Assembly: GCA_036172665.1 (NCBI GenBank)
Contig: CM069874.1
Location: 47,970,707-48,034,706, forward strand
Origin: Prosopocoilus inquinatus
Taxonomy: Eukaryota; Arthropoda; Insecta; Coleoptera; Lucanidae
Length of the DNA: 64,000 bases
Direction of reading: 5' to 3'
Shown in pieces: positions 1 through 64,000 of this stretch; the first letter of the stretch is position 1, and each line of letters begins with the position of its first letter. Below the pieces are notes generated by a model, which was not told where the DNA came from, made no database searches, and saw only the letters and a program-made list of their open reading frames with translations. The translations under genes were made by a program, and so were the position numbers.

Positions 1-16
1 TACAACAGATAAAATA

Positions 17-1840
17 TACCGGCTGTTTCAAATTGGGTGTGCACTGAAGGGATCTCCTAAACCGTAAGAGATACAAATTCGGTTAAATGGAAGAAAAGTT
101 GCACGAATCAATGTTTTATTCATATCCATCGACAGAATGATTTTATTCTTATTTCTTCTTGAGATATTAATGAAAATGTAAGAAAGTCGATTTTCTTTTT
201 TCCTCCGTATCTCTTTTATTATAGATAATTTTGAAATTTTGATTAAACTTTCTACAGGCACTTTTTGATTCTCCTACGAATAGGGGTGACAGAGTTGGAG
301 TCAAACGTTTCGGCTTCCCACATCAGTTTCGATTTTAAATACAACGCATATCTTTTTATTATTCTTTTCGATAGCATTTTTTCTCCTGATTGTACTGATA
401 TATCACACTTAATAGTTGACATTAATTTGAAGCTTAAATAATATTTTTGTATGAAAATTTTGTTTAATACGTAATTTAAATTTTTGCTTCATTTTCTTAG
501 CTATAATGTAAATTATTTAATATTTTTCTGCATTACACTATTACAATTTTTACCGACAAAAATCGGGTGGTCCTAATATAACGTGCCAGATAGGTATCTC
601 AGCCTTTTGTAATTTTGACTCACACTGTTAGTATAAAAGAAAAAGTGAATATTAATTATACTAAAAATTTCTACAACAATGTAATTTTTTTTTAATATCT
701 TTTTCATTTAACGGCTCTCAACGTTTTCTATATTTAATTTTTTTGAGCACGGTTATTCCAAAAATGGTACTAGATTTTAACACTCGTTCTGACGAGGTGA
801 ATTACCAGTTGGAGTTTGGCGTGTTATATCAGGACCACTCTGCATAATTTAAACAGGATAAAGTAGGTTTTAGATTTCGGACATTGAAACAGTGACTAGC
901 GTTGAGAAAAATAATAAGGAGGAACTAAGAAGACAAACATTAAATTCTTGCAGAAATGTTTCGCGAATTCATATTCGACATGCTAGGCAACACATAAGAT
1001 TAAGAACAAATCTTGAAAACGGTAGAGGACATTTCGAAAATTTACTTTAATTTATTATTTTCACTTTATTTATTTCACAAATTCATGTTCTTCTTTTGTG
1101 ATTTTTGTTCATGTTATTGTTTATTTTTTCTGGTAATATGTTTACACTGCTGCTTATGTGTGTGTGTTATCCATCTAATATAACTTAATAAATTATTTTT
1201 TCGTCTTCCGATAATTGACTGTTAAACAAATAAAAAAAGTACTTAGGAATAAATTTATTTATTAAGCAAATTATGACGAAACTGTATCAGTTTTACTTGT
1301 TATATTTTAATTTCACTTGAAAAATGGAGTAATAATAAAAAGATAAGAAAATGAACCAAAAATTTGAAATTATATATTAAACAAAATTTTCATACAAAAA
1401 TCTATATTATTTAAGCTTCAAATTAATACCAAATATTAAGTGTGATGTATTATTACAATCAGGAGAAAAAATGCTATCGAATAGAATAATAAAAAGATAT
1501 ACGTTGTATTTAAAAGATCGAAACTGATGATGGTCGTGGGAAGCCGAAACGTTTGACTCCAATTCTGTCACCCCTATTCGAAGCAGAATCAAAAAGTGCC
1601 TGTAGAAAGCTAAATAATAATTTCAGAATTATTTATAATAAAAGAGATACGGAGGAAAAAAGAAAATCGACTTTTTTACATTTTCATTAATATCACAAGA
1701 AGAAATAAGAATAAAATCATTCTGTCGATGGATATGAATAAAGCATTGATTCGTGCAACTTTTCTTCCATTTAACCGAATTTGTATCTCTTACGGTTTAG
1801 GAGATCCCTTCAGTGCACACTCAATTTGAAACAGCCGGTA
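17..1840. mobile_element. Fold-back element with ~460-bp terminal inverted repeats
   Basis: The left end (TACCGGCTGTTTCAAATTG, from 17) is repeated in inverse at 1840. The inverted match continues to about 472 on the left and 1376 on the right, at roughly 90 percent identity by eye. The 900-bp centre has no protein I recognise. The ends abut TA on both sides, as expected for a TA target duplication. The flanks (GATAAAATA before 17, TATTAGATG after 1840) join to resemble the uninterrupted sequence near 7330-7360 read on the other strand, so this element lies inside the left arm of the larger palindromic element. It is a non-autonomous DNA element; the superfamily is uncertain. Confidence 0.75.
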
Positions 1841-1980
1841 TATTAGATGTCAAAAGCCAATGTTGTATACGCGGAGCAACAAAATGCGCACCTATCGCGG
1901 AGTGGGGGGAAATAAAATAAAAAAAGGCGCGTAATTTAAAAATATTTCTGCGATAACGGTTTAAATACTGTTCAGGAAAT

Positions 1981-2000
1981 TAATAATAATAATAATAATG
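1981..2000. repeat. (TAA)n microsatellite
   Basis: A run of about six TAA/AAT units in the left arm of the palindromic element. It is absent from the corresponding part of the right arm near 7057, so it expanded after the arms were formed. Confidence 0.85.
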
Positions 2001-2598
2001 TCTTTATTTTAAAATAAATAATATAAAGTATACAAGCTAATGAAAAAATAATAATCTAATGCATTGAGCTGCATTCTTGCCCAAAATACTAGTTTAGGGC
2101 TATTCCAGAAGAATAAACGGACAATTTGTAATTTTCTTTCTATAAATTACGACCACATTTGCTCGGATCGTTTTTCGCTCCGGCGCTTAATAAGACCGCG
2201 CGGCCGTGATAGCAAAAAAAGTGCACTTTTCGCTTATCATTCTCTCCTACCTTATTTTTATCACAAATTGTCCAGTTCGTTCGACTGGGATGGCCGCAAA
2301 CGAAATTTAAACGTTTAATTAAAGAAGAAATCGAATTAATACTTTGGCTTCTGACAACCGATTTCAAACTTTTCAAAATCAATAAAAGGTTAACCATGGT
2401 AACTTAAAAATATGCTAAAGATTACAGATTACTGTAAATACAGTGCCATCACTGCCATCACAGCGACCTAGGGGGAATTATAATTGCGTTTAAAACTGTG
2501 GCTATAGACATAAACCATTATGCTATATACTATTTTCTTAATAACTAAAAAGTTACAAGAGTTTAAAGTGAAATTAATTAACAAGCAAAAATTACTAA

Positions 2599-2778
2599 GC
2601 CCCAGTTTCACAAAAATTATTTAATCACTAATTAATTTAACGGCGTGATTAAAGCCTGTGATCGGTGACACAATATAATTGATTGTTTAAAATCTATTGT
2701 TAACTTCGTCCAATGACGTTCCTTAATTAGAGAATTAAATTAATCGCTGATTAACAATTTTTTTTGTGAAACCCACCG
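2599..2778. mobile_element. MITE with TAA flanks (PIF/Harbinger-like)
   Basis: The ends GCCCCAGTTTCACAAAAATT and, on the other strand, CGGTGGGTTTCACAAAAAAA form imperfect terminal inverted repeats. TAA lies on both sides (2596-2598, 2779-2781), consistent with the 3-bp TWA duplication of PIF/Harbinger elements. It is 180 bp, AT-rich and non-coding. Confidence 0.55.
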
Positions 2779-3545
2779 TAACTGGAATAATATTTTACGT
2801 TTTAAATACAAATTTAGAATATTTGAAAGTTAATTGAACATTGCTTTACATGAAACAACTATGAAATGTAATAAAGTATTCCATTTTTTCTTTTAATGCC
2901 TAAAAATAGCTTTTCGGATTATTGAGAACCGCTGATTAATTAAAACAAAACTCGAAAACAACTGGATGTGGACATTTTATGAATGGTGGTTTTGATAAAT
3001 TTAGAATTTATTTAATAATAATGTTGCCATATATGAAATAATTTTTATTAATTGAGAAGATACAGGCGTACAGTACAAGAACGTCCGGGGGGGTTTTGTT
3101 AACTGGTGCGGATTTTCGCCACATACAGAATTTGCCCAGGGGCAATTGGAATTTACAGCAAGCGTACAGACAGACAACTATCATTTAAAAAAGAAAGAAA
3201 AGGTTTTGTACCAATGTACAAAGTAAAGTAAAATTTATGAGGTTTCAGGATTTAGCAAAACAAAAAACAGGAAATAAGCGAAATATGAGGTTGGTATAGG
3301 GCTTTATGATCACCTGGTTTATAAAAATAAATACATGTTTTTTTAGTACAAGTGATTTTTTAAATATCTTCGCCGGCCGGATTTTTAAGTAGCCTTGTCC
3401 TGGTTTTTAAATAATTGAACAACAATAAATAAATGACAACCCTATTCTTTGTGATAGAAGAGAGCTTCTGATGTTCCAAATGCTTAGACAGTGATTGAAG
3501 CCATAAGCTTGAGCGTGAAAACGAGACAGTATTAGAAGTACCATC

Positions 3546-4335
3546 TATAGGCGCCGCTTCGTCGGGTGCAGGGGCCTCGTGCACCCGACAAATGATTTTG
3601 TTGGGTGCAAAAGTATTAGAGAGCACCCGACAAAGTAGTGTCATGACAGTGTCTTTTTATTTAATGAATTCAAAGAACACACAGTTTTTTAAAAAACTAC
3701 AGCATACTTGCGTTTTCTACTGACGTGCACTGCGTGCGTGCGTACTCACAGTATCTCCATCTTCTTCTAACCTCATACAATAAAATGAGTTAGAGATACT
3801 CTTAGTGTATACTTAGTGCATATAGTGTACGTCAGTAGAAAACGCTATTAGTGTATTATTTGTTCACAAATCAAAAACCCACCACCCGTTGCATTATGTT
3901 GGTATAAAACACAGTTCCCTGTAAAATATTTTCAAAATACTAAGCAGGGATGAGGAAAAACTTTTCTTTCCTCCTCCCTGACACTAAGTTGGTAAGATAA
4001 TTTTAATACTTATCTTATTATCTTATTCACATTTATGTTCGTCTTAAGAATCCTTTTTAATGCCACACAAATGGAAAAAATCTTTTCACTGTTAAAATGA
4101 AAGATGCCCTTAATTAATTATCGTAATTATTAAAAATTCAGAACTCATAACCTTGTCATTTATTTCATATACTTGTCACTTTGTTATCGAGTTCTTAACT
4201 ATTGTTATAGTTGTATTTTTCATAAGGCAGTGGTCTTTTAATTTAGGAATAAGTTATATTATACACATTATAAACTGAACTAGGTACCGACAAAAATTGT
4301 GCACCCGACAATATTTGCAAAATCCGGCGCCTATG
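3546..4335. mobile_element. Non-autonomous hAT element, 8-bp TSD GTACCATC
   Basis: Terminal inverted repeats (T/C)ATAGGCGCCG are flanked by a perfect 8-bp duplication GTACCATC (3538-3545 and 4336-4343), the hallmark of hAT insertion. Subterminal copies of GTGCACCCGACAA or its complement occur near both ends (about 3560-3640 and 4300-4312), as expected for transposase-binding repeats. No transposase is visible. A hairpin MITE (3709-3847) sits inside. It lies in the centre of the large palindromic element. Confidence 0.8.
3709..3847. repeat. Hairpin MITE, family M, copy 1
   Basis: The inverted arms GCGTTTTCTACTGACGT and ACGTCAGTAGAAAACGC enclose an imperfect palindrome of about 139 bp. Related hairpins occur at 11808-11933 and 59524-59646, with fragments near 26290 and 56548. 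It is non-coding. Confidence 0.65.
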
Positions 4336-4903
4336 GTACCATCGCGACCAGAAAATACTGGGACAAAGCAGTTGTCATTTTTGACGGAAATCAAGCAAAA
4401 TGTCATGGTTTAAACGGTGGTTTAAAGTAGTGTTGTGAGTCGCTAAAATTACCACGTTACCTTACGGTAAATTTCCAATGTTACCGGTAAGATAACATTC
4501 ATTTGTTACCGTTAGTTACCGTTTGTTATCTCTGTCGTCAAAATAATGTAATTTCGAGTTACACACTTGCAACATTCAAGTAAAACAATGAAAGAAATGG
4601 CCGAGGAATATTTTTGATTATTTAGGAAAAACGTAAATACTAAAAAAATGGAAATAAATATTTCATACCCTAAAATGACTTTCATTTACGCATGAATTTA
4701 TTTAGTGGAAATACATAATATTAAATATTGTAAACCTTATTTTTAACAAAAGCCAAAAATATAATACGTATTCGGTAGGTATCAAATTAATCTGAAAAGT
4801 GAATAAATATCACATTTTTAATTAAAATGTAATTGGTAACTTTGGATCTAGATGTCGCCATTTGAGCTGTAATTGGTAATATTACGGTAACATTACCGAT
4901 AAG

Positions 4904-5324
4904 AAAAATTTTGTGCAAATCGTTTTTGATTGCAGTGAGAACCTCGAGCAGCCTCTGGACAGCTGTTTCAGCCCTGCTTGGGGCTTCTTCAGCAGAAACG
5001 TAGCTCGACATTCCCACTGCAGACCAAAAACGACTTGCCCAATTTATTCGCAAATGCGATGTAAGAATGATGAACATATAAAATAGCGACATCTTACTAT
5101 CGCTTTTTGACCTAACATTGCAGTAGGATAGACAAATTGAAGCGGGATTTGCTCCTAATGAGTCCCCCATGCAAGGCGGCCATGCTTGCTGTCATTATGC
5201 TTTGACAGCAAGCATGGCCGCCTTGCATGGGGGACTCATTAGGAGCAAATCCCGCTTCAATTTGTCTATCCTACTGCAATGTTAGGTCAAAAAGCGATAG
5301 TAAGATGTCGCTATTTTATATGTT
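4904..5324 (-). mobile_element. Retrozyme-like repeat, copy 1, with hammerhead motif
   Basis: The insertion is flanked by a 13-bp direct duplication CATTACCGATAAG (4891-4903 and 5325-5337). It consists of a head (4904 to about 5070) carrying a hammerhead ribozyme motif on the - strand, a tail (about 5070-5194), an 8-nt loop and the same tail in inverse (5203-5324). The two tail arms are about 122-125 bp and look identical by eye. Related copies are at 15928-16590 and 52269-52526. There is no reverse transcriptase, so it would be non-autonomous. Long variable duplications point to target-primed reverse transcription, as in Penelope-like elements or retrozymes. The snap-back tail is unusual. 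Confidence 0.65.
4951..4999 (-). ncRNA. Type-I hammerhead self-cleaving ribozyme motif (intact core)
   Basis: Read on the - strand: stem I strand GTTTCTG, core CTGAAGA (fits CUGANGA), stem II AGCCC-loop CAAGCA-GGGCT (five pairs), core GAAA, a minimal stem III built on ACAGCTGT, cleavage triplet GTC, then stem I partner CAGAGGC (seven pairs, two of them G-U). All conserved core nucleotides are present. The palindromic stem III without a loop is typical of Penelope and retrozyme hammerheads, which cleave best as dimers. Activity is inferred, not shown. Confidence 0.75.
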
Positions 5325-5327
5325 CAT
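5070..5327. repeat. 125-bp inverted repeat with 8-nt loop
   Basis: The arms 5070-5194 and 5203-5327 are reverse complements around the loop TTATGCTT. I saw no mismatch, so the duplication is probably recent. It forms the tail-tail palindrome of the retrozyme-like copy 1; the last three bases of each arm extend into the flank. Confidence 0.85.
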
Positions 5328-5707
5328 TACCGATAAGGTAACATTAAAAATAAATTACCGGTAATTTAACAACACTACTATTGCTGCAGTTTCAAACGCA
5401 ATTATAATTCCCCCCAGGTCGCTGGGATGGCAGTGGTGGTAGCACTGTATTTACAGTAATCCGTAATCCTTAATATATTTTTAAGTTACTATGGAAAATT
5501 TTCATTTTCATTGGAAAAGTTTGGAATCGGTTGTCAGAAGCCAAAGTATTAATTCGATTTCTTCTTTAATTAAACGTTTAAATTTCGTTTGCGGCCATCC
5601 CAGGCAAACGAACCGGACAATTTGTGATAAAAATAAAGTAAGAAAGAATGATAAGCAAAAAGTGCACTGTTTCGGCTATCACAGCCTTGCGGCCTCACTA
5701 AGCGCCG

Positions 5708-6908
5708 CACAGTGGTCTAGAATGAATATTTGGCGCGAAATAATTCGAGAAATTAAGTCTTCATTTATCACGTAAATGAAAATAATTCTGCTAATAAACA
5801 TCACAAAGGATATGAAAAAAATATAAGTTTGCATAAATATTGTTTTAATTCTGAATAAGCGGTTGTCAAACTTATTAATTTATTAAATTGTCATTCGTGT
5901 TGTCATCAGTCGTCTTTGAAAGATCTTGCTTTTTAAAGTTATCTATGTTCATTTCTATATTGTGTTTTTGCAATGATAATCATATACTGAATATGTAAAA
6001 TATTTGTTAGTATTCTGTCTTTGATGTAAATATTTTTTTGGCTTGCCAAATTACTTGCAAATCAAACAAAAATAATTTAAAAAATTAAGTACGCCCACCA
6101 AAAAAGGCAGATGTTTGCAGATGTGGAAATGTACTTTTTTAAGATAAATGTATATTCAAAATTCATTATTAAAAAAAAACAAAGTGCAACTATGCGCAAT
6201 TTTCTTATTTTCAATTTTTTTTTGAGGTGCACTACAACTGTTATATTATTAAATATAAATTAAATATATTATTAAATGAAATAAAAATCTTAACTTACAG
6301 TTCCCTCTTACATGCCTCGGAACCCCCCGCTCTGCATGTAAAACTAGGGTTTCCCTGGTATTAAATAATTTTAATTCTCTGATTTTAAAAATTAAATAGA
6401 TTTACGAAAAGGTAGGTCTCTGCAGATTTTGAAATGTCATTCAGAATACAATATTTAAGAAAGTAAATGCGTCTATGTGCGTCTTTCCAACTTATTTTAT
6501 TTTTTTTTTGTATCTTGTATCTACATAGTAATTGAATACACTCGTGTCACTGCTCGTGTTGTATTCTTTTTGTATTCTTTTTGTATTCTTTTTTTTTCCT
6601 TGGGGGGGGGGGGAGTAGAAACTATACCTAGTCTGTATGTATTTATACTATTTACTGTAGCAATTACCTGTCAACACCTGGGCAACATCAGATAAACACA
6701 GAAATAATATGTTATGGCGAAAGCAGTTGGTTTTAAAATGTGTGACTGCTAAAAAGAAGTTGGGAAACACTGTTTTAGAGTATTAAATTATTCGTTTGTT
6801 ATCACTGGATGCTTTACGTTTCTTGAAAATTTGTTTCATTACGAAAAAAAACTATTTAAGTAGAATTCATAATTATTTCGCGCTAAAACTGCAATCCGGA
6901 CCACTGTG
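5708..6908. mobile_element. Transib-like element 2 (non-autonomous), TSD CGCCG
   Basis: Both ends begin CACAGTGGTC and the inverted similarity runs about 45 bp (shared GCGCGAAATAATT at positions 26-38 from each end). It is flanked by a perfect 5-bp GC-rich duplication CGCCG (5703-5707, 6909-6913). Transib elements have CACWRTG-type ends and 5-bp GC-rich duplications. The undisturbed site AAGCGCCGGAGCG is preserved in the opposite arm of the host palindrome (about 2175-2190, other strand), proving the insertion point. No transposase was recognised. It contains a G12 run at about 6602-6613. Confidence 0.8.
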
Positions 6909-7541
6909 CGCCGGAGCGAAAAACGATCCGAGTAAACGTGGTCGTAATTTATAGGAAAAAAATCAGAAATTGTCCCCTTATTCTTCTGGATTAGCCCTAA
7001 ACTAGTATCTTGGGCAAGAATGCAGCTCAATGTATTAGATTATTTAATTTCCTGAACAATTCTTAAACCATTAACTCAGAAATATTTTTAAATTACGCGC
7101 CTTTTTTATTTTAATTCCCCCCAGACCGCGTTTTGTTTTTTCACATATACAACAGGTATTTTCCAGTTAGCTCTGAATTTTGCGTTTCAAACACATTTAG
7201 GTTTTAAACGCGTGAACTTCATGCATAAACTTATGGAAAGTTGTCTAATTGGAACGGGCGCTTCGCGCTCTTTTGCGCTTTTGGGCTTGTTTGGGTGCAC
7301 AAATTGCGGGAAAACAACTAACGTTGGCTTTGACATCTAATATATTTTTTATCTATGCTACTGATTGATGTCTATACTGTTGATACAACCACATCTCTTG
7401 GATATAATTCAACATTGCTTCAACGACGAGGAGGTTTGGAAGTAATAAAGACATGGAACACTACACTACCGCTTTCCACACACAAAAGTAAATTCCTGCT
7501 CCTGAGGTCCTGACATGTCTATGACCACCATGACATAGGAC

Positions 7542-8375
7542 TAGGGGTCCGCGATATCCTGTTTTCGATATCGGATATCGATAACTAAAAAATATCGATA
7601 TTTATCGATATATCGATATTATCGATATTACCGATATTTATTGATATTATCGACATTATCGATATATATAATTATCGATATATCGATAATATCGAACAAG
7701 TCGGACAAGAGCATTTTCACACATTTTGGTACGAGGAAGTTTAGATTTTAAACTTTACGTTTTTCAGAAATAGTATTTCATAACTTTTCTTCAAATCATG
7801 AAATCGCGTATCCATCAGAATCAGAATTTATTGTTTTCCCCAATCATAACAATAAAAATTAAAAGCAAGATATTGTTAGGAAAAAAGAATAGTCTTCGTG
7901 CCAAAATGTGTGAAAAAGGGGGCACTCCAATAAGTGTCGAATCCACGAGAGTTAAAAAAAAACTCTAGTTTCATTTTGATGTTTATAAACTTTGACTAGA
8001 CCAAAAATTAATTGTAATATTTTAAAATTTTCTTTATATCGTTACCGTGAGTCGTGATCACTCGCCATATATGAAATTGAATTTTAATATTTTTTCCAAA
8101 AATTAATAATTATGACGTACATAAATTATCCAATGGTAGTTTTAGTAAAAACTGAAATAAGTAATAAAGTGTGATTGATTATTAATATTTTCAGGAGAAT
8201 TACGTTATCGATAATATCGATACCACCGATAATATCGATACAGCGATACCAACAATAATATCGATAAATCCGACATATATCCATATTATCGACATTATCG
8301 ATATTTTAAATGGAAATATCGTTATTCGATAATCATTGATATTATCGATAATATCGATAAATTCTCGCAGCCCTA
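7542..8375. mobile_element. hAT-like element rich in ATCGATA motifs
   Basis: The ends TAGGGGTCCGCGA and, inverted, TAGGGCTGCGAGAA are alike. About 150 bp inside each end is filled with TATCGATA/ATCGATAT-type repeats (7560-7695 and 8208-8365), more than twenty in total, while the centre (7700-8200) is ordinary AT-rich DNA with no recognised gene. TAGGG ends plus subterminal repeats are typical of hAT elements. No clear 8-bp duplication is visible. TATCGATA is also the core of the insect DREF/BEAF binding site, and the element ends about 380 bp before the RUBCN start codon. Confidence 0.6.
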
Positions 8376-8757
8376 CTTAGCACCCCTTTGGGCATACGCC
8401 ACAGATAAAAAAAAAGAGGCACATCATTTTAATAAATTCATCAGCGAAGAACTGCCGAAGATTTTGTGAGAATTTTAAAAATTTTGCGGTGAAAAATGAT
8501 TTCTGGATATTTTTGAAAGGAATTTAAGGAACGTTCGTTGGTAACACTGCTGGTGACATTTCCTCTTCCTCAGCTGGAGCTGGCGACACTGGAAGTTGAC
8601 AGGAATTGAGGGCGTTGTGTACGTTGTTTAGTTGTAAATGTCTGTGAAAGCGAGAAAACTGCTTACAAATCGGTAATGTTTACATTTACATACTACAATG
8701 TAGGTAAACAAGATCTCATATCAGAGCAACTTTGGTTGAGATCAAATTCCAATAGAA
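8376..8757 (+). promoter_or_regulatory. RUBCN upstream and 5' UTR region
   Basis: This is the only non-repetitive upstream sequence of RUBCN. A short upstream reading frame starts at about 8638 (MSVKARK...) and ends at a possible splice donor CG/GTAATG (about 8673). A possible acceptor, CAATAG, lies just before the coding ATG at 8758, so a short non-coding first exon is plausible. No TATA box stands out. An in-frame stop at 8737-8739 precedes the chosen ATG. Confidence 0.35.
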
Positions 8758-9918
8758 ATGTCAGAGAAGTCACAGTTAATTTCAAAATATCAGCAATTGC
8801 TTCGCGACTTGAAGACAACTGTAGAAGGATTGCTAATAAATCAAGCAGCAAACGTTTGGTGCATTTACGGGGGCCTAAACAGGCTTCATGTCGACATCGA
8901 GAAAATATTTAAACACGGATGTAAAATTACTTCAGAAAATGTAAGTATTATACCTACAGAGCCGCCTTTTTTAATTGTCTTAACTTGCAAATTTAATTTT
9001 GTAGAATATTTCTGGTTACTGGAATTTCGTGCAAGGATTGGAGTGGTTACATCCTGATTCTTTAAAATCAACTCTAAACATAGACTATGAATACAAGCCT
9101 TACGTTCCTCAGCATTTGAAAAATGACAAAGCCTCAATTTGGCTGTACAGATGTCTGGAGAATCATTCTCTTTCTCAGAAACTCTCTTGGTTGCTCTCAG
9201 ATAAGTCTCACCTAATTAGTTGCTACCAATCACAAGCTTTCCTCTGTCAGCCGAAGTATGCCGAAGCAACTTTGATTTGCTTGCGTGCCGTCGAAAGAAA
9301 CCAGCCCAGTTTGATTTCGGAAATTGATCCCTGCTTATTTCTATGCAAGCCAAGCGCCCAAGCCTATCACAAAACGCACAGGAGATGCACATCTTTTCCA
9401 GATGCACACTTTAAAGCAGCTCACAAATCGGAATGTGTGAAGCAGAAACTTAACAAAACTAACGTAGAGATTAAGTTGAGAACTTGGAATAGCATGCCAA
9501 ATTTAACAATGGAATATGCGAGGAGCAATTTGAACGATGCGAATTCTTCCACCCTAATTAGTAACAAGCGCAGGATCACAATGCAGGGCAATCAACAAAA
9601 ACTTTTAAAAAGTGTGGATGATGTTGAAAAACCTACAAATAAGAATATTGAGGAAATTAAACATCTTATTATAAATAGTGAAAACATCGTAGAGCACACA
9701 GCACCGTCCACAAGCATGGAACATAAAAAGAATGAGGATTTTGCCATTAAGTCTTTGCCTGACATGAGGTCACCAAACAGGGGAAGTCATCTCTTAGCTA
9801 GATCTGTCCCAGATTATGGGTTTTTAAACGCTTTAGCTGGAGAAAAGGATTTCAAGAATAAACCAAAGAAAACTTTTATTGAAGATGGAGGCAAAAGTGT
9901 CCTACCAATGGCCACAGG
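8758..9918 (+). CDS. RUBCN: RUBCN exons 1-2: RUN domain block
   Basis: Exon 1 (8758-8940, 61 codons, phase 0 donor GTAAGT) starts [13 protein letters not shown]. Intron 1 is 64 nt. Exon 2 (9005-9918) completes the RUN domain ([30 protein letters not shown]) and runs into a Ser/Asn/Lys-rich linker. Exon 2 ends in phase 2 at GG/GTAAGT. The first complete codon of the next exon, 22 kb away, continues the frame exactly, which is strong support for joining them. The start is the first ATG after an in-frame stop at 8737. Confidence 0.92.
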
Positions 9919-12900
9919 GTAAGTTAATATTTTATTGTGTCTAAAGAATTTTAAGAATCTGAACTCTTTAAACAGGAGAACTTGAAATATATTTAAACTG
10001 AAACTCATGTTTTCTTTGCTGACTAATGTAACAATGCCCTTCCAAGGCAATTCAGTCTCAATCATGAAAGAAGCGACTTGACAAAATAAAATTTTTAGTA
10101 TTTAATGTTACACTTTATGAAACCCAAATGACTCATTTGTGTTTAATAATATAAGCCATTAAAGCACCAAAGTAGAAAGAAATTATCAATATGACTATCA
10201 ATTGTGATATCTGAATTATGTTTAACTGCACAGCACACCTGTTTTGCTGCTTATGGTTAAGATAAATGCATAAAATGTATAGTGTCTGATTATTACTAAA
10301 TCATCCTGATAATGATTTAGTCATTACTAAGTAGAAGGTAGTGAGTAATAAATAAGAATGTAAGCTTACTTTTACTTACACAAATATTTCAAACAACACT
10401 TTTTCTGACGTAAATTTAATAATACCAAGAATTTTGCAGAGTGGCTGCAATTACGGATTGACTTACGGATGATAGACAATAATTAATAAAGTTCAGTCAT
10501 TATTTCAGTTTCAAAAATGGTGACTCATGTTAGCCATACAACTAAGGCAAAAATAAAAAATGAATTTATCTCAAAAAAAAGCTAATTTGTTTGTGATTCG
10601 TAGATGACAGTTCATAATTACAGCTAACCAGCAAAAGTTTTAGTATCGTTAAATTCCGTCAAGAAAAGTGTCCACGTTTTTTTGGCGGCGACTGTACGTA
10701 TTCTCCTGTCTGCACACAGCATAAAACAGCAGCAATCACAGCCTCCTATAATTATGAATTCCGTTGAACACCCGGTACTTCATTCCTTGTGAACATCAGA
10801 AAGAAGAAAAACTGTACTTAGATTAAAGTGAGCGTTGTTCTTAAACTGAAAACCAGGACACTGGAAACCTCACAAGAGTAACAGTGAAAATAGAAACAGA
10901 TGTTTAGATGGAGTACTTATGTAAATGTAAATTAATTAAATACCTAATTAATCGGAAGTAGTATATGTGAAAGAATTCTAGACTTAGATTCTTAAGCGCA
11001 GGGTGGCGTAGGTCACTATAATTGCGAATGCGCCACAAAATCCATGTATAGTAGGGACAAGTATTTGGGCCACTCAGTGTTGGACACTTTTTATGCCGAA
11101 TGTACTATTTACTCTTTCTGCGACTCCGATGCATTTAAATTGCCATTTAGTGGGAGCGGAAGGACTGCATAGCGAGTGTTCGCACTTCGCAGAAATTACT
11201 ATGGGCGAGACTAATACAGTCCGAATACTAAATTTTCATACTGCTCGCGAAACAAGTGGGTCGAAATTTCATCCCTGCTTATAAGCCATTCTTTATTGTT
11301 ATCGCAGTGTGCCGTAAACGTCTAGTGAGAATGAGGTATTCATTAATTATTATGTATAAACAGCAGGAACAGATTTAGGCCTGGTCTTTATGGGCTGCAG
11401 CCCAGGGCCTCGTTCAAAGGGCCCCCTTGCGGTTAAAAAATAAACAAAAGATCTATTACTTATATGACTCCTAGAATGGTTTACTATTTATAAGAATAAA
11501 AGCCGGTTTACATCATCTGGTTGGCTATTTAATTGTGAATTTGACTTCACAAATATAAAATATATTCTTCACACTGTTTGAGTTTCTATTTGACTTGCGC
11601 GCAGTGGCGTAAGTAGAAATCGGGCCGTCAGGTAGCAAAATTTTTACCAGCATCTTTTAACAAGTTAATTCACATTTTGAAAAAGAGACACTGTTCATAC
11701 AGATCAAACCACTGCAAGTAGATATAGAATTTAAATCAGCACGCCTCGACACCGCATATACGCGCACACTGTAAGGCTGCCTCGTGAGCGCTCGGGTGTG
11801 CCTACTTATAGCGTTTACCGCTGGCTTCATCGATGTGCACTAAGTGTAACTCCATCTCGTTTTATTACTTAAAGCTGAACCGAGATGAAAATACATTCAG
11901 TACATGCTAGTGCAGCCAGCGAGAAACGTTATTAATATGGTGGAATCAGTATGTGACAGAAGCGATAAGAACTGTCAAAATTTTAAGATGAGCAAAATCC
12001 GGACAATTTAACATATCATGTGTATTTATCCAGAGTTGGGCAAATTGTATTCATGAGTATGAGTACTGATTATGAGTACTATATAATCATACTCTCAGTA
12101 TGAGTAAAGTCTATGTAATCAGTAATTATATAAAGTGAGAATGAGTAAAGTACTTGTAATCAGTAATCATAAATAATGAGTACGTGTAATCAGTAATCAT
12201 ATAAAATGAGTATGAGTACAGGTAAAAAGTAATGGCATGCTGTTTCAATTTTTCGTCTCCGATCACTTTGACATTATTTAGCGGCATAATGCTGGTCCGC
12301 TGGGTCCCGCAATTCGCAATGTTTGTGCGTTTGCAAATTCGTCCGAAGTGTCCTGTACAGTGTCTCATCTTCTATGGCATTCTATAGATATTTCCGATAT
12401 CTAAATATGATAAGAAAACTTGTTATTCAACTTTTAACTAAATTATTTCTTTATTAAATCACATAAAAATTCGTAATAGTCCACAAGCAAACCCAACTGT
12501 GTATATCGTAAGTGCCATTTTTTCTGAGCTACAGGAAAATATTATGGGTTCTCAAATATTATTGAATTTTATGTCCCCAAGGCAAAATACGATAAAAATT
12601 TACATTGCATTCGCTAGTTCTCAAATGAACATCTACATGTTAGTGCTACTGTTTAAAATTATGAAGATTTACACAATTCTTTAAATAAAGAAAGATTTCG
12701 GAAATTGTAATTTTATTTAAAAACAACCGTATTTTTTATGTTTGATTTAGGCAAGTATGTTAGCGCACTTGCTTATTTTCCCGACTTTCTTTCATCAAAA
12801 ATAGAAATTTTCAATCGAACACCACTCGTTATAAATTACATAAACAATTTCAAACAGTATAAAGTAACGTGTGTCGCAAGTCTTATAATCTAGACGCCTC

Positions 12901-15900
12901 TGACAGCAAAAAGTACGTTAATATTAACCAATAATTGATATGATATGGTGGATCAAATAAAGCCCAAGATTTTTCATTTTTTGCATAATTTGAATATTAG
13001 ACATTCAGTTTTCAAATAGTTAAATATTACAATTCGAATTATCTCTCATGAACTCATGAGCGTCTCGATTATAAGAATTTTGGGACACACGTTATATAAA
13101 AAATTGAGTTCGTATTTCGACTATTATGAAGTTTTCATGTGATTTAATTGTTAATTAAGGAACCGTAATCTATGTTAAAAATTAAACAAGAAAGCTATCA
13201 TTTTTCATTTAAAATTTTGGTAAATTTTATGGTTTTCGACTGTACCACAAAACAACGAGAAACAGCGAATTTTGATTTAAAACTCAATATTACGTTCGGT
13301 TCGTTTCTGTTTCCATTAATATTGGAGAAACCAGTATGTACAATACCATCGAAAATGGGACACCTACATATACACACATCTTAGATAAGACAAATAAAAT
13401 CGAAATCAAAAGCTTAAGGGTGCTCAAGGGATTCACCGCAATCAAAAACGGTTTGCAACATATTGTTCATTGTAAAATAAAAACTTCTATCCTTTCACTT
13501 TAAAGCTTAGACCACGTGATAAGCGTACAATTAACAACAACCAAAAACCTGAATATTATTAGACGTGCATAACTGATTTCTATTGGTACTCAATTATGTT
13601 TGTACTGTTACGATTTCGGGGTTCGCAAATAATACTCGTCGACTATTCTTAAGCACTTTATTAAAACGCAACCGTTTTAATAAACAGAATACACTAAAAA
13701 TACTCTATAACACTAAGTTATAAATAAATAACAAATCGCACTTCTATTACGTCGCCACTTATGGCTTCGCCTTCTTCGCTTACTAGATAAGAACTGCCCC
13801 TCGCTCGACAATCCTCCTATTATATAGGCAAGCCTACATACTCCAGAAAATGTATCGAAACTTCCAGCATTATTCGGGTACCTGCCAGTGAATTCTAGGC
13901 CTCTCCTAAGATTAATCGGACAGAGGCATGCTGTCTGACCACCCGAGCTCACGACGTAACATTGCCCCCTCCTTAGTTCTGTTCGTCACGAACAGAGTAT
14001 GGATGTGGATCACTTTCATTTTTTCAAGGGGTAGTTGCTGTATCCTGTACACCACATCGTTGATCTTCTTAATTATTTTATAGGGTCCTTCCCAAGACGC
14101 CTGTAGTTTTGGAGAGAGTCCGCGAGTCCTCCTAGGATTGTAGAGCCACACCTGATTCCCTTCTTGAAATCCTGTTTCATCGGCTCGTCGATCGTAGCGA
14201 GTCTTCATTTTGTCGGTCGCCAAGTTGATATTACGTCGCACGTACTCGTATTTTTAATTGAATGGTTTGGAGTTGCTTCATATGTGCATCACCAAAACGC
14301 ATTTCTAAATTCTCCACCAGTTGATCAAAATTGTTTTGGGACTTCCTCAGGAATGGTCTGTAAGGCATTCAATGCTGGACCTCGCAGAGACAAAATGAGT
14401 GCTGCAGCTTTGTCACAGTTATTCCACCCATTCCCATCAGCAGCAATTTTGAACAGCCGAATGAAAGTAGACCACGGTAAATCGCCTTCAAATTTCGGGG
14501 GTTTGAATTTCTGACTTGACGATCCGGCTGATGGTGCAATGGTACAACCAAGCTCTACTTTATGCAGTTGTTTCGCCAAGTCTTCTAGTTTATCCTTGAA
14601 CTGAATCTTTATTCCACCAAATTTTTCGTCAAGTTTATCATCGAATTCAAACTTCATAACCTTAATTGCACTCTCAAACTGAACTCTGACATCTTCAATT
14701 CTGTTGTCAATTTTCTCGTCACATTCGGTTTTAAGATCTTCAATCTTTTCATCGATTTGAACCTTCATGCTTTCTATATTCAAATCGGTTTTTAAACTGT
14801 AGGTTTCCATCTTCATTTCCAAACTTTCCATTTGTTTTCTCATTCTATGTGTTTGTTCTTTCACTTCTAATTTCACAGCTTCACTGACTTCTTCCATTTT
14901 TTTCAATAGGGCTGCGGCGTCTTCAATTTCAAACTCAAATGTTTCCGGGTCCTTTCCTTCATCTACAAGTGCTTGTTTCAGCCGTTCTTGTAAGATAGTT
15001 TTCTTACCAGAATTTTCTAGACCCCTTTCGTCTAATTCCTCACGCAGCTCTCTGACCTTTAATTCCACAAGCTTCATTTTTGCTTTTTTTTTATTTAAAA
15101 TCTCCACTTCTGACACCAATTGTTACGATTTCAGGGTTCGCAAATAATACTCGTCGACTATTCTTAAGCACTTTATTAAAACGGTTGCGTTTTAATAAAG
15201 TGTTTAAGAATAGTCGACGAGTATTATTTGCGAACCCCGAAACAGAATACACTAAAAATACTCTATAACACTAAGTTATAAATAAATAACAAATCGCACT
15301 TCTATTACGTCGCCACTTATGGCTTCGCCTTCTTCGCTTACTAGATAAGAACTGCCCCTCGCTCGACAATCCTCCTATTATATAGGCAAGCCTACATACT
15401 CCAGAAAATATATCGAAACTTCCAGCATTATTCGGGTACCTGCCATTGAATTCTAGGCCTCTCCTAAGATTAATCGGACAGAGGCATGCTGTCTGACCAC
15501 ACGAGCTCACGGCGTAACAGTACTAATAATTTCAGATTATAAAAAACTCAATTACTTTTACTACTCAAGTACTTTGTACTCAATTACTTTTGTATTTAAG
15601 CACTGTGAGTAAATTTGTAATCGATTACATTGTACTCATAATTGTTGAGTACTTTTGTAATCAATTACTTTTTATACTCAATTACTGCCCAACACTGATT
15701 TATACAAGTTTGGTATTTAAATTAGATTGTTATTGATGTTTTGTTTCGGTCCAAACATAAAAAATAGAGTTAAAATTTGAAATTCAATAAACGAAATCTT
15801 AACAGCGACTCTTCTTGCTGTTCAAGCTTCACGTGGCAAAGACAATACTCTTACTTTCTGAGCACAATTTACATGAATCATTTTGTCACAATATAAAATA

Positions 15901-18900
15901 AATACGAATTATGAACAGTAATATTTATTATAGAAAAATTTTGTGCAAATCGTTTTTGATTGCAGTGAGAACCTCGAGCAGCCTCTGGACAGCTGTTTCA
16001 GCCCTGCTTGGGGCTTCTTTAGCAGAAACGTAGCTCGACATTCCCACTGCAGACCAAAAACGACTTGCCCAATTTATTCGCAAATGCGATGTAAGAATGA
16101 TGAACATATAAAATAGCGACATCTTACTATCGCTTTTTGACCTAACATTGCAGTAGGATAGACAAATTGAAGCGGGATTTGCTCCTAATGAGTCCCCCAT
16201 GCAAGGCGGCCATGCTTGCTGTCAAAGCATAATGAAAGATTTTAGAAAAATTTTGTGCAAATCGTTTTTGATTGCAGTGAGAACCTCAAGCAGCCTCTGG
16301 ACAGCTGTTTCAGCCCTGCTTGGGGCTTCTTCACCAGAAACGTAGCTCGACATTCCCACTGAAGAAGCCCCAAGCAGGGGTGAAACAGCTGTCCAGAGGC
16401 TGCTCGAGGTTCTCACTGCAATCAAAAACGATTTGCACAAAATTTTTCTAAAATCTTTCATTATGCTTTGACAGCAAGCATGGCCGCCTTGCATGGGGGA
16501 CTCATTAGGAGCAAATCCCACTTCAATTTGTCTATCCTACTGCAATGTTAGGTCAAAAAGCGATAGTAAGATGTCGCTATTTTATATGTTAGTAATATTT
16601 ATATTAAACTCATTTCAAAGGTTTATATTCTGAAAATAATGTGCGCCGAACTTTTTTGTTCGCTACTGTGCCTTTGACGAAATCAGTTAAAATAAATATT
16701 AATATTACAGAACGATAAAAAATTAGTCGCCAATAAAATTGAGAGCGTTTTCGATTTATTTATTTGGAAGATATTTGACATAACGTCAGGAGCGACAAGA
16801 TTGTAGGTGATGTGAATACGATTTGAGTGTGCATTAAACTAAATGTAATTAAAATATGTCGTTCCATCGTAAAAATAATTTTATATAAATTAATAGGAAA
16901 TACCAATGCTCTAATTGACATTTGAAATATCAATGGACACTTATCAATGATGCTGCCACAGGGCGGCCGTCAGTGTCAAGGTGTAAAACACTCTGGTTCC
17001 TTCAATTTCGTAAAACGTGATATTATGCTCTTTGAAATTTTTGGTACAGTTTTGACATTTAATTGACATTCAAATTTTTGAACCACCGGCGACTTGGTTA
17101 GAAGTTGTAATTCAGCAGCAGCAGTAGTGGAAATTAGATATAAGTTCGATAAGGAAAATCAGTTATGGGAAAGTACATTTGTTTTCAATAAATATTTAAA
17201 TTGTTTGATTTCAAAGTCCATGGCGCACAGTGGTCCAGATTGGAATTTTAGCGGGACAAAATTATTTTTTTATATCTGTTTCCAAAATGATGAAAATAAA
17301 AAAAAACAGTATCTTTTTAATCTCTATAGAAATCGTATGATAGTATCACAATACAATTACTTCTATAAGGATTTTTGCCTATCTTTAGAGCGATTATGTT
17401 ACCTTACAAGAAAACATAAATTTCTCTGCAGGGTGTTAATAAAAAACCTGTACAACGTTTGGCAGGTGACAGTAGAGATGAAGACAAGAAAACAATTCTA
17501 ATAAACCCATGTTCAATACTCAATACAGTTTTCTAAAAATTTTATTTTTTAAAGTAAAATTCTGGATCGATAAATTAAATAAAAAGTTGAATTTTCCGAC
17601 GTAGCACAGGTCGCCGTACGACTTCCGGTTTCACCGGAAATGACATCAACTTTCTTATTTTAAATATAACGGCCTGTATATTTTTACATATTTGAAATCT
17701 ACAGATCATTGTGATTCCGAATATGTACCACTTAGTAATTTTGGTTTTCATGACAACGAATTTTTTTTTTGTTTTTTTTAATTTCCAAAACTATAAATCG
17801 TGTATTTTCGTTGTAATGCGAACAAATAAATCGAGGAAGCCACTCTTTTGACATTTTTTTAACATTCTTATAGCACATGAAATTTTCATTAGATGGTAAA
17901 ATGTTCCATTTGAAAAAATAAGTTTCACCGAAAGTGGTGGGGTGGCTGGCGTTGCGTCGAAAAATTATTATATATTAAATTTATTTAATTTATATATCCC
18001 AAATTTTACGTAAAAGTAAAAATTCTAGAAAGTGAACACATAACGTGGACACCTGTATTGAGTAATGGACATGGGTTTATTAGAATTTCTTTCTTGTTTT
18101 GATCTTTACTGTCACCTGCCAAACGTTGTCCAGGTTTTTTTTATTAACACCCTGTAGAAAAATTTAGGTTTTCTTGGGGGGTAACATAATCGCCCTAAAA
18201 TCAGGCAAAAATCCTCAGAAACCTGCACTGCTTTTAAAAAGAAAGAAATTCAAAAGAGTTTGTAAAAACGCACTAAAATGGTAATATAAGATTTTCATAT
18301 TTCTCCTATTGCAGTCAATAGAAGTGATCTAATAGTACGGAGTCTTTATTTTTAAATTCTGTTTTCATTTTTACTTCTATGTGGTATAGGTACTATGCCC
18401 GCCAAAAAAATCTGGGACATGCAATATGTCCTACTGTAAATATAACGACGTGTTTTTACATTATCATAGAAACAAGCTAAATGGCTTAAAGCTGCATTCA
18501 AACTTATAAAATAAGTGAAAAATGCATGCAGAGAGTTGTCCCAGATTTTTTTGGCGGCTATAGTACATGATTTAAAATTAGTTACAATTGAATTGTTTCA
18601 TGTGAGACAGCCAATAGCATATCCTGTACATTATACTTTATTTCGATTCGCCTTTAAGAGTAAAAAATGTTTTGGCGTTTTCTACACTAGATGTTTATAA
18701 AAATTTGGTATATAAATTTTATATTATACGAAACACCCTGTGCAATTGTAACTAATTTTTAAATCATGCATATATGTATATCAAACGCAAGTAAGAGCAA
18801 AAACAGATTTAAAAAATCTGCATTAACAAAGACATTATCTATGGAATACGGAGTATTGGCTCCCCCTGTATATGCACTAAAAAATAATTAAATAAAAACT

Positions 18901-21900
18901 ATTAATTTAGTTTATTAACATAAAATACGAATTGTTTTGAAAAATCTTAGATTGATCAAGGAATTTGAATTATTTCACTAAAATCATATTATTCACATAT
19001 TTTTGCTAATACCACATTCTTGTAAATTCTAATCCTTTTTAAGGAAATCTAAAAAAGTTTTAGTTTTTCTAGAGATTTCTAGGCAAATAGAATTCTATAA
19101 AATATGTGTTTCCTCTTGTCAACTCAATCCATGGACACACTGTTTAAGACATTCTCATATTTACTCATATTCAGAGCCAAATCAAGAGCGAATTTTGAAG
19201 AAATCTTACAAAGTAGCAAAAAGAAGCACTTGGTTGGACAAAATTATTTTAAAATAAACTACTAACTACCATTACATAACTCGCAAAAACTTGTCTTTGA
19301 AAGTTTAAAATGCAGATGTTTAATATACTTTTATTTGAATTTTAAAAAATATATAAATAAACTTTCAGATCCGATTGATCATAAATGGAATTATACAGGG
19401 AAGGGCAAAAGTATGGAACCGGCTTAATATTCCTAAAACTGTTTGACGTAATTATTTAAAATTTGCTGTGTGATTCAGAATCAATAGGACCTACATTACC
19501 AATTGTTTGTCTGCTCTTATTTCTGAGATCCAATGCCTACTTGATTTTTTTAAATAACAACCTGTTGATTTTTTCCTCTATTTAATAGTTCGTTTAATTC
19601 TTTAAAAGACCACATAAAAATATTTATCTATTGCATAAGAAAATTTTCGAAAAAATAATGTTTGAAGGAAAAAGTTAGAAAAAATGGTTTACGCTGATAT
19701 TTGGTATTTGTTTTCATGTTTTTAAAGCAATTTTTATTAAAAGTTTCTTTAGCGCTGTTTTAAGAACAGCCCATAATCTTGTGGTCTTCCAGTTTTTTTT
19801 GTTAAAACTAGAATTTTTGTCGAATATCAGACAATAAACCATTTTTCCTAACTTTTTCATTCAAACGCTTTTTTCCCGAAAATTTTCTTATGTAATAGAT
19901 AAATATTTTTATGTGGTCGTTTAAAGAATTAAACAAGCTATTAAATAAAGGAAAAAAATCAGCAGGATGTCATTAAAAAAAAATCAAGTAGGCGTTGTAT
20001 TTCAGAGATAAGAGCAGATAAACAATTGAAATAAATTGGTAATGTAGGTCCAATTGACTCTGAATCACACACCAAATTTCAAATAGATACGTCAAACAGT
20101 TTTCGAAATATTAAGCCGGTTCCATGCTTTTGTCCTTCCCCATATTTGTTTTCATATTTTTAAAATAACTTTTTAACATTTTTCGTAACTTTTTATCAAA
20201 CGTTATTTTCTCGAAAATTTTCTTATGTAATAGATAAATATTTTTATGTAGTCGTTTAGAGAGTTAAACGAGCTATTAAATACAGGAAAGAAATCAGCAG
20301 GTTGTCATTTAAAAGAAATCAAGTAGGCATTGGATCTCAGAAACAAGAGCAGATAAACAATTGAGAGAAATTGGTAAAGTAGGTCTTATTGACTCTAAAT
20401 GACATACCAAATTTCAAACAGATACCTCAAATAGTTTTCGAAATATTAAGCCGGTTCCATACTTTTGCCCTACCCTGTATAAGAAAAAGTAAAGTAACAA
20501 GATCTCACCAGACTTACCCAATAAAACCTTCTAAAATATTGTCAGACTTATGTTTAACTTATTACATTTTCAATCACGTTTGATACCTGAAATGTTCATG
20601 CGTGATTTGACAGCGCTACCGAAGCGTAAATAAAAGAAAAGGTTGCGAAACAAATAAAACAAACATAAAAGAACATTAATAAAAATATTTTTTTATTTTG
20701 ATGTTTATTCAAATGTTTCAATTTTTTTCATTTTGTCGCGCTAGAATTCCATTCTGGACCACTGTGTGGCGTCTTAACGCCGGGTTGCCTTGCAACTCCT
20801 GTTGATAGGCCACTAGTTGCGCGGCTTGATTTTTCATGTGACTTTTACAGAATAGAACCGTATGTAATCCCATTTTTTAATGTATATTTGTGAAGTCAAA
20901 TTCAAAATCAAATAGAAAATCAGATTTTTAAATTTTTAACGGAATATTAACTTTTTATCAACGTAACCCATTCAGGATGGTTCTAGAAAAAAACAAAAAA
21001 ATTCAAATTACTCACCATACTACAACCTAATCAGGAACTGGACGTGGGACTGAAATTACGCAGAAATAAATGAAATTGCTAAAAAAGGACTTCGTAATAC
21101 TTACCCTACCTTATATCGAAGCGTGCCGTTCTACTTGCCGTTCGCCTGAATTCAACTCCTACACCACCACACATCACTGAAACAAAATTTTCAAATTAAT
21201 TCATACATTTGAAGATAAAAGAAATGAAAAATTACCTGTAAAAGTCACAAGACACGATGCAACAAAAAAACACACTGAAACAAGAACAGTTGTATTAGTA
21301 TCTTTGTACAACGAAAAAATAATCGAAAATTTGATTCATCTTTTTTATAAGTAGATATCCGTGAAGTTGAGCAACAATTTTAAGTTACACAACTACAGCA
21401 GTTCTTTGTAATAAACAAAAAATGTTTTGTTATTAGGGTCTTTGTGCAGTAAACACACAAGCAAAAATTAGAGTAAAAGTAAAACAATAAATTAACAAAT
21501 GAATTTATTGTGAAACTGCAACACGTATCATTTCGTAATTTTGGTGTCCATGACACAGAAAGAAAAACCTTTCTTATATTTTTCTATTTAGAAAGCTATG
21601 AATCGTATACAGTGTGTCCCAGATTGAGTAGGCTACCATGGAAGCGAAGATAGAGATTTGGTTAAATGGACAAAGTTTTGCAGTTTTATGTGTTTGTAAT
21701 TCAGATGCCGTTGAGAAAATTTGAAAGTTCCGAATAGTTCTGATATTATTGCAGAAAAACTGAAAATCGCTATTTTCTTTAATGTCTAATAACTTCGTAA
21801 ATATAAGAAATATGAAAAAAGTTTGATATAAAAGTTACTAGGTTTGATAAAATACAGTCGAAAGTTAAGTCAAAATAAAATTGAAGATGACGGCTTTCAA

Positions 21901-24900
21901 GATATTTATAGCAACTTTCTTATTTTAAATGGACGCCATATTGGATTTTTATACGATAAACTAGCATTTTCTTTTCTCGTTTCAACCATGTATAACAACC
22001 CATACTTAAATAAAAAAATATTAAAGAAATTCATATTTTTATTTTAGATCAAGCAAGCGAGGAAAAGTAAAAGTTTCTTTTACTTGTAAAACAAAAGAAA
22101 GTTATAATAAATGCTCACGGTACCTAGCCATTAATTCTGAAACACAATTGACATCGTTTTGTGGCAGTCCTGACATATCTTGCAGGATATTTCAATTAAT
22201 ACTATGAAATGCCTGTATAACTACTTCACGTAATTCGGCATTGTTGTTAAAATTTAAAATACTCCCATATTTTTATTTTTTACTGTGCTTCAGAAATGCA
22301 AGTCAATGGGTGTTAAATCCCAGGATCGGGGTGGCCACTGGTTAACTGTATTTGTAACTGTTACTATTCAAACGATGGTTTATTTGTGGGTATAGTAAAA
22401 AATAAAAAATGTGAGTATTTCAACTATAAAAACAAAAAATTACGTGAAACAGAGGTGCAGACATTTCGTAGTATTAATCGAAATATCCTACAAAGTACAA
22501 CCAGGAGTGTCGCAGAACGGTGTCAGTTGTGTTTCAAAGTTAATGGTCAGACACTGAGCATTTATTTTTATAACTTTCTTTTGTTTTACTTTTGTTTCGT
22601 AAGTAAAAGCAATTTTTGTTTTTCCTTGCTTGCTTGATTTAAAATAAAAATTAGTATTTTTTTAAATATTTTTTTATTTAAGTATTGGTTGTTATATGGC
22701 GTCCATTTAAAATATGAAAGTTACTATCAACATCTTGAAAACCACCACCTTGAATTTTATTTTGACTTAACTGTCGACTGTTTTTTTATCAAACCAAGTA
22801 ACTTTCATATTAAACTTTTTTTCATATTTCTTATAATTACGAAGTTATTAGACATTAAAGAAAATAGCGATTTTCAGTTTTTCTGCGATAATATCGGGAC
22901 TATTCGGAATTATCAAATTTAAAACGCCAAAACTTTAACCGTTTAACCAAATCTCTATCTTCGCTAATAAGAAAGTTACCAGTGGTAGCCTACTCAATCC
23001 GGGACACACTGTATTTTCGATCTAATGCAATAAAATATTTCGAGAAAATTACTGCCTTGATTGTGTTTTGATTTTTAACATTTTTATAGCATTTGAAATT
23101 TTCATTACGTCGTAACTATTTTTTTAAATAGAACTTCATGAGTTTCTTAGCTTAATTCAACAAAACATTTTTTTCTCAGTACGCTGATACCGAATACGTC
23201 ATATTTTCTTTGAAAGACATTCAAAATAAAGCGAGTGTAAAACTTCAATAAAACAAGCGTTTTAAATTACACTTTCAAAGAAATTATGAAGTATTCGGTA
23301 TCAACAGAAAAAAAAATCTGTTGAACTAAACTAAGAAACACATGAAGTTCTATTTAAAAAAAATAAGTTACGACCTAATAAGAATTTCAAATGCTATAAA
23401 CTGTTAAAAATCAAAATACAATCAAGGGAGTGATTTTCTCGAAATACTGAATTGCATTAGATCTAAAATATACCATTCATAGCTTCCTAGATTGAAAAAT
23501 AAAAAAGTTTTTTTTTTTCTTTGTGGACACCAAATTACGAAATAATACGTGCTCGGACTCGTAATGATTCGTAGATTTTCAATACGTAAAAATATATAGG
23601 GTATTCCATTTAAAACAAGAAAATTGATATCACTTCCAGCCAAACCGGAAGTTCTATGACGGGTAGCCGGATGTCCGAAAATTCAATTTGTTGCATAATT
23701 TATCGTTTCCAAATCTCATGTAGATCGATTCAAAAATAGAAATTGTAGAAGGGTAAATACGTGGCGTTGGACACCCGGTATTCCATTTAAAAAATAATAA
23801 ATTAGGTTTGTAACTTAATAAATAAATAAATAATAACTTAATAACTATATACAGAGTGTCACAGAGTTCCGTAAAAGTTCCATAACGTTCTTGTTAATCC
23901 AGATATCGACTCGATTTCTTTTTAATGCAATAGGAGCGCTTCTATTGCACATTTTAAGAATATCTTCGTGTGTAGATATACAGGATGTACACGTATTACA
24001 AAAATATCAAAGTTACGTTTCCTTAAATAATTAAAACATCCCATTTTGACTTTTGATGTGAGTTAATTTTTTCTTGAAAATTACCGGATGGAAGGTTCCA
24101 TTCAAAAATTCGTAACTTCTAACGATAACGCAACCGATTTTTTTTTTTCAGTTGATGCCCTAGTCTGCGGTCAACCAATCGAGATAAACCCGAGTCGTGA
24201 AAGGACGTTCCAAGACTTGCTACGATTTTTTCAATATGAATACAAATAACAAAAACTTTTTCAAATAGAACACTCTGTACATTTTCACACCATTCCATAG
24301 CGTTTTTGGACAAGCTTTTCAACGATATACAGTTTGTAGGGTCCAATTCTGATATTCGACGAGTTATTGAGAAGATAGTAATTTTTAGAAGTAAATATTT
24401 AATAAACAACTGAACAACAATGCACATCGAATAAAATATTAAACCAAAGAAATTGGCACTTTTTGACACAATACGTTTATAACTGATGTGAGATTGGTTT
24501 AAATTTTAATCGCTTTTCATTCTGACACCAGTGTTTTATTACATGTAGAAATTACTACTTTCTCAGTAACTCGTCGAATATCAGAATTGGGCGCTGCAAA
24601 CCATCCATCACTAAAAAACTTGTCAAAAACGCTATGGAATGGTGTGAAACTATACAGGTGTTCTATTTGAAAAAATAAAGTTTTTGTTATTTGTAGTTCA
24701 AATTTTGGAACATTCCTTCACGACTCGGCAATATCTCAAAAGATTGGCCACAGCCTTGGCATTGCCTGAAAAAAGAAAAGGTTGCGTTATCTTTAGTGGT
24801 TTAGAAATTAGGATTTTTTGAATGGAACCTTGCATCCGGGAATTTTCAAGAAAAAACTGGATCACAAAAAGTATGATTGATACGTAAAAGTGACTCAAAT

Positions 24901-27900
24901 AAATTTAACGCAGAATTTAGTGCAGAATTCAAAAGTGAAATCAAAATGGGGTTTCAATTAAAAAAAAAAAAGAAACATAACTTTGATATTTTATATGATA
25001 CCCTGTATACGAACGAAAATATTTTTACCTGCAATTTTCATCGGACAAGAATCAACTTCATTTATGAAAATAAAATATTTTTAAAATGTGCAATAGAGGC
25101 GCTTCTATTACATAAAAGAAAAGTTGAGTCTATACCTGGAATAGCAAAAAAGTTATGGAACTTCTAGGGCAGCCTGTAATTCAAAATATTGTTAAATTAC
25201 GCGAAATGAAAACCAACACAACCTTTGTTAAGGCATTTTCTTAATAAAATGAATTTAAATGGGCATTTTCACACATTTCTAGAGGTTTGTAATACCTGTA
25301 CAATCGAATACACATTCCAGGACAAAATAAGTATGGAAATCGCAATTTTTTCATGCATTGTTTTTCGCACAATCGCAAGAAAATTAAGGGATTACATAAA
25401 TTCACTTACCTCCACACTTATACAGTTATTGTAATCACTCACTCTGTTTTAATTTACAATTAAACGAATTTATTATAGACAAATAGAATAAAGCTTACTA
25501 AAATTAATGCATTCGCATACGGTAACTTTTATTCGATTAGCGAATTGTCAATGCATTAAAAGCCCAGGGCGCAGGTATCTCAGAACATAACAAAAACGCC
25601 TAAGCAGCGCATTACAGTTTTTTATCCGTGAATAACACTACGAAAAATATGACTTTTAATTTTAAAACGTTTTTAATATCGACAAGAGAATCTTTTTATA
25701 CTTGTATAAATTCCGTAACACAGAAAATTCTTTGTTTGAATCAGTGTTGAGCACAAATAAATTTCATTTGCAATTAAGGATTGACAATTAATTAATTGTA
25801 ATTGTAGAAATTTGCAATTGACAATTAATTAATTGTAATTGTAGGAACTCGCAATTTACAATTAATTAATTGTAATTGTACAAACTCACAATTAACAATT
25901 AATTAAAGGTCATTCCACGCGAACGGACATTCAAACACTTTCATCAACGTGAAAATATTATGTAAACTGAAGATAATTTTACCTGTGAACAAATTTAAAG
26001 TGCACTTTATAAAATAATTCAAAATTTTTGATTTAAAACTGTGTCCAATATTTCGAAACGTATCAGTCTGATATTTCAATACGTACCGGTAACCGAGACT
26101 CGATACTTATCGAAATTCGATACACAATGTCTAGTGTTGCTCATCTCTAATAATCAGATGGCGGATAGAAAAAAGTGTAACAGTTTACTATTGCAACGAA
26201 GCGATGCGATGTTATAAATAGATTGTGTACACGTCTCAACATATTTGCCGACGCAGCGCAGCGGTTTAGCTTTATGTAATAAAAAGAGATGAGATGGAGA
26301 TACACTAGGGCACACCGGTGCAGCCAGCGGAAAACGCTATAAGAATAAGAAGACAAAGAAGACAAAAACAAATTTTGAAAAAACCGATTTAGGACATTAA
26401 GAATTAGAACAAATAAAAAAGAAACCAAATAAAACTTGCAGAAAAATGAGAAACAAAAGAGAAATGAAAGAACAGCAACAAAATACGGGGCATGAAGTGA
26501 ACATTAAGAAAAAAAAAATCAAACTGAACGAAAAACGACAATTTACCGAATGTACCAAAAATTACGTAGAAAATAAAAACAAACTAAAAAGTCAATAATA
26601 CGATTGAAAAAAAGTTCACATCTGGGGTGGGCACAAAACAAATGAAAAAGAATGAACTAAAAAAGTCAATAAAATGCGAAAAATCAATCAATCAGTCAAT
26701 TTATTTCCTTAGATTACAAACATGTAATTCGGAAGAAGTCATAATTACACAGAACACAGATAACTAAACTAAGGGAAATCAATTCGACAAGAAAAACAAA
26801 AGAGAAACACAAAGTGCAGAAGCACAAAAAAACAAAAGAATATGGTCACGTTTAGAAATTCATGTTCAAAATTAGTTTTATTTTTTTGTTTTTATTCAAA
26901 ATTCAAATCGCGTATTTTATGATCAGATGGCGGATAGAAAAAAAGTGTAACAGTTTACTATTGCAACGAAGCGGTGCGATAATATAAATAAATTGTGTAC
27001 ACGCCTCAACATATTTGCCGGCGCAGCGCGTCTAGCCGATAGTGAACAATCGGTAAGCCAAAGAAATAATGCATTCATTAGGACTGCATGATTCACAATA
27101 ATGTCGCGGTTGACTGCGATGCTCATACTTAATTCAAATCACCTAAATTGTTGTTTCTAAATTCAAGAAAGAACTATTATTAGCTTCTGGAATTATATTC
27201 ACGTTTTACCGTGACGATATTAGACTGATTGATTAAAAATCACGTATAAGCGGGCGGAACATTTAATGCTTCGATTTAGACCCCCACGTCGAGTCGAACT
27301 GCCGCTGTCTCAAACTGGTTTCAGGCAGTTCACTTTCTTGATTCCGCTGTTTGCTAATAATAATTAAAGAAAATAGTTTACGAATAGGACATTCCGTAAT
27401 TGTTCTGTCCGTTACGCAAATTATTGTCTGGAGATATTTTTCTGGGGTAGTTTACTCATTTCAGGCACCCTTCAGTGTTGGAGCTACAATAATTCGACAC
27501 TGCTTCCCCTTCAACGGCGAGGAGAAGTTAAAAAATTGTATTATTATAAAGAAACAAACAGTAAACGTGTGATTATCTAATAATACAATTTTTTAACTTC
27601 AATGGAAACCCAACTCTATCCTTGAAAAAAATTATTTGCGGTCCTATATTTACTAAGACTTTTTTGTTTCCCTTGGCGGGTACTATTCATGGTTACAGTA
27701 TCCGAATGTTTTTTTTTTAAACACCCGGTATATAACCGATACGTATTTAAATATCGGATCGATATGTTTCGAATTAGACTCATGTTTAAAAGAAAAATTA
27801 TTATTTATTTTATAAGTACTTTATTCATTGACAAAATTTTAATTATTCTGCCTGTTCGAAGGTTCAACTCGTTTTTCAATCTTCTACGTTAAACGTGTCG

Positions 27901-30900
27901 GAATATCGATATCCGATATTTCGATACTTCCATATATAATGCCGGGCCATAAATTAATAAATGTCGCTTGCATGAAACCGTTCAATTATTGCCATCATAT
28001 TCAGTTACACCCTGTAAAATAACAGTCTCCCCTATACTATAAATTTCAAAATACAAAACTAATTTGGAAATTTCAAGTTTCTTTCAAAATAAAAATAAAT
28101 CGGAGACAGACGAATGAAAATCTAACACGATATTTTTAGGACTTTGGCCTTTATGAAAATGTGAACAAAATTAAAATCTTTTTGCATTGTACCGAGCGAT
28201 CGAACTTACGAAACATTCGGTATCTCATTTTTTTTAATGGAACGACGTAGAAATGGATAGCACTTAAATTTAGCTTTCTGCTGATATCAGGTTATACACC
28301 TTTAGTTTTAACAATTTCGTCACTAGAAAATTTCTTTTTACAAGTACCAAGAGAAATTCAAAGAAAATGTTTTTAAGTATCTGAGTTGACCGCAATGGGT
28401 CGCAATCAATAGGGGCATCAATAAAAATTAATTTTCCTCGCAAAAGTCTCAGAATAAGTTGCAGTATCGTACGCATGCTGCATCGTATCACCGTTAATAA
28501 GGTGGAGAAAACAGTTGAATTATTTACTTTAAAAAATATCATAGCTTCTGTACTCTTTAAAGAAATTAACGAACTTCGGCTCACTCAAAAGAGTATTTTA
28601 AGCTGATTTAAAGTTTCTATTCAAAGACTACAATTAATTTGTAATAAAGTAGCATGAGGGCGCTATTTGCGATAGTAATTTTTCCCAGTTTTTCAAAAAA
28701 GTTTAAATGGAAAGGTGTGTTTCTTTTGCAACAATTACAAAGCCTCCAGAATGGTAAATATTAAGGGAAAACCCGAAATTATTATCTTTTTTCATTCTCG
28801 AGTTATTATCAAATATGTCCATTAATTGATGATGTTAGCGGACGAGAAACAAATAGAGAAACAACAATAATTAAACACTAAATAAAAGCAATGAATAATA
28901 ATCATGCACTTTGATCAACAAAGTTTCACTGTGTCGCTACACAATTTTTTTTAATGTTCGCATAGAGTTGTGTAGAAATTATTATTGATATCCTTACGGA
29001 TAGTAAACGACTATTTCGAAATGAAAGGTGGATAACATTTTGAAACTATTTTAGGTACAGACCTTCAATCATTGTTGATTACAATGTATTCCATAAATTA
29101 TCAAAGTGCTTTCCGTCATTTAACACTTTATTTTTCATTACTTTTATTTAGTGCCAGTGTTTTTCTCATTTATGTGTTTGTTTGCTGTATTGTTCTTTTA
29201 TTTAAACACTAGGCTTTCAGAAACAACTACATGCATTTAAACAGATTAAGATCTTTTTATTTACCTCAAAATGAAAAATGTTACTCGATAGCATTTGTTT
29301 GAGCTTTTAGGTTCGTTTTTATCTTCAGTTAATAGACTCGTTTGGTAATATCTCGAGAACGAAAAAAGTTATCAATAGAGAGCGGATTTATATGCGAGTA
29401 ATTTTGATGAAATATGCGCATATATATGCACTAAAAAATGATGAAATATGCACATATATATGCACTAAAAATGGCGAAATATGTGCAAGATAGGCCGAAC
29501 ACTTCAAATAATGCAATAACTGGTCTACTGTGTTTTATGGGCATTCTTATTCAAATAAAAAACATTATATTTTATACAATTTATTTACATTTATTTGTAA
29601 ACGCTTATATGAAGGAAGTATGTATATTATGTATGTACATTATTAAGTAAATATTATAACGACTAAAAAAATCTTCGATTATAATTTACAACAATGTGTT
29701 TTTCCAAGTTCTCTACCAGGAAATTTTGCCTTTTATCTGACAAAATATTTTTATAAATTGAAAAACTCCTTTCAACATCCACGGAGGTAATTGGGGCATA
29801 TTTAAAGTGACTCATAGCTGAAAATTCTACACTTAAGTCAATTTCAAAGTTTCCATTCAAAATTTCGTAAATTTCCTCAAGGGTTTTGAAGCCGCTATTT
29901 TTATCTAAAACGGATAAACATTTTTTATTTACTGAACTGCCGATTTTACCTGGAACTTTTGAAATATTCTCTTTAAATTCTTTAACAATTTTAACGGATT
30001 CTATTAAAGACATTTTCGGTTTTTCTAAATTGTTTATAGTTTGTATTACAAAACTGTAATGCATTTTGATGAAGTTCAGTTGATTTGCCAATGAAGTTTT
30101 TGTTACAATATTTTGTGCCTTTGCAATAGCAGCACTATCTTGGGCATTAAACTCTACAACCAATTCCTTAATTGCTACAAAATGTTCAGCATAAAACATT
30201 GCCGCTTCCAACCAAGTTCCCCACCTAGTCAACACTGGTTCGGGAGGTAAAGGTACATTCGGCAATTTTTCCCTGTACAACTGAACTCGTAGGGGACTTT
30301 TGACAAATATTTTTTTAATGGTACTAATTAGTAGATTTATATCAGAAAATTCGCATCTAATATGTTCAGCTACTCTGTTACATCCATGAGCTAAACAACT
30401 CACGTGAACTAAATTTTTATAAATTGTTTTAAATTGCTGCCCGGCTTTAACCATGTAAGGGGCAGCATCTGATACCATAAGTAAAATTTTTTCAGTAGGA
30501 ACTACACATTAGGTGAGAAAAATTTCATAAAACATTCATTAACAGATCTTAAAATACTTAAATGATTAGTTTTGTCTAACTGTGTACAGGCTATTAAATA
30601 AGATTCACTAGGTTTATCTTCCCGCAAAGACCCTATTAACAAATTTACAATGTAACGCCCACAAGAATCAGTAGTTTCATCCACAATAAAATAAATATAT
30701 TGATTTTCTACGATTTTCTTGACTTCTTTTAGAGTATCGTTGTAGATGCGAGGCACGTAATTTTTTCTTAACGTACTTTCATCGGGAACATTTTTCTTGG
30801 TATATTTTTCCAAAAAACTTTTAAAAATAGAATTTTGCAGTTTTTTCAAAGGTATGTTTGCACAAATAATCGCCTCGCATAAATCAGCATTAAATTCTTG

Positions 30901-33900
30901 TTGTTCATTAGATGAAGTCATCAACGACGGTCCACTGTCTAAGGGTAATTGAAATGTTTTCGATTCATTCATCTTCTTGCATTTTGACTTGTGTAGTTCT
31001 GTCCCGACATGTTGTGTGACCGAAAATTTTCGTTGGGTTGGTATCTACAACAAGAACTTGAATTTTTTTAAACTGTCTGAACTTTCAATATTCAAGAACC
31101 AAGCAAATATTTACCTAAGGAGGAAGAAAACAAACTTAAAACTTACCATTTTACTACAGACTTTACAGAATACGCTTCCATTGGTGTAAGTAAGCTCGGG
31201 ATAGCTTCTGATCCAGGAATTAACCAGGCTCGAATTGTCTTTCGGCATATTGCACTTCTCACCAAACAAAAATACTTTTACGGAAGAACTAAACGTTCGC
31301 AGCAATAACCGACTAATAATCCGTGAAGAAGTGATGAAACAATATTGCAAACATGAACGCCCCACCGCATCGTTAAGAAAGTACTTGGAAATCCCTAATT
31401 CACTACTTGGAAAATTCTGCCTGCTTAAGCCTAAGAAGGGTGTAAACTAGACCCTAATTAATGCAACAACATGTTCTGACGAATTAAGAATTCAGGAAAA
31501 TATTTACTCACTTCGACACAAATTCTTTCAAATATGCATATATATGCACGTTTTTAAGAAATATGCGAAAATTGAACAAAATGCTCAAATATGCAAAATA
31601 TGCATGCAATATGCATTTAGCATAGAATCCGCTCTTTAGTTATAAGCCATGAAACTTAAAAGTTATGTAAAATTTAGAAAATGGAAAGCTTAAGTTGATC
31701 CTGCATTTAGTTCATCGGCGGCATTGTTGTTTTCGTTTAGTCCACAGCTAATTTACATTGTCTGATGAATTGAAAAAAGAAAAATTAGAGGAAACTTTTA
31801 GTGTCTACTAATTTTTGCTTTCGACCGTAACGAGGGCTAACGTTTTAGCGGTAGCGTTTTAAGTTCAATTTACAAATTGACACACGTTTGCGCAAAAGTA
31901 AACATTTGCGAAAACGCTATCGCAATGTGCATAAATCATTTTGCTGATTAGGTCTCAATTAAGGCCGAAATAATTACCCAGATGATGTTTGATACTACAC
32001 TCTTAGCTCGTCCCCTACCTGCTGGTCAAGTAACAAGGTTAGCACATGTATTTGTTGCAGGTACTTCCCCCGTCCAACCAAAGATCAGACTTTGATGTCC
32101 TTCTTAACTTCTAGTCAATTTACAAGGGCAAACGCCGAATTAGACAGGGAAAACGCACACTTCAGTATTTCAGAGGCGATGATTTCAGCCATGGAGCAGA
32201 TTCGATGTCGTCGCGAGTTTAAACTAGCCGATGAACAAGGTGAAGACAGTGATGAGGAGATTAACAATCTCAAGCAACGTATCAGAATGCGACGCAGGGA
32301 AAAGCTTGAAGAAAAACAGAATAGAATTTGGGAAGGTTCTATTTTAAGCGACAAAGCAGAAAGTAAGTTATTTACACTCAAAAATAAAATAAAAATAAGA
32401 TCTGGTATGTGACAGGATTTTACCAGACATGTACCATTTTTTTTTCTTTTTTAATTTGGTCTATCTACATAATTTAATTTAGTATCATTCTCTGCACAAT
32501 AAAGCATGGCATTATTAATGAAGAATAAAATTTTTATTGCAGCAACTACGGAAGTCAGTTCCTGTTCCACGTCACCAGGTAATAATTCTGCAAGTTCTGA
32601 AGACGTCGACGATTTGGAAATCGATGAAGCTTCTAACTTATCTGATAATTGTGGTCTCTCTATGTCTATGGCCTCTCTCTACTCAGAGGCAGATCTTCTT
32701 AAGAGGCCTCGAGGTGCTCCTGATGGTGCCTCAGATATTTTATCAGCTGAAGGAGTGGCACTTTCACTCATTAGTAGATTTAGTGACCGACAACTGCCAA
32801 GGTAATAGTTGAATTGCCTTGCAGTACTAAAGCAACTGACGGTTTATTATCACAGGGCATCAGAACTGGAATGGTTGGTTTCGGAAGAAGATGCCCCTCA
32901 AACCCTCTTGCCTTTACCAAAGAGCTGGCCTATAAGTCCCGATGACTCCGAAAATGCAGCAGTTACTCCTCTACGTGGTACGTGGGAATGGGCGCCACCT
33001 CGACCTCAGATAATTTTTACCTTACATTTATCACCATCGTAAGTCTCGACTAACATTGTAAATTGCAAATTTATGTTGTAACTTTAGTTAAACTTACTAT
33101 TTTAGGAGAAAAATTTTGATGGCAAAACAAAATTATCGATGTGCTGGTTGCGGCATGAAAGTAGCTGCACAGTATGCAACTAAGTACAGATATTGTCATT
33201 ATTTAGGTAAATATTTTTGCACCGGATGTCATACGAATCAAGTTGCTTTAATTCCAGCGAGAGTCATACAAAAGTGGGATTTTACAGGGTAAGATAGTAA
33301 TGATTCTCACAAAACTTGTTCATAAATTTTGTTTTTTTTTTTGAATAGTTATCCCGTGTCTTCGTTTTCATATCGTTTACTTGAACAGATGTACACTGAT
33401 CCATTGTTTAGAGTATTTGAGTTGAATAAAAATATTTCAAGAAGGTCGAAGAATCTCGTCGTGTGCCGGAGATATCGTCTGGGTTTATATTATATGAAGG
33501 ACTTTATATTAAGCTGTAGATTTGCTGAAACGTAAGTAAATTTTATTTATCAGTGCCGGAGCAATCAAACCAAAGCAGATAAATCCGTTCTAAACTTTAT
33601 CTTATGTTGGGGTTGAAAAGAACAACTTGCTTTACTTTAATCACTATGATTTATTAGCAGAGTTTAGCGGGACAAAACACTTTTAAGGCCCGTTTCTCAG
33701 TCGCAGTCTAACCTTAACCTCCTATTTATTCCCATAGTAACGATTATAAAAATAATTATTTCGATAGGAATCAACTGAAGAATAAAGTTGAACTAACACG
33801 GAGAAAATGGCCTTTCGTATTAAATATGTGATAGCGTGTACCGCTCTCCGTTTCGTACTGTACTGTAGCGACCTACTGGAGCAGAAACATGATTTGTGCT

Positions 33901-36900
33901 GAGGAAATTAACTTGCAGCATAGCCAACAACTTCAGTCGAACAGAGAATATTTAGAACAACAAATAGAGAAACAAGAGTAATTAAACACTAAATAAAAGG
34001 AATTAATAATAATCATGCACTGTGATCAACAAAGTTTCACTGTGTCGCTATAAAATGTTTTTTTATTGTTCGCATAGAGTTGTGTAGAAATTATTATTGA
34101 TATCCTTACGGATAGTAAACGACTATTTCGAAATGAAAGGTGGATAACATTTTGATACTATTTTAGGTGCAGACCTTCAATCATTGTTGATTACAATGTA
34201 TTCCATAAATATTCAAAGTGATTTCCGTCATTTAACATTTTATTGTTCATTACTTTTATTTAGTGCCAGTATTTTTCTCATTTATGTGTTTGTTTGCTGT
34301 ATTGTTCTTTTATTTAAATACTAGGCTTTCAGAAACAACTACATGCATTTAAACAGATTATGATCTTTTTACTTACCTCAAAATGAAAAGTGTTACTCGA
34401 TAGCATTTGCTTGAGCTTTTAGGTTCGTTTTTATCTTCAATTAATGGACTCATTTGGAAATATATCGAGAACGAAAAAAGTTATCAATTTCAATTTTTCA
34501 TTAATATGTTCTTCTAATTGGATGCTTTGTAATCACCGTAAAAAAATACGCCTTTCCATTTAAATTCTTTTGGGAAACTAGGAAAAACTATTACTTTTGC
34601 AAACAGCGCCCTCTAACTACTGTATAACAAAGTAGCCGGAGTCGTTGAATGGAAACTTTAAATCAGCTTAAAATTGAGACTTTTGTTAGTAAAATTAATT
34701 TTTATTGTTGAGCCCTTTGATTGCGCCCTCTTGCGGCTAACTCAGAAACTTAAAAATATTTTCTTTGAATTTCTCTTGGTCACTTTGACACTAAATATTT
34801 TTCTCCTGAAGCTGCAGGTATTACGGTTTGCCATATACCGCCGATTGCCGCCCATCTTGAAACACCCGGTATATATTTGATAATAGTTTAATTGAGTCGG
34901 TGATTTGAGGGCTCAGTTTGAACGTTTTTGCGTGGCTAGGACCTATGCAAACATTCGCTTGAATACTAAGTCCCTAAGTTTTGCAAACAGCGCCCTCTAA
35001 CTACTCTGTATAACAAAGTAGCCGGAGTCGTTGAATGAAAACCCTAAATGATTATCTTTTTTTGTTATGGAGTTGTTATAAAATATATCCATTAATTGAT
35101 GATATTAGCGGAAGGAGAAAGTTCAACCAAATGCTATCGAGCATTACTTTTAATTCCAAGGTTAAATACTGCCTACAAAAGTTCTTTTATTAATGTTAGG
35201 AGATTATTTAGAAGCATTTAAATGTTTTTGTGAACGGAAAATATTTAAACACAACAACAAATAGAGAAAGAAGAATAATTCAAACATTAAATAAAAGCAA
35301 TAAACAATAATCATGCACTGTGATCAACAAAATTTCGCTGTTCCGCTATACAATACTTTTTATTGTCCGCATGAAGTTGTGTAGAAATTACTATTGATAA
35401 GCAATTATTTCAAAATGAAAAATGGACAATATTTTAGGTGCAGACCTTCATCAGACATCATTATTGATTACAACGTATTTCATACAGGGTGTTCATGGGA
35501 ATCCGCTACAATAGCTAACTTTCTTATTTGTATTTTTATGAAGTAACTTAAATTAGGAAATTTTAGGACTTCTCCTTCTCGTTTTTACGGTGCTTTCAAA
35601 AAAAACAAATGACAATCAGGTTTTCGAGATTTTCAATTGTTTTTAACTTTTTTAAATGGAATGTTAGGTTTTTTTATCATCGCATCGCGTTCAGGATGTT
35701 AAATTAATTATGTCTCTAAAATATCATCTCCCAAAGTCTACTATTTTATAAATGATTTAGTAACAAAATCTTGGTGTTCACGGGAAATGGCCACAATAGC
35801 TAACTTTTTTATTTGAAATTTTACGAAGTGTCGCGCTTTCAATATTTGGACCCAAGGCTTTTTAATTTGAACTAAATTTAAACAAATTTTGAATCATGAC
35901 AGTTCACAAAGGTCTGACAGTTTGAACACACTTACTTTATTCTCTTGTTTCAACGCGCACCATATTGTATTCCTGAATAAAAAGACTATCGTAACGATAC
36001 ACTTCTTCCCGCGAATATCAAAACTGAATTATTTATGAAATATTCTGTTTTGAGATATATTATTTCACAGACGTACTTAATTTGACATTCTGAATGCGAT
36101 TTCATGATAGAAAACGAAATGTTCCATTTAAAAAAGTGGAAAACAATTGAAAATCTCAAAAACCTGATAGTCATTTGTTTTTCCAAAGGTACCATAAAAT
36201 CGAGCTGGGAAGGTCCTGAAACTGTTCTAATTTAAGTTACTTCGTGAAACTTCAAATAAAAAAGTTAGCTATTGTAGCCATTTCCCGTGAACACCGACAT
36301 TTTGTTACTAAATTGTTTCTAAATTAGTAGGCTTTGGGAGATGATATTTTAGAGTCGTCATTAATTTGACATCCTGAACGCGATACAATGATAAAAAACC
36401 TAACATTCCATTTAAACAACTTGAAAACATCTGAAAATCTCGAAAACCTGATTGTCATTTGTTTTTCCGAAAGCACCGTAAAAACGAGGAGAAGAAGTCC
36501 TAAAACTTTTCTAATTTTAGTTACTTCGTAAAAATACAAATCAGAGAGTTAGCTATTGTAGCGGATTCCCGTGAACACCCTGTATATGTTCAAAGTGATT
36601 TCCGTCATTTAACATTTTGTTGTTCATTACTTTTATTTAGTGCCAGTGTTTTTCTCATTTATGTGTTTATTGTTTGCTGTATTGTTCTTTTATTTAAATT
36701 TTTAATTCTCAAAAACAACTACATGCATTTAAACAGATTAATGTCTTTCTATTTACATCAAAATAGAGAGTTACTCCATAGCATTTGTTTGAGCTTTTAG
36801 GTTAGTTTTTATCTTCAGTTAATAGACCATTTGATAATAACTCGAGAACAAAAAAGTTATCAATTTGGGGTTTTATCAAAATGTTCTTCAGATTGGATGT

Positions 36901-38049
36901 TTTGTAGTCACTTTAAAAGAAATACGCCTTTCCATTTAAATTTTTCTTATAAACTGGGAAAAACTGTTACTTTTGCAAATAGCGCCCTCTTACTATTTTA
37001 TAACAAAATAGCCGGAGTCGTCGAATAGAAACTTTATATCAGCTTAAAACTCTCTTTCAAATGATAAAGAGTACAGAAGTTATGATATTTTTTAAAGTAT
37101 ATAATTCAACTGTTTTCTCCACCCTTATTAACGGTGATACGATGATAAGTATAAAATCAAAGTTGTGCAGAATTAATTCAGCTTTCTAAGGGCGTTATCA
37201 AAGTTGCACCTTATTCTGAGACTTTTGTTAGTAAATTAATTTTTATTGTTGAACCCATTGATTGCGCCACCTTGTGGACAATTCAGAGATTTAAAAATAT
37301 TTTCTTTTAATTTCTGTTGGTCACTTTGATTATGATTTTTTTTTTCTCTCACGGCTGTAACAGTATTATGCGGTGAAATGCAAGCTTGAAATTTACTTTT
37401 TTAGATTTATCTGCTTTAACTTGATTGATCTGAAGTTCAATTTCATACTAAAATTTAACGTTTTTAAGTTTGATACCGTGGATTTTTCTGCTTTGATCTG
37501 ATTTACTCACTCCACAATTGTCAGACTTTCCAATTTGTCTGAAATATAAGTACTAGGTAGCTGAAATTGAATGTGATTGAAGTATTTTAATAAAATAGTG
37601 ATGATGAAGTGTAATAGTAAGATTTTTACGTGTTATTAAAAATTTGATCCAGGATTCAAGATTGCTTGAAAAGTGAGCAGCCGTATTTGTTCAATGATCC
37701 TGATGTTTATTCGTTGCTAGATCTAGTCAATATTCGCACTGGTGAGATGAAAAGCAGATTGAAATACTATGTGGAAATGTGCTGTCGACATATTCACGAA
37801 TGCAAGGTGATTACAGTTGAGTAAAAGAGAAGTTGCAGTGCGTTATTTTCCTACTGATTGCAGCTTTGTCTAGCGCGAGGCTTCATCTGTGAAATCTGCA
37901 AATCCACGGATGTTATATTTCCATGGCAGCAACGCACTGTGACGAGGTGTTTCAAGTGTGGTTCGTGTTATCACTCTTCCTGCTGGTCTGCTGACAAACC
38001 CTGCGTTCGATGCTTCAGGTTAGATAAACGTAAGCAAAACCACGAATAA
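8758..38049 (+). CDS. RUBCN: Rubicon homologue (RUN domain, Beclin-1-interacting, cysteine-rich)
   Basis: Rubicon binds the Beclin-1/VPS34/UVRAG complex on late endosomes and restrains autophagosome maturation and endocytic traffic; this role is known from the family. Nine exons join in phase: 8758-8940, 9005-9918, 32061-32362, 32543-32801, 32856-33038, 33106-33288, 33349-33531, 37653-37806, 37864-38049, giving 2547 nt and 848 aa. All introns are GT-AG. Residues 1-170 are a RUN domain (N-terminal part [17 protein letters not shown], close to vertebrate Rubicon). Residues about 370-610 are acidic and Ser-rich. Residues 614-848 are the Rubicon-homology domain with CxxC, YCHY, CTGCH, CC/HIHEC and CxxC...CxxCxxCYHxxC...CxxC zinc ligands. 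Human Rubicon is longer at its C-terminus. Intron 2 is 22,142 bp and intron 7 is 4,121 bp, both filled with transposons; the others are 54-180 nt. Exons 5, 6 and 7 are all exactly 183 nt with the same phase. Confidence 0.93.
9919..12030. other. RUBCN intron 2, first part, no gene seen
   Basis: This is AT-rich intron sequence. Recognisable pieces are a fragment related to the hairpin at 18390-18570 (TTTTTTTGGCGGC near 10680) and the family M hairpin at 11808-11933. The stretch at 11090-11290 keeps a 63-codon open frame that I do not recognise. The block 11380-11640 is GC-richer (GGGCTGCAGCCCAGGGCC) and may be an old repeat. Confidence 0.5.
11808..11933. repeat. Hairpin MITE, family M, copy 2
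   Basis: The arms AGCGTTTACCGCTGGCT and, at the right, TGCAGCCAGCGAGAAACG pair with mismatches over about 126 bp. It is an older, more diverged copy of the hairpin family at 3709 and 59524. Confidence 0.5.
13606..13961 (-). repeat. 3' LTR of the gypsy element
   Basis: It is 356 bp, starts TGTTACGTCGTGAGCTC and ends GTAACA on the - strand. It matches the other LTR almost base for base outside the inverted insertion found there. Confidence 0.85.
13912..14325 (-). pseudogene. Integrase C-terminal remnant of Ty3/gypsy Pol
   Basis: The frame 14241-13912 encodes [36 protein letters not shown] and a basic tail, the signature of the GPY/F module at the end of gypsy integrases. It runs into the 3' LTR. 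Everything upstream of it in pol is missing; the junction with gag lies near 14240-14325, so this is a deletion remnant and not a working gene. Confidence 0.8.
14325..15077 (-). pseudogene. Gag-like protein with N-terminal SAP motif, truncated
   Basis: From the ATG at 15077 the frame encodes a SAP-type helix-turn-helix ([20 protein letters not shown]), an acidic linker, then about 110 residues of predicted coiled coil with the repeated pattern DEKIEDLK / [10 protein letters not shown], and a start of the gypsy gag core ([19 protein letters not shown]). It stops at the internal deletion before any zinc knuckle. SAP plus coiled coil gag is known from some arthropod gypsy elements. The frame can be read upstream to 15119, but the first ATG is at 15077. 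Confidence 0.8.
15121..15519 (-). repeat. 5' LTR of the gypsy element, carrying an inverted duplication
   Basis: It is 399 bp, about 43 bp longer than its partner. The extra sequence is an inverted copy of the LTR edge: 15134-15183 and 15190-15241 pair as a near-perfect hairpin around GTTGCG. The putative primer-binding site (TGGTGTCAGAAGTGG) follows directly on the - strand at about 15118-15104. Confidence 0.8.
15981..16029 (-). ncRNA. Degenerate hammerhead motif, copy 2a
   Basis: It has the same stems as the motif at 4951-4999, but the core reads CTAAAGA instead of CTGAAGA; the essential G of CUGANGA is lost, so cleavage is unlikely. Confidence 0.6.
16293..16341 (-). ncRNA. Degenerate hammerhead motif, copy 2b
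   Basis: The core reads GTGAAGA; the first C of CUGANGA is changed to G, which breaks the conserved core pair. Stem II, GAAA and the GTC site are intact. A third, inverted partial copy (+ strand, 16359-16400) lacks the 5' side of stem I and has a damaged stem II. Confidence 0.6.
17500..18055. repeat. Decayed copy of the 53343-54332 fold-back family
   Basis: The segment 17545-17775 (ACTTCCGGTTTCACCGGAA, TTTCTTATTTTAAATATAAC, CATGACAACGAA) matches the left arm of the fold-back at 53343. The right arm is mostly deleted; only the end near 18010-18050 remains. The sequence on either side (17380-17525 and 18050-18200) forms its own inverted repeat, TTATTAGAATTGTTTTCTTG and partner. Confidence 0.55.
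18390..18570. repeat. Hairpin repeat with GCCGCCAAAAAAATCTGGGAC arms
   Basis: The arm at 18390-18425 (TATGCCCGCCAAAAAAATCT) is repeated in inverse at 18537-18572. The loop is about 110 bp. A diverged relative lies near 10660-10700. It is non-coding. Confidence 0.55.
19394..20479. mobile_element. Fold-back element, TACAGGG ends
   Basis: The left end TACAGGGAAGGGCAAAAGTA and right end (inverted) TACAGGGTAGGGCAAAAGTA enclose long inverted arms (GGAACCGGCTTAATATT at both sides). A third copy of the end motif at about 20105-20145 suggests one arm is duplicated. The flanking TA is consistent with a TA duplication. It is non-coding. Confidence 0.65.
21515..23780. repeat. Truncated fold-back (53343 family) split by another
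   Basis: The right part 23030-23780 (CACCAAATTACGAAAT, GGTATTCCATTTAAAACAAG, GGACACCCGGTA end) and the short left part 21530-21607 are the arms of the family seen complete at 53343-54332. The outer left arm is missing. The element 21608-23013 is inserted in its inner left arm. Confidence 0.55.
21608..23013. mobile_element. Fold-back element, TACAGTGTGTCCC ends
   Basis: The ends TACAGTGTGTCCCAGATTGA and, inverted, TACAGTGTGTCCCGGATTGA are flanked by TA. The inverted arms continue (GTAGGCTACCA, AAGATAGAGATTTGGTTAAA) for several hundred bases. There is no recognised gene inside. Confidence 0.7.
23851..25178. mobile_element. Fold-back element, TACAG(A/G)(G/C)TG ends
   Basis: The left end TACAGAGTGTCACAGAGTTC and right end (inverted) TACAGGCTGCCCTAGAAGTT lead into inverted arms that share AGTTCCATAAC, GCAATAGAAGCGCC and, further in, CCATTCCATAGCGTTTTTG. 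The arms are diverged, so it is older than the neighbour. Non-coding. Confidence 0.6.
25787..25912. repeat. Tandem repeat, ~46-bp unit, TTAATTAATTGTAATTGTA
   Basis: Three and a half copies of a unit containing ACAATTAATTAATTGTAATT, separated by short variable GAAATTTGC / GAACTCGC / AAACTCAC pieces. A CAGTGTTGAGCAC motif lies just upstream (25742), so this may be the subterminal array of a decayed hAT element. Confidence 0.65.
26153..27026. repeat. ~110-bp direct repeats flanking an A-rich repeat
   Basis: ATCAGATGGCGGATAGAAAA and the following 100 bp (to CTCAACATATTTGCC) occur at 26153-26262 and again at 26921-27026. Between them lies the A-rich block 26262-26920, which is also found at 59566-60222 without these flanks. 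Confidence 0.7.
26262..26920. repeat. A-rich ~660-bp dispersed repeat, copy 1
   Basis: It begins with part of a family M hairpin (GTGCAGCCAGCGGAAAACGC) and continues as strongly A-rich DNA (AGAAGACAAAGAAGACAAAA) to a TTTATTTTTTTG(T/G)TTTTTATTC end. It is about 95 percent identical by eye to 59566-60222. It is non-coding in all frames except short opposite-strand frames caused by base bias. Confidence 0.75.
28212..29375. repeat. Fold-back family R, copy A
   Basis: The right part (28850-29375; CATGCACTTTGATCAACAAA, TTACGGATAGTAAACGACTA) is in the same orientation as 33940-34500 and 35255-36890. The left part (28212-28720) is the reverse complement of the right part of copy C (37030-37330). This shows the full element has inverted arms. 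The hAT element begins directly at its right edge. Confidence 0.6.
29376..31638 (-). mobile_element. Near-complete hAT element with transposase
   Basis: The terminal inverted repeats TAGAGAGCGGATT and TAAAGAGCGGATT bound 2263 bp. Flanking 8-mers are GTTATCAA and GTTATAAG (six of eight match), so the duplication is imperfect or one flank has been rearranged. Dense AAATATGCACATATATATGC-type motifs fill 100 bp inside each end. The - strand carries a BED-finger/hAT transposase with one frameshift. It lies in RUBCN intron 2 on the opposite strand. Confidence 0.85.
29663..31248 (-). pseudogene. hAT transposase with BED zinc finger, one frameshift
   Basis: Exon 1 (31248-31147, 34 codons, ends at GTAAGT) holds the CKVC half of a BED finger. 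Exon 2 starts at 31044 after AG, in phase, with [11 protein letters not shown] supplying the two His. It runs to a stop at 30502-30504, where a one-base shift leads into the second frame (about 30505-29663). Visible motifs: VDETTDSCG (first catalytic Asp), MVSDAAPYM (second Asp), CLAHG-N-RVAEH, LTRWGTW, and a C-terminal hATC dimerisation segment with DVERSFS that holds the Glu. It is closely related to the transposase at 47083 and to CGGBP1/BED hAT families. Because of the shift it is probably inactive, though only one change separates it from an open frame. Confidence 0.85.
31639..32060. other. RUBCN intron 2, last part
   Basis: About 420 bp between the hAT element and RUBCN exon 3. A fragment GTGTCTACTAATTTTTGCTTTCGAC (about 31800-31825) resembles the arms of the inverted repeat at 61895-62150. 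The acceptor TTTGTTGCAG ends the intron at 32060. Nothing else seen. Confidence 0.5.
32061..33531 (+). CDS. RUBCN: RUBCN exons 3-7: middle region and start of RH domain
   Basis: Exon 3 (32061-32362) has the conserved block [20 protein letters not shown] and a basic/acidic helix. Exon 4 (32543-32801) is acidic and Ser-rich ([18 protein letters not shown]) and contains [20 protein letters not shown], the region that in vertebrate Rubicon precedes the RH domain. Exon 5 (32856-33038) has [20 protein letters not shown] and a Trp-rich piece. Exon 6 (33106-33288) opens the zinc domain (CAGC, YCHY, FCTGCH). Exon 7 (33349-33531) has [20 protein letters not shown]. Phases are 1, 2, 2, 2, 2 at the five donors and all fit. 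Confidence 0.92.
33660..33800. repeat. Diverged relative of the PIF-type MITE at 62853
   Basis: GGCCCGTTTCTCAGTCGCAG, then TTTATTCCCATAGTAACGATT and TTTCGATAGGAATCAA match the order of motifs in the palindromic MITE at 62853-62980, with many changes. It lies in RUBCN intron 7. Confidence 0.45.
33940..34880. repeat. Fold-back family R, copy B
   Basis: The left part matches copies A and C (AATCATGCACTGTGATCAAC, GGTGGATAACATTTTGA). The right part (34540-34880) ends TTGAAACACCCGGTATAT, the terminal motif of the family. It fills most of the first kilobase of RUBCN intron 7. Confidence 0.6.
35060..37400. repeat. Fold-back family R, copy C, split by another element
   Basis: Matches copy B at 35255-35482 and 36585-37330, with the fold-back 35483-36584 inserted between. 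Copies A and B show the unfilled site (TATTCCATAAATATTCAAAG), so the insertion point is exact. Confidence 0.65.
35483..36584. mobile_element. Nearly symmetric fold-back element, TACAGGGTGTTCA ends
   Basis: The left end TACAGGGTGTTCATGGGAAT and the inverted right end TACAGGGTGTTCACGGGAAT are followed by inverted arms that span nearly the whole 1.1 kb. A second, inner pair of near-identical ends occurs at about 35770 and 36290 (GTGTTCACGGGAAATGGC), so a related copy is nested or the arm is duplicated. Flanked by TA. Non-coding. Confidence 0.75.
37653..38049 (+). CDS. RUBCN: RUBCN exons 8-9: C-terminal zinc cluster
   Basis: Exon 8 (37653-37806) contains [18 protein letters not shown] and [10 protein letters not shown]. 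Exon 9 (37864-38049) has [22 protein letters not shown] and [13 protein letters not shown] before the stop TAA at 38047. This Cys/His spacing is the end of the Rubicon-homology domain that binds RAB7 in the vertebrate protein. The intron between them is 57 nt. No canonical AATAAA is obvious within 150 bp of the stop. Confidence 0.92.
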
Positions 38050-38989
38050 CCGAATTCGATCTTATGAATTGTTTTCGAATCAATTAACAAGACTGTCATT
38101 GCCAGAAATTTATGTGTAAATTTTCTTTTTTCTTGTTTGTTTTTTTTTTAAATTTATTTTATCGTGAACAAAATATACATATTATTTATACTGTATTTAA
38201 TATAATAACTTATAAAACTGTCCACTTTAGAATTCCATACATGTATATCCTAGTAATTTTGAGGTAATATGTAGGGTGTTTCCGAAATAATGTTTGAATA
38301 TTTTTGGGGTGTGTAGTACGGTCAAAATAGTTAAAAGTTAAAAAGTCTCGGCACATGTAGGTCCGCAAATTATTTATAACATAGCAGTGATTCAATTGTC
38401 ATAGCATAATAGTTTGTTTTATTGGTTTTTACAACAAAAAAAGAAATTCAAAATGTCGTCCTTCCATATCCACGCAGAATCTACATCTTCTTTTAAGAAA
38501 ACTTTAAATTAAGCCCTTAATTCACGGTACGTTAAACCCTTTTATACAGGGCGTTGAAAGAAGTCAGTCTACATGACTACTATGATATGACTAATTTGCT
38601 TTTTCGTTCACTGAAAAAAGTGGTGGTCATCTCAGAAACGATAGATTTGCGGATCGTAAGGTGCGTTTGGTATCCTGCACTGGTGGTCACTTTTTTGTGT
38701 TTTCGACCGTACTTCTTTTTTAAAAGTTTTTAAAAAGAAAAAAAACTATTCATTTTCCAGGAAAAAGTCACGATACTTTTGACTTTCAAAATGTGCTCAA
38801 AGCTTTTCGTAGTAAAAAATCATGTTAGCTGGTATTATCCATGTCATAATTATGAATTAAAAAGTTTGGTCTCACAGTACCACAAACGCTAAAATTTGAT
38901 ATTATTCCAAAATTTCAATTCAATAAAGATTTTATCTGTCATAAATAGCTTGGAATAAATATTTAAATCGACGGTTTTTCTTTGTACAG

Positions 38990-39160
38990 ATGGTTGAAGT
39001 GAAAGTGAAAAATTGTGATGATTATAGGTACAAACTGAAACCTTCTAATAGTTTTGAAGAGAAAGACTCTCCGTTCGTGAAGAGAGTTGCATTTAAAAAA
39101 AAAAAAATTAATCAACAGCAATTTGAAAATCTAAGGATTACCAAATTCAGCCATCGTTAG
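38990..39160 (+). CDS. Short open frame after a good splice acceptor, 56 aa, unrecognised
   Basis: An ATG stands directly after TTTTTCTTTGTACAG, which is a convincing acceptor. The frame encodes a Lys-rich peptide beginning MVEVKVKNCDDYRYKLKPSN and ends at TAG 39158-39160. I do not recognise it. It cannot be joined in frame to RUBCN exon 9 through the donor-like GTAAGC at about 38029, because a stop follows at once. It could be an exon of another transcript or a chance frame. Confidence 0.2.
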   Translation: MVEVKVKNCDDYRYKLKPSNSFEEKDSPFVKRVAFKKKKINQQQFENLRITKFSHR

Positions 39161-40490
39161 CAAAAACATTCCGTCAGTGGTTAATTGTCAATGTTAGAGG
39201 AAAACTATACGTTAAGATATGTCAGAATTTTAAAGATAAAAATTTGTATATAATTAATGCATTTGTAAGTAACTTAAGAATTGTGAAACAACTTGTTTTC
39301 TTTACATGAAATATCTTTTAGTGACTTCTTCGAGAAAAAAAAACTTTCAGTATCCAAATATTTTGTTAAGGGCCAGTTATACCTATAAAACGTAGTTAAT
39401 CACGGATCAAGGTAATCAAAGAGTCAAGCAATATCATCAGAGGAAACTAAAAATTTCCACCGATGATATTTATTGCTTAACACAGGATTAACTTGACTGA
39501 GTGGTGAACTGCTTTTATATACAAGGCCCTTATAGTATGAGATCCCACTGCAACTTTTCTACGTTCATCTGTTATTAAAGAAACACGATTTCAAGAAAGA
39601 TTACATAACGAACACAACGCGATCGGATTGCCCTGCAAAATCTTGCCGCAAGTACCTTTAATTTAATAATTAAAAAATGTTTCAAGAGTTTTGTTTTCCA
39701 ATAATTTCGTTCATTTGATAGAGCAGTAAGTGAGGTATTAAGTGAAGAACGATCTGAAGAACTCGAAAAAACTTGGTTGCCGCCTCTCAGCCTGCCACAA
39801 GTCAGTTGCAACCAGGTGTAAAAGGGACCTCTTTCGTCGATCATCTACATTCATCGCGTATCGAAATAAATTTTATACCAAACTGGAGCTAAATTTGCCC
39901 TTTGCCCGATAGAGTTTGGTTTCCTGCGCAAAAGTTGCCGCAACTGAAGGCTGATCTCGCTGTAACTTGATTAATCTGAGTCTTTGTAGTAAAAGTGCGA
40001 GGTTTGCGCACAAGAAACATTTTAGGTGCGGAGGACTCTAAATACACGATGTTAATAATGTATGTATGTAAATAAGAACTTTCAAAGAGATTAATATAAT
40101 TATTCAATTCTATAAGTTTCAATTTTTTAATTACATTTAGGGCCGGTGTTATAAAGTTTTTTACTTTTCAAGTAAAATTTATTCTGAAATTAAATTAATT
40201 TACTTAGTGGCCTATGCAATAATTTTTATACAAGCCATAGGCCACTAAATATAATTAAAAATTTCAAACTGATGGCACTGAATAATTATATTAATTTCTT
40301 TGAAAGTCTTTATTTACATACACTATTAACATCTTGTACTTAAAGTCCTCCGCACTTAAAATAATAATTTAAAGCACGTTTCTTAAGTTGATTATAGAGA
40401 AGTGATAATAACTCACAAGTTATCAATCTTAAGACCATACAATATGACATGGTTGTAAAGCTCGTAGAAAGAGCTATCCACATGTTATAA

Positions 40491-40942
40491 TACACCGGGT
40501 GTTCATTTGAAAAAAATGACTAATTTTACAATATGCGAACTGAATCGTAGTGTTGTTGGCAATCGCTAGGTTTTCAAAAACGATCAATATTGTAGAGTAG
40601 AGAGATTTAGAAATATTTTGGTCTAAAGTTGATTGCCCTATCATTAAAGTTTGGCACACGATCAAACATGACCCATTTTTTGCATAAAATTAAATATAAC
40701 TCGATAAATACTAAAAGTAAGTATAATGTTATATCATTTTTATCGTCTCTTCAAGGGCTAATCGAAGCTACAATAAAATGTATAGCGTTCCATTAAAAAA
40801 TAGTAAGTTAAGTTTATATTATTTAAAAATAAATTTAGATTGCGAAATGAAAACCTGCATAACTTTTGTTAAGACATTTTCTTGATAAAATGCATTTGAA
40901 GGCGTCTTTCTGAACTTTTCCAGAGGTTTAGGACACCCTGTA
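40491..40942. repeat. Probable short fold-back/MITE, TACA(C)CGGGTGT ends
   Basis: The left end TACACCGGGTGTTCATTTGA and right end GGTTTAGGACACCCTGTA are related in inverse. The right 130 bp (AACTTTTGTTAAGACATTTT ...) resembles 25210-25310. The arms are not clearly symmetric. Confidence 0.4.
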
Positions 40943-41290
40943 CAATGCTAGACTAAAAATCATTCCCACTCTCCCCCTCCCCTTCCTATTAATTTTGGAA
41001 TTAGATAAGATAGAAAGTTCAGACAAAAACCAAATCAAAGTAGATGAAAAAACTAATTCTTGGGATAAAGTTACTTAAGAATATCCAATAGGTGGCGCTG
41101 CGCCCTCTAGAACCAAGGTTGGTGAAACTGATATTGCGTCTAGCAGGTTGCCTCGTTCACATTTAATATGCAGTTTGAAATTTCCTCTCCGCAAAAGTTA
41201 CTCGTGACGTCACACGAAATTTTATCCGTCACAGTGAAGTAAATAGAGTTTAAATCCGTTTCCTAAAGCTTAATCTAATTCAAGGATAGT

Positions 41291-41397
41291 TAACATATAG
41301 GATCGCCCGATTTCGTCTGTCGCTTGGACCGATGATTACGTCACGCGGTTCACGGGCCCGGCAGACGATATCGGGCGATCGAGCAATCCTATATGTT
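41291..41397. repeat. Hairpin repeat, GC-rich stem
   Basis: AACATATAGGATCGCCCGAT and its inverse ATCGGGCGATCGAGCAATCC...TATGTT pair over about 30 bp with a 9-nt bulge. A related piece with GAGCAATCCTACAGTGTTAA is at 42600-42690, and flanking GGATAGTTAACATA is duplicated at about 41284 and 41409, which may be a target duplication. Confidence 0.5.
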
Positions 41398-42915
41398 ATG
41401 TTGACCAAGGATAGTTAACATAATTATCTAATTTCATTCAAAAAATTATTATAAAACACGTATTTATCTTTGCACGGATACTTCGAAAAATTGCTTCTTC
41501 GGGATAAATTCTCCACCGAGATTCAGAAATGTATCCCGATATTTTTAAGGTGTAAAGAACATCAAAAAATAAGGTCACCTTTTTATATAAATCTTTTTCG
41601 AAAAATGAAAAATAAGAAATTAGCTAAGTTGTAGTGTATTAACATTGCGTAATAGATGTATTCTTACATTTAAACCTCAATTATTCGAAAACGGTTTGGT
41701 TTATGGAAATACAATAAGAAAGCTTCTTTTATGCCAAATTATCTAAAGAATATTTCCTTCATAAATTTTTGATGAAATATGTAAAAAATAAAAAGTTAGG
41801 CATAAAATACTGAGCTACTCCTCAAAACTTTCCCTTAAAAAGAAGGGGTAATCGATAATCTGACAAATATATTGTTTATGAGCAATTAGATGCCTTATAC
41901 CAACATTTAAAATATTAGTTTAATAAATTAAAGGATCCAGAAGGTATTGGCAAAATATTATTATTCACTTTTGGGAAAAAAATTATATAAAGGTGATCTG
42001 ATGTTCTATTCACCCTGAAAATAACGGGAGATATTTCCGAATCACTTATTTAGTTTTTCTTGGAAATATCCGAGCAAAAATAATTAGGAATTTTGTAATA
42101 AAAACTTTAACGTTTAATTTACAAATTTTTCCCGAACTAGCTGCAAAACCCATAGCGAAGCGTCGATTTAAATTTTTCAAATGTCCGCTATAAAATAATT
42201 ATATGTACATTATTATAATAATTTTCATCGGACAAGATAGTGCTTCAATTATTTAACTTTTCCATAAAAGAAAACAAAGCTTGTAAATTTAAATAAATTA
42301 CAGGAGGTATATATTTTTATTTAACAATTTTACTTAGCCTCTGCCGTTTTGACTATTTAGGATACGTAGAAATTTTCATTTTAAATGTTTAGTTCCGTTT
42401 TGAGTATTTTAATTTAATTTAATTGGCACAGTCCTTTCCTTTTTTTGCATTTTTTTACAACGGCGGATGCATTCCTTCGTGTAATTGCAGAAACTATGTA
42501 ATTTCCTTTGGGAAAGTTATTATAAAGCACATTTTCTCCTTTTACTTTGGCCGGAGCCGGCATTTTTACATTTAAATATTAGGCGCTGTATTTGAATATA
42601 GACCGATGGTGACGTCACAATAACGGTCGGATCGGGCTTACGTTACGATATAAGGATAGAGCAATCCTACAGTGTTAAGTATCCTTGAATCTAATTCACT
42701 AAAAATTGAATCAATTCTATGATCCTATTGATCAAATAACGCCAAAATCTCGTTAATATGCCCAATGGAATTTATCACGTGACGTGACATAACGAGATAC
42801 GCACCCTCTGTCCCCTCCGCTTATCAAGGCAACCTTCTACTACACAGTCCAGCTCTACTAACCTTGCTATGAACTTAAAAATTTCAAATGGCATGTTGGC
42901 TTAAGTAACTTGTAG

Positions 42916-43490
42916 GGCCGGTCCAGACGGGCGACTATGTGGAGCCACACCTTGACAAAGTACCGCTTTCCCATTAAAACCCTGCATTTCTAGAGTAACC
43001 TCTTCAGACGAGCCAAAGTGGCACGCGTTTGTCGCCGAGAGACACTCGTCCCCGCTGCAAGTGGCAACGGCTGCGTGGCATAGATCATTCCACACCAGAT
43101 GACACTCATGCGACACACTGATCAGCGTCAGTGGAAAATCGATTTTGTGTTATAATTTGTAGATGTTGACCATTTTCAAGATATTTAATTTTAGCTTTGA
43201 ATACAACGTGATTTTTATGATAATGTTATTGACTTTTGACCCAGAATTTCCTTGAAATTTTGTGATGGTTTTATTTTATATCATTTTTGTTTTTTTGCCG
43301 ATTATATTATCGTTTTCATGGAAAATGCATTTAAAATAGTCGTTGTCCATGATCTCTGTGAAACGCGAGAAGCTGTGGCCAGATGTGATTCTTCTTCCAC
43401 ACGAGCCACGACGTGGCGCCACTCAGTAGTGCCACAGCGGCTGGTACAAGCGACTCGGTGGCCCCACACAGTCCCCCGTCTGGACCGGCC
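42916..43490. mobile_element. GC-rich MITE, GGCCGGTCCAGACGGG ends
   Basis: The ends GGCCGGTCCAGACGGGCGAC and, inverted, GGCCGGTCCAGACGGGGGAC match over about 25 bp. Subterminal sequence is far richer in G and C than the surroundings (CGAGCCACGACGTGGCGCCA). No transposase. I cannot fix the target duplication, so the superfamily is open. Confidence 0.65.
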
Positions 43491-44463
43491 GATTTCTTAA
43501 TAGGACAAATTTAAAGTTACTTTAGCCTAAAAAAATACATTTGTTTACCTATTCTTAAAGTGACTTTAAATTAAAGCTTCCTTCCGTTATAATTTTAAAG
43601 GAGCTTTAATGCTACATTCAATGACGTTGTCAGTTTTAATAGCCTTCTTTTATTTTTGAGTTAATGACAAAAATTTTGTTCTGTTAAATATCGGATATTT
43701 TTAATTAATTCACTATTTCTAGTAGGCTCATAAATATTAAAACTTCACTATTTTTAGTGGGCTTATAAATATTAAAACAAATAAAAATCTATCACTACAA
43801 ACCGAAAATACTAAAGTGATAAAAGGTCGCACTGCTCGCACTATGAACCAAGGTTGGTAAAACTGATATTGCATCTAACAGATTGCCTCGTTCCTATTTA
43901 CATATGTTGTTTTATCCTAGCCTGTCCGCAAAAGTTACTCGTGACGTCACATGAAATTTCTATCCATCACACTGAAGTAAATACAATGATTTTTAATCTG
44001 TCTCCTTAATCTAATTCACTAAAAATGGAATCAATTCTGAGGTCTTAGAGCCGATTTCATAATCGAATTAAGAGACTTTAAAATAACAGTCACATTCTGA
44101 TATGTAAATAAATATATTTTCGCATTTTTTACCATATGACTGTGATTTTTATTTTAAAGTCTCCTTTAGTTCGATTATGAAAACGGGTCTTATTGATCAT
44201 TTATGAAAAATCAATGAAATTTATCATGTGACGTGACGAGTTACGTACACAAACGCTCCTGGATCAAGGCAACCTTCTATTACCATGGCCAACTTTATTA
44301 ATAAGCTTGACGCTTATATGGCCGTTCCAATTTTCGATATTCAATGCAAACTTTTATTCCTCTAACCATTGCTCTGACATTTGAAGCTTGGTACATCACA
44401 TGGCGCCATCTATTAATACTTATTGTGTGTATTTAATATAATGTTTTTACTTATTGTTATTAC

Positions 44464-46631
44464 TAGACTGCGGAAGGCACTAAAAATTTCAATTTTAGGC
44501 GCCTAAAAAAGGCTCATATATGTGCAGAATAGGCACAAATAAAGTATAAATAGCCTCCAAAATTTTTATATATCACAATTCATCACAATGAAAAAAGCAA
44601 GTAAATTACAAAGATATTTTTATTATTTATCTTAAATAGACTTTTAGAAAGAAAGAACTGATCTTCCGGATTTTTTTCTAGAAACTGTTTAAAAATTCTA
44701 TTTTTCAGTTTTCTCCTAGGTATATTTACTGCCGCAAATACTTTATCCAAGTCTGCATAAAACTGATATTTTCCAGAAACTGGCTGAGTGAGGAATGTAT
44801 GAACTGATAATTGTTTATTTTAATATTGCATTAATGCAATCCATTTTTAATCCATTCTGAAATTAAAGCACTTATTTGTCCGTTTCTTTGGCATTTTTGT
44901 AAAAATTCGAAGTTATCTATTTAGAATCATTTAAACAATTAAATAATATAGATACATTTTAGAAATTTGAACGGATTCCCCTATGAAATTCCCTCTATTA
45001 TACGTTCGTTTGCGTACGTTCCTTGACATAAGAGACTTGATCTGCAATGTAAGCAAACGTCGCATCGCGTAGGTCAATCCATGTCAAACCCACGTTAATA
45101 ACCGCACCTGTGAAATGCAACCGAACAATTTTTGGCTAAAATACGTGTGTTGAATTTTGTGTAAAAACCAAAAAGTGAAACTTACTTATGGCCAGTTACA
45201 CCGAGCAGATACGCCGACCTTAAATTTAAGTATTGCTTATAATGTGACATTTGAAGTTACATAACATTAATGTAACTCACACTCTAAAAGACATTTAAAG
45301 TTAATCTTAAACGTTTTGGTACAATTGGACATTATTGTTTAATTTATTGCTCTACTGGTGTAGACCAAGGGTTCCCAACGGGGTCGAATCGACTCCTTGG
45401 TGTCAATGAAGACTAGAAAGAGGTCGGTGAACCCAGAGTGCTGGACTGGGGGCCAATGAACCTCTAAGGGTCTCCTTACTGGGTCGGATTTAGTTATGAA
45501 TTCTTGTCTAGTACAAGCCTATCTGAATAGTTCATTAAAAGAAAAATAGAAGATTTACGAATAATTGTACGTGAATTAAACATTTTAGAGGGTGTTAACT
45601 CGACTAAAAGAAGAACAAGAAGAAGAATAAATAGAAGATCTATTGATTATTAAAATAAAAATGAAATTCAGTCAAAACGAACGAAAAGAAAAACAAAAGT
45701 CGATCGTCGATGTGGCGAGCAAGAAAATAAAATATTGCGCTAAAACTAACGCTAGGTCAAATCGATGTTAAAAGAATGACGAGCGCAATCAAAAATGTAG
45801 TCTGCGAAATATTAGGTAAAGAAAAAAAGACCAATAGTTAAAATAATTAAAGTTAAATCGTATAACAGAGGAGGAAAAGGAAGGAAGGACTTAAAATGTA
45901 AAATAAAATGAACTCCCATGTAATCTCCAATCTAATAAAAGAAAATACAATAAAACAAAAGACGATCGACTGATAAAAAAAATAAAATTGCGTCAAATAA
46001 AATTTAAACAGAAAACAAAAGGAGAACAAAAGATGATAAATTAACAAATCAAATGAAATCGAATCAAAGAGAGAAAAGAAAACAAAGGTTGGTCAATTGA
46101 TTAAATTAAAAATTGAATTAAATCAAATGGAATCATTGATTACAAATTAACAATTAACTAACTAACTAACTGCAAATTAGTTAATAATAAAAATAATAAA
46201 ATCGAATAACAGAGAAAGAAAACTAAATCGGCGATCAATCGACGGAATTAAAGTGTCAAATGAAATGAACTCCAATTTAGTTAAAGAAAATTTAAACAAT
46301 ACAAAAGGCGATCGACTGCTAGTTAAAAAAAAAAACAAAAGTCGGATGAAAAAAGACAGTTGCTCTTTTGTTAAAAGCGACTGGATTCAACCTTTAATCG
46401 TTTTTATACCAATTTTATGCAAATTTAAACTTTATTCTGAGAATTTCTAAAAAAAAGGCACAGTATAGACATTTTTATCTGAAATAGGCTCTTATGCATA
46501 AATAGGCAAAAATAGGCATTATTAAACTTTACTATTTAAACAGTAACTACGTAAAACGTATTTGTAACAAGGTCCCATCAAAGTAGTGTTTAACAAATAG
46601 AAAAGGCAAATGCCTGAACTTCCGCAGTATG
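44464..46631. mobile_element. hAT element with decayed transposase, TSD GTTATTAC
   Basis: The ends TAGACTGCGGAAG and, inverted, CATACTGCGGAAG are flanked by GTTATTAC (44456-44463 and 46632-46639). Subterminal AATAGGCAC / AATAGGCTC repeats occur at both ends. A - strand remnant near 44640-44800 encodes FYADLDKVFAAVNIPRRKLK, clearly related to the two other BED-hAT transposases here. The interior from 45500 to 46440 is a long A-rich, purine-biased block with repeats of GATCGACTG. Confidence 0.8.
44640..44800 (-). pseudogene. hAT transposase fragment
   Basis: About 45 residues remain, aligned to the segment FNAELCKAFICADIPLAKLK of the transposase at 47083 and to [20 protein letters not shown] at 30900. 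The rest of the gene is gone. Confidence 0.7.
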
Positions 46632-46639
46632 GTTATTAC

Positions 46640-48734
46640 TAGGCTTAGGATAATTATGCGTTTGCATAATTGCATATGCAAATGCATATTTGGAACATTT
46701 TTATACATAAATACATATTTTAACTTTTTAGGGCATTAATGCATAATTTCCTGCATTTTTTTGTTTTAATTGCAAATTTGCGATTACTTCTTATTGCCAA
46801 GTGCAAACTGACATTTTATAGCAGACAATCTGAACAACCAGTGTTTCAAAATCAGAATACTTGGAAATAATAAGAGGACTAACAGTGTATGAAAACCGCC
46901 ATTGTTTACTGCGACCGCACATTATCCCACGAATTTCCAAGTATTTTGTCCGTGTTAATAGTACTCGTACAGACCATGGTATGGGGTAGCTCTCTTTCTA
47001 ATTTTACCATGAAATTCTGCAGAAAATTTCATCAACCTTCAGTAGTTGTAAGCTGATTGCAATAGGATTAACACCTCTCAAGATGCCAAAAGAAAAAAAG
47101 TGTGTAAGTGCAATTTTAAACCAGTTTGTGAAGGACTACGATGATTTTATAACGGATGGGCGTCTGTTATTTTGTAAATACTGCGAGGTTCATGTTATGG
47201 CAACCAAAAAGTTTCAAGTCACGCAGCATCTTCAAACCGGAAAGCATGCAAGTAATAAAAATCGCAAAAGGGGAAATAACGAACGGCAAGTGTTAATTTC
47301 TAATTTACCGACGCCTGGACCTAGACGTTCAGAATTCAATGCAGAACTTTGTAAGGCTTTTATTTGCGCAGACATCCCATTAGCTAAGTTAAAAAATGAA
47401 GTTCTTTGCCATTTTTTGGAAAAGTATACAAAGCAAAATATTCCAGATGAATCGACATTAAGAAAAAATTATGTTTCTGAATTGTATACATTAACATTGG
47501 ATAAATTAAGAGCAAAAGTAAAGGATCATTCTATTTGGGTGTCGTTGGATGAAGAACAAAGATGCATAGGAAATTTTGTGTTTGGTATATTAGGGGTTCC
47601 TGAAGAAAAAAATAAATCATATCTGCTGACTTTAAAAGTGTTGGACAAAGTAAATCATTCAACAGTCGCTGCTTTTTTCAACGACTCTTTAAGTTTATTG
47701 TGGCCGTCTGGAATTTTATATGAAAAAGTGCTAGCGGTTTGTAGTGATGCTGCACCATATATGTGCAAAACAATGCGGGGACTGCAGGTTTTATACCCAA
47801 ACATGATACATGTGACCTGTTTAGCACATGGCTTACATCGAGTAGCTGATTTAGTTCGTAATCTTTATTCAAATGTTAATGTGCTAATATCATCTATGAA
47901 AAAGATTTTCCTTAAGGCACCAAGTCATATTCAGAAGTTTCGGGAAATTTCGGGTGACATTCCACTTCCACCTGCGCCAATCATTACAAGATGGGGAAGT
48001 TGGATCGACGCTGCTGTGTATTACGCTGAAAATTTTGAAATTGTGAAGAAAATTGTTGATGAATTCGACTCTGAGGAAGCGCAGTGCATCGAAGAAGCAC
48101 AGAGTATTCTGAGAAAAAAAGGTATTCGAGAATATTTAATTTTTATTCGAGCTAATCTGGCATGCATTTCGACTGCAATCTCCAAGCTAGAAGCTAAGGG
48201 TCTATCTATACAAGAAAGCATTCAAATAGTAGAACATGTAGTTAACGGTTTAGCAAAACTCAAGAAAAGTGCTGTCAAAGAATACGGGCTATCAGCAACT
48301 GAAGAATATAAGTGAAGTGTTGCAAAATGAATCGACCCTTAATGAAAAAAACGAACATTTAAGTGTCAATGACGTTGTAAAATACGAATTTGTACCAATA
48401 GTGTGTCCTGCGATGTCGAGAGAGTGTTTTCTCAGTACAAAAATATTCTCGCCGACCACAGGCGCAAATTTACTTTTGAGAATTTGTTGTTTGTTGTAGT
48501 TAAATGTAATTATAATTTGTTTCTATAATAACGTCTAAATAAATAATTTAGAATTAAAAAAAAAGTTTTTGTTTTTTTGTAGCAAAATAATGAAGAATGT
48601 GGTAACATAAAAAATATTAGTTATTCTATAAAAGTTAATTTTTAATGCATATTTAAGTGCATATTTTTGATGATTTTAGTGCATATGTGCATGCATATTT
48701 TGAAGTTTTTTAATGCATAATTATCCTAAGCTTA
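46640..48734 (+). mobile_element. Near-complete hAT element, TSD GTTATTAC
   Basis: Terminal inverted repeats of 20 bp, TA(G/A)GCTTAGGATAATTATG, differ at one base. The 8-bp duplication GTTATTAC is perfect (46632-46639, 48735-48742) and the left copy is also the right duplication of the preceding hAT element. Subterminal TGCATATG / ATGCATA repeats crowd both ends. It encodes a transposase on the + strand with frameshifts near its end. Confidence 0.88.
47083..48525 (+). pseudogene. hAT transposase with BED finger, C-terminal frameshifts
   Basis: An uninterrupted frame runs 47083-48315 (410 aa): BED finger with CKYC and HLQTGKH, FNAELCKAF block, LDEEQRC (first Asp; the usual TTD is changed to EQR), CSDAAPYM (second Asp), CLAHGLHRVAD, ITRWGSW. 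No intron, unlike the relative at 29663-31248. The frame then shifts at about 48290-48315 and again at about 48408; the hATC segment with DVERVFSQYKN is readable in another frame and ends near 48525. Two shifts and the changed catalytic neighbourhood suggest it is inactive. The 410-aa frame could still make a truncated protein. Confidence 0.85.
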
Positions 48735-50205
48735 GTTATTACAGTTCGACTTACCTTACCTATTTTAAGGTCCGTCGTGCTGCGACTCACACAAGCGATA
48801 TACGCGTATGGTCACGTTTCCTCTGGAACGACACCGCTGACACAACGGCCGTGAGACTTCAGATTCTCCACAACACGTGTGAAAATAATAAAATTATGTT
48901 AAAGAAACTGTAAACTGTAAATTTTGCAACGGTGCCTATTTTTTCCACACAGAATCTTTTATTCTTTGAATTATATATACTTGATACTTGTGTAGGACGA
49001 AGTATATCATGCAGGCAAGGGTATTCCCCCTCCATTCCATCAGTTTTTCAACTTACTTAACTATAAATAATACTTTTAAAATTGCAAAACACTGTTCGCG
49101 ACTGTTACTCCACAGCTACGAGAGAAAAATGGTCGCAACGTTTAGTAGCAGCCTTCGTCTGATGTATGCAGCCGCCACCTCAAAAAAAACGTTTCCAGTA
49201 TTTTTAATAGCTCACTGAATGACAGAACAAAAAATTTTCACCAAAGAGGTCCCTACTGACTGCACGAATCTGTAAAATGTATATTGATGTAGTCGGCCTG
49301 GGGTTAGCGATTCCTTCAAATTTGCGAGGGGAAAACAACTTCCTCACATCTGCTTCTTTATTTGAAGTAAAAGGAACGCGTAATTTGAATGATGGAAGAG
49401 AAATGAGGTATGGTTATCTGAGAATAGGTGCAAAAGGAACGAGGCTATAGTTCATATAAAGCTATCAAAACAAGAAAATTTCAAGTGGAATTTTTTTGCA
49501 AACATTTCTGATTCCATTTAACATTAAGTAAACATGCTTTTCTGAAGTTAACATTCTTGACCGAATCTTTTTTCAACGTGTATTAACGTTAAATATTGAT
49601 AGTACGTAGGTACCAGCTAATATGATTTTAGTCAACCTTTTTACACTTTGCCATATTTTATGAAAGTCAAAATTAAATTTGTCATTTTTTTGTCGGTTAT
49701 TGTTGGAATTTGGCATTTTGTATAACCTTTAGTTATAGGAGTTTTAGGATAACCAAAAAATAGTGACTGTTCAAAAACTAAAAATGGAAAAGTATTCCCC
49801 CTAAACAAAAAGCAATCTAATAACACAGTGCACTTATTTATGAAAGAAATTGAAAGATACTGTCTTACGAGTTCAAACAAAAAAAATTCACCGTCTTAGA
49901 ACATTATTTACGCTTATTTAACTTTCAACTACTTTCATAAATTGCTTTTCCTTTCATGTTGCAAATGCCCATACTTTCACCCTTATTATCCTTCGCACTT
50001 AAAATAAGGAAAATGTTTATGTAGAGAATTCTAAAATGCGACATACAGACATCTATGTATATGTTTTCTTATTAAATGTTTATCGATGACATTGTTTAAA
50101 ACACTAAATAAAATATTTTTGTATTCTGTACTTTTATTACATTACATTTCATTGTTACATTTGTTCTTGCCTTTATTAAAATGGTAGATTTTCAACATTT
50201 TTGTG
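48735..50205. other. Intergenic region between hAT and DUS2 3' end
   Basis: AT-rich sequence. I see no gene and no clear repeat boundaries. Several 60-80 codon frames (48988-49218, 49641-49880) look like chance. Confidence 0.4.
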
Positions 50206-50283
50206 TAAACGGAAGGAGGGGATAAAAACTCAGATCTTCCACTGGTGATACCAGTCTGAGTTTTTATCCCCTCCTTCCGTTTA
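50206..50283. repeat. 78-nt hairpin with 29-bp perfect stem
   Basis: TAAACGGAAGGAGGGGATAA...CTCAGA (50206-50234) is the exact reverse complement of 50255-50283. The centre has its own ACTGG/CCAGT stem. It lies about 120 bp past the DUS2 stop, so it could be in the 3' UTR. The size fits a microRNA-like precursor, a small MITE or a structured 3' end; the perfect stem argues for a recent inverted duplication. Confidence 0.8.
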
Positions 50284-50405
50284 ACATTTATATCTTCACT
50301 ATGAGTGGCCGGGGGCCTCTTACAACTTCATTTTTGTATAAACTTAATATATCAGTTATTGTATTTTTATGCTGAGCTATGACAAACAAATTGATAAGAT
50401 GGAGT

Positions 50406-58334
<7,929 letters not shown>

Positions 58335-59523
58335 TTATTTCCAAACACAGCATCGTTCTACACGACCACCTAGTGGCCATAAATACATAAAATTCGCACG
58401 TGGGTAACCTTAGTCACTTCTAACAGCTGTCAAAATAACTCCTCTGCAGTGTTACCAACTATGCCAACCTCATCAAACCCAAAAGCCTTAAATCAACTGC
58501 TTTCCATTTGGGAGCGTGATGCCCGCGAGGCACAGAACGAAACTTTATGCGCAATATAACACATTTTATTTATAAGTCAGTTTGATCAATTAAATTTCAT
58601 ATTTAAATATTTTCCGCAAGCAATAGGGTACATGACAATAATATAAAATTATTAATTAAAACTCTCTAATCGAGACTATAGTCAATAACACACGCGAAAA
58701 CACCAAATTGGTACGCTGTTTCTATTTATTATTCTCTTAAATTAATAAATAAAATCGAAAATATTCAAATATAAATCACGTGGTTTCGAAAGGCTTCCCA
58801 TTCGTTGTGGTGTCAGTATTCATACATTGTCCTTGACGTTTATGTTGTATGCAGACGCTTGTCAAATAGTTTGAATGTTTGCTCTTAATATGTGCTGAAA
58901 AATATAGTTTTAATTTAAGCAACAATTACGAAGTGAATATCTTAAAGAAATTATTATATTTTTTTTACTATGTTGGTGAGATAATTGTGGTGGAAACGGG
59001 AACTTTTCACCATTAAGAAGTAAGGTTGGCGACACTAAATTTTATGAAACGCTTATAAATAATTTATTCGGAGTTCTTGCACAGGTATTTTTACATTATA
59101 GCCCAGCACAATACTGATAATATGTTTTACTCTTTATTGTAATAAGTTTTAAGTGTTCGTATTGATATTCACTTATTACGATTTGACAACATATCAACGT
59201 TGACGTCACACGGTCAGAATGTGCATTTGGCAGGAATTTAATCAATTCAAATTTCTTTAATTTTTTACGGCTTTAATATTCATTTATGAAAAAAAAAAGA
59301 AATATATCTAAATTATCGTATTTTTACCTACTTTCAAATAAAATCTTTAAAAAAAAATTTTCATGTATCCTATAAAGATAATTTTAAACTATTCCAAAAA
59401 GGCGCCAGTTTCTTCGAAAGCTTATTAATTTTATAAAAAGAAAGTTAGGAGACAAGCTTCCTGTAATTTTTCTTTCTCTAAAATGGTATTGTTTAAACGC
59501 GACTAAGAATAAGCATTTCTTAA

Positions 59524-59646
59524 GAGCGTTTTCCACTGGCTGCACTAGTGTGCACTGAGTGTATTTCCGTCTCGGTTTAGCTTTATGTAATAAAAAGAGA
59601 TGGAGATACACTCAGGCACACCGGTGCAGCCAGCTGAAAACGTTAT
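59524..59646. repeat. Hairpin MITE, family M, copy 3
   Basis: GCGTTTTCCACTGGCTGCAC and its inverse GTGCAGCCAGCTGAAAACG enclose GTGCACTGAGTGTATTTCCG and GAGATGGAGATACACTCAGG. This is the best-preserved member and shows the consensus of the family. Confidence 0.7.
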
Positions 59647-60222
59647 AAGAATAAGAAGGCAAAGAAGACAAAAACAAATTTTGAAAAGACCGATTTAGGA
59701 CATTAAGAATTAGAGCAAATAAAAAAGAAACCAAATAAAACTTGCAGAAAAATGAGAAACAAAAGAGATATGAAAGAACAGCAACAAAATACGAGGCATG
59801 AAGTGAACATTAAGGAAAAAAAATCAAACTGAACGAAAAACGACAATTTACCGAACGTACCAAAAATTACGTACAAAATAAAAACAAACTAAAAAGTCAA
59901 TAATACGATTGAAAAAAAGTTCATCTGGGGTGAGCACAAAACAAATGAAAAAAAAAATGAACTAAAAAAAGGTCAATAAAATATGAAAAATCAATCAATT
60001 TATTTCCTCAGATTACAAACATGTATAGCGGAAAAAGTCATAATTACACAGAACACAGATAACTAAACTAAGAGAAATCAATTCGATAAGAAAAACAAAA
60101 GAGAAACACAATGTACAGAAGCATAAAAAAAGACAAAAGAATAAGGTCACGTTTGGAAATTCATGTTCAAAATTAGTTTTATTTTTTTGGTTTTTATTCA
60201 AAATTCAAATCGCTTATTTTAT
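59566..60222. repeat. A-rich ~660-bp dispersed repeat, copy 2
   Basis: Direct copy of 26262-26920, with a complete family M hairpin at its left end in place of the half hairpin there. The 110-bp direct flanking repeats of the other copy are absent here. Confidence 0.75.
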
Positions 60223-61894
60223 GATTTAATTGCTGTTTTGAGTTTGTTGACTTAAATTCGTCGTACTGGCGCGACGCGTCTCAAGTTACGGAAGCCGTTG
60301 GAACGAACACATAATAAGCGAATTAGAAGTATTAGAAGTATTCCGTAAAATCATGCTTAAAACGAACGTGTATTTCTAAACATGGCTTCTTTTCGCAATG
60401 GGGTTAAAATAAATGGTATTTTGTAAATAAAAATAACTGTTTATCATAAAATTGTGTATTACTTTCCGCAAATGTCAAATTAAAAGGTACGCCGTGATTT
60501 AATTCACGGCATGAGTTTATTAGTTCCAACCATATTCCAACGAATACTAGACCACAAAGTCAGATGAACACGTTATATTTTTTTGTGGTTTCAATTTTTT
60601 TGTCGTTGCTGCAGTTTTGTTTCGTGAATTATAACGTATGTACGTACAGTCGAAAAAAAACTTTAGCATGCTTTGAAATAACAACGATTAACAAAGGTAT
60701 GTCTCAGCCCAAACACTCTTATTTACAACTGTCACTTGGCGCAGCAAATAACCTCAATTTTGTATCATTAAAAATGCAATATTACCAATTAATGTAAACC
60801 ATGATGACTGAAGTTTAATAGAAAAGTTATAGCAAAACCTTGTTTAGTTCCGTAAAACAACAGATCACCGAATAGAATATTTAACGTGAAAAGTAAAGAT
60901 GAATAATTTGAGGGTTACGTTCAACAAATGTCAGTATCAATAAAAAAGTAGGCAATCAAGTTAAGACACACGTTAATTTTCCGTGGATTGCTGCGAGTTG
61001 TTTTTCTATTGTACACACTTTATTAAGGTAGGATTTTATTGAGAGTCGATCGTTATGTGAAGACAACGAATGAAGTAGCCCAAATTCAGGTCCCAGACGA
61101 AAATAAGGTTTTTAAACGCCAAATAAGGTGTTTATAAATGTCACCCAAAATGGCGGAATTTCGTCCAATCTGTTAACCCTGTCTTATAATGTCAAAATGA
61201 CAAATGTTCTTTTTGATCCACGACCTACTAGATTTTACGAGACATCTTTTATGCAGCCTGGGCAACTTACTAGTTTAAGTGTTTCTCCGTTGGCGCCACT
61301 TACCCAAAAAAAACGGATACGGATGTACAGTTGCGGAAACATAAAGCGGGACAAGTCATAACGAAATTTCCGATTATTTTGATAGTGTGAAGTTTCCTTG
61401 GTGACGGTCGTGACCCTTCTAATTAATTTATTACCGTCGGTGAACGTCAGAAATAACTTGTCAAATTGAGTTCTTAAGAATGTATCGCCTTTCTAAGGGA
61501 AATGTAAGTGAAAATTTTCGACCAGTGAATCAAATGGAATTAGCGAAGCCTTTGGAAGAACTATGTGACATTTTGGATGTGGAATATGTATATTAGAAAT
61601 CTTAATTCAATCAATGTCCGGACATTTGCATTCATTAATTCAATAGAAAGGCTGGATGACTGTTATTTTGTTTCATTTTATTTCGCATGGCAATAATTGT
61701 AAGTAAAATAAAAACTAACTATTACACTAGCATGATTTATTTGTATGAGGTATTTGTCCGTTATAATTTTTAATTATAAACGGAATGATTAATCATTTTA
61801 CTTAGTGTGAAGGATGATAAATTACCATAGTTACCAAAATTTAGAAGTAAGGTTTAAACTAACGAAAATTTACTGTCCTGCTTTCTGTTTCCCC

Positions 61895-62150
61895 AACTGT
61901 ATAGTTGAAAGCAAAAAATAGTAGACAAAAAACAGTTTCCAGTAATTATCATTTCTCTAAATGGTATTGACTAAAGACGAATTTACAGATGTTACCAAAA
62001 CCTTAGGCTCGTTAATTATGAAAGCTTTCAAATTTTTTCAAAGTCATCTGAGAAATCGTCTCTAATCAAACCATTTTGAGAAATACTAATTACAGGAAAC
62101 TGTTTATTGTCTACTATGTTTTGCTTTCGACAGTGTATCTACAACATCAT
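61895..62150. repeat. Inverted repeat, arms ~75 bp
   Basis: GTTGAAAGCAAAAAATAGTA and the following CAGTTTCC(A)GTAATTA are repeated in inverse at 62075-62150 (TACTATGTTTTGCTTTCGAC). The loop is about 100 bp. A fragment occurs near 31805. Probably a MITE. Confidence 0.55.
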
Positions 62151-62200
62151 TTTGAATTTTGTTTGATGTCAAGTTACCGCGGTTTTTGACACATGAACTA

Positions 62201-63468
62201 TACAGGGTGTAATCAAATTAGTTTCACATATTAATACCGCAAGTTTCTCATCATATAAGAGAATTAATGCTGCAACTACCAAAAGTCTAGCTCAATAATA
62301 AAAAAATTACCTAGTGCACAAGCATTGACTCTTGTTTGAGAACTTTTGGTCGGCCGTGCACAAAAACAACGTTATAAAACAAAATTTCAGCAAAATTCAT
62401 GGTCAATTGCTTGATCGCATTTTAAAAGCCTTATGAGAACACAATAAAATAGAATCACCGACCCATTAAAGACGACAGTTCAAATTGACAACCTCTCGGT
62501 TGTAGCCCGTGTGTGCATTATAATTAAAGGAGAACAATTTAAATCTGCTTGCATTGATCAGAATTAAATCTGTTTCATTAGATAATCGACAATAATTAGA
62601 TATTGACATCCTGGTCTTTGTAAACCAGATGTACACATGATTTACAGTGTTAATTTCGCGTATTAAAGTAATTAAAAAAAATTATTAGTCGCTCTGATTG
62701 ATTGTCGCTTTGTTAATTATTTCCACTAACGAATACGTTTTTTCATAGTTCGAGTTCGATGACGCTTTATTGTTTTGGTTCCACAAAATAATAAAAGCGA
62801 TGACTGCATTCAATAATGATTTTCCGAAGTGCAGAAAGAAAAGACAGTCTTAGGCCCGGTTTCACCATCACAGTTTAACTTTAAACTTCGCTTTATTCCC
62901 ATAGTAACAATTGCAATGATAATTGTTTCCATAGGAATAAAACGGAGCTTAAAGTTAAACTGTGATGGTGAAATCGGGCCTTAATCATTTTGCGCAATAA
63001 AGAAATAATGCAGTTTATTGACGACCAGCAAATAAAGTACACGATGAATACGTATGAATTTGTAAAATCATTTTAGAAAATGGAATTTCTAATTTTTATT
63101 TATTTTTACAATTTTGTGAGCAGAAAACTATTAACAATTACGTGAAAATTGAGAAAATTAATTGATTTAATAAGCAACGCGATGGATATTTATAATTCTA
63201 TTCCGTTATGGAATTACATAAGCGAAGATTTTAACCCAGTGCCCTTCAGTTCGATGACGCTTTATTGTTTTACGACGTTTTATGATGCGCTTGTAGAAAC
63301 TGATACACGGCCAGTCAGAGGTTTTCAAACAAAAAGTCTCCGGGCTCTGGGGGGGTTTTAATTTCTTTAATTTTTCACCAATAAAATTCATATTTACAGA
63401 AATCACTTTCTTAAGTGAGAAAGAACTTACAGTTTTAATATGTGAAACTTATTTGATTACAGGCTGTA
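62201..63468. mobile_element. Fold-back-type element, TACAGGGTGTAATCAAATTA ends
   Basis: The left end TACAGGGTGTAATCAAATTA and the inverted right end TACAGCCTGTAATCAAATAA match for about 40 bp (to GTTTCACATATTAA). Flanked by TA. The PIF-type MITE 62853-62980 is inside. The rest of the interior is AT-rich with no gene. Confidence 0.65.
62853..62980. mobile_element. Palindromic PIF/Harbinger-type MITE, TSD TTA
   Basis: Starts GGCCCGGTTTCACCATCACA and ends with its inverse; almost the whole 128 bp is a palindrome centred near 62915. TTA flanks both sides (62850-62852, 62981-62983), the 3-bp duplication of PIF/Harbinger elements. Relatives at 33660-33800 and perhaps 2599-2778. Confidence 0.75.
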
Positions 63469-64000
63469 TATATCATTTCGTATATTTCCTTTTCTTTTGT
63501 TTTTTTGCATATTGTAGCTTATGTATTTTTATTATTCAGCTGCCTTTCCTGTATTAGTATTATTTAGTATTGTGTTATACAATAATTTGATGTAAGGTTG
63601 TTAAGAAAAATATGAAAACAAATTAACGTTTAAACAACACCAACAGAAACAGCTGAAGTTAATAATGAAAAACGCGCTTGCGTCTTAAAATTATCCAAAA
63701 AAAATTGAAAACACTTCAGCTTCCGATTTGGAGATTTTGCTAACGCCTGCGCCCAAGGTCCTGCGCCTCCCACGTCAAGTGTGTTCACGTGAACGACGAA
63801 AACCAATGACAGTAATCTCCAAATACTCGATTCTCCAAAAAACAGGAAAAGCAGTTCTACTTAGAGTTATGTCGTTTACGACTCAAAAGATTCGTTCTTA
63901 AAATATCGAACAAACGAATCTTTGAGTCGGTGAACAAAATGAACGAAATGAACGAGACGAACAAATCGGAATCGATTGGTCATATGCCGTACATATTTAT
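63469..64000. other. Right edge of the window
   Basis: AT-rich. The last 140 bp contain AAGATTCGTT / AACGAATCTT inverted motifs and a run of AACGAAATGAACGAGACGAA, which look like the subterminal repeats of a DNA transposon cut by the window end. Confidence 0.4.

Follow-up and report, generated by a model that had tools for sequence, protein, structure and literature searches.

The window, that is, the whole 64-kb stretch of DNA that was analysed, contains three insertions of a small element that we read, with a probability of about 0.6, as a metazoan retrozyme that enters DNA by target-primed reverse transcription from both ends, a process that may be likened to the activity of a Penelope protein in vitro. 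Copies of the element have a hammerhead core, fixed ends of defined polarity, target-site duplications (TSDs), variable joins and a template that continues over the boundary 312/1 of a 312-nt unit. From these features we infer self-cleavage, a circular template, the two-ended priming itself and an enzyme of the Penelope kind. The element is defined by its fixed pair of start sites and its opposed arms, not by a foldback structure. Both were absent from the initial annotation of this DNA, which had proposed a retrozyme-like, non-autonomous element inserted by target priming. That proposal is supported, and it fitted better after more copies had been sampled.

Insertions in the window

The three window loci were confirmed as genuine insertions bounded by TSDs. 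The sequences bear out the intervals given in the initial annotation (4904-5324, 15928-16590 and 52269-52526), with the start of locus 2 shifted by one base to 15929. Its duplication lengths of 13 and 12 bp hold for loci 1 and 3, whereas the TSD of locus 2 is 12 bp and not 11 bp. It had also placed a hammerhead fold on the minus strand of all three loci; the core is intact at loci 1 and 3, whereas both copies at locus 2 are mutated. In locus 2, the head is repeated in direct orientation with a spacing of 312 nt, and the second head is truncated. Positions in the unit are counted along window 15934-16245. The minus strand of the unit bears the hammerhead, and its predicted cut falls between 54 and 55. 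Core letters (G5, C3, N7 and H17) are numbered by the scheme that we take to apply to hammerheads. The features are as follows.

4891-4903 (left) and 5325-5337 (right), no strand: TSD of locus 1, CATTACCGATAAG, 13 bp (paired flanks)
4904-5324, minus strand: locus 1 insertion, unit 169 to 302 head-to-head with unit 288 to 1 (unit-piece splitting)
4911-5042, minus strand: head domain of locus 1, a hammerhead with stem I prolonged into a long interrupted hairpin (predicted fold)
4951-4999, minus strand: minimal hammerhead of locus 1 with intact core CTGAAGA / GAAA / TC (descriptor match)
Within 4951-4999, minus strand: stem III of the locus 1 hammerhead, ACAGCTGT, loopless
Between 4958 and 4957, minus strand: expected cut of the locus 1 hammerhead (predicted)
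5192-5324, minus strand: locus 1 arm primed from the site-169 side (unit-piece splitting)
15917-15928 (left) and 16591-16602 (right), no strand: TSD of locus 2, AGTAATATTTAT, 12 bp (paired flanks)
15929-16590, minus strand: locus 2 insertion, unit 169 to 312 and 1 to 86, joined with unit 116 to 1 and 312 to 1 (unit-piece splitting)
15934-16245, plus strand: whole 312-nt unit of locus 2, the reference unit, with the hammerhead on its minus strand
15981-16029, minus strand: first hammerhead of locus 2 (copy a), broken by the change of G5 to A
16293-16341, minus strand: second hammerhead of locus 2 (copy b), broken by the change of C3 to G
52257-52268 (left) and 52527-52538 (right), no strand: TSD of locus 3, GTTACATTTACA, 12 bp (paired flanks)
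52269-52526, minus strand: locus 3 insertion, unit 169 to 220 joined with unit 208 to 1 (unit-piece splitting)
52324-52372, minus strand: minimal hammerhead of locus 3 with intact core CTGACGA / GAAA / TA (descriptor match)

Copies in the genome and their target sites

Thirty stretches of 10 kb from the same genome (14 beside the window and 16 over five contigs) were added to the window, giving 364 kb of a 650-Mb assembly of 173 contigs. Unit matches formed 28 clusters in these 364 kb, and 20 shuffled units gave no match. The 16 spread stretches held 10 clusters per 160 kb, which corresponds to about 40,000 genome-wide, a figure that includes fragments and has a wide error. Fourteen clusters are two-ended, 13 of a 169/1 type and one of a 169/169 type (L009b). 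Five are one-sided (L001, L013a, L014, L015 and L024b), one is ambiguous (L021), one is ended by a stretch boundary (L008:1-266), and seven are short or old fragments (L008:4705, L008:7019, L011:7367, L012, L013:1849, L017:7610 and window:13417). All counts of 13 insertions given below leave out the fragments and the one-sided, ambiguous, stretch-end and 169/169 clusters. End positions were read by inspection, and short AT-rich segments beyond the ends were excluded from the comparison of arms. Unit pieces starting from about 148-170 also occur at L008:7019-7132, L012:112-202, L011:7367-7415 and L017:7610-7648, inside two apparent other repeat families with pairwise common flanks; these pieces may be old insertions that spread together with those repeats, or a module common to them.

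TSDs of 10-14 bp flank 10 of the 13 insertions of the 169/1 type; the remaining three, with 6, 6 and 8 bp, have no convincing duplication. Swapped flanks gave at most 8 bp in 156 pairings, and none of 20,000 permutations reached the observed TSD sum. A separate control on 14 insertions, one-sided ones included, found at least 9 bp in 9/14 and again at most 8 bp for swapped pairs. The G+C content is 18% in the 11 TSDs of at least 8 bp, compared with 34% in all sequence examined. Among the other clusters, the one-sided L013a has a 9-bp duplication, and L009b, L024b, L001, L015 and L014 have 3 to 6 bp, which is within chance. Outside the window, flanking duplications and the CUGANGA/GAAA core, two features that the initial annotation expected of genome copies, are kept: TSDs of 10-14 bp were found in 7 of the 10 two-ended copies there, and the core pattern in 6 of the 7 full-length heads.

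The hammerhead motif and its conservation

On the minus strand of loci 1 and 3, the elements of a hammerhead follow in order: CTGANGA, a 5-bp stem II, GAAA, stem III, H17 and stem I. Stem III is the self-complementary ACAGCTGT without a loop, H17 is C or A, and stem I extends into a long interrupted hairpin. A strict descriptor of this order, composed after the motif had been seen, matched exactly twice in the 64-kb window, both times on the minus strand, at loci 1 and 3. The chance expectation is 0.005 matches per window, based on 200 first-order Markov sequences of equal length. The Rfam hammerhead matches anticipated at 4951-4999 and 52324-52372 did not appear at gathering thresholds, at which the whole window gave no match. 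With permissive E-values, the single hammerhead match at locus 1 was Hammerhead_HH9 (14.5 bits against a threshold of 52, E 2.2), and no hammerhead family matched locus 3. Perhaps these models do not cover a stem III without a loop and so long a stem I. The same search returned microRNA matches, which were set aside on the judgement that such models fit any long hairpin.

Constraint was measured on 43 aligned segments with at least 80% identity and at least 40 nt. The 11 fixed core letters differ in 4/204 comparisons (2.0%), the remainder of the head in 125/1808 (6.9%) and the arm in 164/2736. The contrast between the core and the remainder of the head gave a Fisher p of 0.002, computed on copies that are not independent. 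By contrast, the two positions that hammerheads leave free differ in 44-52% of cases (N7 in 7/16 and H17 in 11/21). In the sense orientation, H17 is A (10) or C (9), with 2 gaps, and N7 is A, C or T. The core constraint is suggestive only, and not unique to the core, because 7% of random 17-position sets from the head are as quiet as core and stem III together, and some 17-nt blocks (starts around 14 and 258) are quieter. The freedom of N7 and H17 is a stronger sign of a hammerhead than the quietness of the core. The core pattern was matched by 8 of 11 full-length heads, including one (L009b) in which half of stem I has been swapped by the join. Base-pair covariation in the head was no better than in shuffles because most pairs never vary, and the predicted fold of the monomer pairs the stem III letters in another way. 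Searches for the hammerhead pattern in viral contigs and for the element DNA in plasmids found nothing, as expected of a eukaryotic element.

The sampled heads appear to form two subfamilies by N7 and H17 (A with C, or C/T with A). Their left ends also vary, as AACATAT or AACAGAT, out of step with these subfamilies. In addition, L013:1841-1969 holds a head copy that has diverged strongly (68% alike, structure-model E 1e-5), which hints at an older subfamily.

Alternatively, the hammerhead may be a relic, descended from a Penelope pseudo-LTR and kept in shape for protein binding, in which self-cleavage no longer matters. In the anole element, mutation of the hammerhead does not abolish insertion in vitro (PMC11167929). 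Here, both hammerheads of locus 2 are dead, the head at L018:4343-4420 has lost part of its hammerhead, that of L026 has core changes, and the unit has further blocks that vary as little as the core; all of this would agree with a relic. However, a core conserved beyond the rest of the head, together with a free N7 and H17, is not predicted by protein binding alone. We regard the relic as unlikely, although it is the strongest of the alternatives considered.

Two fixed ends and opposed arms

When the clusters were split into unit pieces on either strand, a common plan was found in 13/28: a piece running from 169 to X is joined to a piece running from Y to 1. Read inward from each flank, the sequence is the plus strand of the unit, which is the cDNA of the hammerhead-sense RNA. 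It starts at about unit position 169 on one flank and at about 1 on the other (in L024a, the 169 end lies at 175). The arms meet head-to-head, and the pair of junction positions X and Y is distinct in 13/13. Thirteen of the 14 two-ended insertions pair a 169 end with a 1 end (p 0.0009 against even odds), and the same pairing holds in 10/11 (p 0.006) without the three window loci. The exception is the 169/169 insertion L009b, which has no TSD. The five one-sided copies begin near either site and stop elsewhere, as in 5'-truncated insertions. The polarity of both ends and of the one-sided copies identifies the hammerhead-sense strand as the RNA. Several arms cross 312/1, and one arm of locus 2, at 428 nt, exceeds the length of the unit; the template was therefore tandem or circular.

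The joins often fall on 1-4 shared bases, as judged by eye. They also cluster, with X at 214-220 in 5/13 and Y at 69-86 in 5/13. Both regions hold GCAG and lie in predicted stems, and they are perhaps pause sites of the reverse transcriptase. The predicted circle folds at -109 kcal/mol for the hammerhead strand, compared with -84 for the opposite strand. In this predicted circle, the sites near 169 and 1 are unpaired and lie in the two stretches between the head and the other domain.

Opposed arms have a familiar source in the twin priming of L1 elements, which also yields short matches at the joins and leaves one end fixed only. The element could thus be an ordinary retrozyme with one regular start and an accidental priming of the second strand, so that no special two-site enzyme would be needed. 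The opposed arms, the short matches at the joins and the existence of one-sided copies (L001, L013a, L014, L015 and L024b) are all expected of such a process. However, both ends are fixed here, and they are unlike each other in 13/14 two-ended insertions, which makes twin priming doubtful, and somewhat more so than the relic.

Snap-back of a single cDNA, the self-priming proposed for rotifer Penelope elements, would create opposed arms as well. Large self-complementary stretches are indeed present in W1, W2 and L009b, and in 6/13 insertions (L011a, L018a, L024a and the window loci W1, W2 and W3), the sequence private to one arm is no longer than 14 nt, so that one arm could be a short-loop copy of the other. 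In the other 7/13, each arm has more than 15 nt absent from its partner, and in 6 of these 7 the two arms have nothing in common. Self-copying adds no new sequence, and snap-back therefore fails for these seven in both directions; it is excluded in 11/13 for one direction only. Even in the six insertions that it might explain, copying must have halted exactly at the second site every time, by chance. Snap-back is thus very improbable. Least probable of all is a foldback or MITE-like DNA transposon containing a hammerhead-like hairpin by accident, which would share the fixed ends, the TSDs and the palindromes of some copies; yet the clear TSDs vary from 10 to 14 bp instead of having a fixed length, the two ends are different sequences without terminal inverted repeats, the joins vary, arms cross 312/1 as on a circular or tandem template, and 6/13 insertions have arms without any shared sequence, so the element is not a foldback element.

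Coding capacity and the enzyme partner

On the hammerhead strand, frames open from stop to stop span 134 aa at locus 1, where the frame extends beyond the insertion, and 104 aa at locus 2. In Pfam, one of these frames gave a sub-threshold match to Yos1 (16.2 bits against 27) and the other gave none. The earlier statement that no reverse transcriptase is encoded thus agrees with the absence of such a domain from the hammerhead-strand frames. The element itself is not a Penelope-like element, because a 312-nt unit is too small for a reverse transcriptase (RT) and a GIY-YIG endonuclease, and its frames contain no such domain. A partner was sought among ORFs of the sampled stretches and of the window. 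Of 10 ORFs taken from the stretches, three have an RVT_1 match in Pfam, in every case together with the RNase H and integrase typical of LTR elements, and none contains GIY-YIG. Five window ORFs scanned in Pfam contain neither RVT_1 nor GIY-YIG.

Proposed mechanism of insertion

According to the retrozyme reading, the template would be a transcript of tandem units, or a circle derived from it, in the hammerhead sense; the unit measures 312 nt and its hammerhead is of type I. An enzyme acting in trans, most likely of the Penelope kind, would open AT-rich DNA by staggered cleavage. Both flanks show fixed starts with the polarity of cDNA, which suggests that each DNA 3' end served as a primer on the RNA, one at about unit position 169 and the other at about 1. 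The priming sites may be the two unpaired stretches that flank the head hairpin. The two cDNAs would then extend toward one another and be joined, which would leave opposed arms and a duplication of 10-14 bp. Features expected of mobilization by Penelope are present, namely opposed copies, an AT-rich target, a TSD of about 8-14 bp and internal starts on both strands; by analogy, they point to a likeness in working rather than proving a partner.

A further proposal, which we make tentatively and hold at somewhat less than even odds, is that target-primed reverse transcription here obligatorily used two DNA ends and two start sites, and that the insertions are its fossils. A dimeric enzyme of the Penelope type would hold, in each of its halves, one DNA end and one start site, and the two start sites would flank the hammerhead domain within a single circular RNA. 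If copies are as numerous as the sample suggests, such a rule would be countable within one genome.

Other repeats and open reading frames

Several other features were observed in the region. Window 13682-15519 looks like a non-autonomous LTR element, in which a gag-like, SAP-containing ORF (14325-15122, minus strand) lies between two 280-bp direct repeats that are 99% alike. In L030, an ORF with SAP and a zinc knuckle lies beside a full pol. Window 29663-31044 and 47002-48315 are hAT-like transposase regions with DUF659 (sub-threshold in Pfam). The region at 47002-48315 has 347 homologues, and the named ones among the 120 listed are from arthropods; aphids, lobster and cockroach are foremost among the named matches of the 120 listed for the hAT-like window ORF. 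An ORF at 9005-9922 with a sub-threshold RUN domain (19.9 bits against 22) is probably an exon of a host gene. Finally, a 309-nt inverted repeat at 13-321 and 1536-1844 (96% complementary, 1214 nt apart) is perhaps a DNA transposon.

Comparison with known systems

L1 insertions produced by twin priming resemble the present ones in their opposed arms and TSD, and differ in having one fixed end only. Plant LTR retrozymes, as described in parts of PMC7229834, are likewise non-autonomous elements with a hammerhead and a circular RNA, a circularity that we infer here; they differ in their type III hammerhead, their LTRs and their 4-bp TSDs.

The sequence features tested place the element with the metazoan non-LTR retrozymes. 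According to sections of PMC7229834, these have a type I hammerhead, a tandem unit and a high copy number, with a unit of 150-450 nt, a G+C content below 50% and TSDs longer than 4 bp. The unit described here has 312 nt and 43% G+C, with TSDs of 10-14 bp in 10/13, and, like metazoan retrozymes, it has no protein-coding region. Its tandem character is seen in the 312-nt head repeat of locus 2 and in the arms over 312/1, and no long arrays were seen in 364 kb. Metazoan retrozymes are described as direct tandem repeats in the same sections, which contain nothing on opposed arms or a fixed pair of starts, and their cleavage and circular RNA have been demonstrated, whereas both are predicted for the present element. 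Among the papers searched, no title or abstract opening described retrozymes with opposed arms or with a start at two sites, nor did parts of PMC6431247 and PMC12910113 mention opposed arms of retrozymes. In passages of PMC7761336 and PMC7229834, the minimal hammerheads of Penelope-like elements and amphibian repeats have a weak or missing helix III, and two copies are therefore probably needed for cleavage; the stem III found here, ACAGCTGT, is in contrast fully self-complementary and loopless. As to the helper, passages of these two papers of 2020 name Penelope elements only as likely helpers of metazoan retrozymes, and one of them states that no motif reveals the helper (PMC7229834, PMC7761336).

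Penelope-like elements are alike in several respects, according to PMC11167929 and parts of PMC3846280: copies with inverted pseudo-LTRs, TSDs of 8-10 bp, AT-rich targets, an internal RT start at two sites, extension of both strands and a hammerhead near the start. For rotifer insertions with inverted pseudo-LTRs and TSDs of 8-10 bp, self-priming was proposed in sections of PMC3846280. The purified Penelope protein of the green anole cleaves both DNA strands, extends each of them and begins copying within the RNA at two sites; these sites match the tail that genomic copies carry (PMC11167929). In that system, the start sites are neighbours that serve the two strands equally, and insertion persisted when the hammerhead was mutated (PMC11167929); it therefore predicts neither that unlike sites are paired nor that cleavage is needed. 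Penelope-like elements encode RT and a GIY-YIG endonuclease, unlike the present element, and their start sites are adjacent (a tail of 30-40 nt), whereas those of the present element are 144/168 nt apart, on either side of the head hairpin. In sum, the insertion ends name the template strand, the two start sites and the joining step, and they liken these to the Penelope reaction in vitro (PMC11167929). If true, the two-site rule would explain two features of Penelope elements generally, namely their puzzling inverted pseudo-LTRs and their optional tail.
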